Shown: piece after piece, positions 1 to 64,000 of the stretch | Numbering within the stretch: position 1 is the first letter of the stretch | Layout: each line of letters begins with the position of its first letter | Assembly: GCF_028617075.1 (NCBI RefSeq) | Contig: NZ_JAQKGV010000004.1 | Span: 62,001 to 126,000, forward strand | DNA: 64,000 nt | From: Rubrobacter calidifluminis | GTDB taxonomy: Bacteria > Actinomycetota > Rubrobacteria > Rubrobacterales > Rubrobacteraceae | Direction: 5' to 3' | The notes under the pieces: model-generated | Told to the model about the DNA's origin: nothing | Seen by the model: only the letters and a program-made list of their open reading frames with translations | Database searches by the model: none | Program-made: the position numbers and the translations under genes

Positions 1-629
1 CCGGAGGCGGCGGTCCAGCGGGCCGACTCGACGAGCCCCCGCCGCAGATACCAGGTGACGAGCGCTATTACGAAGAGTTGTCCGAAGACTATCCTGGTTC
101 CCGTAAGCCCGAAGGGTGCGAATATGAACGCCAGTACCAGAACGACGATCGGCCCCACGCTCCACGCCACCTGTGTGAGCCCCATCAGCCTGCCCCGGGC
201 TTTGCTCGGGGCGAACTCTCCGACCAGCGCGAGCGAGGTCGGCACGTCGGCCCCGACCGCGACTCCTATGAGCACGGTCCCGATGAACAGCAGCGGCGCG
301 TTGGCGGAGATGATGATCAGCAGAATGCCCAGCGCATAGACCAGGAGATCATACTGATATATACGCTTACGCCCGAAGAGATCCCCGAGCCGGCCGCCGA
401 TGAACGAGCCGATCGCCGCTCCTATGGCGTTGGGACCTATCGCCGCGAGTGCTCCGACCGCTGAACTGCTCAGGTGCAGGTGCTGCTGCCACAGCGCCAG
501 TCCAGAACCCAGCGCCACGATGGATCCTGCATCGAGATACGAGGCCATACCGGCGAGGATTGTCCATCTCCAGTGCTGGCGGGTTACCCGCTCGTCTACC
601 TTTCCGTTCCCTTCTTCAGGGCCAGACAT
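1..629 (-). CDS. MFS sugar-type transporter, 3' end cut by window edge
   Basis: The N-terminal 209 residues of a major facilitator superfamily porter are readable on the minus strand. After a polar start (MSGPEEGNGKVDERV) come hydrophobic helices and the MFS signature between helices 2 and 3, GGRLGDLFGRKR. Helix 4 (IGVAVGADVPTSLALVGEF) followed by KARGRLMG resembles sugar and organic-acid porters. The ATG at 629 was chosen because AAGGAAGGAG lies 7 bases upstream; an in-frame ATG at 665 has no such site. The gene follows the rhamnosidase gene in the same direction 107 bases away, so rhamnose or rhamnoside uptake is a reasonable inference, but the substrate is not shown by the sequence. Confidence 0.85.
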   Translation of the reverse strand, partial: MSGPEEGNGKVDERVTRQHWRWTILAGMASYLDAGSIVALGSGLALWQQHLHLSSSAVGALAAIGPNAIGAAIGSFIGGRLGDLFGRKRIYQYDLLVYALGILLIIISANAPLLFIGTVLIGVAVGADVPTSLALVGEFAPSKARGRLMGLTQVAWSVGPIVVLVLAFIFAPFGLTGTRIVFGQLFVIALVTWYLRRGLVESARWTAAS

Positions 630-736
630 AATCGACTCCTTCCTTTCCCCGGTCTCTTTCAACATGGAGGCCCGTCAAACCTTCTTGTACAGTGTTTTTG
701 TTGTCTCCTCCTTCCCCGAGGGCACGTGTGCCCTCG

Positions 737-3445
737 TCATTGGTTCGACGATGCGGTGAACTCGTACTCGCCGGATCCGACCTTCAGGGTGGTGTGGCCC
801 TTTCCTTTCTTCACCACCTCGATACCCTCGGCTTCCTGCAGGGGGATGCCGCCCTCCTCTATCCGGTCCGGTGCGGCGGGGAGATGTACGGTCGCGGTGG
901 TGTTGGGAGGAATGGATGCCCGCAGGCGGAACGTGCCGTCGGAGAGCTCCCAGGCGCTCGTGATCGGACCACGTACCGACTCGTAGGACGCGCGGGCCCA
1001 TCTCAGCTTCCCCCCGGGATGCGGACGGATCACGACATGCCCGTAGCCGGGCTCCGCGGCGTCGATGCCCGCCACGTACCTGTAGAGCCACTCGCCCACC
1101 GACCCCAGCGAGTAGTGGTTGAACGAGTTCATGTTGGGCGACTGGAAGCCTTTTCCCTCGGTCCAGCCGTCCCACCTCTCCCAGATGGTCGTCGCCCCGT
1201 GCTTTATGGTGTAGAGCCAGGATGGAAAGCTCTCCTGGTGCAGGAGCCGGTACGCGACGTCGGCGTGTCCCGTCTCCGTGAGAACGGGCAGGAGGTATCC
1301 TACGCCGGCGAACCCCGTGGAGAGGTGCCAGTCCTCCCGCTCGATCGCCGTAACCAGGTGTGAGGCCGCGCCCTCTCGTTTTTCGTCGGGCAGGAGATCC
1401 ATGTGCAGCGCCAGCGCGTAGGCCGTCTGTGTGTCGCCCCTTATCTTCCCTTCGGGGGTGACGTAAGCCTCGTTGAAGGCCCTCTTTATCTTCTCGAAGA
1501 GCTTTTCATACTTCGCGGCGTCCTCTTCTCTGCCGATAGCTTCTGCCATCTCGGCCATGAGCTTCGCGTCGTAGGCCCAGTAGGCGGTGGCGAGGAGCTC
1601 CCTCGGCGTGTCGTCGCCGAAGGGGGCGAGCCAGTCGCCGTAGTTGTTGTTGAGGCGGTTCTTGCGCAGGTAGTCCGGGTTGGCCTCGCGGATGTAGTCC
1701 ATCCAGCGTTCCATCGCTCCGTAGTGTGCTGAGATCATGCGGACGTCCCCATAGACCCGGTAGATGGTCCAGGGGACTATGATCCCGGCATCACCCCACG
1801 CCGGGGCTCCGTTGCGCAGGGTGACGACCCGGGGTGCGACGTCGGGGAAGCCACCCTCCGCTGACTGCCCATCGACGACGTCCCGCATCCACTTGGTGAA
1901 GAATGCCTGCACGTCGGCGTTGAAGGAGGCAGTACGGATGAAGACCTGGGCGTCACCCAGCCACCCGAGGCGTTCATCCCGCTGCGGGCAATCGGTCGGG
2001 ACCGAGAGGAAATTCCCCCTCTGACCCCAGACGATGTTGCTCTGCAAGCGGTTGACCGTCTCGTCCGAGCACTCGAAGCTGCCCACCAACGGTGTGTCGG
2101 AGTGGAGTACGCGCCCGGTCACGGCCTCTAGAGGGGGCTCTCCAGGATACCCGCTGACCTCGACGTAGCGGAAGCCGTGGAAGGTGAAACGCGGCTCGTA
2201 GACCTCCTCGCCCCCGCCTCGCAGGATATACGTGTCGGTCTGGCGGGCCGTGCGCAGGTTCTCGGTGTATATCGTGCCGTCGGGGTTCAGCACCTCGGCG
2301 TGGCGCAGCCTCACGCCGGTCCCCGCTTCTCCGCGCACCTTGAGCCGCACCCGCCCGACCATGTTCTGCCCCAGGTCGAAGACGTAGACACCGGGAGCGG
2401 GCTCGGTCACGGATTTCGCCCCTACTTCCTGGGTGACCCGGATCGGCTGGGAGGGCTCGGCTACGAGCATCTCGTCCCCGAGCTCTTCCGTTTTCACCGG
2501 AAACCACTCCGAATCGTCGAAGCCCGGCTCGTCCCAACCATCCATCTCCAGCCGGGCGTCGTAGCGCTCTCCCATGAGGAGGTCGGAGTGGAGGATGGGC
2601 CCGGTCGTGCTCCGCCACGAGCCGTCGGTTGTGAGGCTCTCCGTGGTGCCGTCTTCGTACTCGACGTTCAACCGGGCGAGGAACTGCGGCCTCTCTCCGT
2701 AGTGTGCTCCCCGGCGCTTGGGGTCGAAGCCGACGTACCCGCAGTACCAGCCGTCCCCCAATACGGCCCCGATGGCGTTCTCGCCCTCCCTCAACAACCC
2801 CGTGACATCGTAGGTCTGGTACTGGATGCGCCTGTGGTAATCCGTCCAACCAGGAGCCAGCTCGTGGTCTCCGATCCGCTCCCCGTTCAGATAGGCCTCG
2901 TAGAGTCCACGGGCGGTGGCGTAGAACCTCGCCCGCCGCACGGGTTTCTTGAGCGTGAACGTTCTCCTCAGGTACGGCGACGGAGCGAGTCCTGCGGCCA
3001 CCTCGTCGAACTTCTCTCCGGTGGGGGGTTCGTGCGCCGCGGAAGGGTCTTCTCCCAATCCTATCCAGCAGCACCCCCAGTCCATACTCTCGAGAAGACC
3101 GGTCTCCCAGTACGAAACATCACTCCATCCAGAGGGCTCCCCGTTTTCGTCCCAGACGCGCACCCTCCAGAAGTACCGCGTGCCGGAGACGAGGTGCGGA
3201 CCCTCGTAAGTGGCGAGCGGAGCATCCGTCTCCACCCTGCCGCTATCCCAGAGAAGAGAACTTTCTCCAGCTGTGAAGTCTTCTCTCTTCCCAGCCACCT
3301 GAACCTGATACGTGCTCTGTCTCTTCCCCCTCCCGGATGCCTCCAGACGCCAGCTCAGTACGGGTGCCGGGTCGTCCACGCCAAGCGGCTCGACCAACCC
3401 CCCACACCTCAACCCCACCGGTACCAGATCTGACACCTTCCCCAC
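737..3445 (-). CDS. alpha-L-rhamnosidase, GH78 family
   Basis: The 902-residue length is typical of GH78 enzymes that remove terminal L-rhamnose from glycosides. The N-terminus carries a fibronectin-like module (residues about 20-115), then the rhamnosidase N domain with the LNGERIGDHELAPGWTDY segment, then the (alpha/alpha)6 catalytic domain. The catalytic cluster DCPQRDERLGWLGDA (about residue 485) and TTIWERWDGW (about 753) contain the acidic residues conserved in the family. No signal peptide is visible, so the enzyme is probably cytoplasmic and acts on imported rhamnosides, which fits the MFS gene behind it. The start is a GTG with AGGAGG only 2 bases upstream; a second GTG four codons downstream has 11-base spacing, so the exact start is uncertain. 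Confidence 0.95.
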   Translation of the reverse strand: MGKVSDLVPVGLRCGGLVEPLGVDDPAPVLSWRLEASGRGKRQSTYQVQVAGKREDFTAGESSLLWDSGRVETDAPLATYEGPHLVSGTRYFWRVRVWDENGEPSGWSDVSYWETGLLESMDWGCCWIGLGEDPSAAHEPPTGEKFDEVAAGLAPSPYLRRTFTLKKPVRRARFYATARGLYEAYLNGERIGDHELAPGWTDYHRRIQYQTYDVTGLLREGENAIGAVLGDGWYCGYVGFDPKRRGAHYGERPQFLARLNVEYEDGTTESLTTDGSWRSTTGPILHSDLLMGERYDARLEMDGWDEPGFDDSEWFPVKTEELGDEMLVAEPSQPIRVTQEVGAKSVTEPAPGVYVFDLGQNMVGRVRLKVRGEAGTGVRLRHAEVLNPDGTIYTENLRTARQTDTYILRGGGEEVYEPRFTFHGFRYVEVSGYPGEPPLEAVTGRVLHSDTPLVGSFECSDETVNRLQSNIVWGQRGNFLSVPTDCPQRDERLGWLGDAQVFIRTASFNADVQAFFTKWMRDVVDGQSAEGGFPDVAPRVVTLRNGAPAWGDAGIIVPWTIYRVYGDVRMISAHYGAMERWMDYIREANPDYLRKNRLNNNYGDWLAPFGDDTPRELLATAYWAYDAKLMAEMAEAIGREEDAAKYEKLFEKIKRAFNEAYVTPEGKIRGDTQTAYALALHMDLLPDEKREGAASHLVTAIEREDWHLSTGFAGVGYLLPVLTETGHADVAYRLLHQESFPSWLYTIKHGATTIWERWDGWTEGKGFQSPNMNSFNHYSLGSVGEWLYRYVAGIDAAEPGYGHVVIRPHPGGKLRWARASYESVRGPITSAWELSDGTFRLRASIPPNTTATVHLPAAPDRIEEGGIPLQEAEGIEVVKKGKGHTTLKVGSGEYEFTASSNQ

Positions 3446-3705
3446 GACCTCCTGTAACCTTGCCTACAGTATGATCTTTTTGATGGTCTTTATATATCGT
3501 TTATGTCCCCAAATCCCCCACAGATTATTATTTTCGATCATTATTAGCACAGCTGGTGTGCGGGTGCAAGCGAAGCCTGATCGGGGGGATTGATCCTTGC
3601 TGGTGCGGGTGGGATGAACTCTTTGGTTAGTGCGGTCATGGTGAAAGGATGTGAATCGGAGGTGATGAGGACAGATGTCCCGGGGGGCATCTCGGGAGGG
3701 CTGTC
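3446..3705. other. gene-free AT-rich upstream region of the rhamnosidase gene
   Basis: This stretch between the rhamnosidase start and the tRNA-Ala terminator has no convincing gene. Positions about 3470-3550 are markedly AT-rich for this genome and hold TATATA-like and AATAATAAT runs, as expected of a promoter for the minus-strand rhamnosidase gene. I could not assign a -35/-10 pair with confidence. A short open frame running from 3590 into the tRNA gene is a shadow. Confidence 0.5.
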
Positions 3706-3730
3706 AAAACCCCCGGAAGGCTCCGGGGGC
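3706..3730 (-). terminator. Rho-independent terminator after tRNA-Ala
   Basis: An 8-bp perfect stem (CCCCCGGA/TCCGGGGG, 3710-3717 with 3722-3729) with a 4-base loop is followed on the minus strand by TTTT. It lies 46 bases beyond the 3' end of the tRNA-Ala gene and should end that transcript. Confidence 0.8.
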
Positions 3731-3776
3731 TTGCCGTTACGGTGGAGAATCTGGTTAATTTACCGGGATTTTCGAG

Positions 3777-3849
3777 TGGACCCGACGAGACTCGAACTCG
3801 TGACCTCCGCCATGCGAAGGCGGCGCTCTCCCAGCTGAGCTACGGGCCC
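3777..3849 (-). tRNA. tRNA-Ala (anticodon CGC)
   Basis: The minus strand folds into a 73-base cloverleaf. The acceptor arm is GGGCCCG/CGGGTCC with one G-U pair, the D-stem is GCTC/GAGC, the anticodon stem CCGCC/GGCGG has loop TTCGCAT giving anticodon CGC, and the T-arm ACGAG/CTCGT has loop TTCGAGT. The discriminator base is A. CCA is not encoded. It decodes GCG, a frequent codon in this GC-rich DNA. Confidence 0.95.
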
Positions 3850-3906
3850 AGGATGCGGTTATCCTAACACAGAACCGGAGATCCATCAGGGGATTCGGAG
3901 AGAACG

Positions 3907-3940
3907 AAAAGGGCTGGGAGAGGGATCCCTCTCCCAGCCC
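3907..3940 (-). terminator. Terminator of the SpoIID-like gene
   Basis: Positions 3911-3940 form a perfect 30-base palindrome (arm GGGCTGGGAGAGGGA) and on the minus strand are followed by TTTT. It lies about 150 bases past the stop of the SpoIID-like gene and upstream of the tRNA-Ala gene, so it should separate the two transcripts. Apart from it I see nothing in 3850-4089. Confidence 0.75.
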
Positions 3941-4089
3941 CGCTGCGACAATACGCCGCAGCACATGACTATGCCGGAAAGCCTATGTCAACCTCTCCTG
4001 TCCATCGGACCTTACCTCCCACTCGGAGGAGCAGTTCCTGTAAATAAAGATACCCGGGTGGTGTGGGGCTCAAACATGGGGGGTGGGGT

Positions 4090-5328
4090 TCAGCCGCCCC
4101 TGCACGCGGCTCCAAAGGAGACGCGTGCGCTGGGGAGTGATGTGGCGTGGTAGATCGAGCCGTCGGCGCGGATCAGATCCCCGGGGGAGAAGGCGTAGCG
4201 CACGGCGTACTCGCCGGAGACGATTCTTTTGCCCTGCGTTCCGTCCACCTCGACCTTCGTGACCCTGCCGGAGGGGGAGCGGCCGAGTACCCGCACGCCG
4301 GTTATGGCGCCGATGCCGAGGCCTGGGGAGCTCCACGGCGAGATCGTGCCGCTCCAGCGCATCCAGGGCGAGCCGCCGATCGCGTCGTACGGCTGCCCGG
4401 CGGAGGTCGTGTCCTTCATCGCCTTCAGGTAGGGTTCCGGCCCGAAGACGTAGGAGGAAGCCTCGGTGTAGCCACCGTCGGAGGAGTAGTAGAAGGCCTT
4501 TATGGGGTTGCCGGCGTACGTCGCCACGACCCCGCGCGTCCTGGATACCGCGTAGTTCGTCGAGGGAGTTTCGGAGGAGGCTCCGAGGTACCTCTCGTCG
4601 CTCCCGGTGAGGTCGAAGACCCTCGCGTGGGCCTCCAGCGCCGAACGGGCGTAGGAGCGGCTCGCGACCGCCTGGGCCTCGAGCGCGGCCCGGGGCCAGG
4701 AGGGAGGCATCTCGTTCGGGACGACCCCCCTCACGTACCCCTCCAGTCCGAGCCGGTTCACCAGGTAGAAGCTCCCGCCGGAGACTCTGACTACGAAAGA
4801 GCCCCGGTAACTACTGCCAGCGTAGCGCAGGAACCCTCCCGAGGCTCGCCGGAAGACGATCGGACCCCGGTAATCGCCGAGCGTCCTGCCGGAGGAGAAG
4901 TTCGTGACCCGATAGAGCCCTTTGCTCGTCAGGTACCCGACCCGGTAGTCGCCGGGACCGAGCGTGAGGGAGACGCCGGTCCCGGACGGGGCGAGCCTCG
5001 CCGTGCTACCCGGGGTGACCTGGATGGTGTAGGTTTGCCCGATGGATCTCTTCGCCAGCAGCACCCGCACCAGCGGGTCGTTCCCGTATCCTGTGAGGCG
5101 GACGCCGTGGTAGTAGGCTTTTACGATCCGCGCATAGCCCTGGCCTGAGACGGCCCGCCCGTAGGCGCCGTACTGGGAGAGGCCGACCCCGTGTCCGTAG
5201 CCCGACCCGCAGACCGGGATGCCGGTCGTAGCCCGTACAGGGACTGAGACCTGGAGGGTGAACAGGGCCGAAGCGAGCAGGGTGATCGCCGTCAGGGCCG
5301 CGGCTCCCGGGCGGGGGATGGGTTTCAT
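4090..5328 (-). CDS. SpoIID/LytB-domain secreted protein
   Basis: A 412-residue protein with a signal peptide (short basic start, then AAALTAITLLASALFTLQV). It has the SpoIID/LytB hallmark LEGYVRGVVPNEMPPSWP followed by AALEAQAVASRSYA; in SpoIID the glutamate of the NEMP motif is catalytic for cleaving peptidoglycan glycan strands. The glycine-rich GYGHGVGLSQYGAYG motif lies near the N-terminus, about residue 43 of the mature-side region. A role in cell-wall remodelling outside the membrane is likely. I chose the ATG at 5328 rather than 5343 because AGAGGA sits 6 bases before it and it begins a cleaner signal peptide. It is a single-gene transcript with its own terminator. Confidence 0.88.
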   Translation of the reverse strand: MKPIPRPGAAALTAITLLASALFTLQVSVPVRATTGIPVCGSGYGHGVGLSQYGAYGRAVSGQGYARIVKAYYHGVRLTGYGNDPLVRVLLAKRSIGQTYTIQVTPGSTARLAPSGTGVSLTLGPGDYRVGYLTSKGLYRVTNFSSGRTLGDYRGPIVFRRASGGFLRYAGSSYRGSFVVRVSGGSFYLVNRLGLEGYVRGVVPNEMPPSWPRAALEAQAVASRSYARSALEAHARVFDLTGSDERYLGASSETPSTNYAVSRTRGVVATYAGNPIKAFYYSSDGGYTEASSYVFGPEPYLKAMKDTTSAGQPYDAIGGSPWMRWSGTISPWSSPGLGIGAITGVRVLGRSPSGRVTKVEVDGTQGKRIVSGEYAVRYAFSPGDLIRADGSIYHATSLPSARVSFGAACRGG

Positions 5329-5487
5329 GCAGGGTCCTCTCATATGCTCGTCTCTGGTCTCTCACTGAGCTTTTCGGTTGCGCAGGAAGATTGCTTTAGC
5401 TTTCGGCCATGGATAATTCGTGTTCCGGCGTGCTAAGATGCCCGGGTTTTACGGGGTTTCGTCCGGAGGCGGGAGGTTTCGGGTCGT

Positions 5488-6888
5488 ATGAGTGAAGACA
5501 GGGTAGGGGTCGAGTCGTTCGGTTACAGGCAGGAGCTCAAGCGCTCGCTGGGGCTGTGGGATCTCGTGATCTACGGCCTCATATTCATGGTCCCGATAGC
5601 CCCCTTCGGGATCTTCGGGAGCGTCTACGCCATCTCCAAGGGCATGGTCGCCCTCGCCTACGTCATCGGAATGGTCGGGATGGTGTTCACCGCGATGAGC
5701 TACTCCGAGATGTCGCGGGCCTTCCCGCTCTCGGGTTCCGTCTACACCTACGTGGGGCGCGGGATCGCCCAGCCACTGGGGTTCCTCGCCGGGTGGGGGA
5801 TACTCCTCGACTACATCCTCGTGCCCACGTTGCTCTACGTGGTCTCCGGGGCCGCGATGCAGAGCGTGATCCCCGGCGTCCCGATCTGGGCGTGGGTGCT
5901 CGCGTTCATCGTCTTCAACACGATCATCAACTACCTGGGCATCGAGATGACCGCCCGAACCAACCGCATCATGCTCGTCGCCGAGCTCATCGTGCTGGCG
6001 ATCTTCCTCGTCTTCGGCATCCTGGCGATCGCCTCGGGCAGAGGCGGGGTGCACTTCTCGTTCGATCCGCTCTACGATCCCGGGAGGTTCTCGCTGCACC
6101 TGGTCTTCGGCGCCGTCTCGGTCGCGGTGCTGAGCTTCCTCGGCTTCGACGGGATCTCGACGCTCGCCGAGGAGAACCGGGAGGACGCACGGCAGATAGG
6201 GCGTTCGATCCTGCTCGCGCTCTTCCTCGCGGGGGCGCTCTTCATAGTGCAGACGTGGGTGGCGGCACTCCTGGTCCAGAACCCCCAGCACCTGATCAAC
6301 ACCCCCTCGGCGCAGGACAGCGCCTTCTACGACGTCGCGGGCTTCGCCGGCGGACGCTGGCTCGGTGTACTCACCGCTGTGGCTACCGCCGTGGCGTGGG
6401 GTTTCGCCAACGCGCTCGTGGCTCAGGCGGCCACCTCCCGGTTGCTCTACAGCATGGCCCGCGACGGGCAGCTGCCGCGGATCCTCTCGCGCGTCCATCC
6501 GCGCCGGCGGGTGCCGGAGAACGCCATGTTCCTGGTGGCGGGCGTCTCCGTCGTCGTGGGGCTGTGGGCCTCGGCGCAGAGCAACGCCATCACGCTCCTC
6601 AGCACGCTGGTCAACTTCGGGGCGCTCTTCGCCTTCTTGCTTTTACACACATCGGTCATCTACTACTTCGTGGTGCGCCGGCACAGCGGGAGGTGGGGGA
6701 GGCACCTCCTCTCCCCGGCGATAGGGCTCGTGATCATCGGCTACGTCCTCTCGCAGGCGTTCCCCTCGGCGAAGACCGTGGGGCTCATCTGGCTCGCGAT
6801 AGGCGTCGTCGTGGTGATCGTACTCAGGATGACGGGAAGGCGGGTCGAGCTCTCCGGGCTCTCCGACGGTCAGGAAGGGAAGGAATAG
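5488..6888 (+). CDS. APC-family amino acid permease
   Basis: A 466-residue integral membrane protein with about 12 hydrophobic helices. The N-terminal LKRSLGLWDLVIYGLIFM leading into PFGIFGSVYAISKGMVALAY and the mid-protein FLGFDGISTLAEENR are typical of the amino acid-polyamine-organocation superfamily, as is ATSRLLYSMARDGQLP in the second half. It should import an amino acid or amine by proton symport; the substrate cannot be read from sequence. The formamidase gene starts 3 bases after its stop, so the two are probably co-transcribed and may serve uptake and deamidation of a nitrogen source. The ATG follows a GGCGGGAGG-type site. Confidence 0.9.
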   Translation: MSEDRVGVESFGYRQELKRSLGLWDLVIYGLIFMVPIAPFGIFGSVYAISKGMVALAYVIGMVGMVFTAMSYSEMSRAFPLSGSVYTYVGRGIAQPLGFLAGWGILLDYILVPTLLYVVSGAAMQSVIPGVPIWAWVLAFIVFNTIINYLGIEMTARTNRIMLVAELIVLAIFLVFGILAIASGRGGVHFSFDPLYDPGRFSLHLVFGAVSVAVLSFLGFDGISTLAEENREDARQIGRSILLALFLAGALFIVQTWVAALLVQNPQHLINTPSAQDSAFYDVAGFAGGRWLGVLTAVATAVAWGFANALVAQAATSRLLYSMARDGQLPRILSRVHPRRRVPENAMFLVAGVSVVVGLWASAQSNAITLLSTLVNFGALFAFLLLHTSVIYYFVVRRHSGRWGRHLLSPAIGLVIIGYVLSQAFPSAKTVGLIWLAIGVVVVIVLRMTGRRVELSGLSDGQEGKE

Positions 6889-6891
6889 AGG

Positions 6892-7827
6892 ATGAGTATG
6901 GCGCAGCAGGCTTACACGGTGGATCACGTCGTCCCGCGGGACCAGGTCGTCTTCAGCTTCGGGCCCGAGATGAAGCCCGTGCTCGAGGTGTCCCCGGGAG
7001 AGGTCGTGACCTTCGAGACGCAGGACTGCTTCTCCGGGCAGATACGGAGCGAGGGCGATCTGGTGACCGACATAGACTTCTCGCGCGTCAACCCGGCCAC
7101 CGGGCCGGTCGCGGTGCGCGGTGCGGAGCCGGGGGACAGCCTGATCGTCGAGATCCTCGACATCCGGACCGCCGGGCAGGGGGTCGCGACGATCATCCCC
7201 GGCTACGGTCAGCTCATAGACCTGGTCGACGCACCGGTGACGAAGATCCTGCCGGTGGAGGACGGCATCGTGCGCTTCGACGACCGGATAAGCTTCCCCG
7301 CCAGGCCGATGGTCGGGGTGGTGGGGGTCGCCACCGGCGGCGAGACGCTCGAGAACGCCCTGCCCGGCAGGCACGGCGGCAACCTCGACGATCACCTGCA
7401 CGGTGTCGGGACGAAGATCTACTTCCCCGTCCGCCAGCGGGGAGCGATGTTCGCCGTGGGGGACATGCACGCGAGCATGGGCGACGGCGAGATCTGCGGC
7501 ACCGGCATCGAGATAGCCGGGGAGGTGACCGTGCGCTTCGATCTCCTCGAGGGCCGGCATGCGAACTGGCCGGTCTCCGAGACCAGGGACGCCTGGATCT
7601 CGCACGGAACCGCCCCGGATTACCCGGAGGCGATGCGCGAGGCGTGCCGGGAGGCGGCCGCCCTCCTGCGTTCGCAGTGGGGGATGAGCTACGAGGACGC
7701 CTTCATCTTCCTCAGCGTGCGGGCCGACGTGGGGGTGGCACAAGCCTGCAAGCCGTCTCCCTTCGCGAGCATCGCCCGCGTCGTCGTGCCGAAGCTGGAG
7801 GCGCTGCCGGGCCCGTTCCGGCTCTAG
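6892..7827 (+). CDS. acetamidase/formamidase family hydrolase
   Basis: A 311-residue member of the FmdA/AmdA family, which hydrolyse short-chain amides to ammonia and the carboxylate. Diagnostic segments are GEVVTFETQDCFSGQI, VNPATGPVAVRGAEPGD, NALPGRHGGNLD and GDMHASMGDGEICGTGIE, the last containing conserved acidic and histidine residues. A second in-frame ATG lies two codons in. It is placed directly behind the APC permease gene, which suggests joint use of an amide or amino compound. Its last four bases overlap the end of the convergent TM2-like gene. Confidence 0.92.
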   Translation: MSMAQQAYTVDHVVPRDQVVFSFGPEMKPVLEVSPGEVVTFETQDCFSGQIRSEGDLVTDIDFSRVNPATGPVAVRGAEPGDSLIVEILDIRTAGQGVATIIPGYGQLIDLVDAPVTKILPVEDGIVRFDDRISFPARPMVGVVGVATGGETLENALPGRHGGNLDDHLHGVGTKIYFPVRQRGAMFAVGDMHASMGDGEICGTGIEIAGEVTVRFDLLEGRHANWPVSETRDAWISHGTAPDYPEAMREACREAAALLRSQWGMSYEDAFIFLSVRADVGVAQACKPSPFASIARVVVPKLEALPGPFRL

Positions 7828-8030
7828 CGGACCGGGTTCTTTCTGGCGTAGCTGTAGGCGGTGTAGGCTGAGACGACGTGAGCGACCCACCCGAGGAGGC
7901 CGCCCGTCCCGATCCAGAGCCCGGGCGTGATGATCAGCCACAGGATACCCGCGAGGATGCGCCCGTTGTAGAACTGGCCCACCCCCGGGATGATGAGGCT
8001 CAAGACCGCCGCAAGCCCCGGATCGCGCAT
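7824..8030 (-). CDS. small TM2-like membrane protein
   Basis: A 68-residue protein with a short polar start (MRDPGLAAV), then LSLIIPGVGQFYNGRILAGILW and a second helix. The PGxGQFYNGR turn between two helices is the hallmark of TM2-type small membrane proteins of unknown function. It lies downstream of the methylcitrate operon on the same strand, 23 bases after the prpD stop, and overlaps the 3' end of the convergent formamidase gene by 4 bases. No role in propionate metabolism is implied. Confidence 0.75.
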   Translation of the reverse strand: MRDPGLAAVLSLIIPGVGQFYNGRILAGILWLIITPGLWIGTGGLLGWVAHVVSAYTAYSYARKNPVR

Positions 8031-8053
8031 GCGCCGTACTCTACCACACCCGT

Positions 8054-9466
8054 CTACAGCGCGAGCAGACCCATCAGCTCGTCGACCGGGGTCTCCTCGA
8101 GCCGCTCCTGTCCTGAGAAGAGCTCTTCGACGGCCGAGAGCTTCTTCCTCGGGAGCCGGGTCGCGGCGTTGGCGCGGAACTTCTCCTGTAGCAGCGGGAT
8201 GCCCTCCTTCCTGCGGCGGCGGTGGCCGATGGGGTACTCGACCTCGACCCTCTGCGTCGAGGTGCCGTCGCGGAAGAAGACCTGCACGGCGTTCGCGATC
8301 GAGCGCTTCTCGGGGTCGAGGTAGTCCCGGCTGTAGCGCTCATCCTCTTTCACGGTCGTCTTCGTCCGCAGCTCGTCTATGCGGGGGTCTTCGGCGAAGG
8401 AGTCCTCGTAGGAGTCGGCGGTGATCTCGCCGAAGATCAGACCGACGGCCGTGATGTACTGGATGCAGTGGTCGCGGTCGGCCGGGTTGTTGAGCGGCCC
8501 CTCCTTGGCGATGATCCTCATCGCAGGCTCCTGCGTGGTGATCTCGACGCGCTCGATCTCCTCCAGCCGATCCCTCACCTCCGGGTGCAGCCGGAGGGCG
8601 GCCTCGGCCGCGGTCTGGGCGTGGAACTCGGCGGGGAAGGAGATCTTGAAGAGCACGTTCTCCATGACGTAGCTCTCGAACGGGCGGGCGAGCTTTATCT
8701 CCCTCCCCCCGAAAAGAGCGTCCTGGAAGCCCCACCCTTCGGCGGAGAGCGCCTTCGGGTAGCCCATCTCGCCACAGATGGCCATCATCGCGAGCCTCAC
8801 CCCGCGGCTCGTGGCGTCCCCGGCGGCCCAGGACTTCCGGCTGCCGACGTTCGGCGCGTGGCGGTAGGTGCGCAGCGGCCCGCCGTCTATGAACGCCCCG
8901 GAGACGGCGCTCTCGACCTCCTCGCGCCCGCCGCCGAACAGGCGCGTCGCCACCGCCGCTGAGGCCACCCGCACCAGCAGCACGTGGTCGATGCCCACCC
9001 GGTTGAAGGCGTTCTCGAGCGCCAGGACGCCCTGTATCTCGTGCGCCTTTATCGCCGCGGATAGCACGTCGCGCACGTAGAGGGGCTCCCTGCCCTCCGC
9101 GCGCCTCCTGCGGCTCAAATGGTCGGAGACGGCCAGGATCGCGCCGAGGTTGTCCGAGGGGTGACCCCACTCGGCGGCGAGCCAGGTGTCGTTGTAGTCG
9201 AGCCAGCGGATGGAGGCGCCGATGTCGAAGGCGGCCTTCACGGGGTCGAGCTCGTGGGGGGTCCCCGGCACCCGCGCGCCGTGCGGGACGGCCGTCCCCG
9301 GCACCGCCGGCCCGAGCAGCTTGGCGCACTCCGGATAGCGCAGCGCGAGGAGGGCGCAGCCCAAAGAGTCCATCAGGCAGTAGCGGGCGGTCTCGCGCGC
9401 GAGCGGACTACCCGGCTCGTAGGTGCAGACGTACTCCGAGATCCGCTCGATTACCTCATCCGCCAT
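8054..9466 (-). CDS. prpD: 2-methylcitrate dehydratase (MmgE/PrpD family)
   Basis: A 470-residue MmgE/PrpD-fold enzyme. It should dehydrate 2-methylcitrate to 2-methyl-cis-aconitate. Family features include the N-terminal [21 protein letters not shown], the substrate-site stretch [20 protein letters not shown] and the C-terminal [13 protein letters not shown]. It is the last prp gene of the operon: its ATG comes directly after the prpC stop, and GGAGGAG within the end of prpC serves as ribosome site. The neighbours make the propionate role firm; without them MmgE/PrpD proteins are hard to assign. Confidence 0.93.
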
Positions 9467-10582
9467 CTATCTCTCCTCCAGGGGGACGAACTTGCGTCTT
9501 TCGGGGCCGATGTAGTTGGCGGAGGGGCGGATGATCTTCCCGGACTCCCGCTGCTCTATGACGTGCGCCGTCCACCCTGAGGTGCGGGAGAAGACGAAGA
9601 GCGGGGTGAACATCTCCGTCGGTATCCCGCAGAAGCGATACGCCGAGGCGCTGTAGAAGTCCAGGTTGGGGAAGAGGTTCTTCTCCTCGTGCATTATCTG
9701 CTCGATCCGCTCGCTCACGGCGTAGAGATATCCCTCCTCGTGCCCCTCGGAGAGCCGCCTGGACCAGCCCTTTATGATGTCCGAGCGGGGATCGACGCGG
9801 GTGTAGACCGGGTGCCCGAAGCCCATCAGCCGCTCGCCGCGCGAGAGCGCCTCGCGCAGGCCCTCCTCGGCCTCCTCGGGGGTGCGGAAGCGCTCGATGA
9901 ACTCCATCGCCGCCTCGTTCGCCCCGCCGTGCAGCGGGCCGCGCAGCGCGCCTATCGCGCCGGTTATCGCGGAGTAGAAGTCCGAGCCGGTGGAGGCGAT
10001 GATCCTGGCGGTGAACGTCGAGGCGTTGAACTCGTGCTCGGCGTAGAGGATGAGCGAGACGTCGACCGCCCGCCGCTGTTCCTCTTCGGGCTCCCGGCCG
10101 TGCAGCAGGCGCAGGAAGTGCCCGGCGAGGGAGTCATCCCCGGTGTCGGTCTCGATCCTCTTGCCGCCGTGGGTGAAATGGTGCCAGTAGAGGAGCATCG
10201 AGGGGAAGCAGGAGATGAGGCGCTCCCCGATCCGGCGCGCGTCCCGCTCCTCTCCCTCGTGCTCGAGCGTACCGAGCATCGAGCAGCCGGTGCGCAGGAG
10301 CTCCATCGGGTGGGTGGAGGCCGGGATCCTCTCCAGGACCGTCTTCAGCTCGTCCGGCAGCCCCCGCATCCCAGAGAGCTCTCTCCTGTACTCCTCGAGC
10401 TCCCTCTCGTTCGGGAGCTCCCCGCGGATGAGGAGGTGCATCACCTCCTCGAAGGTCGCCTTACCGGCGAGCTCTTCTATGGGGTATCCGCGGTACTCCA
10501 GGCTGTCGCCCGAGCTTCCGACCGTACAGATCGCGGTGTCCCCGGCGATCGCCCCCGACAACCCGACGCTCTTCTTTGCCAT
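9467..10582 (-). CDS. prpC: 2-methylcitrate synthase
   Basis: A 371-residue type II citrate synthase-fold enzyme that condenses propionyl-CoA with oxaloacetate. The conserved histidine loops [14 protein letters not shown] and [16 protein letters not shown] are intact, and the protein ends [10 protein letters not shown]. It is shorter than the second citrate synthase at 54.4 kb (453 residues), and its position between prpB and prpD supports the methylcitrate assignment. The ATG abuts the prpB stop, with GGGAGG upstream. The N-terminus [27 protein letters not shown] is typical of this subfamily. Confidence 0.94.
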
Positions 10583-11488
10583 CTATACCTCCCTGCCTCT
10601 CGCAAACAGCCGGTCGAGCTCCCTCTCGTACTCCTCGTAGCCCAGGAAGTCGTAGAGCTCCCTGCGTGTCTGCATCTCCCCGACGACGCCCCTCTGGGTG
10701 CCCTCCTCGCGGATCGTCTTGTAGACCTTGAGAGCCGCGGCGCTCATCGCCCGGAAGGCCGAGAGCGGGTAGAGCGCGAGCCCGACCCCTACCTCCGCGA
10801 GCTCCGCAGTGGTGAACAGCGGGGTCTTCCCGAACTCCGTGATGTTGGCGAGGACCGGGACGTCGAGCGCCCCGGTGAAGCGGCGGTAGTCTTCGAGCCC
10901 GGTTACGGCCTCGGCGAAGATCGCGTCGGCCCCGGCCTCCTGGTAGAGCTTCGCGCGCCCGACGGCCGCGTCGAGCCCCTCGACGGCCACCGCGTCGGTG
11001 CGGGCCATCACCACGAAGTCGGGGTCGGTTTTGGCCGAGGTGGCCGCCTTCACCCGGTCGGCCATCTCCTCCGGCTCGACCAGCTCCTTGCCGGGCCGGT
11101 GCCCGCAACGCTTGGCCTGGACCTGGTCCTCGATGTGGATCCCGGCGACACCGGCCCGGATCATCTCGCGCACCGTCCGCCCGATCACGAACGCCGGGCC
11201 GAAGCCCGTGTCCGCGTCGACCAGAAGCGGCAGATCGGTCACCCCCGTGATCCTGCGCGCGTCGCAGAGTACGTCGTTCAGGTTGGTCATGCCGAGGTCC
11301 GGCAGGCCGTACGAGGCGTTCGCCACCCCCGCCCCCGAGAGGTAGAGGGCCTTGAAGCCCGCGCTCTCGGCCAGAAGAGCCGCGTAGGCGTTTATGACGC
11401 CCGCGATCTGCAGCGGCCTCTCCTCGCTCCATGCCCGCCTCAAACGGGCGCCCGGTGAGGGTGCAGCCCCGTTCTCCGTCAGGCTCAT
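10583..11488 (-). CDS. prpB: methylisocitrate lyase
   Basis: A 301-residue TIM-barrel lyase of the isocitrate lyase/PEP mutase superfamily that splits 2-methylisocitrate into pyruvate and succinate. It has the metal-binding [10 protein letters not shown] loop, the catalytic-cysteine motif KRCGH and the downstream HIEDQ. AGGAGG precedes the ATG. It lies second in the prpE-prpB-prpC-prpD operon, 12 bases behind prpE, and gene order and spacing show one transcript. Confidence 0.95.
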
Positions 11489-11500
11489 CTTCCTCCTCTC

Positions 11501-13396
11501 TCATGCTCTCTCCTGTTCGGTGGCCCGGATTCTCTCGAGCGCCGACGGGTCCTCCAGCGTCGAGAGGTCGCCCGGGTCCCGGCTCTCGGCCACGGCCTGG
11601 ATGCCGCGCCGCAGCAGCTTCCCGCTGCGCGTCTTCGGGAGCGCCCCGACGAAGTGCACCCGCTGCGGGCGGGCCACCGGGCCGACCTTCTCCGCGACGA
11701 GCTCCTTTATGGATGACTCTAACCCGGGGGAGGGCTCGGCGTCCTCCTTCAGCACGACGTAGGCGAAGATCGCCTGCCCCCGGTACTCGTCGGCGACGCC
11801 GACGGCCGCGGCCTCTGCCACCGCCGGATGGGCGCTCAGCGCCTCCTCGATCTCCCGCGTCCCGAGCCGGTGGCCGGCGACGTTTATAACGTCGTCGGAG
11901 CGTCCCATCATGTAGTAGCGGCCGTCCTCCGCGTGCATCGCCCAGTCGAAGGTCGAGTAGAGCTCCTTATCCGGGAAGCTCGAGAAGTAGGTCGAGACGA
12001 AGCGTTCGTCGTCGCCCCAGACGGTGGACATACACCCCGGCGGCAGCGGTGCCTTGATCGCGAGGATCCCGCGCTCGCCTGGGCCGACCTCCTCGCCGCT
12101 CACCTCGTGCATCACCCGGAGGTCGTAGCCGTAGCAGGGGAAGCCGGCGCTGCCGGGCACCACCGGCTCGTCCTCGAGCCCGGGGAGCATCGCGCTCAGG
12201 ATCGGCCAGCCGGTCTCCGTCTGCCAGTAGTTGTCCCGCACGGAGACGCCGAGCGCCCCGGAGATCCAGCGGGCCGTCGGCTCGTCGAGCGGCTCTCCGG
12301 CGAGGAACAGGTTCCTGAGCGAGGAGGTGTCGTGCTCCTCCATGTACGAGGGGCCCTGCTTCCTGAGCGCCCTTATCGCCGTGGGGGAGGTGAACATGGT
12401 CTGCACGCCGTGCTCCTCGACTATGCTCCACCAGATCCCGGGGTCCGGCCTCACCGGAAGCCCCTCGTAGACGATGGTGGTGAGGCCGTACAGGAGCGGG
12501 CCGTAGACTATGTACGAGTGTCCCACGACCCACCCGATGTCCGAGGCGGTGAACATCGTCTCGCCGGGATTGGTGGCGAAGACGTGCTTCATCGAGGCGG
12601 CGAGCGCCACAGCGTATCCCCCGGTGTCGCGCTGGACGCCTTTGGGGGTGCCGGTCGTCCCGGAGGTGTAGAGGATGTAGCTCGGCTCGCTCGACTCGAG
12701 CCACTCTACCGGAACCTCCTCGCCGAAGTGCTTCTCTCTGAGCGCGGCGTAGTCGAGGTCCCGGCCCTCCTCGAGGTTCAGGTTCTCGTCGATGTGACGG
12801 TTGCATACCACAACGTGTCCGGGCGGGTGTTCTGTCATCCCGATCGCCCGGTCCACGAGCGGCTTGTAGCGGATGACGTTGCCGCCGCGCATCCCGGCGT
12901 CCGACGTGATCAGGGCCTTCGGCTGGGCGTCGTCTATCCTCCTGGCCAGGTTCTCGGCAGCGAATCCGCCGAAGACGACCGAGTGTATCGCCCCGATCCT
13001 GACGCACGCCAGCATCGCGAAGAGCGCCTCGGGCATCATCGGCATGTAGATGACCACCCGGTCGCTGCGCCCGACGCCCAGCTCCCTGAGCGAGGCGGCG
13101 AACGCGCTGACCTCGGCGTGGAGTTCGCGGTAGGTGAAGCTCTCCCGTTCGCCGGTTTCGCTCGAGACGTAGACGAGAGCCCTCTGGTCGCCGCGGGTTT
13201 CGAGGTGGCGGTCTACGGCGTTGTGGCAGAGGTTCGTCTCGCCGCCGACGAACCAGCGGGCGAACGGCGGGCGCGAGTAATCGAGCACCCGCTCGAAGCC
13301 GGTGTGCCAGTCCACCAGCCGTGCCTGCTCGGCCCAGAAGACGTCCCGGTCTTCGAGCGAACGGCGATGGAAGGCCCGGTAGTTGTCAAGGGTCAT
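11501..13396 (-). CDS. prpE: propionyl-CoA synthetase (AMP-forming)
   Basis: A 631-residue acyl-CoA synthetase that activates propionate with ATP and CoA. ANL-superfamily motifs are clear: YILYTSGTTGTPKGV (P-loop), YWQTETGWP, MGRSDDVINVAGHRLG and the C-terminal TRSGKLLRR, whose lysine is the usual acetylation-controlled catalytic residue. I start at the ATG at 13396 because GGGAGGAG precedes it by 2-3 bases and the first residues MTLDNYRAFHRRSLEDRDVFW match the ACS N-domain; the open frame continues upstream only as shadow. It is the first gene of the prp operon. Acetyl-CoA synthetase is the alternative reading, but context favours PrpE. Confidence 0.92.
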   Translation of the reverse strand: MTLDNYRAFHRRSLEDRDVFWAEQARLVDWHTGFERVLDYSRPPFARWFVGGETNLCHNAVDRHLETRGDQRALVYVSSETGERESFTYRELHAEVSAFAASLRELGVGRSDRVVIYMPMMPEALFAMLACVRIGAIHSVVFGGFAAENLARRIDDAQPKALITSDAGMRGGNVIRYKPLVDRAIGMTEHPPGHVVVCNRHIDENLNLEEGRDLDYAALREKHFGEEVPVEWLESSEPSYILYTSGTTGTPKGVQRDTGGYAVALAASMKHVFATNPGETMFTASDIGWVVGHSYIVYGPLLYGLTTIVYEGLPVRPDPGIWWSIVEEHGVQTMFTSPTAIRALRKQGPSYMEEHDTSSLRNLFLAGEPLDEPTARWISGALGVSVRDNYWQTETGWPILSAMLPGLEDEPVVPGSAGFPCYGYDLRVMHEVSGEEVGPGERGILAIKAPLPPGCMSTVWGDDERFVSTYFSSFPDKELYSTFDWAMHAEDGRYYMMGRSDDVINVAGHRLGTREIEEALSAHPAVAEAAAVGVADEYRGQAIFAYVVLKEDAEPSPGLESSIKELVAEKVGPVARPQRVHFVGALPKTRSGKLLRRGIQAVAESRDPGDLSTLEDPSALERIRATEQERA

Positions 13397-13470
13397 CTCT
13401 CCTCCCTTCCCTTCGCGGGAGCCTCGCTCCACACGGGTGAAGGATACAACGCGAGGGCGGCATTCTCCGG

Positions 13471-13998
13471 CTAGACCCGCTCCCTCCGGGAGGAGGCGAG
13501 CAGCAGGAGGAGCGCGCCGACCACGATAGCCGTGTCGGCCAGGTTGAAGACGGGCCAGTGCTCGAGCGGCCAGAACCGCAGATCGAGGTAGTCGGTGACC
13601 TCGCCGCGCAGGAGACGGTCGGCCAGATTCCCTGCCGCGCCTCCCAGCACGAGACCGCACCCGAGGGTGACGGACTTCGAGGGGCCTAAAGAGAAGAGTA
13701 TCCAGAGCACGAACCCCACCGCGACCGCGCTGCCGGCGACGAGCAGCATGCTGCGGCCGGCGAGGATGCCAAAGGCACCGCCGGAGTTCTCGATGTAGGT
13801 GATGTCGAGCACGCCGGGGATCGCAACCACGCTCTCACCGAGGCGCATAGAACCGCGCACGGCGCTCTTGACCGCCTGGTCCAGGATCAGCACCAGGGCC
13901 GCGACGGCGAGCGTCGCGAGCAGGTAGAGCGCGGCGCTCGTCTTCTGGTGTCCGTGGTTTTTCTGTACGTTCAACGTCCCGGATGATCGTACCATCAC
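13471..13998 (-). CDS. lspA: lipoprotein signal peptidase II
   Basis: A 175-residue aspartic protease in the membrane that removes signal peptides from prolipoproteins. Both catalytic aspartate motifs are present: GNLADRL and VFNLADTAIVVG, and ENSGGAFGILAGR is the usual conserved loop. Four hydrophobic helices are visible. The N-terminus is longer than needed (MMVRSSGTLNVQKNHGHQK), so translation may begin slightly downstream. It lies 74 bases upstream of prpE on the same strand and 15 bases downstream of the DUF1232 gene. Confidence 0.93.
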   Translation of the reverse strand: MMVRSSGTLNVQKNHGHQKTSAALYLLATLAVAALVLILDQAVKSAVRGSMRLGESVVAIPGVLDITYIENSGGAFGILAGRSMLLVAGSAVAVGFVLWILFSLGPSKSVTLGCGLVLGGAAGNLADRLLRGEVTDYLDLRFWPLEHWPVFNLADTAIVVGALLLLLASSRRERV

Positions 13999-14013
13999 CG
14001 CCGGGCAGCCGTC

Positions 14014-14430
14014 TCAGAGAAGCGCCTGGATGAGCAGCGCCAGGGCTACCACCGTCGCGACCCAGAGGAAGATCACGGCGACCGCGGCAACCCGGTTACT
14101 GGCCGGGGGCCGTGTGCTTCGAGCCCTCTCGCGGCACTCCGCGAGCACCTCGTTTGGGATGAGGCGTATCGCCAGCGCCACGCCGATTGGGACCAGCACG
14201 AGATCGTCCAGATAACCGAGGATCGGGATCGGGTCCGGGATCAGGTCCACCGGGCTCAGCGCATAGCCCGCGACGCAGGCGGCGAAGAGCCGGGCGTGCA
14301 GCGGCACCCGGGGGTCTCGGTAGGCCAGATACAGGGCGTGTGCCTCCTGCCCGAGAGCCCGGGCGCGGTCTCTCAGATGATGCAGGGATTTTCTCGGCAC
14401 CGCCGTGGACACCTCCGGGGGACGACCCAC
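14014..14430 (-). CDS. YkvA-like DUF1232 membrane protein
   Basis: A 138-residue protein with the DUF1232 core: [19 protein letters not shown] followed by [23 protein letters not shown], where the SPxDLIPDxIPxxGxxDD motif defines the family. A C-terminal hydrophobic helix ([22 protein letters not shown]) anchors it. The function of the family is unknown. It is divergently arranged to the mannosyltransferase gene and lies directly upstream of lspA, possibly in the same transcript. Confidence 0.85.
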
Positions 14431-14510
14431 CGCGACTTTACCACACGGTGCGGGGCCGAGACTGTAAAGAGGTCAAAAACGTAGTAACGTTCGCGATTGT
14501 GAAATCGAGG

Positions 14511-15788
14511 ATGGACATCACCCGCAAACCCTCCCGGTGGGCCTTCGGGGCTCTGGTGCTCCTGACCCTGCTCGCGGTGGCGCTCGGGGTAGCCGCGCGC
14601 GTCTACCACCTGGGTTTCCCGGACAAGAGGATGTGGGACGAGGTCTACTTCCCGGTCTTCGCGCGCAACTACCTGGTGGGCAAGAACTTCTTCGATCTGC
14701 ACCCGCCGCTCGGCAAGTTCATCATAGCGGTGGGGCTGCTCCTCTACGGCGACACGCCGCTCGGCTGGCGGGTGATGTCCGACGCTTTCGGGGTGGGCAT
14801 GATCTTCCTCGCCGCCGGGACGGGGTGGTACTTCCTCAGGGACCGGGCTGCGGCCCTGTTGATGGGGCTCTTCGTCGCGGCAGAGACGATGTTCATCGTC
14901 TACTCTCGGGCCGGGCTTATGGACGGTATTCTCACCTTCTTCGTCCTGGCGACGATGGCCGCGGCCTGGCGGACGAAGACGCTGCGCGGGGTGGCCTTCA
15001 CGGCGCTCCTTTTTGGGCTCGCCGTGGCGATCAAATGGGCCGTGGCGCCGCTGGTCATCCCCGCCGGGTACGTGATGTGGCGCAAAGGGTACCTGAGGCC
15101 GTTCATCGGGAGCCTGTACATCTCGATCGTCGCGTACCTGATCGTGGTCTACCTCGGCCAGCTCATAAACCACGACCACAACCCCTGGCGGGCGTTCGTG
15201 GACGTGTGGCTCTGGCACATAAAGGCGGCGCAGCAGATCACCCGTGCCGTGCCCAACACCGAGGCCTCGCCGTGGTGGGGCTGGCCGCTGATGACCCGGC
15301 CGATCCTGTTCTTCTACCGCCCGGCCGCGGCGGGTGAGCCGGTGCGGACCGTGCTCGCGCTGGGGAACCTGGCGATCTGGTGGCCCGCGACCCTCTCGGT
15401 GCTCGCCGGGATCTACGAGTTGGGGCGCCGCCTGCTGCTGCGGCTTCCGGTGGCCGACCACCCCCTCGTCCCGATAGTGCTCGGGTGGATCTTCCTGATC
15501 CTGCCGTGGGTGCCCGGGACCCGCATCCCGTTCGTCTACAACTACTTCCCGGCCTACGCGTTCGCGCTGCTGGCGCTCGCCTACTGGGCCCTCGTGATCT
15601 GGCGGCGCCGGCCGTGGCTGGTGGTGGGCTACTGCGCGGTGGTCGTAGGGGTCGCGATCTACTTCCTGCCGATGACGATGGGGCTCCCGATGAGCCCGGT
15701 GAGCCTGAAGGACCACCTGTGGCTTTTGAGCTGGAACCACCCGGAGTACATAAGGACGTTCCAGATCAACCGCATCTTCCCCTACTGA
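14511..15788 (+). CDS. protein-mannosyltransferase-like GT39 membrane enzyme
   Basis: A 425-residue multi-pass protein of the dolichyl-phosphate-mannose protein mannosyltransferase type. After helix 1 the first external loop carries KRMWDEVYFPVFARNYL, with the catalytic D-E pair, and then FDLHPPLGKFI, the usual PMT motif. Ten or so hydrophobic helices follow. It should transfer a lipid-linked sugar to secreted proteins at the outer face of the membrane. The ATG at 14511 is preceded immediately by GAGG, while a GTG at 14499 is in frame, so the start is uncertain. The open frame further upstream (to 14187) is antisense to the DUF1232 gene and not coding. Its end overlaps hyuB by 7 bases. Confidence 0.85.
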   Translation: MDITRKPSRWAFGALVLLTLLAVALGVAARVYHLGFPDKRMWDEVYFPVFARNYLVGKNFFDLHPPLGKFIIAVGLLLYGDTPLGWRVMSDAFGVGMIFLAAGTGWYFLRDRAAALLMGLFVAAETMFIVYSRAGLMDGILTFFVLATMAAAWRTKTLRGVAFTALLFGLAVAIKWAVAPLVIPAGYVMWRKGYLRPFIGSLYISIVAYLIVVYLGQLINHDHNPWRAFVDVWLWHIKAAQQITRAVPNTEASPWWGWPLMTRPILFFYRPAAAGEPVRTVLALGNLAIWWPATLSVLAGIYELGRRLLLRLPVADHPLVPIVLGWIFLILPWVPGTRIPFVYNYFPAYAFALLALAYWALVIWRRRPWLVVGYCAVVVGVAIYFLPMTMGLPMSPVSLKDHLWLLSWNHPEYIRTFQINRIFPY

Positions 15789-17314
15789 GGCTCGCCGTAG
15801 CCGCCGCCCCCCGGGGTCATGACCGTGACCTCGTCGCCGGGGGCGAGCTCCAGGCTTTTCTTCGGCGGCAGCTCCTCTCCGTTCAGGAGGTTTCTGCCGG
15901 TTGCGCCGGGACGCCCCCCGCGCCTGCCCTGCGGAGGATGGCGTCTGCGGTCGGTGAGGAGCGAGAGGGTGGCCGCCTCCAGTACCTTCACCGACCGGAC
16001 GAGCCCGTCGCCGCCGCGGTAAAGGCCCTCTCCGCCGGTGCCGCGTCGGATCTCGTAGCGGGTCACCCGCATCGGGTACTCGAGCTCGAGCGCCTCTATC
16101 GGGGTGTTCAGCGTGTTGCTCATCGAGACGTGGACGCCCGAGGGACCGGGACCCTTCGCGCTGGCGCCCTGCCCGCCGCCGATGGTCTCGTAGTAGGTCC
16201 AGCCGCGGCCGCCGATGATCAGATTGTTCATAGTCCCCTGTCCCTGCGCCGGCAGCTCCGCGACCTGCGAGAGCGCCGAGATCACCGTGTCCGCGATGCG
16301 GTTGGAGGTCTCGACGTTGCCGGCGACGACGGCCGAGGGGCTCCTCGCGTCGAGCAGGCTGCCTTCGGGCACCGAGATCTCGAGCGGGGCGTATGTGCCG
16401 GCGTTGGCCGGGACGTCCCCGGGCAAGAGCAGCCGGAGTGCGAAGTAGCAGGCGGAGCGGGTGACGGCGAGCGGGCAGTTCACGTTGCCCGCCACCGCCG
16501 CGGCGGTTCCGGAGAAGTCTATCTTCATCTTGTCGTTGCGCACCTCTACGGTGACCCGGATCGGGATGTCCTCCTCCGTCACGCCGTCGCCCTCCAGGTA
16601 GTCGGTCGCGGTGTAGACGCCGTCTGGGAGCGCCCGGATCGCCTCTCGGGTGCGCCGCTCGGTGTAGGCGAGGACCTCCTCGAAGGCCGAGAGGACGACC
16701 TCCTCACCGCGCCGCTCGATAAGCTCGTTCAGACGCCGCTCCGCGAGGGCGTTCGCGGCGATCTGGGCCCGCAGGTCGGCACGCCGCAGGGCAGGGGTAC
16801 GGACGTTGGCCAGGATGAGGTCGAGGACTTCGTCCTGGTACTCTCCTCCCCGCACGATCCTCACCGGCGGGATGATGAGCCCCTCCTGGAAGATCTCACG
16901 CGAAGCCGCCGGCATGGACCCCGGACTCATCCCGCCCACGTCGGAGTGGTGGGCCCGGGTGACGGCGTAACCCAGGATCTTGCCTTCGTGGGCCATGGGG
17001 GAGACGAGGGTTATGTCCGGCAGGTGGGTTCCTCCGGAGTAGGGGTCGTTCAGGACGTAGACGTCTCCCGGCGCGGCGCCGAGCACCATGACCGCCGCGA
17101 CCGCCTCGGGCATCGCCCCGAGGTGGACCGGGATGTGCTCGGCCTGGGCGACCATCCGGCCTCTGGCGTCGAAGATCGCCGCCGAGCAGTCGCGCCTCTC
17201 CTTGATGTTCGAGGAGTAGGAGCCGCGGATCAGGAGCGCCCCCATCTCTTCGGCGATGCCGGAGAGGGCGCTGGTGAGCACCGAGAGCGTGACCGGGTCC
17301 ATCCCGCTAGCCAT
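15782..17314 (-). CDS. hydantoinase B / 5-oxoprolinase-type subunit
   Basis: A 510-residue HyuB-family protein, partner of the HyuA subunit encoded just upstream. Family features are the start MDPVTLSVLTSALSGIAEEM, the CSAAIFDARGRMVAQAEHIPVHLG stretch (read from about residue 50), NDPYSGGTHLPDITL and the glycine-rich end MTPGGGGYGEPQ. HyuAB-type enzymes open lactam or hydantoin rings with ATP or, in acetone carboxylase relatives, carboxylate a substrate; the substrate here is unknown. The ATG at 17314 overlaps the hyuA stop by 8 bases; an alternative ATG at 17302 is possible. It is convergent with the GT39 gene. Confidence 0.9.
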   Translation of the reverse strand: MASGMDPVTLSVLTSALSGIAEEMGALLIRGSYSSNIKERRDCSAAIFDARGRMVAQAEHIPVHLGAMPEAVAAVMVLGAAPGDVYVLNDPYSGGTHLPDITLVSPMAHEGKILGYAVTRAHHSDVGGMSPGSMPAASREIFQEGLIIPPVRIVRGGEYQDEVLDLILANVRTPALRRADLRAQIAANALAERRLNELIERRGEEVVLSAFEEVLAYTERRTREAIRALPDGVYTATDYLEGDGVTEEDIPIRVTVEVRNDKMKIDFSGTAAAVAGNVNCPLAVTRSACYFALRLLLPGDVPANAGTYAPLEISVPEGSLLDARSPSAVVAGNVETSNRIADTVISALSQVAELPAQGQGTMNNLIIGGRGWTYYETIGGGQGASAKGPGPSGVHVSMSNTLNTPIEALELEYPMRVTRYEIRRGTGGEGLYRGGDGLVRSVKVLEAATLSLLTDRRRHPPQGRRGGRPGATGRNLLNGEELPPKKSLELAPGDEVTVMTPGGGGYGEPQ

Positions 17315-19316
17315 CCTCTCGCTCCAGCACGAGCGTGCCCGCACCGTCCACCTCCCCGCGCCATCCCGGGCGCACCAGGCACGTGGCCTCGTCGAACTCG
17401 ACCACCGCGGGGCCCTCGACCCGCGAGCCTTTCCCCATCCTGCTCCTCTTCAGCACCGGAACTTCCTCCCACCCCTCCTCGAACTCTACCCTGCGGCGTT
17501 CGGTCACGGGATCTCCCTGCGCCTCTCCTTCTTCGAGCGGCGGTCGCTCTACCGGAGAGATGGCCGTCAGGCGCAGGTTGACCAGCTCGACCGGCTCTTC
17601 TTCCATCCGGTAGCCGTAGCGCTGCTCGTGGGCCTCGTGGAAATTCCCTTCGAGCTTCTCCACCACATCCGCCTCGACCGCCAGCTCGAACGCCTGTCCC
17701 CGGTATCGCAGGTCCGCCCGGCGGCGAAGACGAGGCGATTCGAGATCCGAGGCGGCCTCCTGCTCCATCTCCACGAAGATGCGTTCGATCTCCTCTGGGT
17801 CGGCCGCCGCGAGCGGGCGGAGGAAGGGGAAGACGTAGTCCCGCCTGAGCTCCGAGATGGCCAGACCGAGCGCGGAGAGCACGCCCCCCGCCTTCGGAAC
17901 GAGCACCGTGCGCATCCCGAGCTCTTCGGCGAGCGCGCAGGCGTGCAGCGGCCCCGCACCCCCGAAGGCGACCAGCGCGAACTCCCGCGGGTCGAGCCCG
18001 CGCTCCACGCTGATCACGCGCAGGGCGCGCACCATCTCGGCGTTGGCGACCCTTATGACGCCGAGGGCCGTCTGGTGCGCGTCGAGACCGAGCCTGCGGC
18101 CGAGTTTCACGAGGGCTTTCTCCGCGAGCTCCCGCCTCAGGACGACCTCGCCCCCCAGCCGCGCCCCGTCGCGCAGGTAGCCCAGGAGCAGGTTGGCGTC
18201 GGTGACGGTCGGATCTTCTCCGCCGAGCCCGTAGCAGGCCGGTCCCGGGTCCGCCCCGGCGGAGTGCGGACCAACCCGCAGCGCCCCTCCGGCGTCCGCC
18301 CAGGCGACCGATCCTCCCCCGGCGCTCACCGTGTGCACGTCGACCATGGGCAGTTTGATCGGCACCCCCGCGACCACCGACTCGGTGGTCGTGAGCGCCT
18401 CGCCGTCGAGGATCGTGGCGGCATCAGAGCTGGTCCCGCCCATATCCAGCGTGAGGACGTTTTCGTAGCCGCTCGCCCGGGCCACATACGCCGCGCCGAC
18501 GACCCCGCCCGCAGGCCCCGAGAGCACGCACCCCGCCGCGTTTCGAGCCGCGTGTCCGATCTCCACGACCCCGCCGGAGGACTGCATCACCAGCGGGGAG
18601 GGGAGTCCCGCCGCTTTCGCTTTCCGGGAGAGGTTCTCCAGGTAGGAGGTCAGCCTGGGGGCGAGGTAAGCGTCGGCCGCTGTCGTCGAGAAGCGCTCGT
18701 ACTCCCGGAACTCGGGCAAAACCTCGCTCGAGAGCGAGACGTGCACCCCCGGAAGCTCGCGCCGCAGCACCTCGCCGACGCGCCGCTCGTGCTCGGGATG
18801 CGAGAACGAGAAGAGCAGGCACACCGCAACGGCCTCCACCTCCGCCTCGCGCAGCGCCCGCACGGCCTGCCTCAGGCTCTCTTCGCCCAGTGGCTCGATC
18901 TCCCCGTCCGGCCCCATCCGCTCGCGCACGGTGAACCTGAGCTCCCGCGGCACCAGGGGCGGCGGGCGGTCCTTCGAGAGGTCGTAGAGCGAGGGGCGGT
19001 TCTGGCGGCCGATCTCGATCACGTCCCGGAAGCCCTCGGTCGTGAGGAGGGCCATCCTCGCCCCGCGCCGCTCGAGCAGGGCGTTGGTGGCCACGGTCAT
19101 CCCGTGGGCGAACGCGGCGACCTCCCTCTCCCGGAGGTTCGCCACGCGGATCGCCGCCATCACGCCCTCCGACTGGTCGCGCGGGGTGGAGGGGACCTTC
19201 GCGGTGACGATGCCCCCTTCCACGAGGGCCACCAGATCGGTGAAGGTTCCCCCGACGTCCACGCCCAGCCTGAGCCCGTTGCCTCGCAAGCTGCCCCTCT
19301 CTCTCCGGTCTCGCAC
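17307..19316 (-). CDS. hydantoinase A / 5-oxoprolinase-type subunit
   Basis: A 669-residue HyuA-family protein with two ASKHA-type phosphate-binding motifs: LRLGVDVGGTFTDLV near the start and LTLDMGGTSSDAATI in the middle, plus VAFGGAGPLHACALAEELG. These mark the ATP-dependent subunit of hydantoinase/oxoprolinase enzymes. It starts with a GTG five bases after the MFS stop. With hyuB and the MFS transporter it forms one operon (MFS, hyuA, hyuB), which suggests uptake and ring-opening of a cyclic amide or related compound. Confidence 0.92.
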   Translation of the reverse strand: MRDRRERGSLRGNGLRLGVDVGGTFTDLVALVEGGIVTAKVPSTPRDQSEGVMAAIRVANLREREVAAFAHGMTVATNALLERRGARMALLTTEGFRDVIEIGRQNRPSLYDLSKDRPPPLVPRELRFTVRERMGPDGEIEPLGEESLRQAVRALREAEVEAVAVCLLFSFSHPEHERRVGEVLRRELPGVHVSLSSEVLPEFREYERFSTTAADAYLAPRLTSYLENLSRKAKAAGLPSPLVMQSSGGVVEIGHAARNAAGCVLSGPAGGVVGAAYVARASGYENVLTLDMGGTSSDAATILDGEALTTTESVVAGVPIKLPMVDVHTVSAGGGSVAWADAGGALRVGPHSAGADPGPACYGLGGEDPTVTDANLLLGYLRDGARLGGEVVLRRELAEKALVKLGRRLGLDAHQTALGVIRVANAEMVRALRVISVERGLDPREFALVAFGGAGPLHACALAEELGMRTVLVPKAGGVLSALGLAISELRRDYVFPFLRPLAAADPEEIERIFVEMEQEAASDLESPRLRRRADLRYRGQAFELAVEADVVEKLEGNFHEAHEQRYGYRMEEEPVELVNLRLTAISPVERPPLEEGEAQGDPVTERRRVEFEEGWEEVPVLKRSRMGKGSRVEGPAVVEFDEATCLVRPGWRGEVDGAGTLVLEREDG

Positions 19317-19321
19317 CTCGT

Positions 19322-20632
19322 TCAGTTTATCGGGACGAACCGTTTGCCGCGGGTCTCGGGCAGGAGCAGGAGCGCGATGACGCAGGCGGCGTATCCGACC
19401 GCACCGAGGGCTATCGCCGCCAGCCCGACCTTCGCAGCGAGGATGCCGATGACGAGCGGGAAGAACCCGCCCACGGCCCTCCCGAAGTTGTAGACGAAGC
19501 CCTGTCCAGCCCCCCGGGCGCGGCTCGGGAAGAGCTCGGCCAGGTAGGATCCGAAGCCGCTGTAGATGCCCGAGGCGAAGAACCCGAGCGGGAGCCCGAG
19601 GACGACGAGCAACCCGTTCGCGCCTTCGGGGATCCGGGTGTAACCGACGAGGAGCACGGCGCTGAGGACGGCGTAGAGCGCGAAGGTCTTCCTGCGCCCG
19701 ATCAGGTCGTGCAGGTAGCCGCTGATCACGTACCCCAGGAACGAGCCGATGATCACCGTGGCCAGGTAGGAGCCGGTGCCCACCGCGTTCAGGCCCCGGG
19801 CCTTCTCCAGATACGAGGGGAGCCAGGTGAAGATCGAGTAGTATCCGCCCTGCGCCCCGATGGCGAGGAGGGAGGCCGCCGCCGTCCTCCCGATGAGGTC
19901 GCGCCGGAAGATCTGGACGAGCGGGCTCCTGGTGGCCCCGCTCTCCACGGCTTCGCGGCTGCGGGCCTCGCGGGCGCGCCGGGTCTTCAGGTAGACCTCC
20001 GGTTCGTCGACCTTACGCAGCACGTAGAGGATGAAGAGGGCCGGTACTATCCCGATCCAGAAGAGCACCCGCCAGGCCACATCCTGCGGCAGGAGGCTGA
20101 AGACGACTGTGAAGGCGACCACCGCCCCCGCCCAACCCGGCGCCCAGGCGCTCTGTACCCAGCCGAGCACCCTGCCTCTCTGCGCAGGGTCCGCCATCTC
20201 CGAGACCAGAAGCGCGCCGGCGGCCCACTCGCCGCCGAACCCCAGCCCCTGCAGCGCCCGGAAGAACAGCAGCGCCTCGTAGTTCGGCGAGAGCCCGCTC
20301 AGAAACGTCCCGCCGCAGTAGAAGGCGATCGCGAGCACCAGCGTCCTGACCCTGCCTATCCTGTCGGCGAGGAGCCCGGCCAGAACACCCCCGAGCGCCG
20401 AGACGACGAGGCTCACGGTCGCGATGAGTCCCGTCTGACCTCCGGAGAGGGCGAAGGTTGCCGCGATCCCGGAGAGCGCGAGCGAGAGTATCTGGTAGTC
20501 GAACCCGTCGAAGGCCCATCCCCCGAAGCTTGCCCAGAACGCCGGGCGGCCCTTCTCCCCGAGAGAGCGGTACCACTCGAAGCTGAACGTGTCCTTGAGA
20601 GAGGCGTTCTGTGTCTGATTCCCGGCCACCAT
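19322..20632 (-). CDS. MFS transporter of the aromatic/organic acid type
   Basis: A 436-residue 12-helix MFS protein. FGGWAFDGFDYQILSLALS in helix 1 and GLLADRIGRVRTL after helix 2 resemble the aromatic acid:H+ symporter and sialate/shikimate group; RALQGLGFGGEWAAGALLVSE in helix 4 supports this. The ATG at 20632 follows AAGGAGG with 5-base spacing, so I reject the longer frame to 20707. It is the first gene of the MFS-hyuA-hyuB operon and divergent from the cyclase gene. The substrate is inferred only from the context to be the same compound the Hyu enzymes act on. Confidence 0.88.
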   Translation of the reverse strand: MVAGNQTQNASLKDTFSFEWYRSLGEKGRPAFWASFGGWAFDGFDYQILSLALSGIAATFALSGGQTGLIATVSLVVSALGGVLAGLLADRIGRVRTLVLAIAFYCGGTFLSGLSPNYEALLFFRALQGLGFGGEWAAGALLVSEMADPAQRGRVLGWVQSAWAPGWAGAVVAFTVVFSLLPQDVAWRVLFWIGIVPALFILYVLRKVDEPEVYLKTRRAREARSREAVESGATRSPLVQIFRRDLIGRTAAASLLAIGAQGGYYSIFTWLPSYLEKARGLNAVGTGSYLATVIIGSFLGYVISGYLHDLIGRRKTFALYAVLSAVLLVGYTRIPEGANGLLVVLGLPLGFFASGIYSGFGSYLAELFPSRARGAGQGFVYNFGRAVGGFFPLVIGILAAKVGLAAIALGAVGYAACVIALLLLPETRGKRFVPIN

Positions 20633-20754
20633 ATTCCTCCTTCGCTCCCCGTAAGAAAAACACAACCGCCTCCGGCCTGCAGAGGAAGCCGGAATTTGAC
20701 CCTGCATCCCTGAACGGCGAGACTCTCACCGGAACGAGAAGGGAGGAATGCGTG

Positions 20755-21561
20755 ATGCGTTTGCCCGAAGGAGCCCGCATCTTCGATCTGGAGCAGCCGC
20801 GGACGGAGGCGATGCCGGTCTACCCCGCGCACCGCCCCGGCTACTCCTACCTGCTGCACCGCCGCCACGAGGACGAGTACGAGCCCGAGACCTCAGGTCC
20901 ACGCTCGAGCGCCTCGGGGATCATCTTCTGCACCGACCACACCGGCACCCACATAGACGCCATATGCCACCAGTCGAAGGATCTGAGGCTCCACGGCAGC
21001 ATCCCGGTGGGTGAGGCGCAGGGCACGCGGGGCTTCTCCACCCTCGGGGTCGAGGAGATCCCACCCATAGTCGCCCCGGGTGTCCTCCTCGACGTGGCGG
21101 CCAAGGAGGAGGCCGGGGCTCTGGAGCCCGGCTACGCCGTGACCGCGGAGGATCTGGCGGAGTGCTGCCGGCGGCAGGGCGTGGAGGTTCCGGAGGGCGG
21201 GGTCGTCCTGGTACGCACTGGAAACGCCCGCCGCTGGGATGACGTCGAGAGCTACCTCGCCGGACCGGGAGTCTCGACGGAGGCTTCACGCTGGCTGGCG
21301 GACAGAGGCGTTGCGGCGGTGGGAGCCGACAACGTGGCGTGGGACGTGCCGGGGCGGAGGGACCCAGAGCTGGGATGTCTGCTGCCCGGGCATCTGATCC
21401 TGCTGGTCGAGCGGGGGATCTATATAGTCGAGAATCTCATGCTCGAGGAGCTCTCTTCCGAGGAGGTGTACGGGTTCCTCTTCGTGTGCGCCCCACCCAA
21501 GTTCGTCGGAGCGACCGGTGCTCCGGTCAGGCCGCTGGCGATCGCCGGCCCGCGGGGTTAG
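20755..21561 (+). CDS. cyclase-family metal hydrolase (kynurenine formamidase-like)
   Basis: A 268-residue protein of the cyclase superfamily. The defining metal-binding motif appears as CTDHTGTHIDAICHQ (normally HxGTHxDxPxH) after an N-terminal beta region, and the second half has VLVRTGNARRWDD and VGADNVAWDV. Relatives hydrolyse amides or lactones such as N-formylkynurenine, isatin or cyclic imides. The ATG at 20755 follows GGGAGG by 8 bases. It is divergent from the MFS-hyuAB operon and overlaps the convergent CoA-transferase gene by 4 bases, so a joint catabolic role with hyuAB is plausible but unproven. Confidence 0.87.
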   Translation: MRLPEGARIFDLEQPRTEAMPVYPAHRPGYSYLLHRRHEDEYEPETSGPRSSASGIIFCTDHTGTHIDAICHQSKDLRLHGSIPVGEAQGTRGFSTLGVEEIPPIVAPGVLLDVAAKEEAGALEPGYAVTAEDLAECCRRQGVEVPEGGVVLVRTGNARRWDDVESYLAGPGVSTEASRWLADRGVAAVGADNVAWDVPGRRDPELGCLLPGHLILLVERGIYIVENLMLEELSSEEVYGFLFVCAPPKFVGATGAPVRPLAIAGPRG

Positions 21562-22733
21562 GTTTCCCAGCCCGACTCGTCGTTGTGCTCCCCAAGGAGC
21601 GGCGGGTGGCGCCGGATGCCGGGCCTCCTGCCGTCCAGTAGGAGGGGCGAGCCGACGGTCCGGAGGTCGCCCGCCGTCGGGTGTTCCACGCTCTGCAGGA
21701 TGCCCGAGGCGAGTACGTGCGGGTCCCGGAAGACCTCGGTGAGGCTGTTTACCGGTCCGCATGGCACTCCTGCCTCCCTGATCCTTCGTACCCACTCCTC
21801 TGCCCTGCGACCCTCGAACACCCGCTGCAGCTCCGCGACCAGCTCCCGACGGTTCTCGACCCTCTTCGGGTTGGTCGCGTAGCGCTCGTCTTGGGCCAGG
21901 TCTTCCCGTTCTATCGCCCGGCACATCCTGGTGAACTGGGCGTCGTTGCCGACGGCGAGGGCTACCGGCCTGTCGGAGGCGTGGAAGGTCTGGTAGGGGA
22001 CTATCGTGGGGTGCTCGTTGCCCATCCTCCCGGTGTCCTCGCCGCTCACCAGATACTCCTGAGCGCGGTTGGCGAGCCATGAGAGCGTGCTCTCGAAGAG
22101 CGGGACTTCTATACGCATCCCTTCGCCTGTCTCAGAGCGCCGGCGCAGCGCGGCCAGTATGGCCGTCGCCGCGTACAGCCCGCACACGATGTCCGCGACC
22201 GCCACCCCGACCTTCGTCGGCTCTCCGTCGTGGTGTCCGGTTATCCCCATGATCCCGGCCCGCGCCTGCACGAGGAAGTCGTAGCCCGGCTCGTTCTCGT
22301 CCGGACCGGGCCCGAAGCCGACTATCGAGCAGTAGATGAGGCCGGGGTTCTCCTCTTTCAGCGCATCGTAGCCGAGCCCGAGCTTTGCGAGGGCGCCGCG
22401 CCGCAGGTTTTCGATGAGCACGTCGGCGCTGCTGGCGAGCTCCCTGACCCGCCCGAGGTCCTTCTCGGTCTTGAGGTCCAGCTCCACCGAGCGCTTGTTG
22501 CGGTTGACCGAGAGGAAATACGCCGACTCCCCACCGGCGAACGGCGGGCCCCACTGACGGGTGTCGTCTCCCTTCCCGGCCCTCTCTACTTTGATCACGT
22601 CGGCCCCGAGATCCGCGAGCACCATAGTGGCGAACGGGCCTGCGAGGACCCGTGAGAGGTCCAGCACCCTCAGGCCCTGCAGTGGAAGCTCTTCTCTCTC
22701 GTGGGGTATCGGTTGAGCTCCTTCCTGTACCAT
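21558..22733 (-). CDS. CaiB/BaiF-type (family III) CoA-transferase
   Basis: A 391-residue family III CoA-transferase that moves CoA between organic acids. Typical segments are LQGLRVLDLSRVLAGPFATM, LADLGADVIKVERAG, the catalytic-aspartate region around YDFLVQARAGIMGITG, and LFESTLSWLANRAQEYL. The ATG at 22733 gives the expected N-terminus; the longer frame to 22922 would overlap the divergent reductase gene and its ribosome site. Substrates are unknown. With the cyclase, hyuAB and the MFS transporter around it, it probably activates a carboxylic acid formed in the same pathway. Confidence 0.9.
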   Translation of the reverse strand: MVQEGAQPIPHEREELPLQGLRVLDLSRVLAGPFATMVLADLGADVIKVERAGKGDDTRQWGPPFAGGESAYFLSVNRNKRSVELDLKTEKDLGRVRELASSADVLIENLRRGALAKLGLGYDALKEENPGLIYCSIVGFGPGPDENEPGYDFLVQARAGIMGITGHHDGEPTKVGVAVADIVCGLYAATAILAALRRRSETGEGMRIEVPLFESTLSWLANRAQEYLVSGEDTGRMGNEHPTIVPYQTFHASDRPVALAVGNDAQFTRMCRAIEREDLAQDERYATNPKRVENRRELVAELQRVFEGRRAEEWVRRIREAGVPCGPVNSLTEVFRDPHVLASGILQSVEHPTAGDLRTVGSPLLLDGRRPGIRRHPPLLGEHNDESGWET

Positions 22734-22840
22734 CGTACCGGAGTTTACCGGAGAAGGGGACAGCCTACCTGAGGCCGCCTCTGAACGGCTGATATATTCT
22801 CCTGCAGGCTCGTCAGCGGTTTGACGGAAGGAGATCAGAG

Positions 22841-23824
22841 ATGTCACGGATGCACGCGGTGCTCGTCGAGGAGTTTGGGGAACCGGAGGTTTTGCGTTAC
22901 GGAGAGACCGATCGTCCTTCACCCGGCGAGGGCGAAGTCCTGATCGAGGTTCGCGCCGCGGGCGTCAACTACGCCGATACCATGCGTCGCAGAAACACCT
23001 ACCTGGTGCCCCAGGAGCTGCCGTTCATCCCCGGCTCGGAGGTGGCCGGGATCGTCGCCGGAGTGGGAGAGGGTGTGCGTGGTGCCTCGGTCGGCGACCG
23101 GGTCGTCGCGCTCGTAGGGACCGGCGGCTACGCCGAGTACGTCATAGCCCCGGCAGATGCACTGATTCCCATCCCCGACGGCCTGGGCTTCGACGAGGCC
23201 GCCGCCGTCCCGCTGCAGGGCCTGACGGCCTACCACATCCTCAAGACCTCCGGCCGGCTCGCGGAGGGGGAGAGCGTCTTGGTCCACGCCGCCGCCGGAG
23301 GCGTCGGAAGCCTGGCGGTACAGATGGCGAAGCTTATGGGGGCGGGGACCGTCATCGCCACCGCGAGTAACCGGGAGAAGCTCGAGCTCGCAGCTTCTCT
23401 GGGCGCGGACGTCCTGATCGACTACACCTCCGAAGACTGGCCGGAGAGGGTGAGGGAGGCCACCGGCGGGCGCGGGGCGGACGTGATCCTGGAGATGGTC
23501 GGCGGAGACTTCCCCGAGAAGAACCTCTCCTGCCTGGCGACCTTCGGGCGGATGGTCGTCTACGGTGCGGCGAGCGGCCAGCGGGGAAGCCTGACCCCGG
23601 CGAGCCTGATGTACCGCAACCAGACCGTCACCGGTTTCTACCTCCCCCGTATAACATCCCGACCGGAGATCTTCGTCCCGAGCCTGCAAGAGATGCTCCG
23701 CTGGCTCTCGAGCGGCGAACTCAGGTTGACCATCGGCGGCCGCTACCAGCTCGAGGACGCATCAAAGGCCCACACCGACATGGAGGGACGCAAAACCACC
23801 GGCAAGCTTATCCTGAACCCCTAG
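22841..23824 (+). CDS. NADPH:quinone reductase-like MDR oxidoreductase
   Basis: A 327-residue medium-chain dehydrogenase/reductase without the zinc-ligand cysteines, i.e. the quinone oxidoreductase/enoyl reductase branch. It starts MHAVLVEEFGEPEVLRYGE and has PGSEVAGIVAGVGEGV and the nucleotide-binding AAAGGVGSLAVQMAKLMGA. AAGGAGATCAGAG precedes the ATG. It is divergent from the CoA-transferase gene with about 107 bases between the starts. It probably reduces a quinone or an unsaturated acyl/ketone compound in the cytoplasm with NADPH. Confidence 0.9.
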   Translation: MSRMHAVLVEEFGEPEVLRYGETDRPSPGEGEVLIEVRAAGVNYADTMRRRNTYLVPQELPFIPGSEVAGIVAGVGEGVRGASVGDRVVALVGTGGYAEYVIAPADALIPIPDGLGFDEAAAVPLQGLTAYHILKTSGRLAEGESVLVHAAAGGVGSLAVQMAKLMGAGTVIATASNREKLELAASLGADVLIDYTSEDWPERVREATGGRGADVILEMVGGDFPEKNLSCLATFGRMVVYGAASGQRGSLTPASLMYRNQTVTGFYLPRITSRPEIFVPSLQEMLRWLSSGELRLTIGGRYQLEDASKAHTDMEGRKTTGKLILNP

Positions 23825-23836
23825 AGAACGTCCGGC

Positions 23837-24064
23837 TCAGCCGGTGTGGAAGATCGCCCGCACTATCCGGCACAGTGCGTAGAGCGCGGCATAGCCGAGC
23901 CCGCCCCCGCGCCGCAGGTCGAACATGCGAATCAGAAGCGCATGAGCCTTGCTCTGCGCAAAACCAGACTGCGGCACTACCCGCCGCTCCTCCTCTACCG
24001 TCTCCTCCGTCCGAGCCTTCTCCATCTCCATGGTGACTCCACACTCCGCTTCCATTCTCTTCAC
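23837..24064 (-). CDS. small hypothetical protein (weak call)
   Basis: A 75-residue open frame starting with GTG fills the otherwise empty gap between the reductase and the marR promoter. It has a charged first half (MEMEKARTEETVEEERR) and a semi-hydrophobic end (GGGLGYAALYALCRIVRAIF). No family is recognised and no good ribosome site is visible. If it is not a gene, 23825-24110 holds nothing else that I can see. A second reading frame (23808-24080) has worse composition. Confidence 0.35.
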   Translation of the reverse strand: MKRMEAECGVTMEMEKARTEETVEEERRVVPQSGFAQSKAHALLIRMFDLRRGGGLGYAALYALCRIVRAIFHTG

Positions 24065-24113
24065 ACCGGCATCTTAGCACCGCCAGGCGTCCGTTTACGG
24101 TCGATCATTTTAC

Positions 24114-24147
24114 ATTGACAGACAATATAAATGCACGTTAATATAAT
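24114..24147 (+). promoter_or_regulatory. marR promoter with ATTG-N5-CAAT operator-like repeat
   Basis: TTGACA (24115-24120) is followed after 18 bases by TAATAT (24139-24144), overlapped by TATAAT at 24142. The inverted repeat ATTG-ACAGA-CAAT (24114-24126) overlaps the -35 element. MarR-family proteins commonly bind such short palindromes and repress their own operon, so autoregulation of marR and the ABC exporter is likely. The start codon is only about 6-10 bases past the likely transcription start. Confidence 0.6.
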
Positions 24148-24152
24148 TCACC

Positions 24153-24593
24153 ATGAGCGTGGAGAGAAAAGAGGAGATTACGGAGCGTCTGGTCGAGGAT
24201 CTGATGTCGCTCTGGCGCATTCTGCGTGGGGTGACCAACCCGGTGAGGAGGGGGGAGATCACGCCGCAGCAGTACTGGCTCTTGCGCCAGCTGTGGCGTG
24301 GGGGGCCGATGAGCATCGGGGAGGTGGCGAGGGTGCTCGGGGTCACGCAGGGTTCTGCGACGAGCGCCTGTCAGAGGCTCGAGAGGGCCGGGATGGTCAG
24401 GAGGGAGCGGCGGGCGGACGATGAGAGGGTCGTTATGGTCGAGCTCACGGAGAAGGGGCGCGAGCAGTATGAGGGGTGGAAGAGGCGGCGGCGCGAGGTG
24501 CTCTCCGGGCTCGTCTCGGTTCTCGATCGGGAGGAGCAGATGGAGCTCAGCCGGCTCATAGAGCGGGTTCTTGAGGCCGCGGAGGCGGATTGA
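24153..24593 (+). CDS. MarR-family transcriptional regulator
   Basis: A 146-residue winged-helix regulator. The DNA-binding part reads MSIGEVARVLGVTQGSATSACQRLERAGMV, followed by the wing RRADDERVVMVELTEKG, both typical of MarR. It probably senses a toxic small molecule and controls the ABC exporter encoded right behind it; its TGA overlaps the ATG of the ATPase gene by one base. The upstream TTGACA promoter carries a palindrome suited to autorepression. Confidence 0.92.
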   Translation: MSVERKEEITERLVEDLMSLWRILRGVTNPVRRGEITPQQYWLLRQLWRGGPMSIGEVARVLGVTQGSATSACQRLERAGMVRRERRADDERVVMVELTEKGREQYEGWKRRRREVLSGLVSVLDREEQMELSRLIERVLEAAEAD

Positions 24594-25393
24594 TGGCGGC
24601 GGCCGTCGAGGTGAAGGGGCTCTTCAAGCGCTACGGGGACGTCGTCGCCGTGGGAGGGGTGGACTTCGAGATCGCCGAGGGTGAGGTTTTTGGTCTCATC
24701 GGGCCCAACGGGGCTGGGAAGACGACGACCATCCAGGTGATGACCACCCTCGTTCCTCCGACCTCCGGGAGGGTGATCGTCGGCGGGCTCGACGTGGTGC
24801 GCGAGGGGTTTCGGGTACGTTCGATGCTCGGGTACGTTCCACAGGCGCTCTCCGCGGATGGTTCGCTGACGGGATACGAGAACCTGCTCATCTTCGCGAA
24901 GCTGCTCGGGCTCCCGCGGGAGGAGCGCAAAAAGCGCATCGAGATGGCGCTCCGGAGGATGCGGCTCGAGGAGGCCGCCGGGAGGCTGGTGAAGCAGTAC
25001 TCCGGCGGGATGGTGCGCCGTCTCGAGATAGGGCAGGCAATCCTGCACCAGCCGCGGCTGCTGGTGCTTGACGAACCCACCATCGGGCTCGACCCCACGG
25101 CCCGGCGCTCGGTATGGGAGGTCATAGAGGAGCTGCGGGAGGCCTCCGGGATGACCGTGCTCGTCACCACCCACTACATGGAGGAGGCAGAAGCCAACTG
25201 CGAGCGGGTCGCGATAATGAACCACGGCCGGATCGCCGCGATCGGCGCGCCGGAGGAGCTTAAACGGGGCATAGGACGTCCCGACGGTACGCTGGAGGAT
25301 GTCTTCACCGAGCTCACCCGGGATCAGGCCGAATCGGGAGGGAGCTATCGTGAGACGAGGCAGCTACGCCGGAGGGTCCGGCGCTTCGGTTGA
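24593..25393 (+). CDS. ABC transporter ATP-binding protein (DrrA-like)
   Basis: A 266-residue ABC ATPase. Walker A GPNGAGKTTT, the signature YSGGMVRRLEIGQA, Walker B LLVLDEPTIGLDP and the switch histidine TTHYMEEAE are intact. The C-terminal DGTLEDVFTELTRD is typical of the drug-resistance and ABC-2 exporter group. It should energise export by the permease whose gene overlaps it by 44 bases. I start at the ATG at 24593 (GGAGG 7 bases upstream, TGATG coupling to marR) rather than the TTG one codon before. Confidence 0.94.
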   Translation: MAAAVEVKGLFKRYGDVVAVGGVDFEIAEGEVFGLIGPNGAGKTTTIQVMTTLVPPTSGRVIVGGLDVVREGFRVRSMLGYVPQALSADGSLTGYENLLIFAKLLGLPREERKKRIEMALRRMRLEEAAGRLVKQYSGGMVRRLEIGQAILHQPRLLVLDEPTIGLDPTARRSVWEVIEELREASGMTVLVTTHYMEEAEANCERVAIMNHGRIAAIGAPEELKRGIGRPDGTLEDVFTELTRDQAESGGSYRETRQLRRRVRRFG

Positions 25394-26192
25394 GGTGGGG
25401 CCGCCGCCGGCGGACTTTCTGGATGCCCTGGGGCGCTATCTGAGGGGGGCGGCGGTGGTGGCGGAGATGGAGATGAGGAAGCTGCGCCACGATCCCACGG
25501 AGATCTTCACGCGGGCTGTGCAGCCGGTCTTGTGGCTCGTGGTCTTCGGGCAGGCCATCTCCCACCTGCGGGCGATACCGACGGGACATGTCGACTACCT
25601 GACCTTCATGGCTCCCGGCATCCTCGCGCAGTCGCTGATGTTCATCTCGATCTTCTACGGGCTCACCATAATCTGGGACCGGGATCAGGGTATCCTGCAG
25701 AAGCTGCTGGTGATGCCCGTGCCGCGGGCGAGCTTCGTGACCGGCAAGGGGCTCGGGGCAGGGGTGCGGGCGACGAGTCAGGCCGTGGTGATCTTCATCA
25801 TCGCGCTCGTGGTCGGCGTGAAGTTCCACTGGAGCGTGCCGGGCGTCGTCGGGACTCTCGTCGCGGTGGTGGTCGGTGCGAGCCTCTTTTCGACCATCTC
25901 GATGCTCGTGGCGATAGTCCTCAAAACCCGTGAGCGATTCATGGGCTTCGGGCAGGTGATCACGATGCCACTGTTTTTCGCGAGCAACGCGATCTACCCG
26001 GTCGGGATGATGCCGGGCTGGCTGAAGGCGCTCGCCACGGTCAATCCGCTCAGCTATCTGGTCGATCTTTTGCGGGGGTATCTGGTTTCGGGACGGGTTC
26101 CCGGGGCCGCCACGGACTGGGCGGTTCTGCTGGGGGTATTGGTTCTGGCCCAGGTCGTCGCCGCGCGCACCTACCGGAGGATCCTCATCTGA
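25350..26192 (+). CDS. ABC-2 type exporter permease
   Basis: A 280-residue membrane protein with six hydrophobic helices of the ABC-2 type. Features are LVVFGQAISHLRAIP, FMAPGILAQSLMFISIFYG and PLFFASNAIYPVGMMPGWL before VNPLSYLVDLLRGYL, which match daunorubicin and related exporters. The GTG at 25350 follows GGGAGGGAG and lies within the end of the ATPase gene; the longer frame to 25299 is less likely. Together with the ATPase it forms an efflux pump under MarR control. Confidence 0.9.
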   Translation: MRRGSYAGGSGASVEVGPPPADFLDALGRYLRGAAVVAEMEMRKLRHDPTEIFTRAVQPVLWLVVFGQAISHLRAIPTGHVDYLTFMAPGILAQSLMFISIFYGLTIIWDRDQGILQKLLVMPVPRASFVTGKGLGAGVRATSQAVVIFIIALVVGVKFHWSVPGVVGTLVAVVVGASLFSTISMLVAIVLKTRERFMGFGQVITMPLFFASNAIYPVGMMPGWLKALATVNPLSYLVDLLRGYLVSGRVPGAATDWAVLLGVLVLAQVVAARTYRRILI

Positions 26193-26220
26193 AGCGGTGC
26201 ACGGGCTCCGGAAGGGGATC

Positions 26221-27780
26221 TCAGCCTTCGGAGCGTACCCTGCAGGTGCGGGGGTGGCTGTTCAGGCGCACCGCCTGGTAGAACTCCCCGCCCGCGCAGG
26301 GGAGGAGCTTCATCCCGTAGGCCTCGAAGGAGGATACGTACTCGTCCTCCGTACCGTCCGGGAATTCGATGTATACCGGCCCCTTCCCTTCCTTCAGGTA
26401 ACGTCTGGCCAGATCCCGCCACAGGTGCGCTTCGTACACGCCGAGCCGGTCCTCTTCGAGGAAGGGAGAGATTATCCGCACGTCTCTCCTCCTGTGCTCG
26501 ATGAGCTGCATGTACCAGGCGCTCACGCCGTCGGTTATGAGCGTGGAGTGAAGGGGGAGCTCTGTGGAGAGGACCTCTATCTTCGTCTGGACGATGTGGT
26601 CTTTCGAGAGGTTCACGGCACGGTAGGTGTGGGCGGCGGCCGTCGCAGCAGGGGCTAACGTCAGCAGCAGGACCAGAGCCGCCGGCGCCCACACGAACCT
26701 CCCGATCATGAGCCCGAAACGCCGCAACCCGTGCAGGAGGTCCGTGATCTTCGCCAGGCCCTCCGCGGTGAGCAGGGTTGCCACCAGGTAGGTCTCTATG
26801 AAGTAGACCCAGATGTCCGGGATGTCGTACTCCAGATCGAAGAGCAGCCACCCGCAGAAGAGCACCGCGAACATCGCGAGCACGGGACGATCCCGGCGGG
26901 CCAGGCTCAGCAGGCCGATCAGGGCGACGGGCAGGAGCACCGGAGGGAACTGGTGCAGGAGGTGTGAGAGGTAGTACTCGAGGCGCCCGGGGAGCTGTCC
27001 GGGGCCGAAGACGAACATCTGGGCCCGGAACGGTCCGCCGGTCATGAACGAAAGGATCTCCCGAGGCGTTGAGAGCGGGTAGGTGCTGAGCGGAGGATGA
27101 GCGGCGGCCCGCAGCGGGATATAGAGGTAGGGGAGAAGGCCCAGGAAGAACATGCCCGTTCCCCCGAGCCACAGCTTGAGGCTGCGCAGCCTCGTGCGGT
27201 CCGCCGAGTACACGAGCGCGAGCCCCGCGGGAAGCAGCATGCCGCTCGTCAGGTGGTTGGTCAGGGTGAGCCCCGAGAGCAGCGCGGCGGCGAGCAGGCT
27301 GCGATCCCGGCGTTTCCGGTGCCAGTGGAGCAGCGCGAGCAGCACCAGGGCTATGAGGAGGGCGTTCAGGATGTAGACCTCCGCGATCACGGCCTGGCTC
27401 CAGAAGGCCGGGCTCACCCCGAACAGCAGGGCCGCCGCGGCGGAGGCGAGGACGCGCCCGGTCAGCAGGCGCGCCACCAGGAAGAGGACGAAGACGGCCG
27501 CTGCGGCGTAGACCGCGGAGGCCAGGTTGATGCGGTAGGCCTCGTTCCCGAAGGGTAGATACGTGAAGAGCTTGCCGAGCAGCATGTACGTGGGATAACC
27601 CGTTGGTAGGGGGATGCTGAGGTAGGGGATCCTGATCTGGAAGAGCCCGGAGTCCGCGAGCCCGTCGACCAGGTTGCGCTGCAGGGGACCCGGGGCCAGT
27701 GTCTTCAGGTACAGCAAAAAAGATACCAGCGCGGCCGTTAGGCCCGGGATCAGGTGTGGTACGCACTGTCTGAATCTCAT
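26221..27780 (-). CDS. DUF2723-type membrane glycosyltransferase
   Basis: A 519-residue multi-pass protein. The start LKTLAPGPLQRNLVDGLADSG and PYLSIPLPTGYPTYMLLGK followed by a string of helices match DUF2723 proteins, relatives of protein O-mannosyltransferases. An extracytoplasmic C-terminal domain follows the last helix (about residue 375 on). It overlaps the upstream glycosyltransferase gene by 4 bases, so the two are coupled. Donor and acceptor are unknown; protein or surface-polymer glycosylation at the outer face of the membrane is inferred. Confidence 0.82.
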   Translation of the reverse strand: MRFRQCVPHLIPGLTAALVSFLLYLKTLAPGPLQRNLVDGLADSGLFQIRIPYLSIPLPTGYPTYMLLGKLFTYLPFGNEAYRINLASAVYAAAAVFVLFLVARLLTGRVLASAAAALLFGVSPAFWSQAVIAEVYILNALLIALVLLALLHWHRKRRDRSLLAAALLSGLTLTNHLTSGMLLPAGLALVYSADRTRLRSLKLWLGGTGMFFLGLLPYLYIPLRAAAHPPLSTYPLSTPREILSFMTGGPFRAQMFVFGPGQLPGRLEYYLSHLLHQFPPVLLPVALIGLLSLARRDRPVLAMFAVLFCGWLLFDLEYDIPDIWVYFIETYLVATLLTAEGLAKITDLLHGLRRFGLMIGRFVWAPAALVLLLTLAPAATAAAHTYRAVNLSKDHIVQTKIEVLSTELPLHSTLITDGVSAWYMQLIEHRRRDVRIISPFLEEDRLGVYEAHLWRDLARRYLKEGKGPVYIEFPDGTEDEYVSSFEAYGMKLLPCAGGEFYQAVRLNSHPRTCRVRSEG

Positions 27781-29396
27781 CGCAGGGTGCGGAAGACGTA
27801 TACCCTTGGCCCCCCGTGCTTCCTGACGATTCGGTCCTTAGAAAACTCTCCAGTTACGTGCACGCTCTCGTAGAGCGGGGAGCCGCCGTAGAAGAGTTTT
27901 TCGTGCAGAAGCACGTAATTGCGCCGGATTCCAGGACTCAAATGAGGACTGTGGCGCCCGTGTACGTCGTCCAGGTATACCAGGTATCTGTACCTGCCTC
28001 TGCGTATCATGCTCCGCAGGACGCCGGGGTTGATCCTGCAGGCGTCGAGGGCCGTGCGCCTCGCCGTCGGATGATGATCAAGGTAGTAGGAGAGATCTGC
28101 GCTCGAGCAGTAGGCGAGCAGCGAACGAGGGTGGTTCTCGCTGGCGTGCACGGCGTAGGAGACCGCCTCCCGCAGCTGTTGCTTCTGGGGGGCCGTGTAG
28201 TAGTGGACCCCGAAGATGAGCTCTCCCAGAAGCAGCCCCCCGAAACACAGCACCGCCGCCGGACGCACGAAACTCCGTCCCGGTCCCGAGGTGATCCGTA
28301 CCAGCGCCCTCGCCACGAGCAGGTAGGCGGCGGGCAGCGATCCTATCAGGTTGCGCTCGGTGAGCAGCGAGGTGGATGAGAGGGCGGAGAAGACGGAGGT
28401 GGCCGTGAAGGGAGCTAACAGCCACGCCCCCAGTAACGGGCCCTGCAACCCGGTTCTCTCCTTTCGCCGGTGTTCCCACCACCCGAGCGGCAGGTAGCAG
28501 ATGAGTCCCCAGCCGATGAGAGCGATGACGAGCGAGCCTCCGAAGGCGAAGGTCAGATACTGCGCGAAAAAATCCGCCTTCGGTTTGGGCATCCAGGAGA
28601 CGGCTCCACGGTTGTTGGTGAACTGGTGGGCGAGGAAGGGAAGCCAGGGTACGTAGGCGAGCGCGACCGGGATGTAGGGCACCAGCGCCCTGACCACCCG
28701 CCTGCGGGCGAGGACGAGGAAGGCTACTCCTTCCAGGATGACGAGCAGGAGTCCGAAGTAGTGTACGTAGGCGCAGAGGACGGCGCTGACCACATAACCC
28801 GCGGTGTCCGGGAGTGGGAGTTCGCCCTTCGTCCTCAGCTCCTGCAGCATCCCCCACCAGAAGTAGACGGTGAGGATGGAGAGGAAGAGCAGGACCGAGT
28901 ACGCTCTCACCTCCTGGCTGTAGTATACGAGAGCCCACGACACCGCAGCGAGCAGCGCCGCCGCGAGCCCTTCCCGGTCGGAGTAGAGGCGTCGCCCGAG
29001 CAGGAATACGGCGGGCACCGAAAGGATCCCGGCCACCGCGGAGGGAAGCCTGAGTGCCCAACCGCTCTCTCCGAAAATCTGCTTGTCGAGGTACAGGAGG
29101 ACGTAGTAGCCCGGTGGCTGGGTATCCGTGAAGGCGCCGCGCACCGCCTCGAGCACGCTGTGGCCGCTCAACCGCCAGCTCGAGAGTTCATCTCCCCAGA
29201 GTGACTGGGTCCCCAAATGATAGAGGCGCAGCCCGGCGGCCAGTACGACGATGGCCGTGAGCACGAGCAGCGTCTTCGCCTCTCCGGCGAGCGTTTTCTC
29301 AGGCTTCACGCCCGTTTGGAGAACCTCCCTCCGTTCGCCTGATTTAACAGGATAGATAACGCTGGCGTATACGAAGCCGGGAGCCCAGGGTTTCAC
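27777..29396 (-). CDS. GT39/GT83-type membrane glycosyltransferase
   Basis: A 539-residue multi-pass enzyme. LGTQSLWGDELSSWRL has the acidic D-E pair of the GT-C fold in the first outer loop, followed by FTDTQPPGYYVLLYLDKQIFG and SWALVYYSQEVRAYSVL, all typical of ArnT/PMT-related transferases using polyprenyl-phosphate sugars. Helices continue to about residue 380, then a periplasmic-side domain. The N-terminal 30 residues are polar and the start may lie a little downstream. It forms a pair with the DUF2723 gene, and the GT39 enzyme at 14.5 kb is a third of this kind. Confidence 0.82.
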   Translation of the reverse strand: MKPWAPGFVYASVIYPVKSGERREVLQTGVKPEKTLAGEAKTLLVLTAIVVLAAGLRLYHLGTQSLWGDELSSWRLSGHSVLEAVRGAFTDTQPPGYYVLLYLDKQIFGESGWALRLPSAVAGILSVPAVFLLGRRLYSDREGLAAALLAAVSWALVYYSQEVRAYSVLLFLSILTVYFWWGMLQELRTKGELPLPDTAGYVVSAVLCAYVHYFGLLLVILEGVAFLVLARRRVVRALVPYIPVALAYVPWLPFLAHQFTNNRGAVSWMPKPKADFFAQYLTFAFGGSLVIALIGWGLICYLPLGWWEHRRKERTGLQGPLLGAWLLAPFTATSVFSALSSTSLLTERNLIGSLPAAYLLVARALVRITSGPGRSFVRPAAVLCFGGLLLGELIFGVHYYTAPQKQQLREAVSYAVHASENHPRSLLAYCSSADLSYYLDHHPTARRTALDACRINPGVLRSMIRRGRYRYLVYLDDVHGRHSPHLSPGIRRNYVLLHEKLFYGGSPLYESVHVTGEFSKDRIVRKHGGPRVYVFRTLR

Positions 29397-29477
29397 CCGA
29401 CCGAGTCGCGGAGTAAAGGAACGATGGATGCGCCATTGAGCAGAGGCTTCCCGTTCCTGCCGTTCACAGGAACCTGG

Positions 29478-29523
29478 AGAGTGGGCGATGCTGGGGTCGA
29501 ACCAGCGACCTCTGCCGTGTGAA
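29478..29523. repeat. attL: 46-bp direct repeat with the 3' part of tRNA-Val
   Basis: Identical to 37180-37225. It contains the last 42 bases of tRNA-Val, from the anticodon loop to the discriminator base (29482-29523, minus strand), and then diverges. The acceptor 5' half and D-arm are absent, so this copy is not a functional tRNA gene. Confidence 0.92.
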
Positions 29524-29566
29524 AGCGGTGCGGGAGTTTTCAGGAGATCTCTGCACTTTACAAAAT

Positions 29567-29593
29567 GCCTGCAAAAACGCGATATTTGCAGGC
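29567..29593. repeat. inverted repeat CCTGCAAA near attL
   Basis: GCCTGCAAA and TTTGCAGGC are separated by 9 bases, a perfect 9-bp inverted repeat in the non-coding strip (29524-29621) between attL and the first gene. CCTGCAAA recurs at 37159-37166, 14 bases inside attR. The arrangement suggests binding sites for the integrase arm domain or the excisionase. Confidence 0.6.
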
Positions 29594-29621
29594 TACGGCT
29601 CTTCCTGAGTTTTCAGATTAT

Positions 29622-30659
29622 TCACCCCGGTTGCTGCACGGTTGCTGCACCCCATCCTCCGGCCTCTTTCAGGTCGAAAAGCACCCGTGCACCGCTTGCG
29701 ATCGTCAGGGAGGGGATCGGAGATGGGGCAGACCGAAGCTCCCGGAGGGCCTCTCTGTGCGCTTTGGCGAAACTCCGGTAACTCGCGTAACTCCAGTCCG
29801 GATTTCTCTCGTTCCACAATCGCCATAATGCTTCGTATGGAGGTCGGTTGCCGTTCTTGTCGGTGTGGCTCTCTACGAACTTCAAGACTTCCAGTCTTCG
29901 CAGCGAGAGGGGGCGGTAGTGCTTTCCGCGCACTTTTCGCTGTGCGTTGCGGTATACGCACTCTACCGCTTCCGGCGGCACAGCCGGCGAGGCCTCCAGG
30001 ATTATCCGGCCCAAAACACGCTCACCGCGACTGGGTTGAATCGAAGCTCCGCTCTTGTTGGTCAGCTCGTAAGTCACCCGGATTTGGTTAACCCGGATCT
30101 GGTTCGCATGCGGAGGTTCGCCGGTGAGTATGAACCGCGCGGCAGCTTCTTCTTCCCAGCCGTACTCCTCTGCAAACCAGTTACAGGCCTTACGAAGCTC
30201 GTGTGCAGCCCGGGCTACCCAGCTTGCGAGGTCGTCTTGGCCTTCTTCTGGGGACTTGTCCGCAGCCGCGATGAGCCGCATGACTTCCTCCGGGTGGTCG
30301 GATAGACCCGTTTCACGCAGGAGCGGCCGCAGAGGCGCCACGTCCCTCTCCGCCCACATCGCCTGGATCTCCGCCAGGCTCGTGGCATGACCATCCTCTA
30401 TGGTTTCGATCTCCGCCGGGATGGTACGCTTTTTTATCTCCCCTCCACTCCCCGTCCCGCCGGGGTAAGCCCGAGTCAGCGCGTCTATCTCGTTGATGAT
30501 GATCTCGACAGCCCTATCCCGGTCGTCCTGAAGGCAGGCATCTTCAACATAACCCCGCTTCCGCAGGTAGTCCCTTGTTGGCTCAGGAACTTTGCCATCA
30601 CCCTTTTTCGAAGCCCTGAGTCGCTTCTCTACCAGTTCCCACAGCGTCTGTTCGTTCAT
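29622..30659 (-). CDS. element-borne protein of unknown function
   Basis: A 345-residue soluble protein, not recognised. It is rich in charged residues with a Glu-rich helical middle (SLAEIQAMWAERDVAPL, AAHELRKACNWFAEEYGWEEE) and a C-terminal part with RLEVLKFVESHTDKNGNRPP and ALWRLWNERNPDWSYASY that could be helical DNA-binding. A short tandem duplication (NQIRVNQIRV, about residue 200) is visible. It is the only long gene of the element on the minus strand and starts 2 bases from a palindrome shared with the divergent replication operon. The GTG at 30701 is an alternative start. A regulatory role is possible but not shown. Confidence 0.7.
   Translation of the reverse strand: MNEQTLWELVEKRLRASKKGDGKVPEPTRDYLRKRGYVEDACLQDDRDRAVEIIINEIDALTRAYPGGTGSGGEIKKRTIPAEIETIEDGHATSLAEIQAMWAERDVAPLRPLLRETGLSDHPEEVMRLIAAADKSPEEGQDDLASWVARAAHELRKACNWFAEEYGWEEEAAARFILTGEPPHANQIRVNQIRVTYELTNKSGASIQPSRGERVLGRIILEASPAVPPEAVECVYRNAQRKVRGKHYRPLSLRRLEVLKFVESHTDKNGNRPPYEALWRLWNERNPDWSYASYRSFAKAHREALRELRSAPSPIPSLTIASGARVLFDLKEAGGWGAATVQQPG
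29630..29650. repeat. left copy of tandem GTTGCTGCAC repeat
   Basis: Two GTTGCTGCAC units separated by a single G. The same 21 bases recur in the same orientation at 37090-37110, near the right end of the element. The left copy encodes the last residues of the minus-strand unknown protein. Its placement about 110 bases inside attL matches an arm-type recombinase site. Confidence 0.7.
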
Positions 30660-30660
30660 G

Positions 30661-30688
30661 TGTCCATTTAATTTATTTCTAATGGACA
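30661..30688. promoter_or_regulatory. operator-like palindrome between divergent element genes
   Basis: TGTCCATT (30661-30668) and AATGGACA (30681-30688) form an 8-bp inverted repeat around a 12-base AT-only centre except one C. It lies just before the start of the minus-strand gene and 4 bases before a TATAAA (30692-30697) facing the HTH/replication genes. A repressor bound here would control both directions. Confidence 0.6.
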
Positions 30689-30740
30689 CAGTATAAAGCA
30701 CGCGCGTGCAGGAACACTCACGAAATTTTTAGGAGACTCC

Positions 30741-30932
30741 ATGCTGAAAGAAAACATAGCGCAAGAGTGGATCAGCTATCCAGATGCCGAGCGATACTCC
30801 GGGCTCTCTCACACGACATTGTGGCGATACGTTTCTTCTGGCGAGATCAAGAGCGCGCGCGTCGGACGAAGCGTGCGTATCCATCTTCCAAGCCTCCGCG
30901 AGTTCATGGAAGAGCGCGCGTCGAGCAAATAA
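30741..30932 (+). CDS. small MerR/excisionase-type HTH protein
   Basis: A 63-residue protein consisting of one helix-turn-helix domain: WISYPDAERYSGLSHTTLWRYVSSGEIKSARVGRSVRIHLPSLREFME. The pattern of a HTH, then a wing ending in an Arg-rich strand and a DLxxF-like tail is that of the excisionase (HTH_17) family. AGGAG precedes the ATG by 5 bases. It heads the replication operon, so it is either a transcription factor for it or a directionality factor. The second such protein at 35.2 kb lies beside the integrase and is the better excisionase candidate. Confidence 0.85.
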   Translation: MLKENIAQEWISYPDAERYSGLSHTTLWRYVSSGEIKSARVGRSVRIHLPSLREFMEERASSK

Positions 30933-30954
30933 AAAGCCCCGAAGGGGACTTCAA

Positions 30955-31131
30955 ATGCTTGTACTCGATGATCATCAAGAAACACTGCTCATGCTGCGCG
31001 ACTATCTGAGCAGACATCCCGAGCTCGAGCCCGGGCCGGAGGAGCTCGCTGAAAAGCTCGACGTGGACGTGTTCGCAGTTAGCGTAGCGCTCGAAGCGCT
31101 GCGTGATGATGAAAGCGAGCTGCTCGCATGA
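30955..31131 (+). CDS. small protein ahead of the replication gene
   Basis: A 58-residue acidic protein (MLVLDDHQETLLMLRDYLSR ... ALRDDESELLA). AAGGGGAC stands 7 bases before the ATG and its stop overlaps the ATG of the primase gene (ATGA), which indicates translational coupling. The segment GPEELAEKLDVDVFAVSVALEALRDDE has the helix pattern of a winged-HTH, but no family is recognised. The open frame extends upstream through the HTH gene only as a shadow. Confidence 0.65.
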   Translation: MLVLDDHQETLLMLRDYLSRHPELEPGPEELAEKLDVDVFAVSVALEALRDDESELLA

Positions 31132-33320
31132 GCGCACGAACACTCGCAGTAGCGCGACGCTATCTCGAGCGTGGTTTCGCGGTGGTCCCGATCCCGGCCG
31201 GCGAGAAAGCCCCAAGGATACCGGGCTGGCAAGAGCTCAGGCTCAAGCCGGAGGACCTGCCGAAGCACTTCTCCAACGGTGCCAACATCGGGCTGCTGCT
31301 CGGGAAGGCTTCCAATGGGCTGGCGGATATCGACCTCGACGCCGAAAAGGTGTTGAAGATTGCGCCGCGGTTCCTCCCCCCGACGCTCACCTCGGGCCGC
31401 GACTCGAGGCCGCATTCGCACTGGTGGTACTGCTCGCCGGGGGCAGCGAGCCGGGACTGGAAGGCCCCGGACGGCGCAAAGCTCGTGGAGCTGCGCTCGA
31501 CGGGGCGTCAGACGGTCGTACCGCCGAGCGTTCATCCGTCTGGCGAGAGATACGTCTGGCATGGCGGAGAGCTCCAGGAGATAGGCGCAGAAGAGCTCCA
31601 CCGCCGGTGCCGGGAGCTCGCCACCGCCGCTCTGATAGCGCGGCACGTGCCACCGCACCGTGACGCGGGCGGAGGAGGACGGCACGAGTTCGCGCTGGCG
31701 CTGGCTGGCTTCCTACTCCGTCCCGGCCGGCTCGATGCGGAGCTCGTGGAGAAGCTTCTTCTCGCCGCTTGGGATGCCGCAGGCTTCCCGGACGAGCGGG
31801 CCCGCCGGGAGGCGCACGGCGATATCCAGCGTATCGTCTCCGACACTGCGCGGAAAATCGCGGCCGGGGATCCGGCCACTGGCGGGCCGGCGCTGGAGGA
31901 GATGGCGCCGGGCCTGGTGCATACGCTTCGTTCGTGGTGGGTGTGGACGCGGAGCGATGCCCGTGAGCGTGGGACCGGAAAGACAGCCTGTGTCACGCCG
32001 CTCGATGCCGTGGAGCCGGAGGAGGTTTCGTGGCTCTGGCCGGGGCGGATCCCGCTCGGGAAGATCACGCTGATAGACGGGGACCCGGGTACCGGCAAGA
32101 GCGCGATGACCACGGACCTCGCCGCACGCGTGACGCGGGGTAGGATGTGGCCTGACGGCGCACAGTGCCCGGCTGGCGGCGTGGTGCTTCTCTCGGCGGA
32201 GGATGGCCTTGCGGACACCATACGTCCGCGTCTGGACGCAGCCGGAGCGGACACGTCAAAGATACTCGCACTTACTGCTGTCCGTGACGAGAGGGGCCAC
32301 GAGCGCCAGTTGGCGATCCCGGAGGACCTGGATCTCATCGAAGATGCCGTCCGGAGCGTGGGCGCGCTACTCGTGGTCATCGACCCCCTCATGGCCTATC
32401 TCGCCGGGGATGTCAACAGCCATCGTGACCAGGACGTGCGGCGGGCCCTGGCCCCGCTCGCCCACCTGGCAGAGAGAACCGGGGCGGCTGTCGTGGTGGT
32501 GCGCCACCTCAACAAAGCTCAGGGAGGGAACCCGATATACCGCGGCGGAGGAAGCATAGGCATCGTGGGCGCGGCCCGGGCGGGGATGCTCGTCGCCAAA
32601 GATCCAGAAGACGAACGCCGGCGCGTGCTCGCACCGGTGAAATCGAACCTCGCACCGCCCGCTCCCTCGCTCCTCTTCTCGCTCACACAAGCACATAAGA
32701 GCGGGGCCGTGCGTGTGGAGTGGCACGGAGAGAGCAACCACGACGCAGCCTCCCTGCTCTCCGCTCCGCAAGACCCCGAAGAACGCTCCGCGCTCGACGA
32801 AGCGAAAGAGCTACTCGGCGAGCTGCTCGCAGACGGCGAGGTGGAGGCCTCCGCTGTGATGGCCGAAGCACGGAGAGCGCAGATATCAGAGCGTACCCTC
32901 AAGCGCGCAAAACGCGAGCTGGGGATCCTCTCAGAACGCCGGGGAGATTGTAACAAGCGCGGAGGGGGAACCTGGTTCTGGAAGCTCCCGGCGATTAAGA
33001 GTGCCAAACCCAAACCTTGGCACTCTAAATCGGAAACGGACCGTACTGACGCAGAGAATTCCGCTTATTCAAGCCAAAAATCCGACCTCGGATTAAGGGT
33101 GCCAACGATTAAGGGTGCCAAACCCCCTGGCACTCTTAATCAAGTAGCTACAAATCGTTACGAAACTTCCGGGGAAGACGAAGACCTCCCCTGCCGCGTT
33201 CACGGCGAGCGGCAGTGTGAGGACTGCTGGCGGCGCGTGTGGCGCCTGGTCCACGAGGGCATGAGCGAGGACTGGGCAATCGCGGAGGTGATGCAGACGA
33301 AAGAGGAGCTGTTCTCATGA
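31128..33320 (+). CDS. bifunctional primase-polymerase / AAA (RepA-type) replication protein
   Basis: A 730-residue replication protein. Residues 1-170 are a PrimPol domain, with ARRYLERGFAVVPIPAGEKAP at the start and the metal-binding LADIDLD (D67, D69), HSHWWY and the ELRSTGRQTVVPPSVHPSG strand. A middle helical region is followed by a RecA-like ATPase with Walker A IDGDPGTGKS (about 317-324), Walker B LLVVIDPLMAYL and VVVVRHLNKAQGG. After residue 620 comes a low-complexity tail encoded by DNA with five iteron-like repeats, then DLPCRVHGERQCEDCWRR with a possible metal site. It probably primes and unwinds the excised element. Confidence 0.9.
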   Translation: MSARTLAVARRYLERGFAVVPIPAGEKAPRIPGWQELRLKPEDLPKHFSNGANIGLLLGKASNGLADIDLDAEKVLKIAPRFLPPTLTSGRDSRPHSHWWYCSPGAASRDWKAPDGAKLVELRSTGRQTVVPPSVHPSGERYVWHGGELQEIGAEELHRRCRELATAALIARHVPPHRDAGGGGRHEFALALAGFLLRPGRLDAELVEKLLLAAWDAAGFPDERARREAHGDIQRIVSDTARKIAAGDPATGGPALEEMAPGLVHTLRSWWVWTRSDARERGTGKTACVTPLDAVEPEEVSWLWPGRIPLGKITLIDGDPGTGKSAMTTDLAARVTRGRMWPDGAQCPAGGVVLLSAEDGLADTIRPRLDAAGADTSKILALTAVRDERGHERQLAIPEDLDLIEDAVRSVGALLVVIDPLMAYLAGDVNSHRDQDVRRALAPLAHLAERTGAAVVVVRHLNKAQGGNPIYRGGGSIGIVGAARAGMLVAKDPEDERRRVLAPVKSNLAPPAPSLLFSLTQAHKSGAVRVEWHGESNHDAASLLSAPQDPEERSALDEAKELLGELLADGEVEASAVMAEARRAQISERTLKRAKRELGILSERRGDCNKRGGGTWFWKLPAIKSAKPKPWHSKSETDRTDAENSAYSSQKSDLGLRVPTIKGAKPPGTLNQVATNRYETSGEDEDLPCRVHGERQCEDCWRRVWRLVHEGMSEDWAIAEVMQTKEELFS
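32993..33141. repeat. five iteron-like repeats, putative replication origin
   Basis: The 15-bp motif GATTAAGRGTGCCAA occurs at 32993-33007 (+), 33091-33105 (+) and 33107-33121 (+), and inverted at 33017-33031 (one mismatch) and 33127-33141 (one mismatch at its outer base). Pairs one/two and four/five can form hairpins. The 60 bases between (33032-33090) are relatively AT-rich. Repeats like these inside or beside a rep gene are usual for origins bound by their own replication protein. Confidence 0.75.
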
Positions 33321-33344
33321 CAGAGGGGGAGGGGGTGGTCGTTA

Positions 33345-33704
33345 GTGCCGAAATGCCCGGCGATCACGCGCTCCGGAGGGCCCTGTAAGGGGGTCGTTCC
33401 ACCGGGCGCTACCTACTGTGTGGCTCACGACCCAGCCCGCAGGGAAGAGCGCCGCCGCAACGCACGGAAGGCGGGCCGGGCCCGCTCGAGAGGCGAGCTC
33501 AAGGACGTGAAGGCGTGGCTGCTCAAGCTCGCCTCTGACGTAGAGGAGGGCCGGCTGGATCCCAGGGTGGGCTCTATCGTCTCGCAGATACTCAACGTCT
33601 TCTTGAGGAGTGTGGAGGTGGAACGAAAGATCAAAGAGACCGAAGAGCTCGAGGAGCGCCTGGAGGCTTTGGAAGGCGTCCTGAAGAGGAGGAAGGCAGG
33701 GTGA
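33345..33704 (+). CDS. small zinc-finger-like protein of mobile elements
   Basis: A 119-residue protein starting at GTG after a G-rich GGGGGAGGGGG ribosome site. Its N-terminus MPKCPAITRSGGPCKG ... YCVAHDPARREERR has Cys4, Cys14, Cys27 and His30, a pattern seen in small proteins of phages and plasmids and likely to bind zinc. The rest is a helical region ending in a predicted coiled coil (ERKIKETEELEERLEALEGVL). Its function is unknown. It overlaps the next gene by 4 bases (GTGA) and lies 24 bases behind the primase gene in the same transcript. Confidence 0.75.
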   Translation: MPKCPAITRSGGPCKGVVPPGATYCVAHDPARREERRRNARKAGRARSRGELKDVKAWLLKLASDVEEGRLDPRVGSIVSQILNVFLRSVEVERKIKETEELEERLEALEGVLKRRKAG

Positions 33705-34444
33705 GCAGCAAGAACGGCCTCGGCAGGCTCTACGACCGCCTGACTCCTGACGAGAGGTTCAGGCTGGATGTGGAGGCCGTCTCGCGTGGCGACGAGGCGG
33801 AGTCCAGAAGGCTCGTGGATAGTTGTCCAAGAAAGACCTACACCCAGAACGACGATGCCTTTGTCAGAAGGTGCGAGGCGGCCAAAGACATCACGCTGTG
33901 TTTGTGCATAGACCTCTTGGGGCGTCTCGGCAGGCTGGATGCGGTGAGGGCCCTCAGGGAGACCCTGCCCTATGGGCGCACGGTCTTCACCAACGAGATC
34001 CACACAGCCTACCTGCAAGGGCACGAGGCAGGAAGCCGCTACGCCTGGGCGCGGGCGGGGAAAGAAGGAGACCCGCCAGGCTGGATGTTCCGGGAGCTGG
34101 AAGACGGCTCCTTTGAAACCGACGAAGAGGCAGCGGACCCGGCCATAGAGAAGGCCCTTGAAGCCCTGGAGAAACGTCTCGAAGAGGCGGACATCATGCC
34201 TCCTCTGTTCGAGAAGCTGGAGCACGAGCTCGCATTAGAGGCCGCGGCCATCTGGCAGGCTTTCACCCTCTTCTGCCGGGAGGAGCTCGCTCTGGAGCCC
34301 GAGAAGCTCGTCAAGGTGTGGATGGAGCCTGCGCTCTCAGCGATAGAAGCCCACAGAGAAGCTCTGGACAAGACCCGGGCAGGGCGGAAGGAGGTGGAGG
34401 AGTGCCGACACACTCTGGGGGAGGTCTGGAAAAGGGTTGCCTGA
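33701..34444 (+). CDS. element-borne hypothetical protein
   Basis: A 247-residue mostly helical protein starting at GTG and coupled by 4-base overlap to the zinc-finger-like gene. The start reads RLYDRLTPDERFRLDVEAVSRGDEAESRRLVDSCPRK across several pieces, a motif I recall from hypothetical proteins of mobile elements in thermophilic Firmicutes and Actinobacteria, without a known function. The C-terminal half is Glu/Lys-rich and probably coiled coil (IEKALEALEKRLEEADIMPP). It ends the replication operon. Confidence 0.7.
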   Translation: MSSKNGLGRLYDRLTPDERFRLDVEAVSRGDEAESRRLVDSCPRKTYTQNDDAFVRRCEAAKDITLCLCIDLLGRLGRLDAVRALRETLPYGRTVFTNEIHTAYLQGHEAGSRYAWARAGKEGDPPGWMFRELEDGSFETDEEAADPAIEKALEALEKRLEEADIMPPLFEKLEHELALEAAAIWQAFTLFCREELALEPEKLVKVWMEPALSAIEAHREALDKTRAGRKEVEECRHTLGEVWKRVA

Positions 34445-34648
34445 TGGGACCATGCTCCCGGCCGTAGCGGCCAGTTTTGGTGCGGTTCTGCCAGGTGCGC
34501 TCCGAGACCTCCGCCTCTTTCGCTATCTCGGCGGAGGTCTTCATCCCGCAACGGTTGCGAGGTTAGGATGCCTGCCGTCCCTGCGGCGCGATGATCAGGC
34601 TCTCTTGCTTGAGCTACAATAGGGAACGTGGAGAAACGCTCGGAAACA

Positions 34649-34864
34649 ATGAGAAGGTTCGCGGTAGCCATACACCCAGACCCCGAGGATGGCGGCTTTG
34701 TCGCCTCCATACCCTCTCTCCCCGGCGTCTACGGGCAGGGAGAGACCGAAGAGGAGGCGCTCGAAGACGTCAAAGCCGCCCTCGAATTCACTCTGGAGAG
34801 TATGGCCGAACGCGGGGAGGAGCTCCCTGCCGGAGATGAGATCGTCCGCGAGCTGGCAGTCTAG
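34649..34864 (+). CDS. HicB-like antitoxin, first locus
   Basis: A 71-residue protein with the partial-RNase-H fold of HicB: RRFAVAIHPDPEDGGFVASIP, then SLPGVYGQGETEEEALEDVKAAL. This is the short HicB form without a C-terminal DNA-binding domain. HicB proteins neutralise the mRNA-cleaving toxin HicA. A GTG at 34628 is an alternative start. TACAAT at 34615-34620 may be its -10 element. The gene is followed by a hicA reading frame that is interrupted by a stop codon, so this antitoxin seems to be orphaned. Confidence 0.8.
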   Translation: MRRFAVAIHPDPEDGGFVASIPSLPGVYGQGETEEEALEDVKAALEFTLESMAERGEELPAGDEIVRELAV

Positions 34865-34869
34865 AAGCC

Positions 34870-35094
34870 TTGCCGCCGCTTCCACAGCTCTCCGGCGATG
34901 AGGCGGTAAAAGCATTCGAGAAACTCGGCTATGAGAGGGTGAGGCAAAAAGGATCCCACATCCGTCTCATCTAGGGCGAGCCCGGGAGAAAACCACTCAC
35001 CGTGCCGCGAAAGAAGGAGCTCAAGCGGGGTATGCTCCGCTCCCTGATCCGGGACGCCGGGATCTCCGTCGAGGAGTTCATAGAGCTTCTGTAG
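34870..35094 (+). pseudogene. hicA toxin gene with in-frame amber stop
   Basis: Starting at TTG 34870, the frame reads LPPLPQLSGDEAVKAFEKLG, then YERVRQKGSHIRLI, then TAG at 34972-34974, then GEPGRKPLTVPRKKELKRG and MLRSLIRDAGISVEEFIELL up to a stop at 35092. This is a full-length HicA (about 74 residues) with the conserved GSH histidine and VPxxKELKRGxLRSI region, broken only by the amber codon after residue 34. It comes 5 bases after the hicB stop, the normal hicB-hicA arrangement. As it stands the toxin would be truncated. Confidence 0.8.
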
Positions 35095-35181
35095 ACGACG
35101 CCGTAGGCCCTCGAGCACGCGCCCGGTAGAAAGGGGCTATCTCCTCTAAGTACCTCTTTATTTTCTGACTCCCTAATCTTG

Positions 35182-35215
35182 TCAAGTAACACTTGATTAA
35201 TCAATAGATACTTGA
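35182..35215. promoter_or_regulatory. ACTTGA palindrome and third half-site before the HTH/int genes
   Basis: TCAAGT-AAC-ACTTGA (35182-35196) is a perfect 6-bp inverted repeat and another ACTTGA follows at 35210-35215, about two helical turns from the second half-site. The surrounding 35095-35247 is the most AT-rich non-coding strip of the element. It precedes the HTH and integrase genes and is a likely operator controlling integration or excision. Confidence 0.6.
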
Positions 35216-35247
35216 TAGAATCCTGGAAAATCCGGTAAACTGCGGCG

Positions 35248-35478
35248 ATGGTCAAGGAGGCTGATCTGAATAAGGTGGAGGTGCCGGAGCAGTTCGAGGT
35301 CCTGGATGCGGAGGCGCTGGCCCGGCGTCTGGGATTGAGGAGGCAGACGGTACAGGCTTACATGGCTCGTGGCTGGTGGCATCTGGTTCCGCGTCCGAAC
35401 CGGAAGCTGGCCATGGGACCGATCTGGTACGAACAAAGCGTCCGGGAGTGGGAAAGGAGCAGGGGCAAAGATGGGTAA
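35248..35478 (+). CDS. excisionase-type HTH protein upstream of the integrase
   Basis: A 76-residue protein with a HTH_17-like domain: EVLDAEALARRLGLRRQTVQAYMARGWWHLVPRPNRKLAMGPIWYE. The size, the basic wing and the position directly before the integrase (8-base overlap) are those of recombination directionality factors (Xis). AAGGAGG-like GTCAAGGAGG at the start overlaps the ATG codon region, so an upstream site is unclear. It probably helps excise the element; a transcriptional role on the ACTTGA operator is the alternative. Confidence 0.8.
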   Translation: MVKEADLNKVEVPEQFEVLDAEALARRLGLRRQTVQAYMARGWWHLVPRPNRKLAMGPIWYEQSVREWERSRGKDG

Positions 35479-36610
35479 GCGCGGCAACGGAGAGGGTTCT
35501 ATCTACCCCGTCAGGGACAGAAGCGGCAGGGTAAAAGGCTACCGCGGGGCCTACTTCGTGCACACGGCGGAGGGGCCCAAGAGGCGCTACGTCTCCGGTA
35601 AGACCCGCAAGGATGTTTCCGAAAAACTCGCCAAAGCCCTCAGCCAGCGTGCAGATGGTCTCCTCTTCGATGCTGGCGCCATGACGGTCGGGGAATATCT
35701 GGAGCGGTGGCTCGAGGACGTGGAAGGCACGGTGCGCCGGAGCACCTTCGAGAGGTACGGATATGCCGTACGGCCCCATATAAAGCCCGCGCTTGGCAAG
35801 ATGAAACTCAAAGATCTCACCCCGGCACACCTGCGCTGGTTCTACCGGGAGCGGCTGGACTCCGGACTCAGTGCCGCCACGGTGCACAAGCTGCACGTCG
35901 TCTTGCACAAGGCGCTCTCCCAGGCCGTCTCCGATGGTCTCATACCACGCAACGTGGCCTCCGGGATGAAGCCGCCCAAGATCCACCGGGAAGAGATCAG
36001 CCCTCTCACAGAAGAGGAGGCCCGCCGCCTTTTGGAAGCCGCCCGTGGAGACAGGCTGGAAGCCCTCTACGTGCTCGCCCTCTCCACCGGGATGCGCATG
36101 GGAGAACTCTTGGCCCTCGAGTGGGAGGATGTAGACCTGGAGCGCGGCCTGTTGCGTGTCCGGCGCACCCTCACCCAGGCGAACGGATCCTTCATCCTTG
36201 GGGAGACAAAGACAAAGAAGAGCCGGCGCACCATCCGGCTCACGTCCGGTGCCGCCTCAGCGCTCAGGGCCCACCTCTCCCGCCAGCTGGAGGAGATGGA
36301 GCGGATGGGGTCCCTCTACGAGCCCGGCGGGCTCGTCTTCGCCACGGAGACCGGCACCATCATCAACCCCTCCAACCTGCGTAACCGCTCCTTCAAGCCG
36401 CTACTGAAGCGGGCAGGGCTGCCGCCTATCCGCTTCCACGATCTCAGGCACACCTGCGCCACCCTGCTGCTCTCCAAAGACATAAACCCGAAGATAGTCT
36501 CGGAGATGCTCGGGCATTCCTCCATCAGCATCACCCTGGACATCTACTCCCACCTTCTGCCGGATATGCAGGAGAAAGCCGCAAAAGCCCTCGAGGAGAC
36601 GCTCGGCTGA
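35471..36610 (+). CDS. int: tyrosine recombinase / integrase
   Basis: A 379-residue phage-type integrase. The N-terminal arm-binding domain (GEGSIYPVRDRSGRVKGYRG) is followed by the SAM-like core-binding domain and the catalytic domain, with all catalytic residues visible: Arg in LSTGMRMGELLALEW, Lys in ETKTKKSRRTI, HDLRHTCATLLL (His, Arg), LGHSSISITLDIYSHL (His and the nucleophile Tyr). It should insert the element at tRNA-Val. The ATG at 35471 overlaps the HTH gene; the frame upstream to 35369 is shadow. The gene reads toward attR, about 570 bases away. Confidence 0.95.
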   Translation: MGKRGNGEGSIYPVRDRSGRVKGYRGAYFVHTAEGPKRRYVSGKTRKDVSEKLAKALSQRADGLLFDAGAMTVGEYLERWLEDVEGTVRRSTFERYGYAVRPHIKPALGKMKLKDLTPAHLRWFYRERLDSGLSAATVHKLHVVLHKALSQAVSDGLIPRNVASGMKPPKIHREEISPLTEEEARRLLEAARGDRLEALYVLALSTGMRMGELLALEWEDVDLERGLLRVRRTLTQANGSFILGETKTKKSRRTIRLTSGAASALRAHLSRQLEEMERMGSLYEPGGLVFATETGTIINPSNLRNRSFKPLLKRAGLPPIRFHDLRHTCATLLLSKDINPKIVSEMLGHSSISITLDIYSHLLPDMQEKAAKALEETLG

Positions 36611-36639
36611 CCATCTCCTTGCAGCTACGATGAATGATT

Positions 36640-36667
36640 GAGAAACCGTGAGAAACGACAGGGAAAC
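36640..36667 (+). promoter_or_regulatory. phased GRGAAAC repeats before the second hicB
   Basis: GAGAAAC (36640-36646), GAGAAAC (36650-36656) and GGGAAAC (36661-36667) are spaced 10 and 11 bases, i.e. on one face of the helix, directly before the start codon. The first hicB gene has a related leader (GGGAAC 34622, GAGAAAC 34631, CGGAAAC 34641). Neither gene has a normal ribosome site. Confidence 0.45.
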
Positions 36668-36671
36668 AAAG

Positions 36672-37076
36672 ATGCACGGGACGTTCACGGCCATATTCGA
36701 GCGTGGGGAGGACGGGTGGTGGGTCGCCACCTGCCCGGAGGTTCCCGGGGCCATCACCCAGGGGAAGACCATCGAGGAGGCCCGGGAGAACCTCAAGGAC
36801 GCGATAGAGCTCGTGCTGGAGGTCATGCGGGAGGATGCCGAGCGTGAACTTGAGGGCAAGGAAGGCGTGATCCGCGAGACCCTGGAAGTTCGAAGCGCCG
36901 CGCGCTCATCGAGCACCTCTCCGAGCACGGCTGCATCTTGGGAAGAGAAGGAACGGAAGGCACTCCATCTACCAGAACCCCGCACCGGCAAGCGTACCAG
37001 CGTCCCGCGCCATACGGAGATAGACAACCTCACGGCACGCAAGATCTGTGAGCAGCTGGGGATCCCGGCCCCCTGA
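36672..37076 (+). CDS. HicB-like antitoxin, second locus, reading into hicA remnant
   Basis: Residues 1-68 are a normal HicB: MHGTFTAIFERGEDGWWVA, then TCPEVPGAITQGKTIEEARE and NLKDAIELVLEVMREDAER. The natural end should be near LEV; here no stop occurs and the frame continues for about 60 residues through the downstream hicA remnant, ending in the correct frame of the HicA C-terminus (TSVPRHTEIDNLTARKICEQ). So the protein is a chance fusion of HicB with a frame-shifted linker and the last third of HicA. The antitoxin part may still fold. An upstream in-frame ATG is at 36648. Confidence 0.75.
   Translation: MHGTFTAIFERGEDGWWVATCPEVPGAITQGKTIEEARENLKDAIELVLEVMREDAERELEGKEGVIRETLEVRSAARSSSTSPSTAASWEEKERKALHLPEPRTGKRTSVPRHTEIDNLTARKICEQLGIPAP
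36890..37076 (+). pseudogene. hicA toxin remnant with two frameshifts
   Basis: Three frames read in succession give one HicA protein: from 36890 SKRRALIEHLSEHGCILGRE; from 36961, shifted by one, HSIYQNP; from 36981, shifted again, RTGKRTSVPRHTEIDNL and TARKICEQLGIPAP to the TGA at 37074. Each change fits loss of a single base, near 36959 and near 36980. No start codon is left in the first frame. The active-site histidine (HSIY) is out of frame, so no toxin can be made. Confidence 0.8.
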
Positions 37077-37089
37077 GATCATTCTCCGC

Positions 37090-37110
37090 GTTGCTGCACG
37101 GTTGCTGCAC
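37090..37110. repeat. right copy of tandem GTTGCTGCAC repeat
   Basis: Identical over 21 bases and in the same orientation to 29630-29650, about 70 bases inside attR. The 11 bases before it (ATTCTCCGCG region) also resemble those before the left copy. With CCTGCAAA at 37159-37166 it makes up the right arm of the element. Confidence 0.7.
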
Positions 37111-37141
37111 AGAGGCCCCGGCTCGAACCGGGGCCTCTGTG
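37108..37141. terminator. strong hairpin at the right end of the element
   Basis: CACAGAGGCCCCGG (37108-37121) pairs perfectly with 37128-37141 around a 6-base loop. There is no T-run, so it is only a possible terminator for transcripts coming from int/hicB; it may also block read-through from or into the tRNA gene. Confidence 0.5.
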
Positions 37142-37179
37142 CCGTTCGCTGAATTTTTCCTGCAAATCAGCGCCTTTAC

Positions 37180-37225
37180 AGAGTGGGCGATGCTGGGGTC
37201 GAACCAGCGACCTCTGCCGTGTGAA
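37180..37225. repeat. attR: 46-bp direct repeat within tRNA-Val
   Basis: Same 46 bases as 29478-29523. Here they continue into the complete tRNA-Val gene, so integration leaves the host tRNA intact. The distance between the two copies is 7702 bases, the expected size of the excised circle. Confidence 0.92.
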
Positions 37226-37255
37226 GGCAGCGCTCTCCCGCTGAGCTAATCGCCC
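37184..37255 (-). tRNA. tRNA-Val (anticodon CAC)
   Basis: A 72-base cloverleaf on the minus strand: acceptor GGGCGAT/ATCGCCC, D-stem GCTC/GAGC, anticodon stem CTGCC/GGCAG with loop TTCACAC giving CAC, T-stem GCTGG/CCAGC with TTCGACC, discriminator A, no encoded CCA. It reads GUG codons. It is the integration site of the element; the last 42 bases are duplicated at attL. Confidence 0.95.
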
Positions 37256-37268
37256 CTGGGACCGTGAA

Positions 37269-37297
37269 AATATACCATCCGAAGGTGCGTTTGTTAA
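37269..37297 (-). promoter_or_regulatory. promoter of tRNA-Val
   Basis: On the minus strand TTAACA (37297-37292) and TATATT (37274-37269) are separated by exactly 17 bases, close to the sigma-70 consensus. The -10 element ends 13 bases before the tRNA 5' end. Confidence 0.75.
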
Positions 37298-37392
37298 GCT
37301 CGCGCAGAGCTCCGTGTGTCGGATACGGGGTACGGTGCGGAGATATAATGCCCCGGATCCCTTGAATCTGCGGCGGGAAGGAGCGTGAAACG

Positions 37393-37788
37393 ATGGAGAG
37401 AGGAGAGGGCGCGGAATCCGGGAGCCTGGAGCAGGTCGTAGAGGGGCTGCGCTCGCTCTCCGGGGAGGTGGAGTCGTGCGCCGTGCTCTCACCGGGAGGT
37501 GAGCTTCTCTACTCTTCCCACCTGGAGGGGGTGGAGCGTGAGAGAGTCGGTGCGGTGCTGCGGGCGCTCTCAGAGGCCGTGCGGGACGCGGCGCGGCGCA
37601 ACGGCAAAGAGCGGGCCGAGCGGGTCAGGATCAGGACGGAGCTGGGGTGTCTGCTCATAGTGTCGCTCGAGAACGGCGGTGCCCTGTTCGCGACCACCTC
37701 TCCTCAGGCCCGTACCGGTCTCGTGCTCTACGACATGCGCAGCATCAGGGGGGAGTTGGTGAAGGCGATGAGAGGAGGCCGGGGTTGA
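37393..37788 (+). CDS. roadblock/LC7-domain protein
   Basis: A 131-residue protein with the roadblock/longin-like fold: LRSLSGEVESCAVLSPGGELLYSSHLEG, a central helix, then LGCLLIVSLENGGALFATTSPQARTGLVLYDM. Bacterial roadblock proteins often act as GTPase partners or scaffolds; no MglA-type GTPase is nearby. GAAGGAG precedes the ATG, and a TATAAT is at 37344-37349. It overlaps the next gene (TTGA), so the two are coupled. Confidence 0.82.
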   Translation: MERGEGAESGSLEQVVEGLRSLSGEVESCAVLSPGGELLYSSHLEGVERERVGAVLRALSEAVRDAARRNGKERAERVRIRTELGCLLIVSLENGGALFATTSPQARTGLVLYDMRSIRGELVKAMRGGRG

Positions 37789-38009
37789 GCGGTCGGAGGG
37801 AACTGAGGTTGCTGCTCGCCGGCGCGCTGGCCGGCGGCGCCCTGGTCGGGCTGGCGGCGATCGGGAGGTTTCGATCGAAGGGCGAGGTCGCCGGGGAGGA
37901 GGTCGAGATCACCTTCGAGGACGGCACGACGTATCTCCCGGACCCAGGTTCCCCGGAGAGCCGGGAGCTGGCCGGCATGGCCGACAGGGTGCTGGAGGTC
38001 GGGGTCTGA
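37785..38009 (+). CDS. small membrane-anchored protein
   Basis: A 74-residue protein from a TTG start, with AGGAGG 6 bases upstream and the start overlapping the roadblock stop. An N-terminal basic end (SGRRELR) and one helix (LLLAGALAGGALVGLAAIG) are followed by a short acidic outside or inside tail (EVEITFEDGTTYLPDPGSPE). No family is recognised. Coupling to the roadblock gene suggests a joint role. Confidence 0.7.
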   Translation: MSGRRELRLLLAGALAGGALVGLAAIGRFRSKGEVAGEEVEITFEDGTTYLPDPGSPESRELAGMADRVLEVGV

Positions 38010-38026
38010 CGAGCCGACCGGCGGAG

Positions 38027-38055
38027 CTTACAGGCGCCCGCTACAGGTGTACAAT
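38027..38055 (+). promoter_or_regulatory. promoter of the receiver protein gene
   Basis: CTTACA (38027-38032) and TACAAT (38050-38055) with 17-base spacing, 11 bases before the ATG at 38066. The very short leader leaves no room for a strong ribosome site, so translation may be nearly leaderless. Confidence 0.5.
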
Positions 38056-38065
38056 CTCGGACATT

Positions 38066-38446
38066 ATGGCTACCATAGTGCTCGCTGACGACGATCCCGA
38101 GGTGCTCGAGATGGGGGCCGAGGCCCTCGAGGATGCCGGGTTCAAGGTCATCAAGGCCCCCGACGGACAGAGAGCCCTGCAGGAGGCTCTGGGCCGCAGG
38201 GTCGACCTCGTCGTGATGGACGTCTCCATGCCGCAGGTCGGCGGATTGGAAGCCTGCCACTGCCTCAAGGCCATGCCGAAGACCGCGAGGATACCTGTCA
38301 TCCTCACAGCCGCGAAGAAGGACCCCGCGGCGAAGGCCATCTCCGAGAGAACGCACGGGTCGGTGCGCATCCTGCGCAAGCCGTTCTCGGCGGATCAACT
38401 CGTCGAGACCGTGCGCGGGCTGGTCCGCCCGAAGCTGTTGCTCTGA
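38066..38446 (+). CDS. stand-alone response regulator receiver (CheY-like)
   Basis: A 126-residue receiver domain without output domain. The acidic pocket D8-D10, phospho-acceptor D52 (LVVMDVSMP), T81 (VILTAAKK) and K105 (LRKPF) are in place. It should be phosphorylated by an unidentified histidine kinase and pass the signal by protein contact. A short basic extension (RPKLLL) ends the protein. The nearby roadblock gene is in the same direction but has its own promoter region between. Confidence 0.92.
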   Translation: MATIVLADDDPEVLEMGAEALEDAGFKVIKAPDGQRALQEALGRRVDLVVMDVSMPQVGGLEACHCLKAMPKTARIPVILTAAKKDPAAKAISERTHGSVRILRKPFSADQLVETVRGLVRPKLLL

Positions 38447-38462
38447 GCATCCCACCCCTGCC

Positions 38463-39110
38463 GTGGAGTTCGGACGGGAACTCTCGCTGGACGAACTTCC
38501 CTACCCGCCGCTCTTCAGGCTCGTCGGGCGGCACGGGGAGGAGGTGTTCGCCGAGACGGAGGTCGGCGGCAGGCCGGCCAGGGTGGGGGCGCTCTTCTCC
38601 GGGAGAGATCTCGCGGGGGACTTCGCAGCCTGTGCGCGGGGCAGCGAGCTCGATGCCTTCGCCGGGCTCTGGCCGGAGCCTCTCGAAGGGTGGGGGGAGG
38701 TGGAGGAGTATGCCTCGGCCGGGGAGGACTATCTGATGGTCGTCACGGAGGAGGGGGCCGGCATCTTCTTCGCCGAAGACGTTCTGCACCTCGTGGCGGA
38801 GAGGAGGGTCGAGCTGCCTTTCCCGCTGTACGTGCTCACCGATGAGGAGGGTGTATCCCCACTCGTCTCGGTACAGAGCGGAGGGCGGGAGGTGCTCGTG
38901 GCAGCCCTCTTCAGCTCTCCCGAGAAGGCGCTCGGGTTCCGGGAGCGGGCACCCCGGCTCGATCTGCCGGAGTACGTGGGGAAGATCCAAAACCCCGAAG
39001 GACTCTCCCGGCATGCCATGATAGCCCGCCGGGCGGGGGCCGACTACGCGGTGGTGGACCCCGAGGGCGGCTCTTCGGAAGCCATACCCATCGAGGAGCT
39101 GATCACCTGA
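38463..39110 (+). CDS. hypothetical protein
   Basis: A 215-residue soluble acidic protein, not recognised. It seems to be built of two similar alpha/beta halves: PLFRLVGRHGEEVFAETEVG followed by GALFSGRDLAGDFA in the first, and PLYVLTDEEGVSPLVSVQSG followed by AALFSSPEKALGF in the second, so an internal duplication is likely. It starts at GTG 16 bases after the receiver gene and may be in the same transcript. Confidence 0.65.
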   Translation: MEFGRELSLDELPYPPLFRLVGRHGEEVFAETEVGGRPARVGALFSGRDLAGDFAACARGSELDAFAGLWPEPLEGWGEVEEYASAGEDYLMVVTEEGAGIFFAEDVLHLVAERRVELPFPLYVLTDEEGVSPLVSVQSGGREVLVAALFSSPEKALGFRERAPRLDLPEYVGKIQNPEGLSRHAMIARRAGADYAVVDPEGGSSEAIPIEELIT

Positions 39111-39180
39111 CGCGGACGAGGGTGTTGTACCCTGTGTGGGGACAGGACAGGTCGTCTTCGATCCGCCGGAGGAGGCACGC

Positions 39181-39429
39181 TTGGAAAACAGACGCTTCAG
39201 CGAGAGGGCATCGCAGGGACCGCGCGAGGACGTTCCGGACCTCTCCCGCGCGCTGGCCCGCCACAGCTTCGTGACCATCTCGGCCAAGCTCGGCAATGAT
39301 GTCGCGGGGTTCATCTGCGACCGGGACGCCTCCGGGATACTCATCGACGTCCGGGACCCGAGTGGTGACCCGATCGGGTACCAGTTTTTGCCCTGGGGCA
39401 GCATCGAGCGGGTGACCATCGAACCGTGA
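39181..39429 (+). CDS. small hypothetical protein
   Basis: An 82-residue protein. The TTG at 39181 follows GGAGGAGG with 5-base spacing and is preferred to the GTG at 39136. The C-terminal half (SFVTISAKLGNDVAGFICDR, then GYQFLPWGSIERVTIEP) looks like an Sm/SH3-like beta-barrel of the kind seen in small host-factor-like proteins, but I cannot name a family. Its stop overlaps the GNAT start (GTGA). Confidence 0.6.
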   Translation: MENRRFSERASQGPREDVPDLSRALARHSFVTISAKLGNDVAGFICDRDASGILIDVRDPSGDPIGYQFLPWGSIERVTIEP

Positions 39430-39974
39430 CCCTGCTGCCTCCGGTGCTCGAGACGGGGCGTCTGATCCTGCGTCCGATGACCCTCGAAGACGCACGGGAC
39501 GTCTTCCTCTACGCCTCGGACCCTGAGGTGACCCGCCACGTCATGTGGGAGACGCACCGCTCGCCCGAGGACTCCAGACGGTTCCTGCAGCAGGTGGTGG
39601 AGGGGTACGCGAGGGGAGAGCTTCTGTGGGGCGTGGTCCTCCGCGAGGAACACAGGCTCATCGGCTCCTGCGGCTACGATGGCTCCTGGGTGCGGGAGCA
39701 CCGCCGGGCCGAGATCGGGTATGTCCTCTCCCGGGATTGCTGGGGGAAAGGGTACATGACCGAGGCGGTGCTCGAGATGATCCGCTACGGCTTCGAGAAC
39801 ATGGGCCTCAACCGCGTCATCGCCCGGTGCTTCGCCGAGAATAGGGCTTCAGAACGCGTGATGCAGAAGGCCGGGATGACCTTCGAAGGCACCCAGCGGG
39901 AGCACGTCTTCGTGAAGGGAGCGTACCGGGACCTGAAGCTCTACTCGATGTTGCGCCGGGAGTTTTCGTTTTAG
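39426..39974 (+). CDS. GNAT acetyltransferase, RimJ/RimL type
   Basis: A 182-residue N-acetyltransferase. The start LETGRLILRPMTLEDARDVF and the acetyl-CoA loop RAEIGYVLSRDCWGKGYMTEA with NRVIARCFAENRASERVMQKAG are the pattern of the ribosomal-protein-alanine acetyltransferase group. It acetylates an amino group of a protein or small molecule; the target is unknown. The GTG start overlaps the upstream stop by 4 bases. Confidence 0.88.
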   Translation: MTLLPPVLETGRLILRPMTLEDARDVFLYASDPEVTRHVMWETHRSPEDSRRFLQQVVEGYARGELLWGVVLREEHRLIGSCGYDGSWVREHRRAEIGYVLSRDCWGKGYMTEAVLEMIRYGFENMGLNRVIARCFAENRASERVMQKAGMTFEGTQREHVFVKGAYRDLKLYSMLRREFSF

Positions 39975-39981
39975 CCGGAGC

Positions 39982-41133
39982 TCATAAGGACCTCGCCCGG
40001 GCGTGCTCCTCGAGGACCGAGAAGAGGAGCGAGACGTCCTCCCCGGTGTTGTAGAGATGCGGGGAGATGCGCAGGGAGTCTCCCCGCACGCTGACGTGCA
40101 CCCCGCGTGAGGCGAGCTGCGTCGGGAGGTCCTCCGGGATGGGCGGCTCGAGCCTTATCCCGAGCATGTGCGGGGCGCGAAGGGCCGAGGGTGTGGGTTC
40201 CATGCCGCGCTCGACGGCCTCTTCCTCGATGAGGGCCGTAATGGAGGCCAGCGTCTCCGCGATGTTTCCGACCCCCCAGGAGAGGATCTGGCGCAGCGCC
40301 TCCGCGGCCATCGGCAGCAGGACGAAGTTGCTCCTCTCACCCGCGTCGTAGCGCCGGGCGCCGGGCTGGAAGTCGTCCCGGTAGTCGACCAGGTGCGAGA
40401 AACGCTCGCTGCCCGCGCGGTTGATCCAGTTGTGCTCTATCGGGGTGCCGGAGCGATACTCCTCGGAGACCCACAGAAAGCCCACGCCGTAGGGGCCGAG
40501 CAGCCACTTGTACGAGGCGGTGGCTAGGAAGGCCGGACGCACCTCCTTCACGTCGAAGGGCATGGCTCCCAGGGACTGGATGCCGTCCACCACCAGGGCC
40601 GCCCCGACGGAGCGTGCTTCTCCCCCGACCTTCACGAGGTCCAGCAGGGTGCCGTCGGTCCAGTGGCAGTTGGTCGCCACGACCACGGCCGTGCTCTCGT
40701 CGATCTCTTCCAGGACGGCCGGCGTCCAGACCCCGTCCGGGGGACGGCGCACGACCGACAGGCGGGCACCTTTTCGCCGGGCGAGCTCCCTCCAGCAGTA
40801 GTAGCTCGAAGGGAATTCCTCCTCTAGCACCACGATCTTCTGCCCACTTTCGACCGGGACGTTCGCCGCCGCGACGGCCATCCCGTAGCTCACGGAGGGG
40901 ACGATCGCTACTCCATCCGGGTCTCCGCCTATGAGGCGGGCGAATAGCGAGCGTACCTCCTCGCAGCCGGTGAAGTAGTCCTGTGGGGTTATCTGCCAGG
41001 GGTGGGAGGTGCGCTCCAGCGCTTCCTCCGCGGCCCTGCGGGCGGCGCGTAGAGTCGGGGACATGTACGCGCAGTTCAGGTAGGCCACCCCCTCCGGGAT
41101 GTCGAAGAGGTCTCTCTGCGGGCTCAACCTCAT
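39982..41133 (-). CDS. class V aminotransferase (PLP-dependent)
   Basis: A 383-residue PLP enzyme of the class V (IscS/isopenicillin epimerase-like) fold. GVAYLNCAYMSPTLRAARRA begins the fold, ALVVDGIQSLGAMPFD carries the PLP-binding aspartate and ATASYKWLLGPYGVGF the Schiff-base lysine. The ATG at 41133 follows GGAGGAG; the long frame upstream is shadow of the desaturase gene. It lies 20 bases behind the carotenoid desaturase gene on the same strand. The reaction (aminotransferase, desulfurase or kynureninase-like) cannot be told. Confidence 0.85.
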   Translation of the reverse strand: MRLSPQRDLFDIPEGVAYLNCAYMSPTLRAARRAAEEALERTSHPWQITPQDYFTGCEEVRSLFARLIGGDPDGVAIVPSVSYGMAVAAANVPVESGQKIVVLEEEFPSSYYCWRELARRKGARLSVVRRPPDGVWTPAVLEEIDESTAVVVATNCHWTDGTLLDLVKVGGEARSVGAALVVDGIQSLGAMPFDVKEVRPAFLATASYKWLLGPYGVGFLWVSEEYRSGTPIEHNWINRAGSERFSHLVDYRDDFQPGARRYDAGERSNFVLLPMAAEALRQILSWGVGNIAETLASITALIEEEAVERGMEPTPSALRAPHMLGIRLEPPIPEDLPTQLASRGVHVSVRGDSLRISPHLYNTGEDVSLLFSVLEEHARARSL

Positions 41134-41153
41134 CCGCTCTCCTCCTTCTCTCC

Positions 41154-42560
41154 CTAGCCGAGTGTCCGGAGCATGCGCCCTGCTGAGATCATAACGCCGC
41201 CCAGTACGGCGGGGATGCCGCCGCCCGGATGCACGGAGGCGCCGACCCGCCACAGCCAGCCTGCCCGGCGGTCTCTGTAGGGCGGGGTGTGGAGGGGGCC
41301 GGACCGCCAGACCGGCCTCACCCCTCCGTAGAGCGCCCCGCCGGGGCTGCCCCACCGTTCGAAGTAGCGCGGGTCGAGGATCTCGTGCTCCGAGAAGAGA
41401 TCGGAGAGGGTGGACTCGAGCCGCAGGAGATCCGAGATCCTCCGCATCTCCCGCGCGACGAACGGGTGGTTGATCGTGTAGGACCCGCCGTCGGGTGAAG
41501 CGGTGAGCAGGAGCGCGAGGACCGCCCTGTCGTTCGGGTACGGTTCTCCCGGTGGATGGTGGTTGAGGAAGGCCATCGTCTCCCGCGGTTCTGTTCTGGT
41601 CTTCAGGCTGCGGTATAGCTCCGGGGGGTCGGAGGGGAGGATCACCGAATGGGTGGCGACCTTCTGAGATATCTCCCTGTCGAGCGCGGCGTAGATGGCC
41701 ACGCCGGAGCAGGAGAGTTTCGCCGGGGGACGCACCTCTCGCCCGAGGAGCGTCTCGAGCCTGGAGGCGTCGAGGGCACCGACCACGGCATCCGCCCGGT
41801 AGGTTCTGAGGCTGCTCCTCACCGCACCGGATGCTATCTCCGTTGCCGGCTCCCCGGTGCGGATCTCTACTCCAGCTCGCCGGGCGAGCCGGGCCAGCGC
41901 GCGCACCACCTCGTAGACCCCGCCGCGCGGAACCCGCACGCCTTCGCGCGCCATGACCGCCGGCATGCTCGCGTAGAGGGCGGGGGTGCGGTCCGGTGGC
42001 ACCCCGGCATTGAGGGTGTGTATCTCCAGTATCCTGCGCAACCCTTCTGGCAGCCAGTTCAGCGAGGCGAGGTAGCCGCTGGTCGTGAGGTGAGCCCCGT
42101 AGAGACGGGCCAGGCGTGCCAGGGAGGGCAGGATGCGCCCGTCGAGGGGGTCGGTGTAGAGCAGGTGCTCGATGTCGGGGCCGAGGGCGCCGTGGAGGGC
42201 TTCGAACCTCTCCCACGCTTCGTGCCAGGGGTGATCATCCGGTACGGGGAGCGGGCAGACCTCATCCCGGAAGTAGTAGCGACCTGCCTCGGGCAGACGG
42301 ATCATCTCCAGCGCGGCGATCTCTTCGCCCTCACCTTCCGAGCCCCGGTTCCAGCGCCTGAGGTACTCCCGCCACACGCCGGGGAAGGTGAACAGCGAGG
42401 GGCCGGTGTCCACCCGCTGCCCCCCGACCGAGATACGACGGCTCTTGCCGCCGAGATGCTGCGAGGCCTCCAGCAGCGTGACCCGGTGGCCGGCGCGGGC
42501 CACGAGCGCGGCCGCGGCGAGACCGCCTATCCCGCCTCCCACGACCACCACCCGGCTCAT
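41154..42560 (-). CDS. carotenoid desaturase-like FAD oxidoreductase (CrtI/CrtD family)
   Basis: A 468-residue flavoprotein. The N-terminal dinucleotide site VVVVGGGIGGLAAAALVARAG and LLEASQHLGGKSRR, the mid-protein VDTGPSLFTFPGV and the C-terminal ASVHPGGGIPAVLGGVMISAG are typical of phytoene desaturase relatives. Because its ATG overlaps the stop of a UbiA-type prenyltransferase gene and a CruF-type gene is close by, the best reading is the 3,4-desaturase (CrtD) of a bacterioruberin-type pathway. A general CrtI or other methoxyneurosporene-type desaturase remains possible. Confidence 0.85.
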   Translation of the reverse strand: MSRVVVVGGGIGGLAAAALVARAGHRVTLLEASQHLGGKSRRISVGGQRVDTGPSLFTFPGVWREYLRRWNRGSEGEGEEIAALEMIRLPEAGRYYFRDEVCPLPVPDDHPWHEAWERFEALHGALGPDIEHLLYTDPLDGRILPSLARLARLYGAHLTTSGYLASLNWLPEGLRRILEIHTLNAGVPPDRTPALYASMPAVMAREGVRVPRGGVYEVVRALARLARRAGVEIRTGEPATEIASGAVRSSLRTYRADAVVGALDASRLETLLGREVRPPAKLSCSGVAIYAALDREISQKVATHSVILPSDPPELYRSLKTRTEPRETMAFLNHHPPGEPYPNDRAVLALLLTASPDGGSYTINHPFVAREMRRISDLLRLESTLSDLFSEHEILDPRYFERWGSPGGALYGGVRPVWRSGPLHTPPYRDRRAGWLWRVGASVHPGGGIPAVLGGVMISAGRMLRTLG

Positions 42561-43399
42561 GGATAGAGTCCCAGGGAGAGCGCCGCCACGAGCTGCACCC
42601 CGGCCACCGTCCCGGCGACGTACGGAAAGGCGATCGAGTACCGGTAGAGCCGGTGTCCGGTCCGGGATGAGGGTGCCCTAGCGAGCGAGAACAAGAGAAA
42701 CCCGGCGATGAAGGCGTTGACGAGCGCCACGGGCAGGTTGATGCGCGCGAAGCAGACCGTCGAGAGCAGCCACAGCGCCCCGCTCCAGAGGACCACACCC
42801 CGCGGCCCGAGCACGACGGCGGTGGTCCGTATGCCCGCCCTGCGGTCTTCGTGGATGTCCTGCACCGCGTCGAAGGTGTGCTTCGCCGCGCTCCACGCCA
42901 TCAGCCCGAGGGCGGCTCCCCAGAGCACGCGCTCCCCGAGCGCGAGCGGGACGAAGACGAGCGGGAAGGCGTAGGCGGCGTTGCTCAGCGAGTCGAGATA
43001 GGGACGGGCCTTGAAGCGGACGGGTGGTGTGGAGTAACCGACGAAGAGCGCCGCGCAGGCGAGGAGCCAGATGAGAGAAGATGCCGGGAGGCTCCGGGAG
43101 AAGTAGAGCAGGAAGGGGAGGTTCGAGAGAGCGATCGAAACCCAGATGGGACGTACATCCGAAGAAGTTATCCGGGCTCCCTCGAGGGAGCCCTTGCGCG
43201 GGTTGATCTCGTCGGTCTTCCGGTCGAAGATGTCGTTCACGCCGTAGATCAGAAGGTTGAACGGCAGGGAGAGCCACAGCAGCACCGGAAGGGCCTCCGG
43301 CCGCCACAGGTGCCCGCCGAGCCACATCCCGAGCACCCCGGTGCCTGTGGTGTTGAGCCACAGCACCGGCCGCGAGACCTGGATGAGGCGGGCCAGCAC
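42557..43399 (-). CDS. UbiA-family prenyltransferase, probable lycopene elongase
   Basis: A 280-residue protein with about eight helices and the two Asp-rich UbiA motifs: YGVNDIFDRKTDEINPRKGS and DAVQDIHEDRRAGIRT. With the desaturase and CruF neighbours it is probably the C50 carotenoid elongase (LyeJ/CrtEb type), which adds C5 units to lycopene in the membrane. No ATG is present at the N-terminus; the GTG at 43399 begins the first helix region (VLARLIQVSRPVLWL). TATATAGTAG just before it could be a -10, which would make the mRNA leaderless. The frame extending to 44110 is antisense to the sigma factor gene. Confidence 0.82.
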   Translation of the reverse strand: MLARLIQVSRPVLWLNTTGTGVLGMWLGGHLWRPEALPVLLWLSLPFNLLIYGVNDIFDRKTDEINPRKGSLEGARITSSDVRPIWVSIALSNLPFLLYFSRSLPASSLIWLLACAALFVGYSTPPVRFKARPYLDSLSNAAYAFPLVFVPLALGERVLWGAALGLMAWSAAKHTFDAVQDIHEDRRAGIRTTAVVLGPRGVVLWSGALWLLSTVCFARINLPVALVNAFIAGFLLFSLARAPSSRTGHRLYRYSIAFPYVAGTVAGVQLVAALSLGLYP

Positions 43400-43471
43400 G
43401 ACGGCTACTATATACCTGTCGGCGGGCGATCCGTGTGTGATCTGAAACTTTTTGTGCGGGTGGGGTGTTCT

Positions 43472-44014
43472 ATGGGTGTGGGAAAGAACGGAACAGCGGA
43501 CCCTCTCGCCGCCCGGCTCGCCGCCGGGGACCCCTCGGCCCCCGGCGAGCTCGTCCGCAGACACTACGCGGAGCTCTACCGCTACGGCGCCTTCCTTTTG
43601 GGCCCCGGGGAGGCGGAGGATGCCGTGCAGGAGTGTTTTGCCCGCGCTTTCGTGGCGCTCGGACGCTATCCAGAGGGCAGGATCCGGGCTCTCGTGCTTC
43701 GTCCCTGGCTCTACCGCATCCTGCTCAACGTCTCGCGCAACCACCGCCGGGACGGACGCCGGGAGATCGCGGTGGCGGAGATGCCCGAGCGTGAGGACGG
43801 GTGGCGCGGGCCCGCACGCGAGGAGGTGATGGACGTGCTCGACGCGCTGGCCTCCCTCCCCGAACGCCAGCGGACGGCCGTGACGCTCCGCTACCTCCAG
43901 GGGCTTTCCTACGCAGAGCTCTCGGAGACGACCGGATGGCCCGTGAATACCTGCAAGACGCTCGTGCGGCGGGGGAAGGCCCGCCTTGCGACCAGGCTGA
44001 GGAGCGAGGTGTAG
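43472..44014 (+). CDS. ECF-type RNA polymerase sigma factor
   Basis: A 180-residue sigma-70 family protein with region 2 (ELVRRHYAELYRYGAFLLG, AEDAVQECFARAFVAL) and region 4 (ASLPERQRTAVTLRYLQGLS then YAELSETTGWPVNTCKTLV with its HTH). It is divergent from the UbiA-type gene and 4 bases before the methyltransferase/Ada gene, with no classical anti-sigma gene beside it. It may control the carotenoid genes or the DNA-repair gene, or both. The start ATG has only a G-rich weak ribosome site; an upstream GTG is possible. Confidence 0.87.
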   Translation: MGVGKNGTADPLAARLAAGDPSAPGELVRRHYAELYRYGAFLLGPGEAEDAVQECFARAFVALGRYPEGRIRALVLRPWLYRILLNVSRNHRRDGRREIAVAEMPEREDGWRGPAREEVMDVLDALASLPERQRTAVTLRYLQGLSYAELSETTGWPVNTCKTLVRRGKARLATRLRSEV

Positions 44015-44018
44015 ACCT

Positions 44019-44786
44019 ATGGAATACGAGGCTGAAATCCGTACGCCACTCGAGCGGTTGGGCGCGGTTTTCTCACCACCCCTGGACGCCGGTGACGTGG
44101 TTGAGAGCATCCTCGAATCCGGGACGGACGCGCTTCTCCTCTGCCCGTCCCCTGTTGGTGAGGTCTTCGTCGGGGTGGGAAAGAGCGGGGTGCGCCTCGT
44201 GCGCCGGGCCGACGTCCCCGCGGAGGAGTTCGCCGCCTGCTACCGGCGGCGCTTCAGGAGGCTGCTGCGGTGGGCCGACGATGCACGGCTTGGGCGGATG
44301 GTCTCCGCGGCCCTCGCCGGGGAGGGAACGGCACCCGTGGACATCTCGCATGCCACCTCCTTCCAGCGGCGGGTGCTCGAGGTGGTGAGCGGGATCCCCC
44401 GCGGCGAGGTGCGTCCCTACTCCTGGGTGGCCCGGGAGGCGGGCAGCCCGCGGGCCACCCGCGCGGTCGGCAACGTCATGGCCTCCAACCCGGTGCCGCT
44501 CATCATCCCGTGCCACCGGGTGGTGAGAAACGACGGCAGCACCGGGAACTACGCCTTCGGATCTCCGATCAAGAGACGCCTTCTGGCATCAGAAGGGGTT
44601 CCCGTGGAGCAGATCGCGGGTTCCCTTTACGTCGCCACGCCCACCACCGGCGTCTTCTGCCACGCGACCTGCCACCACGCCCGCCGCATAAAACCGGAGA
44701 ACCGCAGGCCCTTCCGCTCGGCGCGGGAGGCGTCGGACGCCGGATATCGCCCGTGCCGGGTGTGTCGCCCGGTGGTTGCCTCCTGA
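44019..44786 (+). CDS. O6-alkylguanine-DNA methyltransferase with C-terminal Ada zinc domain
   Basis: A 255-residue fusion. Residues 1-195 are an Ogt/AGT protein with the HTH wing (FQRRVLEVVSGIPRGEVRPY), and NPVPLIIPCHRVV containing the methyl-acceptor C165. Residues 205-252 are an Ada-type zinc domain, GVFCHATCHH ... AGYRPCRVCRP, with C214, C218, C246 and C249 in the spacing of E. coli Ada, where the first cysteine takes methyl groups from phosphotriesters. In Ada this domain is N-terminal and joined to an AraC HTH; here it is C-terminal and the HTH is missing. It is coupled to the ECF sigma gene (4-base gap). Confidence 0.92.
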   Translation: MEYEAEIRTPLERLGAVFSPPLDAGDVVESILESGTDALLLCPSPVGEVFVGVGKSGVRLVRRADVPAEEFAACYRRRFRRLLRWADDARLGRMVSAALAGEGTAPVDISHATSFQRRVLEVVSGIPRGEVRPYSWVAREAGSPRATRAVGNVMASNPVPLIIPCHRVVRNDGSTGNYAFGSPIKRRLLASEGVPVEQIAGSLYVATPTTGVFCHATCHHARRIKPENRRPFRSAREASDAGYRPCRVCRPVVAS

Positions 44787-44839
44787 GGACGAGCCCGGCA
44801 GACCTTTCTGGAATTGTGCTGATCTTCCGGCGAATTGGA

Positions 44840-44845
44840 TATAAT
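44840..44845 (+). promoter_or_regulatory. -10 element before the 44.9-kb gene
   Basis: A perfect TATAAT in a locally AT-rich stretch (44815-44852) between the Ada-domain gene and the next gene. A good -35 at 17 bases is not visible; TTGTGC lies 20 bases upstream. It indicates a separate transcript for the small hypothetical gene and CruF. Confidence 0.5.
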
Positions 44846-44929
44846 TGTTTCTAAAGCCGTGTGTATCATCAGGATCCATACAGGGCTTGCCAGAAGGGAA
44901 CGCGAGGAAGGTTGGGGACGGGATCTCCG

Positions 44930-45298
44930 ATGTCTGCCGGTGCTGAAGTATCCGGGAACCCGGAGCTCGAGCGGGTACTGCTGGGGCTCGAGGGCGAGTT
45001 CGAGCTCATGAGGATCAGGGAGTTTGAGAGGAGGCTGTCGTTCGAGTGCTCGTTGCTCTCCCTGGAACTGGAGCTGGCGGGCCAGAGGAGGAGATCCCTG
45101 CCCGGGGGCAGGATGCGCTGGCTGAGATCTCCGCGCCGCTACTGGCGTTTGCGGTGGGGGGAGGGTCGCATCATGTTCAGGCACTGGATCCTTGAGAACC
45201 GTCTCAAGTGGTGTAGGGAGATCGCCTCCGAGATAGAGTTCGGGCTTCGTATGAGGGGTATGGGAGGCCGGGAGACGCCGCAGGACGTCGCGCGCTAA
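44930..45298 (+). CDS. hypothetical protein
   Basis: A 122-residue protein of unknown function, rich in Glu, Leu and Arg. The N-terminal half is probably one long amphipathic helix (ELERVLLGLEGEFELMRIRE ... LSLELELAGQRRR), followed by an Arg/Trp-rich basic part (RMRWLRSPRRYWRLRWGEG). The combination could suit nucleic acid or membrane binding. The ATG at 44930 is chosen although its ribosome site is weak; a GTG at 44861 is in frame. It ends 3 bases before the CruF-like gene. Confidence 0.55.
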   Translation: MSAGAEVSGNPELERVLLGLEGEFELMRIREFERRLSFECSLLSLELELAGQRRRSLPGGRMRWLRSPRRYWRLRWGEGRIMFRHWILENRLKWCREIASEIEFGLRMRGMGGRETPQDVAR

Positions 45299-45301
45299 CA
45301 T

Positions 45302-46042
45302 GTGTTGGTGAGCCTGCCAGAGAGCCTGCGGCCGAAGAACCTGCCACCGGTCGTGTACGGCTGTGCCTTCTTCTTCTGCGCCTCCTTCTTCGCGACCAGG
45401 TTCGCCGCCGTTCCAGGGCGCTGGATGCTGTCCTATATCGCGACGGTGGCGATGGCTCTACCGGCGGTTCTTGCCCTGGTTGGAGCCTTCGGGGTCTGGC
45501 GGTCGGCCCTCGCTCTGGGTGCGGTTTCGGCCTTCGGGTATGTGGTGGAGAGCGTGGGGGTGAGCACGGGATTGCCCTACGGGAGCTTCGCCTACGGTGA
45601 GGAGCTGGGTCCGAAGGTACTGGGGCTCGTGCCCTTCATCCTGCCCGTCTCATACGTACCCCTCGTCGTCGGCGCTGCGGCGGCCTCGTTCGGGAAGGAG
45701 CTTCCGGCACGGGTGGCCTCATCGGCCGCGCTGCTCATGCTCATCGACGGTGTGCTCGATCCCGGGGCCGTCGCGCTGGGATTCTGGAGCTGGTCCTCAG
45801 GAGGCACCTACTACGGGGTCCCTTTCAGCAACTACCTCGGCTGGTTGCTCTCCGGGAGCGTGGCCTCTCTGATCCTCTTTGGCACCCTCCGGTGTCGGAG
45901 GGTGCCGGACGACACCGCCGATAGCGTGCTCCTCTCGCTGGCCTTCTGGGTTGGCGTCGATCTCTTCGCCGGGCTTTACGGGGCGGCTCTGCTCGGGGTG
46001 TTGCTGGGCGTTTTCTTCCTGTACAGGCGTAGTACAGGGTGA
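45302..46042 (+). CDS. CruF-like carotenoid hydratase
   Basis: A 246-residue membrane protein with about seven helices. GYVVESVGVSTGLPYGSFAYGEELGPKVLG (spread over 45535-45620) and SAALLMLIDGVLDPGAVALGFWSW, followed by GGTYYGVPFSNYLGWLLSG, are the conserved pieces of the CruF/DUF422 family. In haloarchaea this family member hydrates bisanhydrobacterioruberin to bacterioruberin; in cyanobacteria it hydrates carotene ends. With the elongase and desaturase 2 kb away a bacterioruberin-type product is likely. The start is GTG at 45302; a second GTG at 45308 is possible. Confidence 0.85.
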   Translation: MLVSLPESLRPKNLPPVVYGCAFFFCASFFATRFAAVPGRWMLSYIATVAMALPAVLALVGAFGVWRSALALGAVSAFGYVVESVGVSTGLPYGSFAYGEELGPKVLGLVPFILPVSYVPLVVGAAAASFGKELPARVASSAALLMLIDGVLDPGAVALGFWSWSSGGTYYGVPFSNYLGWLLSGSVASLILFGTLRCRRVPDDTADSVLLSLAFWVGVDLFAGLYGAALLGVLLGVFFLYRRSTG

Positions 46043-46144
46043 GATTTCACAGAAGCGGACCCGTACAACGTTAAATTCTATTGACACGGGTACAGGGTCG
46101 GGAGTTGAATACGGCTCGTGGAGACGCAGCCGGGGAGGTGGCAG

Positions 46145-46375
46145 ATGGACGGAGCTGAGAACAGGCAGGTATCATCGGCGGCCATCCGGGAGAGCATGGC
46201 CTACCGCAGCGGGTGGAAGGACGGCCGGTTCGGCATGCCCGTACTCTCGCTCGAGAGCAGCTATATGATCTGGTCCGACCTCGAACGCCTCGCGTACTAC
46301 CGCGGACACCGCGAGGGTCGAAGGGTACGCCAGATGCTCGGCGCCGGCGTACAGACCATACAAGAGACGGCCTAG
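46145..46375 (+). CDS. small hypothetical protein
   Basis: A 76-residue soluble protein not recognised. GGGAGGTGGCAG precedes the ATG. The core IRESMAYRSGWKDGRFGMPV and DLERLAYYRGHREGRRVR has two similar YRxGxxxGR turns, suggesting a small repeat. A TTGACA at 46081-46086 may be its -35 element. Its last 4 bases overlap the convergent clpS gene. Confidence 0.55.
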   Translation: MDGAENRQVSSAAIRESMAYRSGWKDGRFGMPVLSLESSYMIWSDLERLAYYRGHREGRRVRQMLGAGVQTIQETA

Positions 46376-46689
46376 GAAGACCTCTCTACCGTGACCGTCA
46401 GGCCCTGACCCTGCAGCCGTTCCGCGTATAGCTCGGCGAGCTCGCGGTGACAGCTCTTCACGACGGCGCGTCCTGCGGTGTGGGCCTCCCACATGATCCG
46501 GGTCGCCTTCTTGAGGGTCATGCCCGGTATCGTCCGGCGCAAGATGACGACGACCCGGGGCATCGAGTTCACCCAGTCGTTGTGCAGCACGACGTTCCAG
46601 GGCGGCTCGGGGCGGGGCCTGCTCCGGGAGATGTGTCTCCGGCGTGTTTTGGTGGCTTCTCGCGGCATCCCGGGATAATTGTTCCCCAT
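46372..46689 (-). CDS. clpS: ClpS-type protease adaptor
   Basis: A 105-residue protein. The core PPWNVVLHNDWVNSMPRVV and MTLKKATRIMWEAHTAGRAV then HRELAELYAERLQGQGLTVTVE is the ClpS fold, which delivers N-degron proteins to ClpAP/ClpCP by binding the ClpA/C N-domain. The ATG at 46689 has TGAGG 6 bases upstream and is preferred to 46722. The N-terminal extension is basic (TRRRHISRSRPRPEP). It lies 35 bases behind the UbiB-like gene on the same strand. Confidence 0.9.
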   Translation of the reverse strand: MGNNYPGMPREATKTRRRHISRSRPRPEPPWNVVLHNDWVNSMPRVVVILRRTIPGMTLKKATRIMWEAHTAGRAVVKSCHRELAELYAERLQGQGLTVTVERSS

Positions 46690-46724
46690 CCGGTGCCTCA
46701 GGACACCGGCCTCGCGGCCCATTT

Positions 46725-48320
46725 TCAGAGACGGCCGGAACGGATTATCCCGATTAGGAGAGTGAGGCCCAGGATAGCGGCTATCGCGAAGCCGACCAGG
46801 CCGAATACGCTCATCCCCAGAAAGTGCGCCCCGCCCCTGACGAAGATGCCGATTACCGAAGAGCTCACGACGAGAGCCGCGATGAGCAGAGCGAAGACCA
46901 GCCGGTTTGCCAGGATGTCCACCTTCGAGATGAGGTCTTCGATGCCCTCGTGATGGAACTTGACCTCGACCTCGCCGTCCTTTAGCTCTCCGAGCACCGC
47001 GTGGATCTGACGCGGGTAATCCGCATAGGTCTCGGGCTGGGCCAGTTTCCGGATCGTGTCTGAGGCGATCTGCCGGGGGTCTCGTGAGCGGGAGATGAGC
47101 TCTCCGGCGGCCTCCGAGACGTCACCCACGGCGGTGTAAGCGTCATCCGCCTCCCTGACCATCGATTCCACCCTGGTGAGTGAGCGGGCGAGCAGCGCCA
47201 GCTCGAGTGGCATCCGGACCCCTCCTAGCCTCGCCGCCTCCAGGCCGCGTTCGACCATCTCTGAGAGGGTACGCTCTCGCCAGAACGGGCCGCCTAGCGA
47301 GCCCATCGCGTCCCTCAGCTCACGCCGCAGGGCGGTGTCATCGTCCGGCACCGTACATCCCGCTAGGGGTAGCGCCCGAATCGTGGCCTCCACGTCGTCC
47401 ATGCCCACGGCAACGAGCAGCTCCGCAACTCCCCGCATCCTGTCCGGATCCACCTGGAGGAACTCCGTGGGATCGGCTAGCCACAGTCCGTCCCCGGCTG
47501 CGAGGAGGCGCTCCGGGCATGGATCCGCCGGGAAGAGCCCTCTCACGAGCGCAAGGCGGATGATGTGCCGGGCGAGCAGGCGCAGCTCGCCGGCGGACGG
47601 CGCACGAGGAGCTTCGGGGGCTGCGAAGGTCGCTAGGCGGGCCGAGCAGTACCCCTTGTAGGGCGAAGGAAAGATGAGTCCCGCCTCCTCGAGGGTGCTC
47701 ATGTAATGGACGTTGCGCACTGCCGCGTACATGTCCCTCCGCTGGGCGACGTGGGTGGCGAACTCAGACACCTCCTCGGAGGGGTTGACCGGGAGGTTCC
47801 CTGGTGTCCGCCGGCGCACGAGGTCTGCCACCGGGCGCATGGTCAGGAGGTCTCCCCTGATGCCGGGGCGGTCTACGACGATCAGGGCCGGGCGATCTCC
47901 CGGCAGCACGACGCGGTGGGCCTGGGTGAACACACCCACGCGCAGGGGGTGTTCTTCGAAGCTCACGAAGAGCTGCTCCAGATCGTTGTCCAGCTCTCGC
48001 TCGACTAGCACCCGGATTGATTCGAAACGGGCCGGTTTAGGCGTCGATGCCGCCCGATCGAGCTCCGCAGCCACGCCGGGGGGGATCCTGTCGCGCTGCG
48101 CGGCGAGGAAGTGGCCGAACTCGCAGAAGGTGGGCCCCAGCTCCTCAAAGGCCAGCCTCAGACGTGTGCCGATCCGCACGGGGTCGAACCTCCTGCGCCT
48201 GCGGGGCAGCCTGCGGGCGAAGATGAAGCCGAACCCGTAACGGGCCCCGACGCGCGCCACGTGCGCCAGCCGGGAGGCCGGACTCTCCGTCGGCCGCCGT
48301 TCTTCCTCTTCCCTGGCCAT
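46725..48320 (-). CDS. ABC1/UbiB-family protein with degenerate kinase motifs
   Basis: A 531-residue protein that aligns by eye over its length to AarF/UbiB atypical kinases, including two C-terminal membrane helices and the IIRSGRL end. But most hallmarks are changed: KxGQ reads EFGH (67-70), the A-rich AQVHRA loop reads TQAHRV, the VAVKVQRPG strand reads ALIVVDRPG with the ATP lysine replaced by V148, and HxDPHPGN reads PADPCPER (264-271), losing the Mg-binding Asn. Both aspartates (D266, and D283 at the DFG position) remain. It may bind lipid or a partner rather than phosphorylate. Confidence 0.8.
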   Translation of the reverse strand: MAREEEERRPTESPASRLAHVARVGARYGFGFIFARRLPRRRRRFDPVRIGTRLRLAFEELGPTFCEFGHFLAAQRDRIPPGVAAELDRAASTPKPARFESIRVLVERELDNDLEQLFVSFEEHPLRVGVFTQAHRVVLPGDRPALIVVDRPGIRGDLLTMRPVADLVRRRTPGNLPVNPSEEVSEFATHVAQRRDMYAAVRNVHYMSTLEEAGLIFPSPYKGYCSARLATFAAPEAPRAPSAGELRLLARHIIRLALVRGLFPADPCPERLLAAGDGLWLADPTEFLQVDPDRMRGVAELLVAVGMDDVEATIRALPLAGCTVPDDDTALRRELRDAMGSLGGPFWRERTLSEMVERGLEAARLGGVRMPLELALLARSLTRVESMVREADDAYTAVGDVSEAAGELISRSRDPRQIASDTIRKLAQPETYADYPRQIHAVLGELKDGEVEVKFHHEGIEDLISKVDILANRLVFALLIAALVVSSSVIGIFVRGGAHFLGMSVFGLVGFAIAAILGLTLLIGIIRSGRL

Positions 48321-48420
48321 GCAGGAAGCATAGCAGCCGGAGTGGCGTCATCGAGGGCCGCGGGCTACCTCTGGTAGAATCCCGGCGGGAAGAGAAACGG
48401 GCGAGAAGGAGCTGGACGGG

Positions 48421-48804
48421 ATGCAGTACGTGCACACCTGCTACAGGGTACTCGACCTCGATCGCAGCATAGATTTCTACGTAAACAAGCTCGGCCTCGA
48501 GCTCGTGCGCAAGAGTCCGATAGGGGATGACGCGACCAACGCGTTTCTCGCGGTTCCGGGCGACCCCGAACCACGTCTTGAGCTGACCCTGAACCACGGC
48601 CGCACCGAGCCCTACGAGCTCGGGGAGGGTTACAGCCACATAGCCTTCGTCGTCGATGACCTGGACGCGCTCGCGGAGAGGCTGGAGAAAGCCGGTGGGG
48701 TCGATTTCGAGAGTAAGCCGCACCCCATAAGCACCGGCTCGCGCATCTTCTTCGTCCGGGACCCCGACGGCTACCGCATAGAGTTCATCGAACGGAGCGT
48801 CTGA
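48421..48804 (+). CDS. glyoxalase I (lactoylglutathione lyase-like)
   Basis: A 127-residue VOC-fold enzyme. QYVHTCYRVLDLDRSIDFYV opens the first module with the metal ligand His; LELTLNHG, GYSHIAFVVDDLDA and the final GYRIEFIERSV give the remaining Glu, His and Glu ligands in glyoxalase I order. It should isomerise the hemithioacetal of methylglyoxal with a cytoplasmic thiol. The ATG is preceded by GAGAAGGAG. A TAGAAT at 48374 may be its -10. Confidence 0.9.
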   Translation: MQYVHTCYRVLDLDRSIDFYVNKLGLELVRKSPIGDDATNAFLAVPGDPEPRLELTLNHGRTEPYELGEGYSHIAFVVDDLDALAERLEKAGGVDFESKPHPISTGSRIFFVRDPDGYRIEFIERSV

Positions 48805-48820
48805 CAGGGATGGGACCGGA

Positions 48821-48851
48821 GCAGGGGGAGGCTGTATTCCGCCTCCCCTGC
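48821..48851 (+). terminator. hairpin after the glyoxalase gene
   Basis: GCAGGGGGAGGC (48821-48832) pairs with GCCTCCCCTGC (48841-48851) with one bulged G and an 8-base loop. There is no T-run. It lies 16 bases past the stop and is a plausible terminator. Confidence 0.45.
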
Positions 48852-49011
48852 CTGATGCGTACCTTGTGTACCCGGGACCGATCTGGTAAAGGATTCCCCT
48901 CCGGGCATGTGGCTGCCGGGCGGGGTAAGGCAACCGTTATGACCTTTGCCGGAGTATGCCCGCGGGCTTGCGCGGTGGTCGCAGGAGGTGGCACCGCGTG
49001 AGCCTTAGCGT
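48852..49011. other. GC-rich non-coding stretch with predicted stems
   Basis: No convincing gene is present on either strand. Complementary segments are visible: CCCCTCCGGGCA (48897 region) with TGCCGGGCGGGG, and GGCAACCG ... TTTGCC around 48930-48953. I do not recognise a known riboswitch in it, and it lies upstream of the sigma-28-type promoter, outside that transcript. Confidence 0.35.
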
Positions 49012-49039
49012 TAAAGGACGGCCGACTCCCGGCCGATAA
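49012..49039 (+). promoter_or_regulatory. sigma-28 (FliA/WhiG-type) promoter before the first pilin gene
   Basis: TAAAG (49012-49016), exactly 15 bases, then GCCGATAA (49032-49039): this is the sigma-28 consensus (TAAA-N15-GCCGATAA) without mismatch. The expected transcription start is about 49046, a few bases before the start codon region. A second equally good copy is at 50516. Confidence 0.85.
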
Positions 49040-49049
49040 ATCACGCGTG

Positions 49050-49664
49050 ATGTCAGGAGAGCGGGGCAGGGCAGGTGTGGGCGTGGAAGAGGACGGCTTC
49101 ACGCTACCCGAGTTGCTCACGGTTTTGGCGATAATGGGCGTACTGATCGCCATCGCGATCATGGTCTTGCTCGCCCTGCTCGAGCGCTGGCGGGTGGACG
49201 CTGCGGCTCATCAGCTCGCCGCTGACCTCCGGCTTGCACACGCCCGTTCGGTCAACCAGCTCACCGACTGGCGGGTTGTGCTGGTGCCGGGGATGAGAGG
49301 GGAGGAAGAAGGGCCGGACTACTACCTGGTGAGGCTCAAAACTCCCTACGACGACGGCGGTCCCGTGCCGGTTCTGGATGGGGAGAGCGTACTCCGGCGC
49401 ACGTTTCCGGCCGACGTGATGGTCATGGACCAGCAGAGTCCCTCTGGGCGGGCGATACGCGACGACGCAGCGATGTCCTGGTGCGCGACGATGCCCGGCA
49501 GACTCTGTTCCGGGGTGACCCGCACCCTGGAGTTCAATTCAGACGGGACGATGGTCGCGTTCGTGGGGCCCAGCGGGACGATCCGGGTTACGGTGGACGG
49601 AGACCCGCAGCGCAAACTGACCTTTCTCTCGGCGACCTCCAGGATAAAGCTCTGGCCGTGGTGA
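49050..49664 (+). CDS. GspH/FimT-type prepilin
   Basis: A 204-residue prepilin. The polar leader ends ...EEDG, followed by FTLPELLTVLAIMGVLIAIA, the class III signal cleaved after Gly by prepilin peptidase, with Glu5 present. The next segment (WRVDAAAHQLAADLRLAHARS) and the C-terminal beta domain fit the GspH/FimT minor pseudopilin group. It is transcribed alone from a sigma-28-type promoter and abuts the convergent channel gene. The leader start is unsure: ATG 49050, or GTG at 49077 or 49083, which give shorter leaders like that of the second pilin. Confidence 0.85.
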   Translation: MSGERGRAGVGVEEDGFTLPELLTVLAIMGVLIAIAIMVLLALLERWRVDAAAHQLAADLRLAHARSVNQLTDWRVVLVPGMRGEEEGPDYYLVRLKTPYDDGGPVPVLDGESVLRRTFPADVMVMDQQSPSGRAIRDDAAMSWCATMPGRLCSGVTRTLEFNSDGTMVAFVGPSGTIRVTVDGDPQRKLTFLSATSRIKLWPW

Positions 49665-49665
49665 G

Positions 49666-50460
49666 CTACCGCCCTCCCTCCTCCCGGCGGCGCAATTCCT
49701 CACGCAGTTCCGAGACCTCTCCCGAGACTTCCTCAAGCCTTTTCGAGACCTCTTCCAGCTTGTTCATCAGCCCGGTCTCAGGAGGGGCGTCTTCATCTTC
49801 TCCCTGCAGGAAGCGCTGGGCCATGGCGCCGGTCAGGAGCGCGACGAACCCGATCCCACTCGCCATCACCACGATACCGATCATGCGTCCAGCCGTCGTC
49901 TTGGGGTAGATATCTCCGTAGCCCACGGTCGTGACCGTCTCTACCGCCCACCAGACCCCGTCCCAGGCGCTGATGTGTTGTCGCGGCTCTACGGCGGCGA
50001 ACGCCGTGCCGCCTCCCACGACGACGACGAAGAGAATCAGCGCGGCGTAGCGCAGTCCCTCGGTCGAGAAGACGTGTCGTGCCCGCTTGATGATCAGCAG
50101 GAGCCTCAGCACCCTCAGGAGCCTGAGCAGCCGCGCCGCCTGTAGCGTGGTTGGCAGAAACGGTGGGGTCAGCACCACGACCATGACCTCCAGCGGGTTC
50201 TCTCGCAGCCACCGCAGCCTGTCAGGCACCACCAAGAGCATCACGAGCAGTTCGGTGGCGAACGCACCCCAGATCAGCCAGTCGAGCACCTGCGCCAGGA
50301 GCTGCCACGTCCTACCCAGCTCCGACTCCTGGATCACGAGCGTCGGGATGACGAGCAGCGCGGCGACCAGCATCGGCACCTCGAAACGCCGGGCCGTCCG
50401 CCCTGCGCGTGTGCCGGAAGACTTCGCTCGTTGAACTTGCGGTCTTCTCTGCCCGTTCAC
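49666..50460 (-). CDS. voltage-gated-type potassium channel subunit
   Basis: A 264-residue Kv-like channel. Helices S1-S3 are followed by an S4-like segment with regular positive charges (RLLRLLRVLRLLLIIKRAR), then S5, the pore with selectivity filter TTVGYGDIYP (about residue 177-186), S6, and a C-terminal coiled coil (LEEVSKRLEEVSGEVSELRE) likely to assemble the tetramer. It is the only minus-strand gene inside the pilin region and starts (GTG) close to the second sigma-28 promoter, facing away from it. Confidence 0.92.
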   Translation of the reverse strand: MNGQRRPQVQRAKSSGTRAGRTARRFEVPMLVAALLVIPTLVIQESELGRTWQLLAQVLDWLIWGAFATELLVMLLVVPDRLRWLRENPLEVMVVVLTPPFLPTTLQAARLLRLLRVLRLLLIIKRARHVFSTEGLRYAALILFVVVVGGGTAFAAVEPRQHISAWDGVWWAVETVTTVGYGDIYPKTTAGRMIGIVVMASGIGFVALLTGAMAQRFLQGEDEDAPPETGLMNKLEEVSKRLEEVSGEVSELREELRRREEGGR

Positions 50461-50515
50461 CCTGATCGCGGGTTACTTTACCTCAAAGCCCGTCCGGAGA
50501 GGGTCTCGTCAGGGT

Positions 50516-50543
50516 TAAAGCCGACAGCTCCGACGGCCGATAA
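50516..50543 (+). promoter_or_regulatory. sigma-28 (FliA/WhiG-type) promoter before the pilin operon
   Basis: TAAAG (50516-50520), 15 bases, then GCCGATAA (50536-50543), again matching the sigma-28 consensus fully. The two promoters also share CCGAC in the spacer. The GTG of the first pilin gene lies 28 bases after the -10 element. Confidence 0.87.
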
Positions 50544-50571
50544 GACCACCGTGAGAGAGGAGCTTGCCTAG

Positions 50572-51033
50572 GTGAGAGACGACAGGCGCGGCCAGGAGGG
50601 CTTCACCCTACCCGAACTCCTGGTCACCATCGTCATCATGGGGATACTTACCGCAATAGCTATCCCGACCTGGAACGGGATCATGCGCCAGCGCCAGGTG
50701 GACTCCGCGACCAGTCAGCTGGTTGGAGATCTGAGGCTCGCGAGCACGAGGGCCACCAACCAGCTCGTCGACTGGCGGGTAGAGCTTGTCTCGGGCAGCG
50801 GTAACTACCTGCTGCAGAGGTCGGCTACCAGCACGTCCGGGGATGGTGCCTGGCAGACCGTTCAGTCGGTCAGCCTTCCTGGTGGTGTGGTCTCCGGGAA
50901 TTCTGGGGATGTGATCTTCCATCCCGACGGATCTTCCGAGGGGCTCGCCGTGGTGACGCTCTCGCGGGGAGGTTCCAATATCAGCACGATCCACATCGAC
51001 GCCGCAACTTCCGAGGTCAGCGTTGGGGGATAG
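50572..51033 (+). CDS. GspH/FimT-type prepilin, second copy
   Basis: A 153-residue prepilin starting at GTG, with AGGAG 9 bases upstream. The leader MRDDRRGQEG is followed by FTLPELLVTIVIMGILTAIA, then STRATNQLVDWRVELV. It is clearly related to the gene at 49.05 kb (SVNQLTDWRVVLV there), so the two are duplicates. First gene of a four-gene operon whose members overlap. Probably a minor pilin that primes assembly. Confidence 0.87.
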   Translation: MRDDRRGQEGFTLPELLVTIVIMGILTAIAIPTWNGIMRQRQVDSATSQLVGDLRLASTRATNQLVDWRVELVSGSGNYLLQRSATSTSGDGAWQTVQSVSLPGGVVSGNSGDVIFHPDGSSEGLAVVTLSRGGSNISTIHIDAATSEVSVGG

Positions 51034-51523
51034 GTCTTTTTGGCGGGTAGAATCAGGTTACACGATCATCGAGGTGCTTGTCGCCATACTTCTCCTGAGT
51101 ATCGCGATAATCCCCATGGCCGGCATGTTCGACACGGGGCTGCGGGCCGCGAGCACGAGCGGAAACTACGACCAGGCCCGCCAGCTTGCGGCATCCCAGA
51201 TCGAACAGTTCAGAAGCCTTGATTATGCGTGTGCCAGAGACTATTTCCCCAACGATTGCGGTTCCACCAGGACCACGTATTCTTCTTCGGGTAGCTACAC
51301 GACCGCCCCGATGGCCGTGCCCGCCAGCGCCGGGCTGCCCCCCGGTTCCACTTACCAGATAACCAAGCAGTATCTCACGCTCGATTGGAACGCATTCGGT
51401 TCCAGCCCATCCCAGTCTTTCGCCGGGGTGGGTTCGGACAAGGGGATGCTGAAGGTCACGGTCACCGTGAACTGGGGCGGCGGTTCGTACACGGAGAGCG
51501 GGCTTGTCGGCGATGGTGAATGA
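51023..51523 (+). CDS. PilV/GspI-type minor prepilin
   Basis: A 166-residue prepilin-like protein. YTIIEVLVAILLLSIAIIPM is the class III signal and helix, with the cleavage glycine just before (ESG). The following AASTSGNYDQARQLAASQIEQ and a Ser/Thr-rich beta domain match PilV/GspI-type minor pilins. The TTG at 51023 overlaps the upstream gene by 11 bases. Two cysteines (CARDYFPNDCG) may form a disulfide outside the cell. Confidence 0.82.
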   Translation: MGDRSFWRVESGYTIIEVLVAILLLSIAIIPMAGMFDTGLRAASTSGNYDQARQLAASQIEQFRSLDYACARDYFPNDCGSTRTTYSSSGSYTTAPMAVPASAGLPPGSTYQITKQYLTLDWNAFGSSPSQSFAGVGSDKGMLKVTVTVNWGGGSYTESGLVGDGE

Positions 51524-52091
51524 TCCCGGGCGGCGCTTCTTCGAGGATGAGGAGGGATTCACCCTCACCGAGATGCTGGTCGCAATGACGATGATGATGA
51601 TCGTCACCTTTGCGCTCTATGGTCTCTTCGACATGAGCCTGAAGGTCTACAGTTTCGGCGGCGACAAGGTCGAGGCCGTGGAGAACGCCCGCGCGGCCAT
51701 GGAGAGAATGTCGCGCGAGATAAGGTCGGCGTATCCAAACGGCGGCATTCTGGTCGCCAGCCCCGCCTATCCGAGTTCCAGCCAGATCGGCTTCACGAAC
51801 GGACCCGGAGGCGAAAGCGTCGTCTACAGCCTGAGTGCCGGAAGTGCGGTTTCCGGCTGTTCCGGGTGCCGCACGCTCATGAGGAACGGCGATCCGGTGA
51901 CGGAGTACGTCGACGGTTCGAAGGGGCTTACGTTCACCTACCTGCAGAGCGTCGACCCCGAGGTGCCCTCGACGAACGGGACCGACGTCAGGGCGGTGAA
52001 GATCACGCTGAACGTGATCGTGCCCGGGGTGCAGGCCGGCAGGCAGTCTCTGACCACCTACGTGGACCTCAGAAATGCGTCGGATCAGTAA
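51513..52091 (+). CDS. PilW/GspJ-type minor prepilin
   Basis: A 192-residue prepilin. The leader MVNDPGRRFFEDEEG precedes FTLTEMLVAMTMMMIVTFAL; RAAMERMSREIRSAYPNGG is the usual post-helix segment of PilW/GspJ. A CSGC motif is present in the C-terminal domain. It overlaps both neighbours (11 and 17 bases), which shows tight coupling of the pilin operon. The TTG at 51504 is a possible earlier start. Confidence 0.83.
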   Translation: MVNDPGRRFFEDEEGFTLTEMLVAMTMMMIVTFALYGLFDMSLKVYSFGGDKVEAVENARAAMERMSREIRSAYPNGGILVASPAYPSSSQIGFTNGPGGESVVYSLSAGSAVSGCSGCRTLMRNGDPVTEYVDGSKGLTFTYLQSVDPEVPSTNGTDVRAVKITLNVIVPGVQAGRQSLTTYVDLRNASDQ

Positions 52092-53796
52092 GGCGAGGGA
52101 TGCCGTCGTGGTGGATGAGGCCGGCATAGCACTGCCGCTGGCCATAATCCTGATCGTGCTGATAAGCGTCATGGGTGCCGGACTTCTCGTGTTCGTCAAC
52201 ACCGACTTGACCGCCGTCGCCCAGGCCAACGAGGGGCAGAGGGCCTTCGACCTCGCAGATGCCGGGATTCAGGCGGCCAGAAAACAGCTGGCCTCTGATC
52301 CGAGACCCAGCGACTATGACGGGCTGGGTTCGGTCAGTACCGGAGGTGAGAGTCAGTGGTCCTGGCAGACGAATGGGGCGACAAACGGCGTGACCCTGAG
52401 CAACCTTTATACGGGGTCGGGAACCCCGATGAACTCTGTAAGCGTGACCATACAAAATGTCTCGAGCGATTCAGGGGCGTCCACCTTCAGGGTGATCTCC
52501 ACAGGCCAGTACGGGAACGCGAAGCGCAGGATAGAGGCGATCTTCCGGGCTTCCGGTATCACGAACGGGCTTGACATTCCGCAGATGGTCTACGTAGGAA
52601 AGGACACGTCCATGGACCGGTTAGCTCTGGAGGGGCTGCCCATGTACTCGAGCGGGACCATAGACATCACCCAACCGACGCTGATCCTGAAGAACGCCAG
52701 CATGTTCTCCGGTGGGGATATCAAGCTACCTACACCCAGCTCTGGACTCTCCGCTTCCGTATGCGCCTCCATCCTCGGTGTCAGGTTGCAGGTCCAGATA
52801 GGAGGTGGTCCCGGGGTGACCGTCTCCGGTACCGACCCTGCGGGCAACTGGCAGAACCAGTACAATGCGACCGCCCGCAAGGTCAACACTCCCGGCATGG
52901 GAGCGGTGGGCAGCATAGGCTATCGCGATAACATGTTATGCAAGCCGAGTGGTTGGAGATCGAGCTTTTTCGACAAGGACAGCGGCCCCAGTTTGCTGGA
53001 CAACCTGATCGACCCGCTTCTAAATCCGATACTCGGCGGCACCACCCTCAAAGCGAGATTCGTCGATACCCCGAGCACCAGCCCGCAGCCTTCGAAAGAA
53101 ATAACGTACCCTTTCAACAAGACACCAGATACGGCAGCACTCACAAGTGATCTGAAGGCTGTGGCGCAGGCGCAGGGCAAACAGTACACGGTTCCTGCCG
53201 GTGCCTCTACCTCTTCTATATCATCTGCCAGTAAAGGAAACTATATAGAGGTTTCGGGGGGTACGCACACGGTCACCTTCTGCGATGTTGCCGTTCCCTG
53301 TGGAACCAGTGATTTGACGCTCAACTGGCCTGCGGTCTCCGCGAACACCGATCCTTCCGAATGGCCCGTGATCTACGTCAGATTCGACAACCACAGCTCC
53401 AACAACGTCGTCAACTGGAACGTCCTTACCAACCCGCAGCCTGCTTTTTCTGGCAATGACCCCTCGGCACGCTGTCAGAGTGCTCGCCAGAATACTCCAG
53501 GCTCCATTCGTCGGGGGATCCTTGTGGTGGAGAACGGCGGGGTGAATTTCTCGAGCAGCGCTGCACCCCTGGATGGGGGCATCATAACAGTGAAGGATGA
53601 CTCCTCGACCAACGCCGACCTGAGCGGCTCGGCGGGTGATCTCTGTGTCAGGGGGCCGGTGATCGTCGCCGGCAGCATCAGCCGTCAGAACTACACGGAT
53701 TTCGGGGCCCTCGACCCCGTTGTCTTCAGCAATCTGGCGGGTTTCGGGGGTTCCGCGCGGATAACCCAGCAGAGTTGGAGGGAACTCTACAGGTAG
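52075..53796 (+). CDS. PilX-like N-terminus with large extracellular domain
   Basis: A 573-residue protein. The N-terminus DEAGIALPLAIILIVLISVMGAG resembles PilX/GspK prepilins, with helix continuing AFDLADAGIQAARKQL. The remaining 450 residues are Ser/Thr/Gly-rich beta structure with few cysteines (SVCASILG, DNMLCKPSG, VTFCDVAVPCG, GDLCVRG), much larger than a normal minor pilin. A tip adhesin or GspK-like cap of the pilus is likely. GC content falls somewhat in the middle. It is the last gene of the operon and overlaps the convergent DUF4870 gene by 10 bases. Confidence 0.75.
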   Translation: MRRISKARDAVVVDEAGIALPLAIILIVLISVMGAGLLVFVNTDLTAVAQANEGQRAFDLADAGIQAARKQLASDPRPSDYDGLGSVSTGGESQWSWQTNGATNGVTLSNLYTGSGTPMNSVSVTIQNVSSDSGASTFRVISTGQYGNAKRRIEAIFRASGITNGLDIPQMVYVGKDTSMDRLALEGLPMYSSGTIDITQPTLILKNASMFSGGDIKLPTPSSGLSASVCASILGVRLQVQIGGGPGVTVSGTDPAGNWQNQYNATARKVNTPGMGAVGSIGYRDNMLCKPSGWRSSFFDKDSGPSLLDNLIDPLLNPILGGTTLKARFVDTPSTSPQPSKEITYPFNKTPDTAALTSDLKAVAQAQGKQYTVPAGASTSSISSASKGNYIEVSGGTHTVTFCDVAVPCGTSDLTLNWPAVSANTDPSEWPVIYVRFDNHSSNNVVNWNVLTNPQPAFSGNDPSARCQSARQNTPGSIRRGILVVENGGVNFSSSAAPLDGGIITVKDDSSTNADLSGSAGDLCVRGPVIVAGSISRQNYTDFGALDPVVFSNLAGFGGSARITQQSWRELYR

Positions 53797-54212
53797 TGGG
53801 ACCCTATAGTGCGGTACACCCGGTAGGCCCGGTAGGCCGAGTGTACGAACGGGACGAGCGTTATCAGGACCATCACCGGCCAGAGCAAAAGCCCTATCAG
53901 GAAGAATGTGAGGACTCCGGTCACCGCCCACCCGGCGAGGAGGGCGAGGCCCCAGACCAGCTGGTACCACATAGATCGTATGGCGTTCGCGGCGACGAGC
54001 CGTGAACGTCCGCGGAAGGCGAGCCACATGACGAAGGCGGCTACAGGTCCGAGGAAGCCAGTCAGGAGGTTCAGGAAGATCGAGAGGTGCGCCAGCGCGG
54101 CCCACGTCCGCTCCTCGTGAGGAGTTGTTGCTGCCGCGGGAAAACCACCGGAGGGGATGCGGTGATCCCTCTGCAGCCCGTAGTTCAGATCATCTTCGAA
54201 TTCCATCTCCAT
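53787..54212 (-). CDS. DUF4870-type membrane protein
   Basis: A 141-residue protein with three to four helices. EERTWAALAHLSIFLNLLTGFLGPVAAF and FVMWLAFRGRSRLVAANAIR followed by WYQLVWGLA are the DUF4870/Tic20-like pattern. The family has no settled function. It stands alone, convergent with the pilin operon and divergent from gltA. ATG 54206 is an alternative start. Confidence 0.83.
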   Translation of the reverse strand: MEMEFEDDLNYGLQRDHRIPSGGFPAAATTPHEERTWAALAHLSIFLNLLTGFLGPVAAFVMWLAFRGRSRLVAANAIRSMWYQLVWGLALLAGWAVTGVLTFFLIGLLLWPVMVLITLVPFVHSAYRAYRVYRTIGSHYL

Positions 54213-54351
54213 CCACCTCTCGATAACCGATGATACATTCCTACGTTACGTCGCGTGCGGCGAGGGGTTTCACGCGGTGGCTTTCGGTTTTCGCGGTGGT
54301 GGGTAAAATGGAGAGTGAAAAAGGCATATAGTGTCCTTCTGAAGCGAGCTC

Positions 54352-55713
<1,362 letters not shown>

Positions 55714-55742
55714 AGCGGGCTTCTCGCAGCCGCGGTGGAAAG

Positions 55743-55772
55743 GAGGGCGGCCTATCCCGGGCCGCCCTCTTC
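55743..55772. terminator. hairpin between convergent gltA and kinase genes
   Basis: GAGGGCGGCC (55743-55752) pairs with GGCCGCCCTC (55760-55769) around a 7-base loop, followed by TTCC. It lies 30 bases past the gltA stop and overlaps the last codons of the kinase gene, so it mainly serves gltA. Confidence 0.55.
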
Positions 55773-57239
55773 CATCACCGCCTCGTAGAGGCGCTGCTGC
55801 CGGGCGAGGGCCTCGCGGTAGGCCTCGTGCCTGCCCTCGTCGGGCTCGAAGGTCTCGCCGAGCGGTACTTCTGCCTCTTCCAGCTTCAGTACGCCTAGGC
55901 GTTCGAGGGCCAGTAGCGCCGCCCCCCGGCTCGATGCCTCCTCCACCCCCGAGAGCGTCACCGGACGCCCGAGCGCATCCGCCATGATCTGGGTCCACAC
56001 CGGCGAGGAGAGGAGGCCGCCGCCGGTGGCTATGACCTCCTTCTCTCCCGGGATGGCCTCTTCGAGCGCCCGGGCGATGAGCGAGAAGCGCAGCGCGACG
56101 GCCTCGAGCGCGGCCCGCAGGATGTCCCCGGGTCGGCTGGCGAGCGAGAGGCCGAGGATCGCGCCGTTCGCGTCGTCGGACCAGGTGGGGCCGCGCTCCC
56201 CAGCCAGAAGCGGCAGGAAGGTAAGCCCGTGCGAGTCGGGCTCCATCTTCGCTATCTCTTTCTCCGCCTCTTCTATCTCGGGAAGCCTCAGCGTCTGCGT
56301 GAGCCAGCTTACGAGGTTGCCCCCGTTGGAGAGCGCTCCACCCATCACGAAACGCTCCGCGTCGGCCCGGTAGCACCAGGGGCCGTCCGGGATCTCCACG
56401 CTCTTTGCCTTCCAGAGCGCGCGCATCGCGCCGCTGGTGCCGACCATGAGCGCGAGCCTCTCCCTCGTGGTGCAGCCGCTGCCGATGTTCGAGCAGGCTC
56501 CGTCCCCGGCCGCGGGGAACCAGGGCACGTTTGCCAGCTGCGGCCACCGCTTCGCCCACTCTTCGGCGAGGCCTTGCGCGGGATCGTCGGAGATGGGGGA
56601 GAGCTGGTCTTCGGTTATGGGGAGGTCTTCGATCAGCTCTTCATCCCAGCGCTTCTCGTTCTGGTCGAGGAGGCCGGTTGCCGATGCCATCGAGGTGCCT
56701 ATGGTGAGGTTGTCGCTGCCGAAGAAGCGGCTGTAGAAGTACTCGGCCGGGGAGATCCAACGCGCCGTCCTCTCGAAGCGCTCCGGGTGCTCCTCGCTCA
56801 GCCACAGGAGCTTGGCCGGTAGATAGCTGGAGTGCAGCACGCACCCCGTCCTGCGGTGCACCTCGCGTTCTTCGAGCCTCTCGCGCAGCTTTCTCGCGGC
56901 GCCGGCGGAGCGGCGGTCGGCCCAGGTGAGGATGTCCGTGATGGGTTTCCCCGACCCGTCCACCCCGAGGACCGCGTGCCAGAAGGTGCTGAAGGCGACC
57001 CCGGCCACCTCTGTGTCCCCGGCGTGCTCGAGCGTCTCGTCCACCGCCCGGACGACGAGCGAGAAGAGCTCGTCCGGGTCTTTTACGGCCCCACCGTCAG
57101 GGGTGTAATCGAGGGTGTGTTCGAGCTTCGTCTCTGTGCCCTCGACGTACTCCGCCTTCTCGTCGTAGATTGAGGCCCTGACCGAGGAGGATCCCACGTC
57201 CACCGCCAGAAGCCGCGTCTTGCCGCTCTCTTCGTTCAC
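55752..57239 (-). CDS. FGGY-family carbohydrate kinase, gluconokinase-like
   Basis: A 495-residue sugar kinase. The N-terminal phosphate loop LLAVDVGSSSVRASIYD, the substrate-side FSTFWHAVLGVDGSGKPIT and ILTWADRRS, and the C-terminal EKEVIATGGGLLSSPVWTQIMAD are FGGY features; the WADRRS region resembles gluconokinases. It phosphorylates a sugar or sugar acid in the cytoplasm. It is divergent from the DUF3311/symporter pair, which could supply the substrate. Confidence 0.88.
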   Translation of the reverse strand: MNEESGKTRLLAVDVGSSSVRASIYDEKAEYVEGTETKLEHTLDYTPDGGAVKDPDELFSLVVRAVDETLEHAGDTEVAGVAFSTFWHAVLGVDGSGKPITDILTWADRRSAGAARKLRERLEEREVHRRTGCVLHSSYLPAKLLWLSEEHPERFERTARWISPAEYFYSRFFGSDNLTIGTSMASATGLLDQNEKRWDEELIEDLPITEDQLSPISDDPAQGLAEEWAKRWPQLANVPWFPAAGDGACSNIGSGCTTRERLALMVGTSGAMRALWKAKSVEIPDGPWCYRADAERFVMGGALSNGGNLVSWLTQTLRLPEIEEAEKEIAKMEPDSHGLTFLPLLAGERGPTWSDDANGAILGLSLASRPGDILRAALEAVALRFSLIARALEEAIPGEKEVIATGGGLLSSPVWTQIMADALGRPVTLSGVEEASSRGAALLALERLGVLKLEEAEVPLGETFEPDEGRHEAYREALARQQRLYEAVMEEGGPG

Positions 57240-57296
57240 CTCTTCCCAAACCCTCCGTCCGTCTCGCCAGCGTCAGTTTAGCAGCACGGTGCTCCG

Positions 57297-57325
57297 TTCA
57301 ACTCCGGGGGAAGTGGGAGTAGAAT
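57297..57325 (+). promoter_or_regulatory. possible promoter of the symporter operon
   Basis: TTCAAC (57297-57302), 17 bases, TAGAAT (57320-57325). The -10 is good and the -35 weak. It lies 40 bases before the TTG start of the DUF3311 gene. Confidence 0.4.
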
Positions 57326-57365
57326 CCCGGGCGGGTTATCGTAGGGCTCGTGGGGAGGTCTTTTC

Positions 57366-57563
57366 TTGAAGCCCGTATATTTGCTTGGGGTGATCCCCTT
57401 TCTCGGGATACTCGGGGGTATATTCTTCGCCAACCGGGTCGAGCCTTTCGTGTTCGGGATGCCGTTCATCCTTTTCTGGATCGTGCTGTGGGTCGTCCTG
57501 ACCTCGGTGGTGATGGCGATCATCTACAGGCTCGACCCGCGGAACAGGGAGGAGGAGCGTTGA
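57366..57563 (+). CDS. DUF3311 small subunit-like membrane protein
   Basis: A 65-residue two-helix protein (YLLGVIPFLGILGGIFFANR and PFILFWIVLWVVLTSVVMAI) with RLDPRNREEER at the end. It is the DUF3311 family, which is nearly always encoded just before a sodium:solute symporter, as here. The start is TTG with GGGAGG 7 bases upstream. Its stop overlaps the symporter start (TTGA). It probably helps assemble or regulate the symporter. Confidence 0.87.
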   Translation: MKPVYLLGVIPFLGILGGIFFANRVEPFVFGMPFILFWIVLWVVLTSVVMAIIYRLDPRNREEER

Positions 57564-59032
57564 ACGCGGCCCTCGCGATCATACTGGTCTTTTTGCTGCT
57601 CGCGATCTACCTGGGCATCCGCGCCCGGCGGGGCAAGGACATGGACCTCGAGCAGTGGGCCGTCGGCGGGCGAGGTTTCGGGACGATCTTCGTCTTTTTG
57701 CTTTTGGCCGGGGAGATCTACACGACGTTCACCTTCCTCGGCGGGAGCGGCTGGGCCTACGGGGAGGGCGGGCCTGCGTTCTACATCCTCTCCTACGGGT
57801 CGCTGGCTTACGTCATCTCTTACTGGCTCCTGCCCGCGATCTGGAGCTACGGCAGGGAGAAGCGGCTGCACTCGCAGGCGGATTTCTTCGCGAGCAAGTA
57901 CGAGAGCCGCTCCCTGGGCGTGCTCGTCTCGATCGTCGCCGTGGTCGCGATGGTGCCCTCGTACCTGGTGCTGCAGCTCAAGGGGCTCGGGCTCATAGTC
58001 TCGGTCGCCTCCTACGGCGCGATCTCCTCGAACGTGGCCATAACCATCGGGGCGGCGGCGGTGACGCTCTACGTCATGATCAGCGGCATCCGCGGCTCGG
58101 CGTGGACCGCCGTGATAAAGGACATTATGGTCCTCTCGGTGGCGGTCTTCCTCGGGATCTACTTCCCCCTGAAGCTCTACGGCGGGATGGGGGAGATGTT
58201 CCACAGGATACAGCAGCACGATCCGGGCTTCCTCGCGCTGCCGCACACGGGTTACAACGTCGTCTGGTTCGTCTCGACGGTCCTCCTGACCGCCCTCGGT
58301 TTCTACATGTGGCCGCACACGTTCGGTTCGATCTTCTCGGCCAGGGAGGCGCGCGTCTTCCGGCGTAACGCGGTCTATCTGCCACTCTACCAGCTCATCC
58401 TGCTCTTCGTGTTTCTGGTCGGCTTCGCGGCGATCCTGGCGGTGCCAGGGCTCAAGGGAGACCAGGTGGACCTGGCGCTGCTCAGGCTCTCCAAGAGCTC
58501 CTTCGACCCCTGGCTCGTCGGGCTCATCGGGGCGGCCGGGCTCCTCACCGCGCTCGTGCCGGGTTCGATGCTTCTGATGAGCTCGGCGACGATCCTCTCT
58601 AAGAACGTCTACCGGGCGTTCGTGCCCTCCGCGAGTGAGGAGCGGGTGAACCGGCTGGCCAAGGCGCTCGTGCCGGTGCTCGCCCTGGTAGCCTGGTACT
58701 TCACGATCAACAGCGGCAAGACCATCGTGATCCTGCTGCTCCTCGGGTACAGCTTCGTCACCCAGCTCTTTCCGGCCCTGATCTCGAGCCTCCTGCCGAA
58801 CAACTTCGTGAACAAGTGGGGGGCGGCGGCCGGGATCGTCGTCGGGGTGGCCATCGTTACCTACGCGACCGTGGGCGGGCTCGGGACCGGTGATCTGCTT
58901 CCCTTCCTGCCGCCGGCGCTCGCCGATATAAACAACGGGGTGGTGGCGCTCATCGCCAACACGATAGTGACGGTCGGGGTGAGCCTGGCGACCCGTCCCT
59001 TCGTCGCCCGGTCCTCGGCGCCGACGACGTGA
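57560..59032 (+). CDS. sodium:solute symporter (SSS family)
   Basis: A 490-residue transporter with about 13 helices. The start VFLLLAIYLGIRARRGKDMDLEQWAVGG (in two pieces) and FTFLGGSGWAYGEGGPAFY, SGIRGSAWTAVIKDIMVLS and ALVPGSMLLMSSATILSKNVY are typical of SSS proteins of the monocarboxylate/pantothenate branch. It uses the sodium gradient to import an organic acid or similar solute. TTG start with GGAGGAG upstream, coupled to DUF3311; its stop overlaps queC (TGATG). Confidence 0.92.
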   Translation: MNAALAIILVFLLLAIYLGIRARRGKDMDLEQWAVGGRGFGTIFVFLLLAGEIYTTFTFLGGSGWAYGEGGPAFYILSYGSLAYVISYWLLPAIWSYGREKRLHSQADFFASKYESRSLGVLVSIVAVVAMVPSYLVLQLKGLGLIVSVASYGAISSNVAITIGAAAVTLYVMISGIRGSAWTAVIKDIMVLSVAVFLGIYFPLKLYGGMGEMFHRIQQHDPGFLALPHTGYNVVWFVSTVLLTALGFYMWPHTFGSIFSAREARVFRRNAVYLPLYQLILLFVFLVGFAAILAVPGLKGDQVDLALLRLSKSSFDPWLVGLIGAAGLLTALVPGSMLLMSSATILSKNVYRAFVPSASEERVNRLAKALVPVLALVAWYFTINSGKTIVILLLLGYSFVTQLFPALISSLLPNNFVNKWGAAAGIVVGVAIVTYATVGGLGTGDLLPFLPPALADINNGVVALIANTIVTVGVSLATRPFVARSSAPTT

Positions 59033-59706
59033 TGGAGCGGGAAGAGGCGCTCGCCGTGGTGAGCGGCGGGCTGGACTCGGTGACGCTGGCTCATCTTCTC
59101 GCGGAGGAGGGCTACTCGCTGCACCTGCTCTCCTTCGACTACGGACAGCGGCACGGAAAGGAGCTCGAGTACGCCCGCCGCTGCGCGGAGCGGCTCGGGG
59201 CCTCCTTCGACGTCGTGGACCTCTCCGGGGTCGGGAGGCTGCTCTCGGGCTCGGCGCTAACCGACGAGATCGAAGTCCCCCACGGTCGCTACGACGAGGA
59301 GAGCATGTCCGTGACGGTCGTGCCGAACCGCAACGCGATCTTTTTGTCCGTGGCCTACGGAGCCGCGGTGGCGCGGGGCTCGGTGCTGGTGGCGGCGGCT
59401 ATGCACGCGGGCGACCACCCCGTCTACCCGGACTGCCGCCCGGAGTTCGTCCGGAGCTTCGAGGCGATGGAGCGTCTGGCGGTCGAAGGTCTCGGTCATC
59501 CGGGGCTGCGCCTGTACACGCCTTTCATCCACAAGACCAAGGCGGAGATAGTGGGACTCGGGGCCTCCCTCGGCGTGCCCTTCGAGGAGACCTGGAGCTG
59601 CTACGAGGGGGGCGAGCTCCACTGCGGGCTGTGCGGAACCTGCACCGAGCGCAGGGAGGCATTCGAGCTCGCCGGCGTGGAGGACCCGACGGAGTACCGG
59701 GGCTAA
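59032..59706 (+). CDS. queC: 7-cyano-7-deazaguanine (preQ0) synthase
   Basis: A 224-residue enzyme that converts 7-carboxy-7-deazaguanine to preQ0 with ATP and ammonia. The PP-loop SGGLDSVTLAHLL, SFDYGQRHGKEL, the VPNRNAIFLSVAYG strand and the zinc site CYEGGELHCGLCGTC are intact. Other queuosine genes are not in the window. The ATG overlaps the symporter stop; the overlap with the convergent HAD gene is 4 bases. Confidence 0.95.
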   Translation: MEREEALAVVSGGLDSVTLAHLLAEEGYSLHLLSFDYGQRHGKELEYARRCAERLGASFDVVDLSGVGRLLSGSALTDEIEVPHGRYDEESMSVTVVPNRNAIFLSVAYGAAVARGSVLVAAAMHAGDHPVYPDCRPEFVRSFEAMERLAVEGLGHPGLRLYTPFIHKTKAEIVGLGASLGVPFEETWSCYEGGELHCGLCGTCTERREAFELAGVEDPTEYRG

Positions 59707-60371
59707 CCCAGCTCTTTTGCGAGGTGCAGCAGGTCCCGGACCACGAGGTCCGGCTCGATTCCCCACGGGTCGAGGAGCGTTTTGGGGTCGCGCCGCACCC
59801 AGACGGCCCGCATCCCGAAGGACTTCGCTCCGATCACGTCGAACGGGTTGCTCGAGACGAGCCACACCTCTTCCGGTGTACCCCCGAGCCTCTCGCAGGC
59901 GTGGCGGTAGACCTCCGGGTCGGGCTTGAAGCTCTTCACCTCGTCGGCGCTTATCACAGTGTTGAGGTACTCGAACAGGCCGGCCTGCTCGAGTACCTTC
60001 CGCGCGCTCTCCTCCACGCCGTTGGAGAAGGCGGACATTTCGTGCCCCTGCGAACGCAGCGCCCGGAGTCCCGGCAGGGCGTCTTCGAAGGCGGGAAGGC
60101 TCTGGTAGGCGGAGATGAGGTTTCTCTCGTCCTCTCGCGAGAGCTCGAGGCCGACGCTCTGCGTGGCGAAGGCGAGCGCCTGGCGGGTACAGACCCCGAA
60201 ATCCTCGTAGCGGCGCATCAGCGCCCGCCGGAAGGTGTATTCGAGCTGCTTCTCGCGCCAGAGTTTTGCGAGGCGCCCGGCTTTCTCTCCGGCGAACGGT
60301 TCGAGTTTCTCCTCCATCTTCAAAGGGTCGACGAGCGTTCCGTAGATGTCGAAAGCCATCTTCTGGGGCAT
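59703..60371 (-). CDS. haloacid dehalogenase type II-like hydrolase
   Basis: A 222-residue HAD protein. Motif I is AFDIYGTLVD (nucleophile Asp), motif II FSNGVE, motif III lysine in SFKPDPEVYRHA, and motif IV SSNPFDVIGAKSFG, an order and wording close to L-2-haloacid dehalogenases. Some relatives are phosphatases, so the substrate is open. It follows uvsE on the same strand (26-base gap). Confidence 0.88.
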   Translation of the reverse strand: MPQKMAFDIYGTLVDPLKMEEKLEPFAGEKAGRLAKLWREKQLEYTFRRALMRRYEDFGVCTRQALAFATQSVGLELSREDERNLISAYQSLPAFEDALPGLRALRSQGHEMSAFSNGVEESARKVLEQAGLFEYLNTVISADEVKSFKPDPEVYRHACERLGGTPEEVWLVSSNPFDVIGAKSFGMRAVWVRRDPKTLLDPWGIEPDLVVRDLLHLAKELG

Positions 60372-60397
60372 CTCCGCTCCGTTCCATCGGTCGTGAC

Positions 60398-61288
60398 CTA
60401 CGGATCGGAGGTTAGCATGCCGGGTGAGAGGCCGAGCTTCTCGAGGGATCTCTCCTTCCCCTTGGCCTCAAGCATTACGTCGGTGTCGCGACCGTCGAGG
60501 GCATCGATCAGGCGGGTCCAGTCCCCTGGTTCGATGGCGTAGGCGTGGGCTCCGGGTTGTTTTCCCGGGGCCTGGCTCGAGAGGTGGACCTTCGGACGCG
60601 TCCCGCGTACCTCCCAGGTCGGGAGCGAAAGATCCAATGCCCCGCGCAGGGTGATGCTGCCGGGGTTGAGCGCGTGGTGGAGGTTGTCGGTTATCGCCGG
60701 TACGCCGAGCGTGATCGCGAGATCGACGACCTCCTCCACCGTCCAGATTCGCTCGTCGTTTTCGAGCGCGAGGTGGCGGAGGATCTCCTCCTCGTCGCAC
60801 AGTGCCTTCACGAACCTCCTTGCCGAGGACCTCAGGTCTCCGTGGGCGCCGCCGGCGTGCAGCACGATGATCCCATCCGTAAGGCCCATCATCGAGAATA
60901 TGCGTGCCGTGTAGCGCAGCTCGTCGATACTTCTCCGGGATATCGCAGGATCGGGGCTACCGGGCTGGATGTACTGTCCCGGGTGCATGGAGAGCCGGAT
61001 GTCGAGCTTCCCGGCAAGGCTGCCCGCCCGGCGCAGCTCCCTGGCGTGCTCCTCCTGCCAGTCGTAGGGGAAGGCGGGGTGGGAAGCGAACGGGATCAGG
61101 CTCTGCCCCATGCGGAAGAGGCCGAACCCGTACCGGGCGTTCCACCGCAGGATGTCTTCTAGGTCGGCGAGGTTGCGGTGTACCAGCGTGCTGATCTTCT
61201 CGGCGTTTCCCATGGTCGAAAGGCGCAGGGTGCGGTTGGTACTCGCCCGGAGGGTAAGGTTCTGCGTCGGGTACCCGAGTCGTATCAT
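60398..61288 (-). CDS. uvsE: UV DNA damage endonuclease
   Basis: A 296-residue TIM-barrel endonuclease that nicks 5' of UV photoproducts and other lesions. MIRLGYPTQNLTLRASTNRT begins the family pattern; RLSMHPGQYIQPGSP, VLHAGGAHGDLRSSARRF, LENDERIWTVEE and DNLHHALNPG carry the metal-binding His, Glu and Asp residues. The ATG at 61288 gives the usual start, and a TTG two codons earlier exists. Such enzymes suit a radiation- or desiccation-tolerant organism. Confidence 0.93.
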   Translation of the reverse strand: MIRLGYPTQNLTLRASTNRTLRLSTMGNAEKISTLVHRNLADLEDILRWNARYGFGLFRMGQSLIPFASHPAFPYDWQEEHARELRRAGSLAGKLDIRLSMHPGQYIQPGSPDPAISRRSIDELRYTARIFSMMGLTDGIIVLHAGGAHGDLRSSARRFVKALCDEEEILRHLALENDERIWTVEEVVDLAITLGVPAITDNLHHALNPGSITLRGALDLSLPTWEVRGTRPKVHLSSQAPGKQPGAHAYAIEPGDWTRLIDALDGRDTDVMLEAKGKERSLEKLGLSPGMLTSDP

Positions 61289-61336
61289 TCCCAACGTATA
61301 TCCGGCGCGGGGAGGTGGTGCTGTGTTCTCTCACCC

Positions 61337-61368
61337 ACAAAAGAGGCCCGGTCCTAGAGGACCGGGCC
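61337..61368 (-). terminator. Rho-independent terminator of the dodecin gene
   Basis: GGCCCGGTCC (61345-61354) pairs perfectly with 61359-61368 around a TAGA loop; on the minus strand it is followed by TCTTTTGTG. It comes 25 bases after the dodecin stop. Confidence 0.8.
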
Positions 61369-61392
61369 CGCCGCGGGCAACACTACTCTGGT

Positions 61393-61596
61393 CTAATCCT
61401 CCAGTACGAATGTCACCTCCATGTTCACCTTGTAGCCGGTGATGTTGCCGTTCTCGATCATGACGTTCATGTCCTTGATCCAGGCACCCTCCACGTTGCG
61501 CAGCGTCTTCGTGGCGCGGGCTATGCCCTCCCTGATGGCGGCCTCGAAGCTCTCAGGCGAGGTCGCACTGATCTCGGTGACCCTGGCTACCGGCAC
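61393..61596 (-). CDS. dodecin family flavin-binding protein
   Basis: A 67-residue protein: VARVTEISATSPESFEAAIR, KTLRNVEGAWIKDMNV and ITGYKVNMEVTFVLED are the dodecin pattern. Dodecins form hollow dodecamers that store flavins or CoA-type ligands in the cytoplasm. The GTG at 61596 follows GGAAGGAG and gives the normal length; the frame upstream to 61854 is not coding. It has its own terminator. Confidence 0.92.
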   Translation of the reverse strand: MPVARVTEISATSPESFEAAIREGIARATKTLRNVEGAWIKDMNVMIENGNITGYKVNMEVTFVLED

Positions 61597-61658
61597 CTTC
61601 TCCTCCTTCCTCTCCGCCTTGCCGTTGGGGTAAGGAGTATTACCCGTCCGGGAAAATG

Positions 61659-62399
61659 CTAAACGTTGCTTCTGGTCGAGAGCTGGCTCACCAGGATCGG
61701 GCTGCTGGTAGGTCGCTGCGATCCCCCAGCGGGTTCGATGGTGACGGCTACCGCCTGGACCTTTTCGCCCTTGAAGCTCATGGGTATGGCGACGGCCCGG
61801 CCGCTCGGTGAGAAGAGGCCGGCGGATTTCGGGGTGCCGTGTTCCATTACCCATATCTGGTAGGTCTTGCCTTCGGGCGCGGGCGGCAGGTTGCTCGCCG
61901 TGAGAATCATCTTCCCGTTCCTCATCCGGAGCACCTCCGCCGAGGCTCCCTTCGCCGGGCCGGAGCTCCGCATCGCGTATGCCTTGAGGTTTTCAACCTG
62001 TCCCTGCAGGTTGTGGTTCTCACTCCGGAGGTTCCCGAGCTCCCTCTGCAGGAGCCCGTTCCAGACGAGGAGACCCGCCACCGCGAGCGCCGCCCCTGCC
62101 GCGGCCAGGGTGCGCGGACGAAGGATCCAACCCAACCTGTCTTTCAGGGCGTCACGCGTTTCGCTGCCGGAGGTTGTCTCGGAGCGCACCCTGGCCAGCA
62201 CCCTGCGGCGCAACTCGGGGGAGGGCTCCTGCTCAGGAGGCGAGAGGGCGAGCAGACCCGCTATCGCGCCGAGCTCCTCTATCTCGGCCTGTTTATTCGG
62301 GTGGCGGGAGAGGTAGTCCTCGAATTCACGCCGTTCCTTCTCGTCGAGCGCGTTGAGGACGTAAGCCTCCTTCAGATCCTCGAACTTCTCGTGTTCCAT
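61659..62399 (-). CDS. anti-sigma factor, RskA-like
   Basis: A 246-residue single-pass protein. The N-terminal anti-sigma domain (FEDLKEAYVLNALDEKERRE, FEDYLSRHPNKQAEIEELGA) is followed by one helix (TLAAAGAALAVAGLLVWNGL), a short coiled coil and an outer RskA-type domain (NLPPAPEGKTYQIWVMEHG, GGSQRPTSSPILVSQL). It holds the SigK-like factor at the membrane until proteolysis releases it. It starts 6 bases after the sigma stop; the frame to 62624 is shadow. Confidence 0.88.
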   Translation of the reverse strand: MEHEKFEDLKEAYVLNALDEKERREFEDYLSRHPNKQAEIEELGAIAGLLALSPPEQEPSPELRRRVLARVRSETTSGSETRDALKDRLGWILRPRTLAAAGAALAVAGLLVWNGLLQRELGNLRSENHNLQGQVENLKAYAMRSSGPAKGASAEVLRMRNGKMILTASNLPPAPEGKTYQIWVMEHGTPKSAGLFSPSGRAVAIPMSFKGEKVQAVAVTIEPAGGSQRPTSSPILVSQLSTRSNV

Positions 62400-62404
62400 C
62401 CCGC

Positions 62405-62992
62405 TCACTGTGGAATGCTCAGATCCCTCGCGTCGAAGTAGTCTTTTATCTTCTTGAGGCCCAGCCTCATCCTGCCTTTGACCGTTCCGAGCGGCAGCCC
62501 GAGCAGCTCGGCGATCTCCGTGTGGGTATAACCCGAGAAGTACGCGAGCTCCAGTATCTTCAGCTGCTCCGGCGGCAGCGCCTTGAGCGCCTCGCGTACC
62601 TGCTCCCGCTGGGTGTTCTGCCACGTCTCGGCGAAGGCTTCACTCTGCTGTGCGCCGGAGATGGCGGCCTGTGCCCGGTCCTCCGTCCGGCGGCGGCTGG
62701 CCGCGGACCGCAGCTGGTCTATGCCGCCGTGGTGGACGATCGTAAGCAGCCAGTTCCTCACGCTGCCGCGCTCTGCACGGTAGCTCCCCGCTGAGCGCCA
62801 CGCCTTGAAGAAGGACTCCTGCACGAGGTCTTCTGCTGCCTGTCGCTCCCCCATCATCCGGTAGGCAAGGGAGTAAGCCGCCCGGCTGTGCCGGTCGTAC
62901 AGGCAGGCGAAAGCATCGGTGTCGCCCGCCGCGGCGAGCGAGACGAGATCCTCGTCTGCAAGCAACAGATACCTTCTCGGGACGTCGCCCAT
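62405..62992 (-). CDS. ECF sigma factor, SigK-like
   Basis: A 195-residue sigma factor with region 2 (FACLYDRHSRAAYSLAYRMM, AEDLVQESFFKAWRS, RNWLLTIVHHGGID) and region 4 (ALPPEQLKILELAYFSGYTH then TEIAELLGLPLGTVKGRMRL). It is coupled to the RskA-like anti-sigma gene. It is divergent from the TAT ferritin-like genes, about 200 bases apart, which are candidate targets. The intergenic 62993-63196 has no obvious ECF promoter I could fix. Confidence 0.92.
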   Translation of the reverse strand: MGDVPRRYLLLADEDLVSLAAAGDTDAFACLYDRHSRAAYSLAYRMMGERQAAEDLVQESFFKAWRSAGSYRAERGSVRNWLLTIVHHGGIDQLRSAASRRRTEDRAQAAISGAQQSEAFAETWQNTQREQVREALKALPPEQLKILELAYFSGYTHTEIAELLGLPLGTVKGRMRLGLKKIKDYFDARDLSIPQ

Positions 62993-63196
62993 ACCACAGT
63001 ATACGCAGGTCTGTGCAGCCCGGATCAGAGACGGAACCGGGATTTTGCCGGTGTTTGGAGTGATCCGGGCGGTACCGGTTCTCGTAAGGGTTTGTGAAGA
63101 ACAATAAAGATCGATTGAGGGGGTGTGAGACTCAGAGAAAGACGCAGGCTGGCTTGATGGAAGTTCTACTGGTGGCGAGTAAAGGAGTGTGCACGG

Positions 63197-63862
63197 ATGA
63201 GTGGTGTTGAGGACCGGGGGAGTCCGGCGGTGCTTGATAGAGAGGTTTCACGCCGCGGCTTCCTGAAGACCGCCGCGGCAGTGGGGGCGGCGCTGTCCGC
63301 GGCTGGCATTGGGGGTTTCGGCGTCGCGGTGCGGCAGGCGCAGGCCCAGAGCAAGGAGTACACGACGTACCAGGGGCTTGGTGACGTAAAGATCCTCTCT
63401 TTCGCCTACCTGCTCGAGGAGCTGGAGGGGACCTTCTACGACCAGGGCGTCAAGTCGGGTATCTTCAGCGGCGAGGCTCTCACGTTCATAACCGACATCC
63501 GCGACAACGAGATGGCGCACGCCCAGGCCCTGGCCTCGACGTTGCAGAAAGCGGGCGCGCCGGTGCCCCAGACGCCGAACTTCACCTTCCCGAACGGGAC
63601 CTTCAGCAGCCAGAGCGCTTTCCTGAAGCTGGCGGCGACCTTCGAGCCGACTGGCATCGGGGCTTACCAGGGGGCTGCCCCCGCGCTCAAAAACAAGGAC
63701 TACCTGGCGGCGGCCATCTCGATCCACAACGCCGAGTGCCGCCACTGGGACGCGATCAAGATCCTGCAGGGCGTCGTGCCGCCGAACAACGTGCCCTTCG
63801 AGAAGGCGCTGACGCTGCAGACGGTCCAGTCGCGGGTCAAGCCGTTCGGGATCACGGGCTGA
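63197..63862 (+). CDS. TAT-exported ferritin-like protein
   Basis: A 221-residue protein with a twin-arginine signal (SRRGFLKTAAAVGAALSAAG). After cleavage the domain is a four-helix ferritin-like fold: FAYLLEELEGTFYDQGVKSG, DNEMAHAQALASTLQKAG and SIHNAECRHWDAIKILQG carry the Glu and His residues that would bind a di-metal centre. It probably acts outside the membrane in metal or oxidant handling. A similar gene follows 14 bases later. Confidence 0.87.
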   Translation: MSGVEDRGSPAVLDREVSRRGFLKTAAAVGAALSAAGIGGFGVAVRQAQAQSKEYTTYQGLGDVKILSFAYLLEELEGTFYDQGVKSGIFSGEALTFITDIRDNEMAHAQALASTLQKAGAPVPQTPNFTFPNGTFSSQSAFLKLAATFEPTGIGAYQGAAPALKNKDYLAAAISIHNAECRHWDAIKILQGVVPPNNVPFEKALTLQTVQSRVKPFGITG

Positions 63863-63876
63863 AGGGGAGGTAGAGG

Positions 63877-64000
63877 ATGAGAGAGCAGACAGGCACCGAA
63901 GCTGCGGTGCTCGAGGGCACCCGCAGCCGCGGGGAGTTCTTCAAGATGGCCGGTCTCGCCGGGGCGGGCGCCGTGCTGGGTTCGGTCGCCCTCGCCCCGA
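63877..64000 (+). CDS. second TAT ferritin-like protein, cut by window edge
   Basis: Only 41 residues are visible: MREQTGTEAAVLEGTRSRGE, then FFKMAGLAGAGAVLGSVALAP. The SRGEFFKMAGLAGAGA segment is like the preceding TAT signal, but with Arg-Gly in place of the second arginine (SRG), so TAT export is less certain. GGGGAGG precedes the ATG by 6 bases. The 14-base gap shows it is co-transcribed with the first ferritin-like gene. Confidence 0.65.
   Translation, partial: MREQTGTEAAVLEGTRSRGEFFKMAGLAGAGAVLGSVALAP

Follow-up and report, generated by a model that had tools for sequence, protein, structure and literature searches.

The closest described system is that of Rubrobacter radiotolerans (PNAS 2021, PMC8325347). 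According to this paper, R. radiotolerans has 20 promoter matches, and Cappable-seq starts lie just below 12 of them. Three of these 12 mapped promoters are in the type IV pilus cluster and five precede DGC/PDE genes, and similar promoter matches are given for R. xylanophilus. In the model put forward there, RsiG holds WhiG with the help of c-di-GMP, and a drop in c-di-GMP frees WhiG for transcription of the pilus genes. The evidence published for Rubrobacter consists of structures, mapped start sites and matches to the promoter pattern; a Rubrobacter mutant in whiG or rsiG was not met in the literature searched. The pilus genes of Actinoplanes are likewise read by WhiG-like sigma factors, and the FliA-type sigma factors of Actinoplanes missouriensis are comparable in reading type IV pilus genes (PMC8325347), although they also read flagellar genes and RsiG is absent from A. 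missouriensis. In Streptomyces the orthologous WhiG has the same flagellar-type promoter specificity and is under RsiG/c-di-GMP control, but it controls sporulation, whereas the predicted targets here are pili and envelope genes, and its RsiG carries two motifs rather than the single motif found here. FliA of Bdellovibrio bacteriovorus is similarly broadened to surface proteins and uses the same promoter spacing (PMC3627812), although Bdellovibrio is a flagellated predator.

The source organism resembles R. radiotolerans and R. xylanophilus in that it belongs to the same family, is non-sporulating, possesses WhiG and a single-motif RsiG, and has TAAA/GCCGATAA promoters before type IV pilus and GGDEF/EAL genes (PMC8325347). 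Since WhiG control of pilus genes was published in 2021 for Rubrobacter, the principle is already known and the locus described here is a further case. WhiG-type sites in the source genome also stand before pilT, a ComEA-like gene, genes for cell-wall hydrolases and exported proteins, and the leader with a c-di-GMP-I riboswitch. Competence, riboswitches and amidases are not mentioned in the main text of PMC8325347. The sites found in the window (the whole 64-kb stretch of DNA that was analysed) are:

49012..49039, + strand: WhiG/sigma-28 promoter 1, TAAA-N16-GCCGATAA, by pattern match
50516..50543, + strand: WhiG/sigma-28 promoter 2, TAAA-N16-GCCGATAA, by pattern match
5371..5398, - strand: weaker WhiG-type site with 2 mismatches, before the gene of a SpoIID-domain exported protein (4090-5343, - strand), by pattern search and domain search

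Promoters 1 and 2 lie at the coordinates and on the strand given in the preliminary description, and their 28-mers are TAAAGGACGGCCGACTCCCGGCCGATAA and TAAAGCCGACAGCTCCGACGGCCGATAA, respectively. In both, the -35 element TAAA and the -10 element GCCGATAA are exact. The spacer between them is 16 bp in both sites, within the 15-16 bp range of sigma-28/WhiG promoters. The E. coli FliA consensus is TAAAGTTT-N11-GCCGATAA. The description had all consensus positions and the spacing matched; this stands for the boxes, but the spacer, when counted from TAAA, is 1 bp longer than that of E. coli FliA. The N16 spacer is the norm in the family (116 of 149 exact Rubrobacteraceae sites), and the Bdellovibrio FliA logo, TTAAG-N16-CCGATA, has a spacing equal to that of the window sites (PMC3627812). 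The predicted transcript starts lie near 49046 for promoter 1 and near 50550 for promoter 2, some 6-7 nt downstream of the -10 box.

Each of the two sites precedes a minor prepilin gene. The genes are:

49047..49664, + strand: gene 1, FimT/GspH-like minor prepilin with GFTLPELL, by ORF and domain searches
50572..51033, + strand: gene 2, FimT/GspH minor prepilin with N_methyl and GspH domains, first gene of an overlapping operon
51023..51523, + strand: PilV-like minor prepilin (TIGR02523, E 1e-9), operon of gene 2
51504..52091, + strand: minor prepilin with N-methyl motif, PilW/GspJ-like by position, operon of gene 2
52075..53796, + strand: large protein with an N-terminal hydrophobic helix, PilX-like by position only, last in the operon

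The start codon of gene 1 may be GTG 49047 or ATG 49050, which would make the transcript near-leaderless; GTG 49077 or 49083 is also possible. The operon runs from 50572 to 53796 with four overlapping genes, and the first three encode a prepilin N-methyl motif; family searches gave no match for the 52075-53796 protein. Both promoter-proximal genes (49047-49664 and 50572-51033) encode the prepilin N-terminal methylation motif, so the earlier assignment of a FimT/GspH-type prepilin gene to each site is right as to prepilins. The Pfam GspH domain, however, is above cut-off in gene 2 only, and gene 1 shows the N-methyl motif and a weak TIGR01708 match. Between the two pilin promoters lies a potassium-channel-like gene (49666-50460, - strand) with a TVGYGD filter recognized by eye, whose 5' end is 55 nt from promoter 2.

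The possibility that the two sites are functionless chance matches was judged practically negligible. The pattern TAAAG-N13..17-GCCGATAA occurs only twice in the 64 kb and never in 100 dinucleotide shuffles, so the claim that no other copy exists in the window holds for the exact pattern. The genome-wide motif search that had been proposed gives five exact sites, all before genes, with none expected from the backwards-read control pattern. With up to two mismatches the genome holds 42 sites, against 13 for the reversed pattern, and the latter count speaks for chance. Among Rubrobacteraceae genomes, exact sites (spacer 12-19 after TAAAG) number 149 versus 7 for the reversed pattern, none are expected by chance in the window, and the position is kept at orthologous pilin genes. 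The shuffles and the reversed-pattern controls led us to reject this alternative.

For conservation, we compared two genomes of the same genus (G001 and G002) and others of the same family, including G012, G004, G010, G003, G023 and G026. In the source genome, G001, G002 and G012, promoter 2 is exact and the GFTL codons follow it at 55 nt; G001 and G002 are identical here and count once. With one mismatch it lies 55-56 nt before these codons in G004 and G010. The site orthologous to promoter 1 is exact in G012 and has 1 mismatch in G001/G002. A one-mismatch site precedes pilA at 133 nt in G001; in the source genome the distance is 132 nt. The motif is thus conserved before orthologous pilin genes of relatives, other genera included. 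Many relatives have no good site upstream of their nearest pilin match, some of these matches being operon-internal; promoter placement therefore varies and conservation is partial, and we reject pilin orthologues as universal carriers of the motif.

Alternatively, the conserved block could be part of the pilin leaders and act there as a structured RNA or riboswitch. Site 1 does contain an inverted repeat in its spacer, GGCCG-ACTCC-CGGCC, with loop bases that could pair with the ribosome-binding site, and a short GCCG/CGGC stem, seen by eye, is possible in both spacers. However, Rfam gave no match at either site, even at E 5, and folding is no better than that of shuffles (z 0.48 and 0.83). 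The spacers have diverged at the orthologous pilin genes while the boxes are kept (e.g. GTTTTTCACTTCACCT in G012), which is the pattern expected of promoters, and identical boxes with identical spacing also occur ahead of unrelated genes. A structured RNA at the pilin sites is highly improbable on these grounds and was rejected for lack of an Rfam match, a folding signal and spacer conservation.

The promoters have a matching sigma factor. A profile search of the genome for a FliA/WhiG-type sigma, as had been suggested, finds one such gene at C23:26855 (TIGR02479, 225 bits against a cut-off of 189.6). It lies between dprA and rpsB, neighbors identified by eye, in the classical dprA-whiG-rpsB order, and the best PDB match of its product is WhiG in the structure of the RsiG-WhiG complex (7lq4_A). 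The closest named relative of this WhiG, at 90% identity, comes from a metagenome-assembled genome labelled Rubrobacteraceae. Eight further full-length proteins match the FliA/WhiG model with E < 1e-24, and another of the genome's sigma factors, or several jointly, could read the same promoters. We consider this very unlikely: they score 90-120 bits, below the cut-off that a single protein passes, and the specificity of the sigma-28 family for TAAA/GCCGATAA is well established. A degenerate motif pattern for RsiG hits 15 places in the genome, and only one of them translates to a plausible RsiG, a protein of 81 aa with a single exact E-X3-S-X2-R-X3-Q-X3-D motif, ERRISYRRRIIQGRID. Its best PDB matches are the RsiG chains of 7lq4, 7lq2 and 7lq3, with 7lq4_D first. 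A search of the whole genome found no FlhA, the core flagellar export protein. By this lack of a match the bacterium seems to be without flagella, and flagella were rejected as the true target of the sites.

We are highly confident that both sites are promoters read by WhiG RNA polymerase, driving the minor-pilin genes and probably gated by RsiG and c-di-GMP. WhiG-RNA polymerase would read one lone minor-pilin gene and the four-gene minor-pilin operon of a type IV pilus. At high c-di-GMP, an RsiG dimer with bound c-di-GMP would keep WhiG off RNA polymerase and the pilin genes would be off; when c-di-GMP falls, WhiG would be freed and the genes turned on. Orthology with R. radiotolerans leads us to infer that WhiG transcribes from these sites and that c-di-GMP controls this transcription, and it is probably the single-motif RsiG that gates WhiG activity. 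The preliminary description had proposed that a FliA/WhiG-type sigma controls pili in this organism. This is very likely right, because the genome has the sigma gene, relatives keep the motif ahead of orthologous pilin genes, and Cappable-seq starts are mapped in R. radiotolerans.

The same regulon would be shared with pilA, pilT, GGDEF/EAL enzymes, which could provide feedback, and cell-envelope or exported proteins. With up to one mismatch, 13 sites occur genome-wide, each ahead of a plausible start codon; membership of this set is defined by promoter match only. Both minor-pilin (fimT) genes of the window are members. Genes at other sites with up to one mismatch, in contigs of the source genome, are:

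L013:10638 onward: pilA
L198: pilT, T2SSE domain
L201:3663-5597, - strand: GGDEF-EAL protein
L023:7496-9559, - strand: GGDEF-EAL protein
L200: PAS-histidine kinase-receiver protein
L022:7453-9074, - strand: lysozyme-like gene, then Amidase_2/Golvesin protein
L024: beta-helix exported protein
L203:4029-4424 (G000:C14), - strand: ComEA-like helix-hairpin-helix protein, 11 nt below a one-mismatch site
L202: metallo-beta-lactamase-fold lipoprotein
L199: GH26-like exported protein
L204: protein without family match

The site of the ComEA-like gene suggests a common regulon for DNA uptake and the pilus. The promoters of both GGDEF-EAL genes (L201 and L023) are near-leaderless, leaving 4-8 nt between the -10 box and the start codon; for pilA this distance is 51 nt. 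WhiG-type sites are also followed repeatedly (L022, L208, L210 and L255) by exported proteins whose N-terminal part is lysozyme-like (MGYVN..WEMPP or similar) and whose other part is Amidase_2 or Golvesin_C; the two parts are separate genes in L022 and one fused gene in L208 and L210. In other genomes, the 59 first genes below sites include, by Pfam, T2SSE ATPases of the PilT/PilB type (7), GGDEF (6), EAL (5), Golvesin_C (4), NlpC/P60 (3), CAP (2) and N_methyl (2) proteins. The data suggest that the WhiG-type pilus regulon, published for two Rubrobacter species, spans genera of the family Rubrobacteraceae. Its predicted targets include pilA and pilT, cell-wall hydrolases, enzymes of c-di-GMP metabolism and a competence-like gene.

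The GH26-like gene shows a further feature. A c-di-GMP-I-GGC aptamer (RF03167, 69.2 bits, L199:386-463) follows the -10 box of site C6:121348 at a distance of about 10 nt. The loci with such an arrangement, in Rubrobacteraceae and in other families of Actinomycetota, are:

L199:349-463 (G000:C6:121348-121462): promoter and c-di-GMP-I riboswitch in the leader of the GH26-like gene
L256, L259, L275, L283, L293, L296, L301, L306, L308, L311, L318: promoter-riboswitch loci
L328-L335, L337, L340, L343, L351, L352: further promoter-riboswitch loci

A strict aptamer pattern occurs at 36 places in 19 of 40 Rubrobacteraceae genomes. Within 80 bp upstream, a sigma-28-type promoter is present at 15 of 29 distinct aptamers with up to one mismatch and at 17 of 29 with up to two, and the -10 box mostly ends 16-25 nt before GGCAAAC. 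In other families of Actinomycetota, such a promoter accompanies 8 of 30 aptamers (up to one mismatch) or 17 of 30 (up to two). For random windows drawn from these loci, the corresponding rates are 0.1-0.4% (up to one mismatch) and 0.8-1.0% (up to two). Because the sequences are related by descent, the effective number of aptamers is smaller than these counts, with several genera and families contributing. Upon rechecking, 15 of 16 loci pass the Rfam threshold for a c-di-GMP-I family; L311 is absent there though it has the strict core.

Actinomycetota probably often place c-di-GMP-I riboswitches right behind sigma-28/WhiG promoters, so that one messenger could act twice on one transcript. RsiG and WhiG would set initiation in those genomes that have RsiG, and the aptamer would act in the leader; the combined logic may be reinforcing or pulse-like. 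If confirmed, this would be a clear case of a single second messenger working at two successive steps on one message, and it is testable in culturable Rubrobacter. The tandem may be new: the literature searched, which left most subscription journals outside, held no description of it, and the nearest case is Bdellovibrio, in which a c-di-GMP riboswitch RNA is expressed in the same phase (PMC3627812). This RNA (merRNA) has no FliA promoter in Table 2 of that report and no conserved downstream gene. In the GH26-like gene leader (L199), a hairpin covering the Shine-Dalgarno sequence is possible, CCUCCUCU with AGAGGAGG, and the overall fold is no better than that of shuffles. Another structured RNA, a glmS ribozyme (RF00234, 108 bits, L262:2778-2950, - strand), lies just below an exact sigma-28-type site in genome G023, so that this site may drive glmS.
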